A stretch of DNA of 14,313 bases from Pararhodospirillum photometricum DSM 122 (lineage in GTDB: Bacteria > Pseudomonadota > Alphaproteobacteria > Rhodospirillales > Rhodospirillaceae): positions 930,939 to 945,251 of the forward strand of contig NC_017059.1 in assembly GCF_000284415.1 (NCBI RefSeq), given 5' to 3'. The translations under genes and the position numbers were made by a program. Position 1 is the stretch's first letter. Every line of letters begins with the position of its first letter. The notes beneath the pieces were generated by a model. The model had not been told where the DNA came from. It made no database searches and was given only the letters and a program-made list of their open reading frames with translations. Of this stretch, positions 1 to 14,313 are shown one piece after another.

Positions 1-15
1 CCCTCCTCGGCGTCT

Positions 16-930
16 TCACCCCCCCCGATCCCAAGGCGGCACCGGCGAAAAACGCTCCACAAGAAAATCAACAAAGCACCGCACCTTCGGCGATAAGTGG
101 CGAGGCGTCGGGTACACCGCATGCACCGCGCCATGGTCTGGCAAAAACCCGGGCAAAACCTCCACCACCCGCCCGGCCTGCACGGCAGGTCCGGCAATAA
201 AGGTCGGGAGAACAGCCAGCCCCAGTCCGGCCAGCGCCGCTTCCAGCAAGGCATCGCCGTTGTTGGCGCGCAGCGGACCCGAGAGCGTCAGCGGCCAGGA
301 CGTGCCGTCGGAGCGCACAAACCGCCACTCCTCGGTCATGCTCACATTGGCATAGCTCAGACAGGCGTGCCCGGTGAGGTCGTCCGGGGTGGCCGGCGTG
401 CCATGGGCCGCGAGATAGGCGGGGCTGCCACAGACCATCCGACGCACCGGGGCCAAGCGCCGCGCCACGAGGTCGGATTCTGGCAGGCGACCAATGCGCA
501 CCGCCACATCCACCCCCTCGTCGATCAAATCCACGAAGTGGTCGTTCAAGGTGAGATCCAGCGTGATCTCGGGCGCCACCTCCCGAAAGGCCCCCAGCGC
601 CGGCACCAGATGCCGCACCCCAAAACTGACCGGAGCATTAATCCGCAACACGCCGCGCGGGCTGGCCTGAAGCTGACGCACCGCCCGATCAGCGTCGTCG
701 AGATCGGACAAGGCCTGCGAGACCCGCTGATAATAGCCCTGGCCGGCTTCGGTCAGGGTCAAGGAGCGGGTGGTGCGCTGGAGCAGACGAACCCCCAGCC
801 CCGCCTCCAACTGGGCAACCTGCCGGCTGATCGCCGAGGTCGAACTGCCCAGCCGGCGCGCCGCCCCGGAAAACGACCCCTCCTCAACCACGCGGACGAA
901 AGCCTGCAAGGGAAACAAGCGGTCGGTCAT
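16..930 (-). CDS. LysR-family transcriptional regulator
   Basis: This 304-residue protein has the usual LysR length and layout. A winged helix-turn-helix occupies about residues 5-64 (FVRVVEEGSFSGAARRLG, then SAISRQVAQLE and the wing TRSLTLTEAG). A periplasmic-binding-like effector domain runs from about residue 90 to 295. It is probably a cytoplasmic DNA-binding regulator. It is divergent from the azoR-like gene with a 107-bp gap, the classic arrangement in which a LysR protein controls its neighbour and itself. The start at 930 places the HTH at the normal distance from the N-terminus. The inducer cannot be told from sequence; quinones or electrophiles would be a guess from the neighbour. 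The family call is sure, the target is inferred. Confidence 0.93.
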   Translation of the reverse strand: MTDRLFPLQAFVRVVEEGSFSGAARRLGSSTSAISRQVAQLEAGLGVRLLQRTTRSLTLTEAGQGYYQRVSQALSDLDDADRAVRQLQASPRGVLRINAPVSFGVRHLVPALGAFREVAPEITLDLTLNDHFVDLIDEGVDVAVRIGRLPESDLVARRLAPVRRMVCGSPAYLAAHGTPATPDDLTGHACLSYANVSMTEEWRFVRSDGTSWPLTLSGPLRANNGDALLEAALAGLGLAVLPTFIAGPAVQAGRVVEVLPGFLPDHGAVHAVYPTPRHLSPKVRCFVDFLVERFSPVPPWDRGG

Positions 931-978
931 TGTTGCGTATCCAGCAATAGTGTCTTGCTGCTACGATGAATTGTTGCG
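929..978. promoter_or_regulatory. candidate LysR operator between lysR and azoR genes
   Basis: The nonamer ATTGTTGCG occurs at 929-937 and again at 970-978, 41 bp apart, close to four helical turns. The first copy also forms an imperfect inverted repeat with CAGCAAT at 942-948 (six of seven positions pair). This AT-richer patch lies in the divergent intergenic gap where a LysR regulator would be expected to bind at two phased half-sites. No convincing -10/-35 pair could be fixed for either gene. Binding is inferred, the repeats are seen. Confidence 0.4.
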
Positions 979-1037
979 AACCGCTCCACAAGCCATGTTT
1001 CTAGCGTGTTCACCCGCTCCCCGAAAGGACCGCCCCC

Positions 1038-1649
1038 ATGACCCTTTTACACCTTGATTCCAGCTTGCTCGGCGACGCCTCGGTCACCCGCCACCTGACC
1101 CAGCGCATTGTCGCCACCCTGACGGCGGCCCACCCCGGGACCACGGTCGTTCGGCGCGACTTGGCCGCCCAGCCGCCCGCCCCCCTCGACGCCGAGTTGA
1201 TCAAGGTGGTCAAGTTCCGTGACCTCACCGATTTGACCGCGCGCCAGCAAGCCGAATTGGCCCTGACCGACACCTTGGTGGACGAGTTTCTGGCGGCCGA
1301 AACGGTGGTGATCGGCGCCCCCATGTATAATTTTTCGATCCCCACCCCCCTCAAGGCCTGGATCGACCGCGTGGCCCAGCCCGGTCGCACCTTCCGCTAC
1401 ACCGAAACAGGGCCCCAGGGGTTGGCGGGCGGACGCCGGGTGATCATCGCTTCGGCCCGCGGCGGACGCTATGCCGGCACACCGGCCGAAACCGCGTTCG
1501 ATCACCAGGAAGCTTACCTGAAGGCCGTGATGACCTTTTTTGGCATTCCCGAGGTCGAGATCATTCGGGCCGAGGGGGTTGCCATGGGCGACGAGGCACG
1601 CGCCGCCGCTCTGGCCGCCGCCGAGGCGCAGATTCAGGCTTTGGTCTGA
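1038..1649 (+). CDS. azoR: FMN-dependent NADH-azoreductase / quinone reductase (AzoR type)
   Basis: This 203-residue flavodoxin-fold protein matches AzoR in length and motifs. It opens with LLHLDSS for phosphate binding, has the FMN-contacting PMYNFSIPTPLKAWIDR at residues 95-111, and carries SARGG at 139-143, the second flavin loop. AzoR enzymes are soluble homodimers that reduce quinones and azo compounds in two-electron steps with NADH, and probably serve in quinone or thiol stress. The start at 1038 is supported by AAAGGA about 8 bases upstream. It is divergent from a LysR gene that likely regulates it. A palindromic repeat follows the stop. Substrate preference cannot be read from sequence. 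Confidence 0.9.
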   Translation: MTLLHLDSSLLGDASVTRHLTQRIVATLTAAHPGTTVVRRDLAAQPPAPLDAELIKVVKFRDLTDLTARQQAELALTDTLVDEFLAAETVVIGAPMYNFSIPTPLKAWIDRVAQPGRTFRYTETGPQGLAGGRRVIIASARGGRYAGTPAETAFDHQEAYLKAVMTFFGIPEVEIIRAEGVAMGDEARAAALAAAEAQIQALV

Positions 1650-1662
1650 GGGGAAAAAGGCC

Positions 1663-1688
1663 GGGGAGGCGCGGCCTCCCCAGACCCC
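1663..1688. repeat. palindromic intergenic repeat, copy A (inverted orientation)
   Basis: GGGGAGGC (1663-1670) and GCCTCCCC (1674-1681) form a perfect 8-bp hairpin with a 3-base loop. Read on the minus strand, 1688-1674 gives the 15-mer GGGGTCTGGGGAGGC that recurs at 5244 and 11663 and, with one mismatch, at 10352. On the minus strand the hairpin is followed within a few bases by TTTTT (1654-1658), so it could end minus-strand transcripts. On the plus strand no T tract follows, although it sits right after the azoR stop. Confidence 0.6.
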
Positions 1689-1769
1689 TCTCGAGGTAGA
1701 TCGAGCGGGAATGGTCTTTCATGATACGCTGGGCTCGTTACAGGAATTCATGACGCGGTATTGGTTTTC

Positions 1770-3305
1770 ATGGCAGACGGATTTCAGGATCGTTTTTCAG
1801 GGCCGGTGACGGCTTTTCAGGATCGGGCGTTGCCGGAACGGGCGGTCCTGACGGGCTATGCCGCGTTGATCGATGCCTTTCAGCTTGCGGTCCCGCTGCC
1901 CCGAACGCTGGCCGCCATCGGCTCCCAGCACAAACTCTATGACCGGGAGGGCTGGCGCTTGTTCACCCCCCGGCACGCTCGCCCCGCCAGTCTTGAGGGG
2001 CACCTGACCTTTGCCCTCAAATACGAGGGGGTGGATCTTCTTGTGCTCAAGGCGCTCTTCAAGGCCGTCGGCCCCGGCCCGATCATGGCCTTGGTCAAAG
2101 CCACGCCCACCGGGAGCTATGCCCGGCGTCTCTGGTTCTTGTACGAATGGCTGATCGGCACCCCCCTCGACCTGCCGAATGCCACGGCGGGAGCCTATGT
2201 CGAGGTCCTCGATCCCCGACAGCAATGGGGCGCCGCCGCCCTCCTCTCCTCCCGGCACCGGGTGAAAAACAATCTGCCGGGAACGCCGGCCTTCTGCCCC
2301 CTGGTGTTCACCACCGACAAGCTCCGCGCTTTCCAGGCGCTTGACCTCGCCGACCAAGCCCGGGCCACCCTCGCCAGCGTGCCAAAGGATTTGCTGGCGC
2401 GAACAGCCGCTTTTTTGTTGCTCAAGGATTCGAGATCCAGCTTCGCCATTGAACGGGAGTATCCGGCTCATGACCGCGTCCAGCGCTGGGGCAAGGCCAT
2501 TGGCGAAGCGGGGCGGCGCGCTCTGGATCTGGACGAGTTGTTGCGGCTGCAAAGAATCGTCATCGGCGACGCCCGATTTGTCCGGCTGGGACTGCGCAAG
2601 GAAGGCGGTTTTGTCGGGGAACACGAACGCAATACCGGCGCCCCCTTGCCCGACCATATCAGTGCCAAGCCAGAGGACCTCCTTTCCCTGATGGAAGGGA
2701 TCACCCGGTTCAGTCGAACAGCCGGTCGCACCCTTGATCCGGTCATTGCGGCGGCCGGGCTGGCCTTTGGCTTCGTCTATACCCATCCGTTTGAAGACGG
2801 AAATGGGCGCCTACATCGCTACTTGATCCATCATGCCCTGAGCGAGCGGGGCTTCAATCCGCCAGACATGGTGTTTCCGGTCTCCGCAGCCATTTTGGAC
2901 CAACTGCATGCGTACCGCCTCACCTTGGAGAGCTACTCGGCCCGACTCCTGCCGCATATCCAATGGGAACCAACACCCACGGGCAATGTCCATGTCCTCA
3001 ACGACACGGCAGATTTTTATCGCTACTTCGACGCCACACCCCATGCCGAGTTTCTGTATGAGTGCGTTCAGCGGACCATTGAAGTCGATCTCCCGGCGGA
3101 AACCGCTTATCTCAAAAACTATGATGCGTTTCGGGACGGGGTGGCGGCGCTGGTGGACATGCCGGAGCGGACCCTTGAGAGGCTGCTGCGTTTCCTTCGG
3201 CAGAATAACGGGGTCCTCTCGAAGCGGGCACGAGACAACGAATTCCGAGCCCTCACCCCGGAGGAGGTCCAAAAAATCGAGGACCTGTATCAGAGCGTCT
3301 TCTGA
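1770..3305 (+). CDS. Fic-domain protein (putative AMP transferase)
   Basis: This protein of about 511 residues has the full Fic core HPFEDGNGRLHR starting at His339. It contains the catalytic His, the acidic metal ligand and the GNGR anion loop, so it is predicted to be active in transferring AMP or a similar group to a target protein. The flanking regions fit a recognisable ~500-residue Fic family. The N-terminal region contains RHRVKNNLPGTPAFCPLV. The helix before the Fic core contains S224-F-A-I-E228, the position of the autoinhibitory (S/T)xxxE(G/N) motif. The C-terminus ends in a small helical domain (LSKRARDNEFRALT). The ATG at 1770 is preferred over TTG at 1761, but neither has a good Shine-Dalgarno sequence. 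No antitoxin partner lies next to it. Target and partner are unknown. Confidence 0.88.
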   Translation: MADGFQDRFSGPVTAFQDRALPERAVLTGYAALIDAFQLAVPLPRTLAAIGSQHKLYDREGWRLFTPRHARPASLEGHLTFALKYEGVDLLVLKALFKAVGPGPIMALVKATPTGSYARRLWFLYEWLIGTPLDLPNATAGAYVEVLDPRQQWGAAALLSSRHRVKNNLPGTPAFCPLVFTTDKLRAFQALDLADQARATLASVPKDLLARTAAFLLLKDSRSSFAIEREYPAHDRVQRWGKAIGEAGRRALDLDELLRLQRIVIGDARFVRLGLRKEGGFVGEHERNTGAPLPDHISAKPEDLLSLMEGITRFSRTAGRTLDPVIAAAGLAFGFVYTHPFEDGNGRLHRYLIHHALSERGFNPPDMVFPVSAAILDQLHAYRLTLESYSARLLPHIQWEPTPTGNVHVLNDTADFYRYFDATPHAEFLYECVQRTIEVDLPAETAYLKNYDAFRDGVAALVDMPERTLERLLRFLRQNNGVLSKRARDNEFRALTPEEVQKIEDLYQSVF

Positions 3306-3341
3306 GGGCGTCATCCCGGGGCCCGATCAACGCCCAAATGC

Positions 3342-3370
3342 AAAAAACGGCCCCACGATTGCGGACCGTT
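3342..3370 (-). terminator. rho-independent terminator of the tRNA-Arg array
   Basis: Read on the minus strand, AACGGTCC (3370-3363) pairs with GGGCCGTT (3353-3346), giving eight pairs with one G-U. The loop is nine bases, and the second arm runs into TTTTTT (3347-3342). It lies about 29 bases past the 3' end of the last tRNA gene (3399), in the correct orientation. Only the minus strand has the T tract, so it serves the tRNA transcript and not the convergent fic gene. Confidence 0.75.
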
Positions 3371-3398
3371 CCAAAAGCAGACAGGGAGGGAAATGAGG

Positions 3399-3475
3399 TG
3401 GCGCGCCCGAGAAGATTCGAACTCCTAACCTTCTGATCCGTAGTCAGATGCTCTATCCAGTTGAGCTACGGGCGC
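3399..3475 (-). tRNA. tRNA-Arg (anticodon ACG), copy 3 of the transcript
   Basis: The minus strand folds as a complete 77-base tRNA. The acceptor stem is GCGCCCG/CGGGCGC, the D stem is GCUC/GAGC, and the anticodon stem is UCUGA/UCAGA. The anticodon loop is CUACGGA, so the anticodon is ACG (A34 normally edited to inosine, reading CGU/CGC/CGA). The T loop is UUCGAAU. The discriminator is G and CCA is encoded at 3401-3399. By eye it is identical to the two copies at 3511 and 3632. It is the last gene of the array and is followed by the terminator at 3370-3342. Confidence 0.97.
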
Positions 3476-3510
3476 AACCTCAGGGACAACCGCGAAAACC
3501 GATGGGGCAA

Positions 3511-3587
3511 TGGCGCGCCCGAGAAGATTCGAACTCCTAACCTTCTGATCCGTAGTCAGATGCTCTATCCAGTTGAGCTACGGGCGC
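3511..3587 (-). tRNA. tRNA-Arg (anticodon ACG), copy 2 of the transcript
   Basis: This has the same 77-base sequence and cloverleaf as its neighbours, including the encoded CCA (3513-3511). It is separated by 35 bp from the downstream copy and 44 bp from the upstream copy. The two spacers are unlike each other, so the array is a set of duplicated genes whose spacers have diverged or were never alike. No promoter is needed between copies if they are cut from one precursor. Confidence 0.97.
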
Positions 3588-3631
3588 CTTGCACACAGGT
3601 TTCTCACACCAAGACGCGGCCCTGAAACCAG

Positions 3632-3708
3632 TGGCGCGCCCGAGAAGATTCGAACTCCTAACCTTCTGATCCGTAGTCAGATGCTCTATCCAGTTGAGCT
3701 ACGGGCGC
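3632..3708 (-). tRNA. tRNA-Arg (anticodon ACG), copy 1 of the transcript
   Basis: This is the first gene of the array in transcription order, identical to the other two and with encoded CCA at 3634-3632. A candidate sigma-70 promoter with a GC-rich discriminator lies about 56-84 bases upstream (minus strand). That implies a short 5' leader of about 50 bases to be removed by RNase P. Confidence 0.97.
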
Positions 3709-3763
3709 TTTCTTGGTGCCTTCCGTCGCGCTCCCCGAGGGGGGTCGTCGTTGGAAGGAGCGC

Positions 3764-3792
3764 TTTGTACCCGCACGGCTCCGAGCAGGCAA
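3764..3792 (-). promoter_or_regulatory. candidate promoter of the tRNA-Arg array
   Basis: On the minus strand TTGCCT (3792-3787) is followed after exactly 17 bases by TACAAA (3769-3764). The next bases are GCGCTCC, a GC-rich discriminator of the kind found at stringently controlled stable-RNA promoters. A run of seven T (3799-3793) lies just upstream of the -35 and could act as an UP-like element. The predicted start, near 3757, gives a leader of about 49 bases. The boxes are imperfect, so this is a reasoned candidate only. Confidence 0.45.
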
Positions 3793-3933
3793 GAAAAAAA
3801 TCACGCCCCCTCTCTTTTTTTCACGGCCGGCGCCAGGAGGAAGGGTACGCTGGGAAGGCGCGGCGGGCCCAGCCCCCTCGTTTCCTTCACACCCTGCGCC
3901 ACCCAATTGCCCGGCGGGCCGGTCACTTCCCGC

Positions 3934-3962
3934 TTGTGACCCCCAAGGCTTCTGAGTACACT
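3934..3962 (+). promoter_or_regulatory. candidate sigma-70 promoter of the lipoprotein gene
   Basis: TTGTGA (3934-3939), a 17-base spacer and TACACT (3957-3962) make a good match to the housekeeping consensus. They are followed by the only A/T-rich patch nearby (AAAAATTTA at 3967-3975). Transcription would start near 3969, leaving a leader of about 190 bases before the ATG at 4158. Confidence 0.5.
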
Positions 3963-4157
3963 GCCGCAAAAATTTACGGGCCACCTCGGCCGTCCCGCGC
4001 ACCGGCGGCCATGTCCCCTGGGCCGTGGGATCGGAGCCGGTCCGCGGTGTGGTGGCAAACCGTGCCCGGTGGTCGTTCTCCCCCGGCACGTGCGGACGTC
4101 GCGCACCGCTCTCGCTACGAGGGGGTGCGCAGCCCTGGGGAAAAAAGGTCGTGGTCG

Positions 4158-5237
4158 ATGGCGTTCTTTAAACGGAAGCATTTTGTTCTCGTCACGGCTG
4201 GTCTCGCCCTGGCGGCGTGTCAGTCGGGGAACAACGTCCTGTTCCCCTCGCTCAGTGGGTCATCCGGTGGTTCGTCCATCGCCACCGCGATTGAGGGAGG
4301 GCCGCCGCAACTCGGCAGCACCTACTTTGAACCCGAGGGGGTCACTCCCGGCGAGCCCACGGGCACCTTCGTGGGACAGAAGGTTGTCTCCTATCGCCAG
4401 GAACTGGCCCAGCTTCAGGAAACCATTCGCAACCAGAACACCCAGTTGCAGGCCCTGCGCAATAAGACCATTCAAGATAGCAATGGCTACCACGAAAACG
4501 TGGCCAGCATGCGCGCGCGCTTGCAGCTCGGGACCACCCCGGGCAACCCCATTCTCATGAACCGGTGGGAAACGGCCCAGGCCCAGCTCAACACCATCAA
4601 CCAAGATGTGGTCTTGATGGATCAGTTGGGCCAGATGATCGCCGTCAACCAGGACACCGCGACCTATCTGTTGACCAGCGTGCGCTCGTCCTATGCCATC
4701 CCCGGCGCCGTGGACGAGGATCACCGCCAGTTGCGCATCGTCGAGGACGAGGCCCAGCAAACCGCCGTGCTCATCGACCGCTTGTTGAGCGAACTCAACT
4801 CCGATATCCGCCGCCAGACGGCCTACGTTGGCAACGAAAAGATCAACCTGGGCTCGTTGTCTACCGCCATTCGCAATGGTCAGCTCTTCGGCGCCGTTGG
4901 GCCCGATGGGTACAGCACCGCCCCGGTCATGGCCGGCCCCTCCCCGACCCCGGCCGCCATGGCGCCGTCGGGCGTGCCGCTGGTCGTCGTGCGCTTCGAC
5001 CAACCCAATGTCCGCTTCGAGGAGCCCCTGACCCGGGCCGCCCAGGCGGCGCTGGCCCGCAATCCCAACGCGTCGTTCTCGGTGGTGGCCGTTTCCAGCG
5101 GCGCCGCCGGCACCGCCGCCCGGGGCGCCGAACAGGTCGTGCGTGTGCTCTCGCGCCTTGGTATCCCGCCCGGGCGCATCACCCAGACGGCGACCACCAG
5201 CTCGGGCACCGACGAAGTCCGCGTTTTCGTCCGCTGA
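4158..5237 (+). CDS. conserved alphaproteobacterial lipoprotein, function unknown
   Basis: This 359-residue protein starts MAFFKRKHFV and has a type II signal peptide with lipobox LAAC, lipidated at Cys21. The mature protein is therefore a membrane-anchored periplasmic lipoprotein. Residues about 77-135 are Gln/Asn/Leu-rich (ELAQLQETIRNQNTQLQAL) and look like a coiled coil. A second helical stretch runs to about 240. An Ala/Pro-rich linker follows (~255-272). The last ~85 residues are a compact alpha/beta domain beginning VPLVVVRFDQPNVRFEEPL and ending in VRVFVR. From memory this C-terminal type recurs in Rhodospirillales envelope proteins and resembles small OmpA- or SPOR-like folds, but I cannot name it. 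The start is chosen by the signal peptide and by GGGGAAAAAAGG 9 bases upstream. A much longer upstream open frame is not used. Confidence 0.75.
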   Translation: MAFFKRKHFVLVTAGLALAACQSGNNVLFPSLSGSSGGSSIATAIEGGPPQLGSTYFEPEGVTPGEPTGTFVGQKVVSYRQELAQLQETIRNQNTQLQALRNKTIQDSNGYHENVASMRARLQLGTTPGNPILMNRWETAQAQLNTINQDVVLMDQLGQMIAVNQDTATYLLTSVRSSYAIPGAVDEDHRQLRIVEDEAQQTAVLIDRLLSELNSDIRRQTAYVGNEKINLGSLSTAIRNGQLFGAVGPDGYSTAPVMAGPSPTPAAMAPSGVPLVVVRFDQPNVRFEEPLTRAAQAALARNPNASFSVVAVSSGAAGTAARGAEQVVRVLSRLGIPPGRITQTATTSSGTDEVRVFVR

Positions 5238-5243
5238 GACCAA

Positions 5244-5288
5244 GGGGTCTGGGGAGGCCGTCCTCCTTCCCAGGCTTTCCCTTCGGGC
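5244..5288. repeat. palindromic intergenic repeat, copy C (degenerate)
   Basis: The 15-mer GGGGTCTGGGGAGGC (5244-5258) is identical to the one at 11663-11677. It is followed, as there, by a partly complementary arm (CTCCTTCCCAGGC) and by TTTCCCTTCG. The stem is imperfect here: CTGGG (5249-5253) still pairs with CCCAG (5269-5273). It begins 7 bases after the lipoprotein stop, so it may act as a terminator or mRNA 3'-end stabiliser. It also forms the upstream part of the exporter leader region. Confidence 0.55.
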
Positions 5289-5305
5289 CCGTGAGGGAGC
5301 ATCAC

Positions 5306-5335
5306 ATGGGAAACGCCAAGTCAGCAGACAGGTAA
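5306..5335 (+). CDS. nine-codon leader peptide (cmlA-type stalling leader) of the exporter
   Basis: The ATG at 5306 opens a complete ORF, MGNAKSADR then TAA, preceded by GAGGGAG with a 6-base spacing. From memory, the leader that lets chloramphenicol induce cmlA is MSTSKNADK, also nine codons. The two share Lys5, Ala7 and Asp8 and a basic residue 9. Chloramphenicol is known to arrest ribosomes best when alanine is the penultimate residue of the nascent chain, here Ala7 with codon 8 in the P site. The ORF ends directly against the hairpin at 5336-5364 and lies upstream of a phenicol-type exporter, as expected for translational attenuation. Induction is inferred. A 9-codon match alone could be chance, but the position supports it. 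Confidence 0.65.
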   Translation: MGNAKSADR

Positions 5336-5364
5336 GCCGCAACACCCAGGAGGGTCGTTGCGGC
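5336..5364 (+). promoter_or_regulatory. attenuator hairpin after the leader peptide
   Basis: GCCGCAAC (5336-5343) pairs perfectly with GTTGCGGC (5357-5364). Inside it ACCC (5344-5347) pairs with GGGT (5352-5355), with one bulged C. The apex holds a perfect AGGAGG (5348-5353). A ribosome stalled with leader codon 8 in the P site would cover roughly to 5342 and would open the lower stem, exposing the AGGAGG. A T-rich stretch (5370-5384) follows but not immediately, so an intrinsic terminator or transcription attenuator is a weaker alternative. No consensus promoter was found between the lipoprotein stop and the leader. Confidence 0.6.
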
Positions 5365-5444
5365 GTTCTGTTCGATTCTTTTTCTCCGATGACCGACCAA
5401 CAGACGCCGCCCGGTATCTTGATCGAGCGGACGATATCTCATGA
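5358..5444 (+). CDS. possible 28-codon coupling ORF between attenuator and exporter
   Basis: A TTG at 5358, four bases after the AGGAGG hidden in the attenuator, opens a frame of 28 codons. Its product would begin MRRSVRFFFSDD. It ends in TGA at 5442-5444, overlapping the exporter ATG as ATGA. The exporter itself has only a weak Shine-Dalgarno sequence (GAGCGGA, spacing 9). A coupled reading frame would explain how a hairpin 77 bases away could control it. TTG starts are uncommon and the spacing is short, so this may be fortuitous. Confidence 0.25.
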   Translation: MRRSVRFFFSDDRPTDAARYLDRADDIS

Positions 5445-6643
5445 GCACCCCGCGCCCGACATGGGCTTTCTCGCTGTCGGCGGCTTTGCTGCTGATGGCG
5501 CCTTTTGACGTTCTCGCGTCGCTAGCGATGGACCTGTATCTCCCCGTCGTTCCCGCGATGCCCGGTCTTTTGAACACGACACCCTTTCTCATCCAACTCA
5601 CCCTGAGCCTGTACATGGGGATGCTCGGTGTGGGGCAGGTGATCTTCGGCCCGATGTCGGATCGGCTGGGGCGGCGGCCCGTGCTGTTGGTCGGTGGATC
5701 GGTTTTCGTTGTCGCCTCTCTCGGCGCGGCGTGCTCGTCCACGGCCACGGCCTTTGTCGCGTTTCGTCTGCTGCAAGCGATGGGGGCCTCGGCGGCCTTG
5801 GTGGCGACCTTCGCGACGGTTCGCGATGTTTATGGCCGCCGGCCCGAGGGCGTTGTCATTTACGGTCTTTTCAGTTCGATTCTGGCTTTCGTGCCCGCCC
5901 TTGGCCCCCTTGTGGGCGCGTTGATCGGGGCGTGTTGCGGGTGGCGGGCGATTTTTGTGGTGCTGGCTGTCCTGGCCGTGCCGGCGCTGGTGAATGCTGG
6001 GGTCCAATGGCCTGAAACCCGCCCGGTGGTGGCCGCCAAGACGCGCCGCTTCGTTCTGCCGATCGTCACCAGCGTGGCCTTTTGGGTTTACACGCTGGGC
6101 TTCAGTGCCGGCATGGGCACCTTCTTCGTCTTCTTTTCAACCGCCCCTCGTGTGCTCATCGGCCAAGCGGGCTTTTCCGAGGTCGGCTTCAGCGTGGCTT
6201 TTGCGGGCGTCGCGGTCGTCATGATCGTGACAACCCGTTTCGCTAAAGCCTTTGTCGCCCGCTGGGGCATCGCGGGATGCGTTGCGCGCGGGATGGTGCT
6301 GCTTGTGTGCGGGGCCGTCTTCCTGGCTCTCGGTGAACTCTTCGGCTCGCCCTCGGTCCTGACCTTCATTCTGCCCATGGGGGGGATGGCGGTTGGCATT
6401 GTGGTTACGGTGTCCGTGACCGCCAACGGGGCCCTCGCACGGTTCGACGACACCGCCGGATCGGCTGTCGCCCTCTACTTCTGTTTCCAAAGCCTGATCG
6501 TCAGCCTCGCCGGGACGGGGGCGGTCGCCCTGCTCAACGGCGACACGGCATGGCCGATCATCGGGTACGCCGTGACGATGGCGGGGCTGGTCCTGGCGGG
6601 GCTGGCGCTGCTGCGCGTCCGTCCCGGCGAGCGGCCCGCCTGA
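5441..6643 (+). CDS. floR: FloR/CmlA-type phenicol exporter (MFS drug:H+ antiporter)
   Basis: This 400-residue protein is predicted to have 12 membrane spans and belongs to the Bcr/CflA (DHA1) group of MFS exporters. The start MSTPRPTWAFSLSAALLLMA, the MDLYLPVVPAMPG segment, the MFS signature GPMSDRLGRRPVLL (70-83), the antiporter motif C region (VPALGPLVGALIG), and FVFFSTAPRVLIGQA match my memory of FloR very closely and CmlA less closely. Length agrees with both (FloR about 404). FloR and CmlA pump chloramphenicol, and FloR also florfenicol, out across the inner membrane. The upstream leader and hairpin suggest inducible translation. No resistance-cassette landmark (59-base element, IS, integron) is seen, so it appears to be a resident chromosomal homologue. 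Substrate range is inferred from similarity, and the symbol is by resemblance. Confidence 0.85.
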   Translation: MSTPRPTWAFSLSAALLLMAPFDVLASLAMDLYLPVVPAMPGLLNTTPFLIQLTLSLYMGMLGVGQVIFGPMSDRLGRRPVLLVGGSVFVVASLGAACSSTATAFVAFRLLQAMGASAALVATFATVRDVYGRRPEGVVIYGLFSSILAFVPALGPLVGALIGACCGWRAIFVVLAVLAVPALVNAGVQWPETRPVVAAKTRRFVLPIVTSVAFWVYTLGFSAGMGTFFVFFSTAPRVLIGQAGFSEVGFSVAFAGVAVVMIVTTRFAKAFVARWGIAGCVARGMVLLVCGAVFLALGELFGSPSVLTFILPMGGMAVGIVVTVSVTANGALARFDDTAGSAVALYFCFQSLIVSLAGTGAVALLNGDTAWPIIGYAVTMAGLVLAGLALLRVRPGERPA

Positions 6644-6681
6644 GCGGGGGCCGACAGGACGGCGCGTCTCCCCGTGGTTTT

Positions 6682-7362
6682 CTAGCGCCGTTGATCGGTG
6701 AGCAGGGCCCGGCAGTCGGCGAGGCGGATATCCTCCAGGCTGTCCACCACCCGGGCCGCTCCGGGAAAACGCTCATGCCGGCTGTAGGTGGCGCGGGTGA
6801 CCAAGCACTGCAAGCCAGCCGCCCTTGCAGCGGCCAGGCCAATCGCGCTGTCCTCAATGGCCAGGGCTTGGTCAGGGTCCAGGCCCAAACTGGAGAGGGC
6901 GAGGCGATAGATGGCGGGGTCGGGCTTGCGCCGTGCCACCTGATCGCCGGCAAAAATGTGGATCCGCTGGGCCCGGGCCGGTCCCAGGCCAGCGACCACG
7001 GCCCGCACCGAGCGTTCCTCCGACGTTGAGCACACCCCAATGTCCAAGCCAGCCGCCAGAGCCTCGTCCACCAGCCGCTCGACGCCGGGCCGCAAGGGAA
7101 CCGCCCCTCTCGCCACCAGGGCGATGAAGTGGTCGGTTTTGCGCTGGTGCAGATCGGCAATCACCGGTTCGGGGAGTTCGGGGCCGAAGTGGCGGCGCAG
7201 GCGATGACGCCCGCCTCCGGTGTCGAGCAAGCTGCCGTAGTGGTCCACCGACCAATGATCGGTCAGGCCGGCATCGGTAAAGGCATGGTTAAAGGCCACC
7301 CGATGGCCGTCGCGTTCGGTGTCGGCCAACACGCCATCGCAATCAAACAACAACGCTCGCAT
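6682..7362 (-). CDS. cbbY: CbbY-like HAD phosphatase (xylulose-1,5-bisphosphate phosphatase type)
   Basis: This 226-residue HAD hydrolase has a C1-type cap. Motif I is DCDGVLADTE (nucleophile Asp7, acid Asp9), motif II is CSTSEERSV (111-119), motif III contains Lys146 in RRKPDPAIY, and motif IV is AIEDSAIGLAAARAAG (Glu170, Asp171). The phrases GVCSTS, IFAGDxVxRRKPDPAIY and LVTRATYS are characteristic of bacterial and chloroplast CbbY. CbbY removes the Rubisco inhibitor xylulose-1,5-bisphosphate. Start 7362 is chosen over 7434 because it opens directly on motif I and has AAAGGA before it. It lies 68 bp after cysNC on the same strand and converges on the exporter. Another sugar-phosphate phosphatase role is possible. 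Confidence 0.75.
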   Translation of the reverse strand: MRALLFDCDGVLADTERDGHRVAFNHAFTDAGLTDHWSVDHYGSLLDTGGGRHRLRRHFGPELPEPVIADLHQRKTDHFIALVARGAVPLRPGVERLVDEALAAGLDIGVCSTSEERSVRAVVAGLGPARAQRIHIFAGDQVARRKPDPAIYRLALSSLGLDPDQALAIEDSAIGLAAARAAGLQCLVTRATYSRHERFPGAARVVDSLEDIRLADCRALLTDQRR

Positions 7363-7430
7363 GGGGGTCCTTTCGTTTGGGGGGCGCCCAGGGAGGAGGG
7401 AAAGGAGGGAACTCCCTTCCTTGCCCGTCC

Positions 7431-9338
7431 TCAAATCATCGCCCGCGCCCGCAACAACGCAATCACCTCGTCGGCTAACACGTCAGGATCCTGCTGATCC
7501 GTCGCGACCCGCAAGTCCGGCGCCTCGGGCGGCTCGTAAGGACTGCCCAGGCCGGTAAAGTTGGGAATCAGCCCGGCGCGGGCCTTGGCATAGAGCCCCT
7601 TGGGATCGCGCGCCTCGCAGACCGCCAGCGGGGCATCGACAAAAATCTCCACGAACAGGCCCTCGTCCATCAGATCCCGCGCCATCTGCCGCTCGGCTCG
7701 GAAAGGCGAAATGAAGCTCACCAGGGTGATCAGCCCGGCCTCGGTCATCAGCCGGGCCACCTCGGCCACGCGACGGATGTTTTCCACGCGATCGGCGTCG
7801 GTGAAGCCAAGATCCCGGTTTAATCCATGGCGCACATTGTCACCGTCCAACAACATGGTGTGGTGCCCCAGCCCATGCAAGCGCTGTTCGACCCGATCGG
7901 CCAAGGTGGATTTGCCCGAGCCCGACAGCCCGGTGAACCACAGTACGGCCGGCTTCTGTCCCTTGGCGGCGGCGCGGGCGGTACGATCAATGCGGGTTGG
8001 CTGCCAGTGGATATTGGCGGCGCGGCGCAGCGGGAAGTCGATCATGCCACACCCCACGGTGGCATTGCTCAGGCGGTCAATCAGGATGAAACCGCCCATG
8101 TCCCGGTTTTCCCGGTAGGGATCGAAGGCCACTGCCCGGTCAAAGGACAAGGTACACACCCCGACCTCGTTCATGTCCAAGGTCCGGGCCGCCAATGGGG
8201 TGAGGGTTGAGACGTCCAGGCGGTGTTTGAGCGCCGTCACCTTGGCTCCGGTCTCGGCGGTGCCAATCCGCGCCAAGTAGGGGCGGCCGGGCAACAGCGG
8301 GGCCGGGTCCATCCACACCACATGGGCCGACACCTGATCGCTAACCGGGCACGGTGCCCGGGCCAGGGTCAGGACATCGCCGCGTGCCACATCGACCGGG
8401 TCCTGCAACACCAAGGTCACCGACTGCCCGGCGCGGGCGCTTTCCAAGTCGCCGTCGGCGGTGACGATGCGGGCCAGTCGCGAGGTTTGTCCCGAGGGCC
8501 ACACCGCCAGGGGGTCCCCGACCGAGACCATGCCGCCAACAATCAAGCCGGTCTGTCCGCGAAACCCGGCATCGGGTCGGCTGACCCCTTGCACGGGAAA
8601 GCGAAACGGCCCCAGCACCGGGTCGGTGAGCGGCGCCAGGGTTTCCAGGTGGTCCAGCAAGGAGGGGCCGGCATGCCAGGGGGCTTCGTCGGCCGGCCGG
8701 GTCACATTGGCCCCCGTCAGGGCCGACAGCGGCAAACAGGTGAGATCGGGCAGATCCAGGCGGGCGGCAAAAGCCCGGGCGTCGTCGGCAATGCGCCGGA
8801 ACACCGCCTCGTCCCAGCCCACCAGATCCATCTTATTGACCGCCACCACCGCGTGGCGCAGGCCCATCAGCGACAGCAGCACGGCGTGGCGATGGGTTTG
8901 CGCCAGCAGGCCCAGGCGGGCGTCCACCAGCAACACCGCCACGTCGGCCGTTGAGGCGGCCGTGGCCATGTTGCGGGTGTATTGCGGGTGGCCCGGGGTG
9001 TCGGCCAGGATGAAACGGCGCCGAGGCGTGGAAAAATAGCGGTAGGCGACGTCGATGGTAATGCCCTGCTCGCGCTCGGCGGCGAGGCCGTCCACCAGCA
9101 AGGCGAAATCCAAGTGGTCGGGGCCGGTGGTGCCGTGGCGGGCCGAGTCCGTGCGCAGGGCTGCCAGTTGGTCATCATAGAGGGCTTGGGCGTCGTGGAG
9201 CAGGCGGCCGATCAGGGTCGATTTGCCGTCATCGACCGAGCCGCAGGTCAGCACCCGCAGCAAGGGCCGTTGCTCCCGTTGAGCCAGGCGCGCGGCAAGG
9301 GAGGGGGAAGAGGGGGAGGGGGGAGAGCCGGCGCGCAT
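7431..9338 (-). CDS. cysNC: bifunctional sulfate adenylyltransferase subunit 1 / APS kinase (CysNC)
   Basis: This 635-residue fusion has a CysN GTPase at about residues 25-450. Its motifs are the P-loop GSVDDGKST at 33-41, DTPGH at 113-117 and NKMD at 168-171. A CysC APS kinase follows from about 455 to the end, with P-loop GLSGSGKST at 470-478, DGDNVRHGLNRDLGF and the SFISPFRAER substrate loop. CysN uses GTP to drive CysD in making APS from sulfate and ATP, and the CysC part phosphorylates APS to PAPS. The enzyme is cytoplasmic. The ATG overlaps the cysD stop by one base (TGATG) and is preceded by AAGGAGGG inside cysD, so the pair is translationally coupled. The N-terminus is Ser/Pro-rich (residues 3-13). 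All key motifs look intact. Confidence 0.96.
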   Translation of the reverse strand: MRAGSPPSPSSPSLAARLAQREQRPLLRVLTCGSVDDGKSTLIGRLLHDAQALYDDQLAALRTDSARHGTTGPDHLDFALLVDGLAAEREQGITIDVAYRYFSTPRRRFILADTPGHPQYTRNMATAASTADVAVLLVDARLGLLAQTHRHAVLLSLMGLRHAVVAVNKMDLVGWDEAVFRRIADDARAFAARLDLPDLTCLPLSALTGANVTRPADEAPWHAGPSLLDHLETLAPLTDPVLGPFRFPVQGVSRPDAGFRGQTGLIVGGMVSVGDPLAVWPSGQTSRLARIVTADGDLESARAGQSVTLVLQDPVDVARGDVLTLARAPCPVSDQVSAHVVWMDPAPLLPGRPYLARIGTAETGAKVTALKHRLDVSTLTPLAARTLDMNEVGVCTLSFDRAVAFDPYRENRDMGGFILIDRLSNATVGCGMIDFPLRRAANIHWQPTRIDRTARAAAKGQKPAVLWFTGLSGSGKSTLADRVEQRLHGLGHHTMLLDGDNVRHGLNRDLGFTDADRVENIRRVAEVARLMTEAGLITLVSFISPFRAERQMARDLMDEGLFVEIFVDAPLAVCEARDPKGLYAKARAGLIPNFTGLGSPYEPPEAPDLRVATDQQDPDVLADEVIALLRARAMI

Positions 9339-10321
9339 CAGAAGTAGCCCTCCTTTTTCTTGGCTTCCATTGAGGCGCCGCCCTCGCCGTCGATCAAGCG
9401 GCCCTGGCGCTCGCTGGTGCGGGTGGCCAGCATTTCCTCGATCACGGCTTCCAGGGTCTCGGCGTGGCTCTCAATGGCACCGGTCAGGGGGTAGCAGCCC
9501 AGGGTGCGAAAGCGAACCCAGCGCTGTTGCGGGATCTCGCCGGGCTGAAGCGGCAAGCGCTCGTCATCAACCAGGATCCAGGCCCCATCCCGCTTCACCA
9601 CCGGCCGCGGCCGGGCGAAGTAGAGAGGAACCACCGGAATGTTTTCCTGATAAATGTACAACCAGACATCAAGTTCGGTCCAGTTGGACAAGGGGAATAC
9701 CCGCAGACTCTCACCCGGGGCGACGTGGCCATTGTACAGCCGCCACAGCTCGGGGCGCTGGGCGCGCGGCTCCCAGGCGTGGGTGCGGGTCCGAAAGGAA
9801 AAGACCCGCTCCTTGGCCCGGCTCTTTTCCTCGTCGCGCCGCGCGCCACCCAACGCGGCATCAAAGCCGTGGCGCTCCAGGGCCTGCTTCAGCGCCTCGG
9901 TTTTCATGACGGCGGTATGGACCGCCCCGCCGTGGCTGACCGGCCCGATCCCCTGACGCACGCCGTCTTCATTGATGTGCACGATCAAGTCGAGATCGAG
10001 CGCCCGGGCCTGGTCGTCGCGAAAGGCGATCATCTCGCGAAACTTCCAGGTTGTGTCCACATGCAAGACCGGGAACGGCAGACGCCCCGGATAAAACGCC
10101 TTGCGCGCCAGATGGAGCAGAACCGAGCTGTCCTTGCCGATGGAGTAGAGCAACACCGGTGCGCGACACTGAGCGACCACCTCGCGCAAGATGTGGATGC
10201 TCTCGGCTTCAAGCTGGCGCAGGGAGGGCAGGGGGGCCGGGGGGGACGCCGACATGAAACAGGCTGCCTTGGCTGTCTTGGAGGAGCGCTTGTTGTGCGC
10301 CTTAGCGCCTATTTTGTCCAT
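9338..10321 (-). CDS. cysD: sulfate adenylyltransferase subunit 2 (CysD)
   Basis: CysD is the catalytic subunit of ATP sulfurylase and forms a complex with CysN. The protein has the family core from [18 protein letters not shown] onward, the PP-loop SIGKDSS at residues 60-66 (ATP pyrophosphate binding), [27 protein letters not shown] sequence and the [13 protein letters not shown] end region. With the ATG at 10321 it has 327 residues, including a basic 22-residue extension. AAAGGG seven to eight bases upstream supports this start. An internal ATG at 10255 would give 305 residues, nearer to the usual length, but lacks a good ribosome binding site. It is the first gene of the cysD-cysNC(-cbbY) cluster. 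Confidence 0.95.
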
Positions 10322-10348
10322 GCCCCACCCTTTTGATGCCCCAGGAAA

Positions 10349-10372
10349 GGCGGGGTCTGAGGAGGCCCCGCC
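10349..10372. repeat. hairpin in cysD leader; palindromic repeat, copy D (diverged)
   Basis: GGCGGGG (10349-10355) pairs perfectly with CCCCGCC (10366-10372) around a 10-base loop. Within it GGGGTCTGAGGAGGC (10352-10366) differs at one base from the 15-mer seen at 5244 and 11663, so it belongs to the same family. On the minus strand it sits 27 bases before the cysD start and could act as a leader hairpin. On the plus strand it is followed by a T-rich stretch. Confidence 0.45.
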
Positions 10373-10439
10373 CCCCCTGTCTTCTCTTTACTTTTTTACG
10401 CTTTTTTTCCCAATGCCCTGCCCTGGCCATGCGTCAGGG

Positions 10440-10468
10440 TTGACGCGGTATCCCGAGAAACGTATCGT
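10440..10468 (+). promoter_or_regulatory. candidate promoter of the Bax-like gene
   Basis: TTGACG (10440-10445) matches five of six -35 bases. After exactly 17 bases comes TATCGT (10463-10468), which matches four of six -10 bases. The predicted start near 10475 gives a leader of about 220 bases containing two hairpins. The inverted repeat at 10449-10495 straddles this promoter. Confidence 0.4.
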
Positions 10469-10495
10469 CTTTTATCGAAAATAAATCTCGGGATA
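10449..10495. promoter_or_regulatory. perfect 10-bp inverted repeat, operator candidate
   Basis: TATCCCGAGA (10449-10458) and TCTCGGGATA (10486-10495) are exact inverted copies with 27 bases between them and centres 37 bp apart. One arm lies in the promoter spacer and the other just past the predicted start of the plus-strand transcript, in the A/T-rich core of the divergent region. This geometry suits a regulator that represses or switches between cysD and the Bax-like gene. No regulator is identified. Confidence 0.45.
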
Positions 10496-10585
10496 AATCC
10501 GGGCCGGAACAGGACGCTTTCCGGCAAATGGTCCCCAAGTCCGTAAAGTCGTATCTTCGGCTCGTTGGACCCCACCCGTCGTCCA

Positions 10586-10615
10586 GGCAAGGATAAGCAA
10601 CGCGATATCCTTGCC
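10586..10615. repeat. perfect 10-bp inverted repeat in the Bax-like gene leader
   Basis: GGCAAGGATA (10586-10595) and TATCCTTGCC (10606-10615) are exact inverted copies around a 10-base loop. Neither strand has a T tract after it, so a simple terminator is unlikely. It lies 82 bases before the ATG at 10698 and could be an RNA stem or a protein binding site. Confidence 0.45.
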
Positions 10616-10697
10616 CCCCATTCACGCAGACCGTCAGCTCTCCTCTCACGACCCCCTGTTTTTGTCTGAGCGGTCGCCTGTTGGAAGGAATACGGCC

Positions 10698-11558
10698 ATG
10701 CGCGATCTTCGCGTTGCTGGATTCTTCGTAGTGCCTAGAGGAGCCTCTCTTCCTCGCCGCCTTATGCCTTTCGTTATAGCCCTTGCCCTGACCCTCCCCG
10801 GACTGGGGACCGCCCGGGCCGCCAATGGCGAGACCTTCCGGGCTCTCTCGCCGGAAGCCTCCCTGACCCCCTTGATCCAAGGCGAGAGCATCGCCCCCGA
10901 GGATCATCCCGCCATCGTCGAGGAAGCCCTCCAGGCCCTGGACTATAGTCTGGACGCGGTGCGCGATGGTTTCGTTGAAGTGCCGCCGGTGTTCCTCGCC
11001 CGGGTTCCCACCGACCTCAACACCCTGGGGTGGGGAGAGACCCGCAAGACCACCTTTCAAAAAGTGCTGCTGCCCCTGATCCTGGCCGTTAACGCCGACA
11101 TCACCGAGGAGCGGGCCCGCCTGTTGGATCTTCAGGCCAGCCTCGCCCAGGGACAGCCCCTCACCCGCTTGGACCAGGACTGGCTGGCCCGCCTTGCCGA
11201 CCGCTACGAGATCGCGAGCCCCAGCCCCGAGGCCCTCCTGATCCGGGTTGATGCGGTTCCCCCCTCTCTTGCCCTGGGGCAGTCCGCCCTCGAAACCGGC
11301 TGGGGGGCGCCCGCCTTGTGCTGGAAACCCAAAACCTCTTCGGACACGTCGGGGGCGGGCGCTTTGACACCTTGCTGGACGCGGTCCACGCCTACGTCCA
11401 CAACCTCAACACCCATCCGCAGTACGAGGGGTTCCGCCTCGCGCGGTCCCAGGCCCGAGCCGAGGGCGAAAAAACCCTCGACGGCGATCGCCTCGCCGCC
11501 ACCCTTCGGGGCTACTCCACCCGCGGCATGGCCTATGTCGCCGACCTGCGCGCCTTGA
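10698..11558 (+). CDS. Bax-like glucosaminidase, N-terminal part of a frameshifted gene
   Basis: The ATG at 10698 has GGAAGGA eight bases upstream. The product begins with a long, probably cleavable signal sequence (hydrophobic LMPFVIALALTLPG, then TARA). Residues ~55-205 match the Bax family layout: VPPVFLARVPTDL, KTTFQKVLLPLILAVNADI, then PSLALGQSALETGWG with the catalytic Glu of the GH73-type glucosaminidase fold. Such proteins are periplasmic and probably cleave peptidoglycan. After Trp-Gly at 11301-11306 the frame turns into Pro/Thr/Ser-rich nonsense and stops at 11558, while the true continuation lies in another frame. As written, the product would have a scrambled C-terminus. A sequencing error in the G run is possible. 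Confidence 0.7.
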   Translation: MRDLRVAGFFVVPRGASLPRRLMPFVIALALTLPGLGTARAANGETFRALSPEASLTPLIQGESIAPEDHPAIVEEALQALDYSLDAVRDGFVEVPPVFLARVPTDLNTLGWGETRKTTFQKVLLPLILAVNADITEERARLLDLQASLAQGQPLTRLDQDWLARLADRYEIASPSPEALLIRVDAVPPSLALGQSALETGWGAPALCWKPKTSSDTSGAGALTPCWTRSTPTSTTSTPIRSTRGSASRGPRPEPRAKKPSTAIASPPPFGATPPAAWPMSPTCAP

Positions 11559-11638
11559 TGCGCGACAACACCATGGCCAGCCTCGATGGGGCCCGCCTCG
11601 GTCGGGTCACGCCACGGCGCTGGGCCCAGGCCTGGTAA
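11309..11638 (+). pseudogene. C-terminal part of the Bax-like glucosaminidase gene, shifted frame
   Basis: The frame ending in TAA at 11636-11638 reads ARLVLETQNLFGHVGGG, then RFDTLLDAVHAYVHNLNTHP and YEGFRLARSQARAEG, ending RRWAQAW. This is the normal second half of a Bax-type glucosaminidase (NLFG motif, repeated-visit loop, HNLNTH helix). It joins the upstream frame exactly if one G is added to the six-G run at 11302-11307, giving ETGWGGARLVLETQNLFG. The two parts together would encode about 313 residues, a normal length. No start or ribosome binding site supports it as a separate gene. Confidence 0.7.
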
Positions 11639-11662
11639 CCCGCCCACGCCCTCAGGGAACGA

Positions 11663-11705
11663 GGGGTCTGGGGAGGCTCGCCTCCCCAGACTTCCCTTCG
11701 CCCCC
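11663..11705. repeat. palindromic intergenic repeat, copy B (best preserved)
   Basis: GTCTGGGGAGGC (11666-11677) and GCCTCCCCAGAC (11680-11691) are a perfect 12-bp inverted repeat with almost no loop, extendable by three more pairs if G-U is allowed. It starts 25 bases after the Bax-like gene stop. The flank TTCCCTTCG (11692-11700) is shared with copy C. It could form a very stable mRNA 3' hairpin. There is no T tract after it, so rho-independent termination is not assured. Confidence 0.65.
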
Positions 11706-11797
11706 CGGGCTCCCGCGCGACGGCAGACTCGACCAACACGCTCCAGAGCCTTAGGCTTTCAGGCGAAGCAGACAGGTCCTCGCGGGGAGTATCTTGC

Positions 11798-12424
11798 ATG
11801 TCTCAAGGCCGATTGGCCGGGCTGGCCCGGCGCCTGGGCGGCGCCGTTTTCGCCCTCCTTGTTTTGTTTGGCGTCGCGTTCGCGGGACGCGCCTTTTTGT
11901 TGCCCGGGTTCGACCTGGGGCCCCAGACCGGCATTGGCGGGCCCTTTACCCTGGTGGACGGGAGCGGGACCACCGTGACCGAAAAAACCTATGCCGGACG
12001 CTTCTTGCTGGTCTTCTTCGGGTACACCTTCTGCCCGGACGTGTGCCCGACTGATCTCGCCATTCTGGGGCGTACCTTGGACCTGCTGCCCCCTGAAGCC
12101 CGGGGCCGGGTGGCACCGCTGTTCATCTCGGTTGATCCCGAGCGCGACACCCCTGAAAGCGTGAGCCAGTATGCCAAGGCCTTTCACCCGGCCCTGATCG
12201 GCCTTACCGGCACCCCAGAGCAGGTGGCGGCAGTAACCCGAGCCTATCGGGCCCAGTATCAGCGGGTAGAAGCGCAAAACGGCGGGGTTTATACCATCGA
12301 TCACTCGGCCTACACCTACCTGATGGGGCCCGACGGCCGGTTTCTTGCGCACTTCGAGCACGCCACACGGCCCGAGACCATGGCAGCCGTCCTGCGCAAG
12401 GTGATGGGATTGCCCGCATCGTGA
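11798..12424 (+). CDS. Sco1/SenC family copper-binding thioredoxin-like protein
   Basis: This 208-residue protein has an N-terminal membrane anchor (VFALLVLFGVAFAGRAFLL, about residues 17-35) and a periplasmic thioredoxin fold. The copper ligands are all present: FCPDVCP with Cys79 and Cys83, and His169 in YTIDHSAYTYLM. SVDPERDTPE (111-120) is the usual family loop. Sco proteins deliver copper to, or reduce thiols of, the CuA site of cytochrome c oxidase, and some serve in photosynthetic or redox signalling. GGGGAG eight bases before the ATG supports the start. Its TGA overlaps the GTG of cobB as GTGA, so the two are probably co-translated, though they share no pathway that I know of. Confidence 0.92.
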   Translation: MSQGRLAGLARRLGGAVFALLVLFGVAFAGRAFLLPGFDLGPQTGIGGPFTLVDGSGTTVTEKTYAGRFLLVFFGYTFCPDVCPTDLAILGRTLDLLPPEARGRVAPLFISVDPERDTPESVSQYAKAFHPALIGLTGTPEQVAAVTRAYRAQYQRVEAQNGGVYTIDHSAYTYLMGPDGRFLAHFEHATRPETMAAVLRKVMGLPAS

Positions 12425-13779
12425 CGCCGATCTCCCGCACTCCCGGACTCATAATCGCCGCCCCGGCCTCGGGGTCGGGCAAAACCACCGTGACCTTGGG
12501 CCTCTTGCGGGCCCTCGCCCGGCGTGGCGTGGCCGTGGCCGGCGCCAAGGCCGGGCCGGATTACATCGACCCCGCCTTTCATGCCGCCGCCAGCCGGCGT
12601 CCCTGCCTGACCCTGGATACCTGGGCCATGCCGGGGCCGCTGGTCCGCGCCCTAGCCGGCAGCCGCCCCGACCTTGGCCTCGTGATCGCCGAGGGGGTCA
12701 TGGGGCTGTTCGACGGGGCGCTGGGGGTCGGTGATCCCCTGGCCGATGGCTCGTCGGCCGCGCTGGCCGCGCTTACCGGCTGGCCCGTGGTCTTGGTGGT
12801 GCCGGCCAAGGGGATGAGCGCCAGCGCCGGCGCCCTGGTTGCCGGTTTTGCCCGGCATCGGCCCGACGTTTCGCTGGCGGGGGTGATCTTCAACCGGGTG
12901 GGCTCGGCGCGTCACCTGGAGGCGCTGACCCAGGCGGTTGTCGCAGCGGTCCCCGAGGGGCGTGTCCTCGGCGGGCTGCCCCACGCGCCGGCGCTTACGG
13001 TGCCGGAGCGCCATTTGGGGCTGGTTCAGGCCGGCGAGCATCCCGCTTTGGACGCCTATCTGGAGCAGGCCGCCGACCTTGTGGAACGCCATCTCGATCT
13101 CGAAGGACTGGCCGCCCTGGCCCGCCCCTTGCGCGATGGCGAAAGCGATGCGGCCCGCCTGATGTGGCCGCCGCTGGGACAAACCGTGGCCGTGGCGCGC
13201 GACGATGCCTTTGCCTTTTGTTACCCGGCCTTGCTGGAGGGGTGGCGCGCCGCCGGGGCGGAGGTGGTGTTTTTCTCACCCCTGGCCGACGAGGCCCCCC
13301 CGGACAGCGCCGATGCGGTCTATCTGCCGGGGGGCTACCCGGAACTACACGCCGGGCGGCTCGCCGCCGCCGCCACCTTCCTCAGCGGCCTGCGCCGCGC
13401 CGCCGCGCGGGGGGCCCGGGTTTATGGCGAGTGCGGGGGCTATATGGTGCTGGGCCGCACCCTGACCGACGCCGAGGGCAAGGCCCACGCCATGGCGGGT
13501 CTGTTGCCGGTCGAGACCAGTTTTAAGGTGCGCAAGCGGTGCTTGGGCTATCGGGTCGGACGCTGGCTGACCGACGCTGGACCGGGGCGGCCCGGGCAGA
13601 TCTTTCGCGGGCACGAGTTCCATTATGCCAGCGTGACCGCCGAGGCCTCGGTCGGCCGCTTGGTGCGCCTGAGCGATGCGGCCGGAACCGACCTGGGGGC
13701 GGCGGGACACTTTGCCGGGCGGGTGGCCGGGAGTTTTCTCCATGTGGTCGCCGGACCGTTCGAGGTCTTGCGGGCGTGA
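12421..13779 (+). CDS. cobB: cobyrinic / hydrogenobyrinic acid a,c-diamide synthase
   Basis: This 452-residue enzyme has the two-domain CobB/CbiA build. An N-terminal dethiobiotin-synthetase-like ATPase carries P-loop APASGSGKTT (Lys21) and the VMGLFDG motif. A C-terminal type I glutamine amidotransferase has nucleophile Cys338 in YGECGGYMVLGR and the GHEFHY motif (398-402). It amidates the a and c side chains of the corrin ring using glutamine and ATP. The length fits CobB of the aerobic cobalamin route in alphaproteobacteria, but sequence alone does not separate hydrogenobyrinate from cobyrinate as substrate. The GTG start overlaps the sco stop. No other cob gene is in the window and no cobalamin riboswitch is visible upstream. 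All catalytic motifs are intact. Confidence 0.94.
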   Translation: MTPISRTPGLIIAAPASGSGKTTVTLGLLRALARRGVAVAGAKAGPDYIDPAFHAAASRRPCLTLDTWAMPGPLVRALAGSRPDLGLVIAEGVMGLFDGALGVGDPLADGSSAALAALTGWPVVLVVPAKGMSASAGALVAGFARHRPDVSLAGVIFNRVGSARHLEALTQAVVAAVPEGRVLGGLPHAPALTVPERHLGLVQAGEHPALDAYLEQAADLVERHLDLEGLAALARPLRDGESDAARLMWPPLGQTVAVARDDAFAFCYPALLEGWRAAGAEVVFFSPLADEAPPDSADAVYLPGGYPELHAGRLAAAATFLSGLRRAAARGARVYGECGGYMVLGRTLTDAEGKAHAMAGLLPVETSFKVRKRCLGYRVGRWLTDAGPGRPGQIFRGHEFHYASVTAEASVGRLVRLSDAAGTDLGAAGHFAGRVAGSFLHVVAGPFEVLRA

Positions 13780-13812
13780 GGTCGTCTTGCGGCCGGCGGC
13801 CAGGAGCGGCAC

Positions 13813-13864
13813 CGGTGTCGGCAGGAAGCGAGGGGGGAACGCCCCGCCCTGTCCTGCCGCACCG
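13813..13864. terminator. large hairpin between convergent cobB and membrane-protein genes
   Basis: CGGTG (13813-13817) with CACCG (13860-13864) and CGGCAGGA (13819-13826) with TCCTGCCG (13852-13859) form a 13-bp stem broken by one bulged T. G-rich and C-rich inner parts can pair further (GGGG with CCCC). It lies 34 bases after the cobB stop and 25 before the stop of the converging gene, the usual place for a shared transcription end. No clear T tract follows on either strand, so the mechanism is uncertain. Confidence 0.4.
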
Positions 13865-13888
13865 ATGCGCTTTCTGGGGGCTTCCCCC

Positions 13889-14313
13889 TCAGATGGACGG
13901 TCGTTTGCCGTGGTACCAGATCAGCCACGCCAAGCCGCGCCCCAAAAACACCAAGGCCAGGATCTCAAGGAAAGCCGCAAGCCCGCTCCCAAGGATCCGT
14001 AGCCCATTCAGTTCCTGAGGCGACAGCGGCGAGATCAGAGCGATGGCTGCTGGCAGCGCACCTTCAAGTAAAAACGCTTCAACCACCACCATTATTGCCA
14101 GCACTACCCAGAACAGTGACTGAATTAATAGACTAAGCGTCACGACATTAAACGCTGTTTGATTTCCAGATTCCCAGAGGTTTAGCGCATTTATCTTGTA
14201 TGAGCTGGTATTTTGCTGGCGGATGATGGGCGGCGATGCTTGTCGATGTTTAATGATCACAAACGGCGCAACAAAAAAAACACAAAAGGCGAGAGCGATG
14301 ACAAGAAAGGGGG
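13889..14313 (-). CDS. multi-pass membrane protein of unknown function, 5' end outside window
   Basis: The frame ending in TGA at 13891-13889 stays open to the right edge, so the gene starts beyond the window. The GTG at 14260 is probably internal, because the codons before it encode a hydrophobic span ending PFVIIKHR. Visible parts are a first span (about 14309-14250, PFLVIALAFCVFFVAPFVII) and a polar Gln/Asn/Ser-rich loop of about 35 residues. A second span follows (VVTLSLLIQSLFWVVLAIMVVV), then a third (ILGSGLAAFLEILALVFLGRG) with a short basic tail (WYHGKRPSI). No family is recognised. From about 14050 rightward the DNA is clearly richer in A/T than the rest of the window, hinting at a transferred or weakly constrained segment. 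Confidence 0.6.
   Translation of the reverse strand, partial: PFLVIALAFCVFFVAPFVIIKHRQASPPIIRQQNTSSYKINALNLWESGNQTAFNVVTLSLLIQSLFWVVLAIMVVVEAFLLEGALPAAIALISPLSPQELNGLRILGSGLAAFLEILALVFLGRGLAWLIWYHGKRPSI

Follow-up and report, generated by a model that had tools for sequence, protein, structure and literature searches.

How could a hairpin that lies far from a start codon control the gene behind it? The question is raised by the 14,313-nucleotide stretch of Pararhodospirillum photometricum DSM 122 analysed here (the window), in which a leader peptide and a hairpin precede a chromosomal exporter gene. Mobile floR genes on ICEs and plasmids are credited with a putative attenuator made of a nine-residue leader and an inverted repeat; in the accessible parts of PMC5890775 and PMC8256890 the stem-loop is said not to overlap the floR ribosome binding site, and PMC8256890 calls the hairpin's participation unclear. 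The earlier note on this DNA was therefore right, on the same passages, that attenuators on mobile resistance genes, floR itself included, are known. We consider it likely that the chromosomal FloR-like exporter is under the control of a translational attenuator that responds to drug, as those of ermC and cmlA do. Comparison of relatives reveals a conserved leader and a three-way complementarity, and by computation the floR start opens more cheaply when arm 1 is covered; drug-dependent arrest, induction and phenicol export by the FloR-like protein are inferred.

Leader, hairpin and exporter in the window

The leader ORF runs for nine codons from ATG 5306 to TAA 5335 and reads MGNAKSADR, with GAGGGAG upstream of the ATG. 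A hairpin begins straight after its stop (5336-5364), formed by GCCGCAAC/GTTGCGGC plus ACCC/GGGT with one bulged base. Both elements stand where the earlier note had placed them, and the combination of a short leader ORF, its own ribosome binding site and an ending in [A/S]-D-[basic] is that of CmlA/FloR attenuators. The features, including those defined by the comparisons below, are as follows.

5290..5305, plus strand: leader ribosome binding region, CGTGAGGGAGCATCAC before the ATG (from the sequence)
5306..5335, plus strand: leader ORF MGNAKSADR with stop TAA (from the sequence and relatives)
5336..5347, plus strand: arm 1, GCCGCAACACCC, directly 3' of the leader stop
5348..5353, plus strand: AGGAGG, in the loop and upper stem of hairpin 1:2
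5352..5374, plus strand: arm 2; 5352-5364 pairs with arm 1, and 5360-5374 (GCGGCGTTCTGTTCG) alternatively with arm 3
5399..5414, plus strand: arm 3, AACAGACGCCGCCCGG; 5400-5410 pairs with arm 2 and 5407-5414 with arm 4
5423..5430, plus strand: arm 4, TCGAGCGG, at the putative floR Shine-Dalgarno position
5441..6643, plus strand: FloR/CmlA-family exporter, 400 aa

The exporter scored 606.8 bits against NF033134 (CmlA/FloR; cut-off 450) and 680.4 bits against NF000219 (FloR), just below the cut-off of 700, and is accordingly called 'FloR-like'. A scan of 5100-5500 found no sigma-70-like promoter, and Rfam returned six matches at 5100-5600 with E of 0.26 to 9.4, all far under the gathering scores, so that no family could be assigned. 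The fold of 5280-5400 was only mildly better than that of shuffled sequences (z -1.78; 9 of 200 folded as well); the case therefore rests on relatives instead of on that fold.

The earlier note had treated the hairpin enclosing AGGAGG as the whole control. As a floR ribosome binding site AGGAGG was rejected: hairpin 1:2 lies 76 bases from the floR start, which is too distant, and the motif is particular to the window, occurring in 1 of 49 aligned rows. A related reading is that the single hairpin 1:2 masks AGGAGG and perhaps the start of a 28-codon ORF (TTG 5358) whose TGA overlaps the floR ATG, floR then being reached by coupled translation. The window accommodates this, since AGGAGG stands four bases upstream of TTG 5358 and no stop interrupts the frame before the ATGA overlap; L062 and the cmlA1 region (L098) likewise combine a start codon in arm 2 with an open frame, and in ermB an additional leader peptide reportedly plays a role (PMC8274638, in the part available). 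Among relatives, however, AGGAGG or any GGAGG-like site in the hairpin is confined to that 1 row of 49, ATGA or GTGA at the exporter start is missing in 26 of the 49, and most of the remaining 23 rows either have a stop in the frame or lack a start codon in arm 2, so we regard this single-hairpin reading as very unlikely.

The leader peptide in relatives

A scan with one genome per species yielded 161 relatives, the best 80 of which were kept; together with the window copy and one same-family genome they gave 82 loci. L003 was dropped because it shares a contig with L073. The leader ORF was present in 80 of the 82 FloR loci, the window copy counted, although many of these 80 are near-identical mobile copies. 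All but one encode a nine-residue peptide 129-140 bases upstream of the exporter start; the remaining leader (L095) has six codons and a GTG start and reads MKSSDR. The stop is in place in 76 of the 79 nine-residue leaders and lost in three, reading CAA in L073 (P. oryzae), TAT in L063 and TAC in L088. In the P. oryzae locus (nt 2864-3003) the leader would extend to 22 codons, across arm 1 into arm 2. The two loci without a leader, from the Bacteroidota genera Chryseobacterium and Flavobacterium (L046 and L049), lack the attenuator in the 300 bases before the exporter start, where floR is joined to upstream DNA of an entirely different kind; L046 has there an ORF of ten codons that terminates at the floR ATGA.

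With L095 left out of the residue count, 48 aligned rows gave 37 distinct leader DNAs and 28 distinct translations. Across the 37 DNAs, residue 7 is Ala in 30 and Ser in 7, residue 8 is Asp in 36 and Thr in 1, and residue 9 is Lys or Arg in 34. Codons 5, 6 and 8 differ in their third bases from leader to leader, a pattern that suggests selection on the peptide. The upstream alignment thus bears out the expectation that the leader codons would be conserved, and Ala/Ser-Asp at residues 7-8 in 36 of 37 is consistent with codon 8 as the natural arrest position, as had been suggested. The codon for Ala7 is GCA in all 30 distinct Ala leaders, though codons 6 and 8 vary. An RNA-level reason, namely that hairpin 1:2 might continue into leader codons 7-8 (pairing columns 20-23 with 68-71), was tested and found unsupported, since 84 to 132 of 500 shuffles, depending on the measure, did as well and the longer helix was not distinguishable from them.

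The proposed arrest places Asp8 in the P site, with Ala7 penultimate and Arg9 next. On the catA86 leader MVKTDK, too, chloramphenicol arrests the ribosome when Asp occupies the P site and a basic residue is to follow, but there one hairpin masks the ribosome binding site directly, and the gene encodes a Gram-positive acetyltransferase. Chloramphenicol arrest is described as strongest with a penultimate Ala and weaker with Ser or Thr (PMC8987054, in the part available), a rule that all 37 distinct leader DNAs fit. The relatives form a natural leader-peptide set with either Ala or Ser at the position published as the chloramphenicol contact.

A translational attenuator in the cmlA integron cassettes was reportedly described by Stokes and Hall in 1991. 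Like the window, cmlA has a nine-codon leader ending A-D-basic, a hairpin directly after its stop and a second stem-loop at the start of a resistance gene of the same exporter family, and cmlA1 aligns with the window across the attenuator region. The cmlA1 leader MSTSKNADK, with which the earlier note had compared the window's MGNAKSADR in calling it cmlA-type, was confirmed from plasmid DNA. The two differ in leader sequence and in setting, the window gene being chromosomal and cmlA lying in a cassette, and the cmlA1 protein is ~50% identical to the window exporter. Two alternate stem-loops are described for cmlA in section 3.4 of PMC8876359.

A proposed four-arm switch and a modelled stalled ribosome

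Alignment A1 comprised 49 of 52 distinct regions: L042, L046 and L049 were left out when the 52 were collected, and L024, L028 and L030 were left out of A1 as near-copies. A model of these 49 leader/attenuator regions (R1) found a single match of 118 bits in the 3.88 Mb genome (one contig), besides a 25-bit antisense match at the same hairpin, in a search that scored 8 of 944 first-look candidates. The 14 distant Bcr/CflA transporter loci (L004-L017), which lay outside the leader scan, were searched with R1 instead and gave no match (0 of 14 at E up to 1).

The hairpin directly after the leader stop is stable across A1, with columns 31-41 and 55-65 paired in 99.1% of cells (49 rows). Between it and the floR start lie two more conserved blocks, and the first of these, arm 3, is complementary to both arm 2 and arm 4. 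Arms 3 and 4 change in step: most Microvirga rows combine CCGCC-AAATG with CATTT-GAGCGG, whereas L062 has CCGCTT and AAGCGG, and L002 has CTGAT and ATCAAG. The relatives indicate a second hairpin, 3:4, and an alternative pairing, 2:3, rather than the AGGAGG hairpin as the entire control. The Shine-Dalgarno role of arm 4 is suggested by its position and by its alignment with AAGGAG of cmlA1; GAGCGG would be a weak Shine-Dalgarno sequence, which counts against the four-arm model.

Arms were exchanged among 26 of the 49 sequences, less than 90% alike, with 5000 permutations; because the rows are related, these permutation counts and the shuffle counts here are not probabilities. Cognate 3:4 arms paired at -11.30 kcal/mol versus -9.54 kcal/mol for exchanged arms, and 0 of 5000 permutations were as good; the corresponding counts were 12 for 1:2, 198 for 2:3 (23 for its lower part), and 4122 and 1570 for two control combinations. 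Moreover, the named pairs formed in 98.4% of cells for 1:2 with 3:4 (97.3% for 3:4) and in 98.0% for 2:3, values that none of 500 shuffles reached and that exceeded all slid versions.

The pair counts, in contrast, are mixed as evidence for four arms. For 1:2 with 3:4, pairs with two-sided changes numbered 2 against 1.1, with 55 of 500 shuffles as high; 12 of the 13 two-sided cells came from one column pair (121-134), and the same pairs slid by +1 gave 14 such cells. Further pair types of 1:2 with 3:4 count against the model, 498 of 500 shuffles being as high, and 2:3 slid by -3 had a covariation score of 0.087, higher than the 0.074 obtained unslid. When A1 was folded with RNAalifold, hairpin 1:2 appeared together with part of 2:3, the covariation term being just -0.31; a single structure cannot display two exclusive pairings. 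The all-column pairing scan was exploratory.

The comparisons also bear on transcription attenuation, in which the hairpin and the T-rich GATTCTTTTTCTCC at 5366-5386 would act as a terminator that a stalled ribosome prevents from forming. The T-rich stretch is present in the window, and attenuators of other resistance genes do work on transcription (PMC5418344, in the part available). A scan found no terminator-like site, however, the T-run is unconserved across the 49 aligned rows, and the conserved complementarity extends to the floR start. We therefore rejected a terminator and hold transcription attenuation to be highly improbable.

A ribosome with Asp8 in the P site should, from its footprint, shield the leader RNA as far as roughly nt 38. 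We modelled the stall in 28 rows by comparing folding from nt 39 with folding from nt 31, such that nt 31-38 were covered. Covering these bases raised P(2:3) in 28 of 28 rows (mean 0.01 to 0.69) and lowered P(3:4) in 27 of 28 (mean 0.79 to 0.24). The mean openness of the Shine-Dalgarno window was unchanged at 0.24 and rose in 12 of 28 rows, which counts against a simple reading and leaves the opening-cost measure as the one that argues for release. The opening cost of the floR start region dropped in 26 or 27 of the 28 rows, by a mean of 3.5 to 4.9 kcal/mol across 12 settings. The mean fall was 4.14 kcal/mol versus -0.23 with the stretch from arm 2 to the start shuffled, and 20 of the 28 rows beat all ten of their own shuffles. 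L025 (-0.01) and L062 (-1.28) did not respond, showing no gain in opening cost, and the cmlA1 region (L098), which has the same design, gave the largest computed fall, 9.31. For the window alone the computed fall was 1.4 to 5.6 kcal/mol depending on the setting, and P(3:4) without a ribosome was only 0.39. Together, the 3:4 arm swap, the paired cells and the opening cost point to a second structure that closes the exporter start, and the 2:3 pairs in nearly all cells with P(2:3) raised in every modelled row point to a mutually exclusive alternative.

Furthermore, an edge scan of 25 of the 28 rows (all but L047 and the non-responders L025 and L062) showed that the fall begins with the first free base at nt 33-35 and has disappeared by nt 61; only arrest near the leader's end would therefore work. 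The modelled limits agree with the earlier proposal that a ribosome at Ala7-Asp8 would open the lower stem.

In the proposed mechanism, without drug the leader would be translated and the ribosome released; 1:2 would then pair, and 3:4 would pair and close the region around the floR start. If chloramphenicol or a related natural compound is present, the penultimate Ala7 would cause the ribosome to stall while Asp8 occupies the P site, and the ribosome's leading edge would cover the base of arm 1. Arm 2, thus freed, would pair with arm 3, and the release of arm 4 would permit translation of floR. The four-arm model thereby answers the published point that the floR hairpin misses the floR ribosome binding site, and offers a concrete account of how a hairpin so far from the start could act. 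The arrangement corresponds to the segment scheme of ermC, itself a four-arm attenuator. In ermC-type systems, too, leader arrest decides whether the RNA keeps the start of the resistance gene closed or leaves it open (PMC5418344, in the part available), but erythromycin is sensed and an rRNA methylase controlled, and we claim no sequence likeness.

Alternatively, the drug might stabilise the mRNA, the stalled ribosome shielding the transcript and the arms mattering less. Mobile floR mRNA does increase with drug (PMC5890775 and PMC8256890, which cite Lang et al.), and erm expression is reported to track mRNA stability (PMC5118997), as far as the accessible parts of these papers go; stabilisation nevertheless leaves the species-by-species match of arms 3 and 4 unexplained. 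As the explanation in place of the four-arm switch it is very unlikely; it may operate in addition to the switch.

The published mobile floR attenuator, in the parts of the papers available, has one hairpin, whereas comparison here adds a second hairpin and the 2:3 alternative; it was published from ICEs and plasmids, whereas the element here precedes FloR genes on contigs from numerous alphaproteobacteria. A literature search confined for the most part to papers outside subscription returned no account of a 2:3/3:4 switch for floR and no description of the element before chromosomal alphaproteobacterial genes. The proposed attenuator thus resembles systems already described, and the mechanism it suggests for floR is fuller.

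Origin of the exporter gene and its probable attenuator

The earlier note had called the setting apparently native. The GC of the exporter locus does match its surroundings, but the gene is rare and its neighbours differ in the two nearest carriers. A FloR-type gene occurs in 3 of 41 near relatives. In a class-wide draw of 385 genomes, gene and element were both rare, each being found in 1 of 385, the window's own genome. In the same-genus and same-family carriers, floR alone of the ORFs around it matches the window, with no synteny, and the exporter gene itself may have moved between hosts.

The attenuator sensor, judged from the sequences compared, looks older than the mobile lineages. In a midpoint-rooted protein tree of 68 sequences, from which L066 was dropped (22-aa translation), the window stands on a long branch within a well supported clade of 37 rows (100/97) that includes mobile FloR. 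By name 26 of these 37 are alphaproteobacterial, though several of the 26 nearly duplicate mobile genes. Proteins from Rhizobium and Microvirga whose genes have a leader of this type fall outside the FloR clade, and CmlA is furthest. The tree sample, the best 80 of 161 relatives of an alphaproteobacterial query, is itself biased towards this picture. The suggestion that the locus shows where this control came from holds insofar as mobile FloR sits, in the tree, within a group of FloR proteins that share its leader and are mostly alphaproteobacterial. In L066 (Mesorhizobium tianshanense, nt 2985-3001) the ATG after the attenuator starts a reading frame of only 22 codons that differs from the frame of the remaining exporter gene, which reflects either a broken gene or a sequence error.

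This nesting of mobile FloR suggests that the widespread florfenicol-resistance switch may have been inherited from chromosomal ancestors of the window's kind. For the CmlA/FloR family as a whole, we lean towards a single ancient four-arm chloramphenicol sensor whose origin lies on bacterial chromosomes, probably those of alphaproteobacteria, and predates mobilisation. Mobile floR and cmlA would have inherited this sensor with the exporter, and parts of it would have been lost in single mobile lineages: the upstream region was replaced on the two Bacteroidota contigs, the element is partial on a Bibersteinia plasmid, and the L025 type has no predicted switch. The comparison indicates that a widespread resistance gene was already under inducible control when it was mobilised. 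The L022-type element occurs on 2220 of 72,556 plasmid records.

In Comamonas testosteroni NFYY023 (L027, nt 2866-3003) the cmlA leader MSTSKNADK precedes a floR gene, with the cmlA/floR junction inside the attenuator. On Bibersteinia trehalosi pCCK13698 (L107, nt 553-694) the element before floR is only partly preserved (63 bits with R1), and the DNA match begins downstream of the leader and arm 1. In the window itself, three tandem tRNA-Arg (ACG) genes lie on the minus strand at 3399-3708, 1.6 kb before the leader, adjoined by a Fic-domain gene at 1761-3305.
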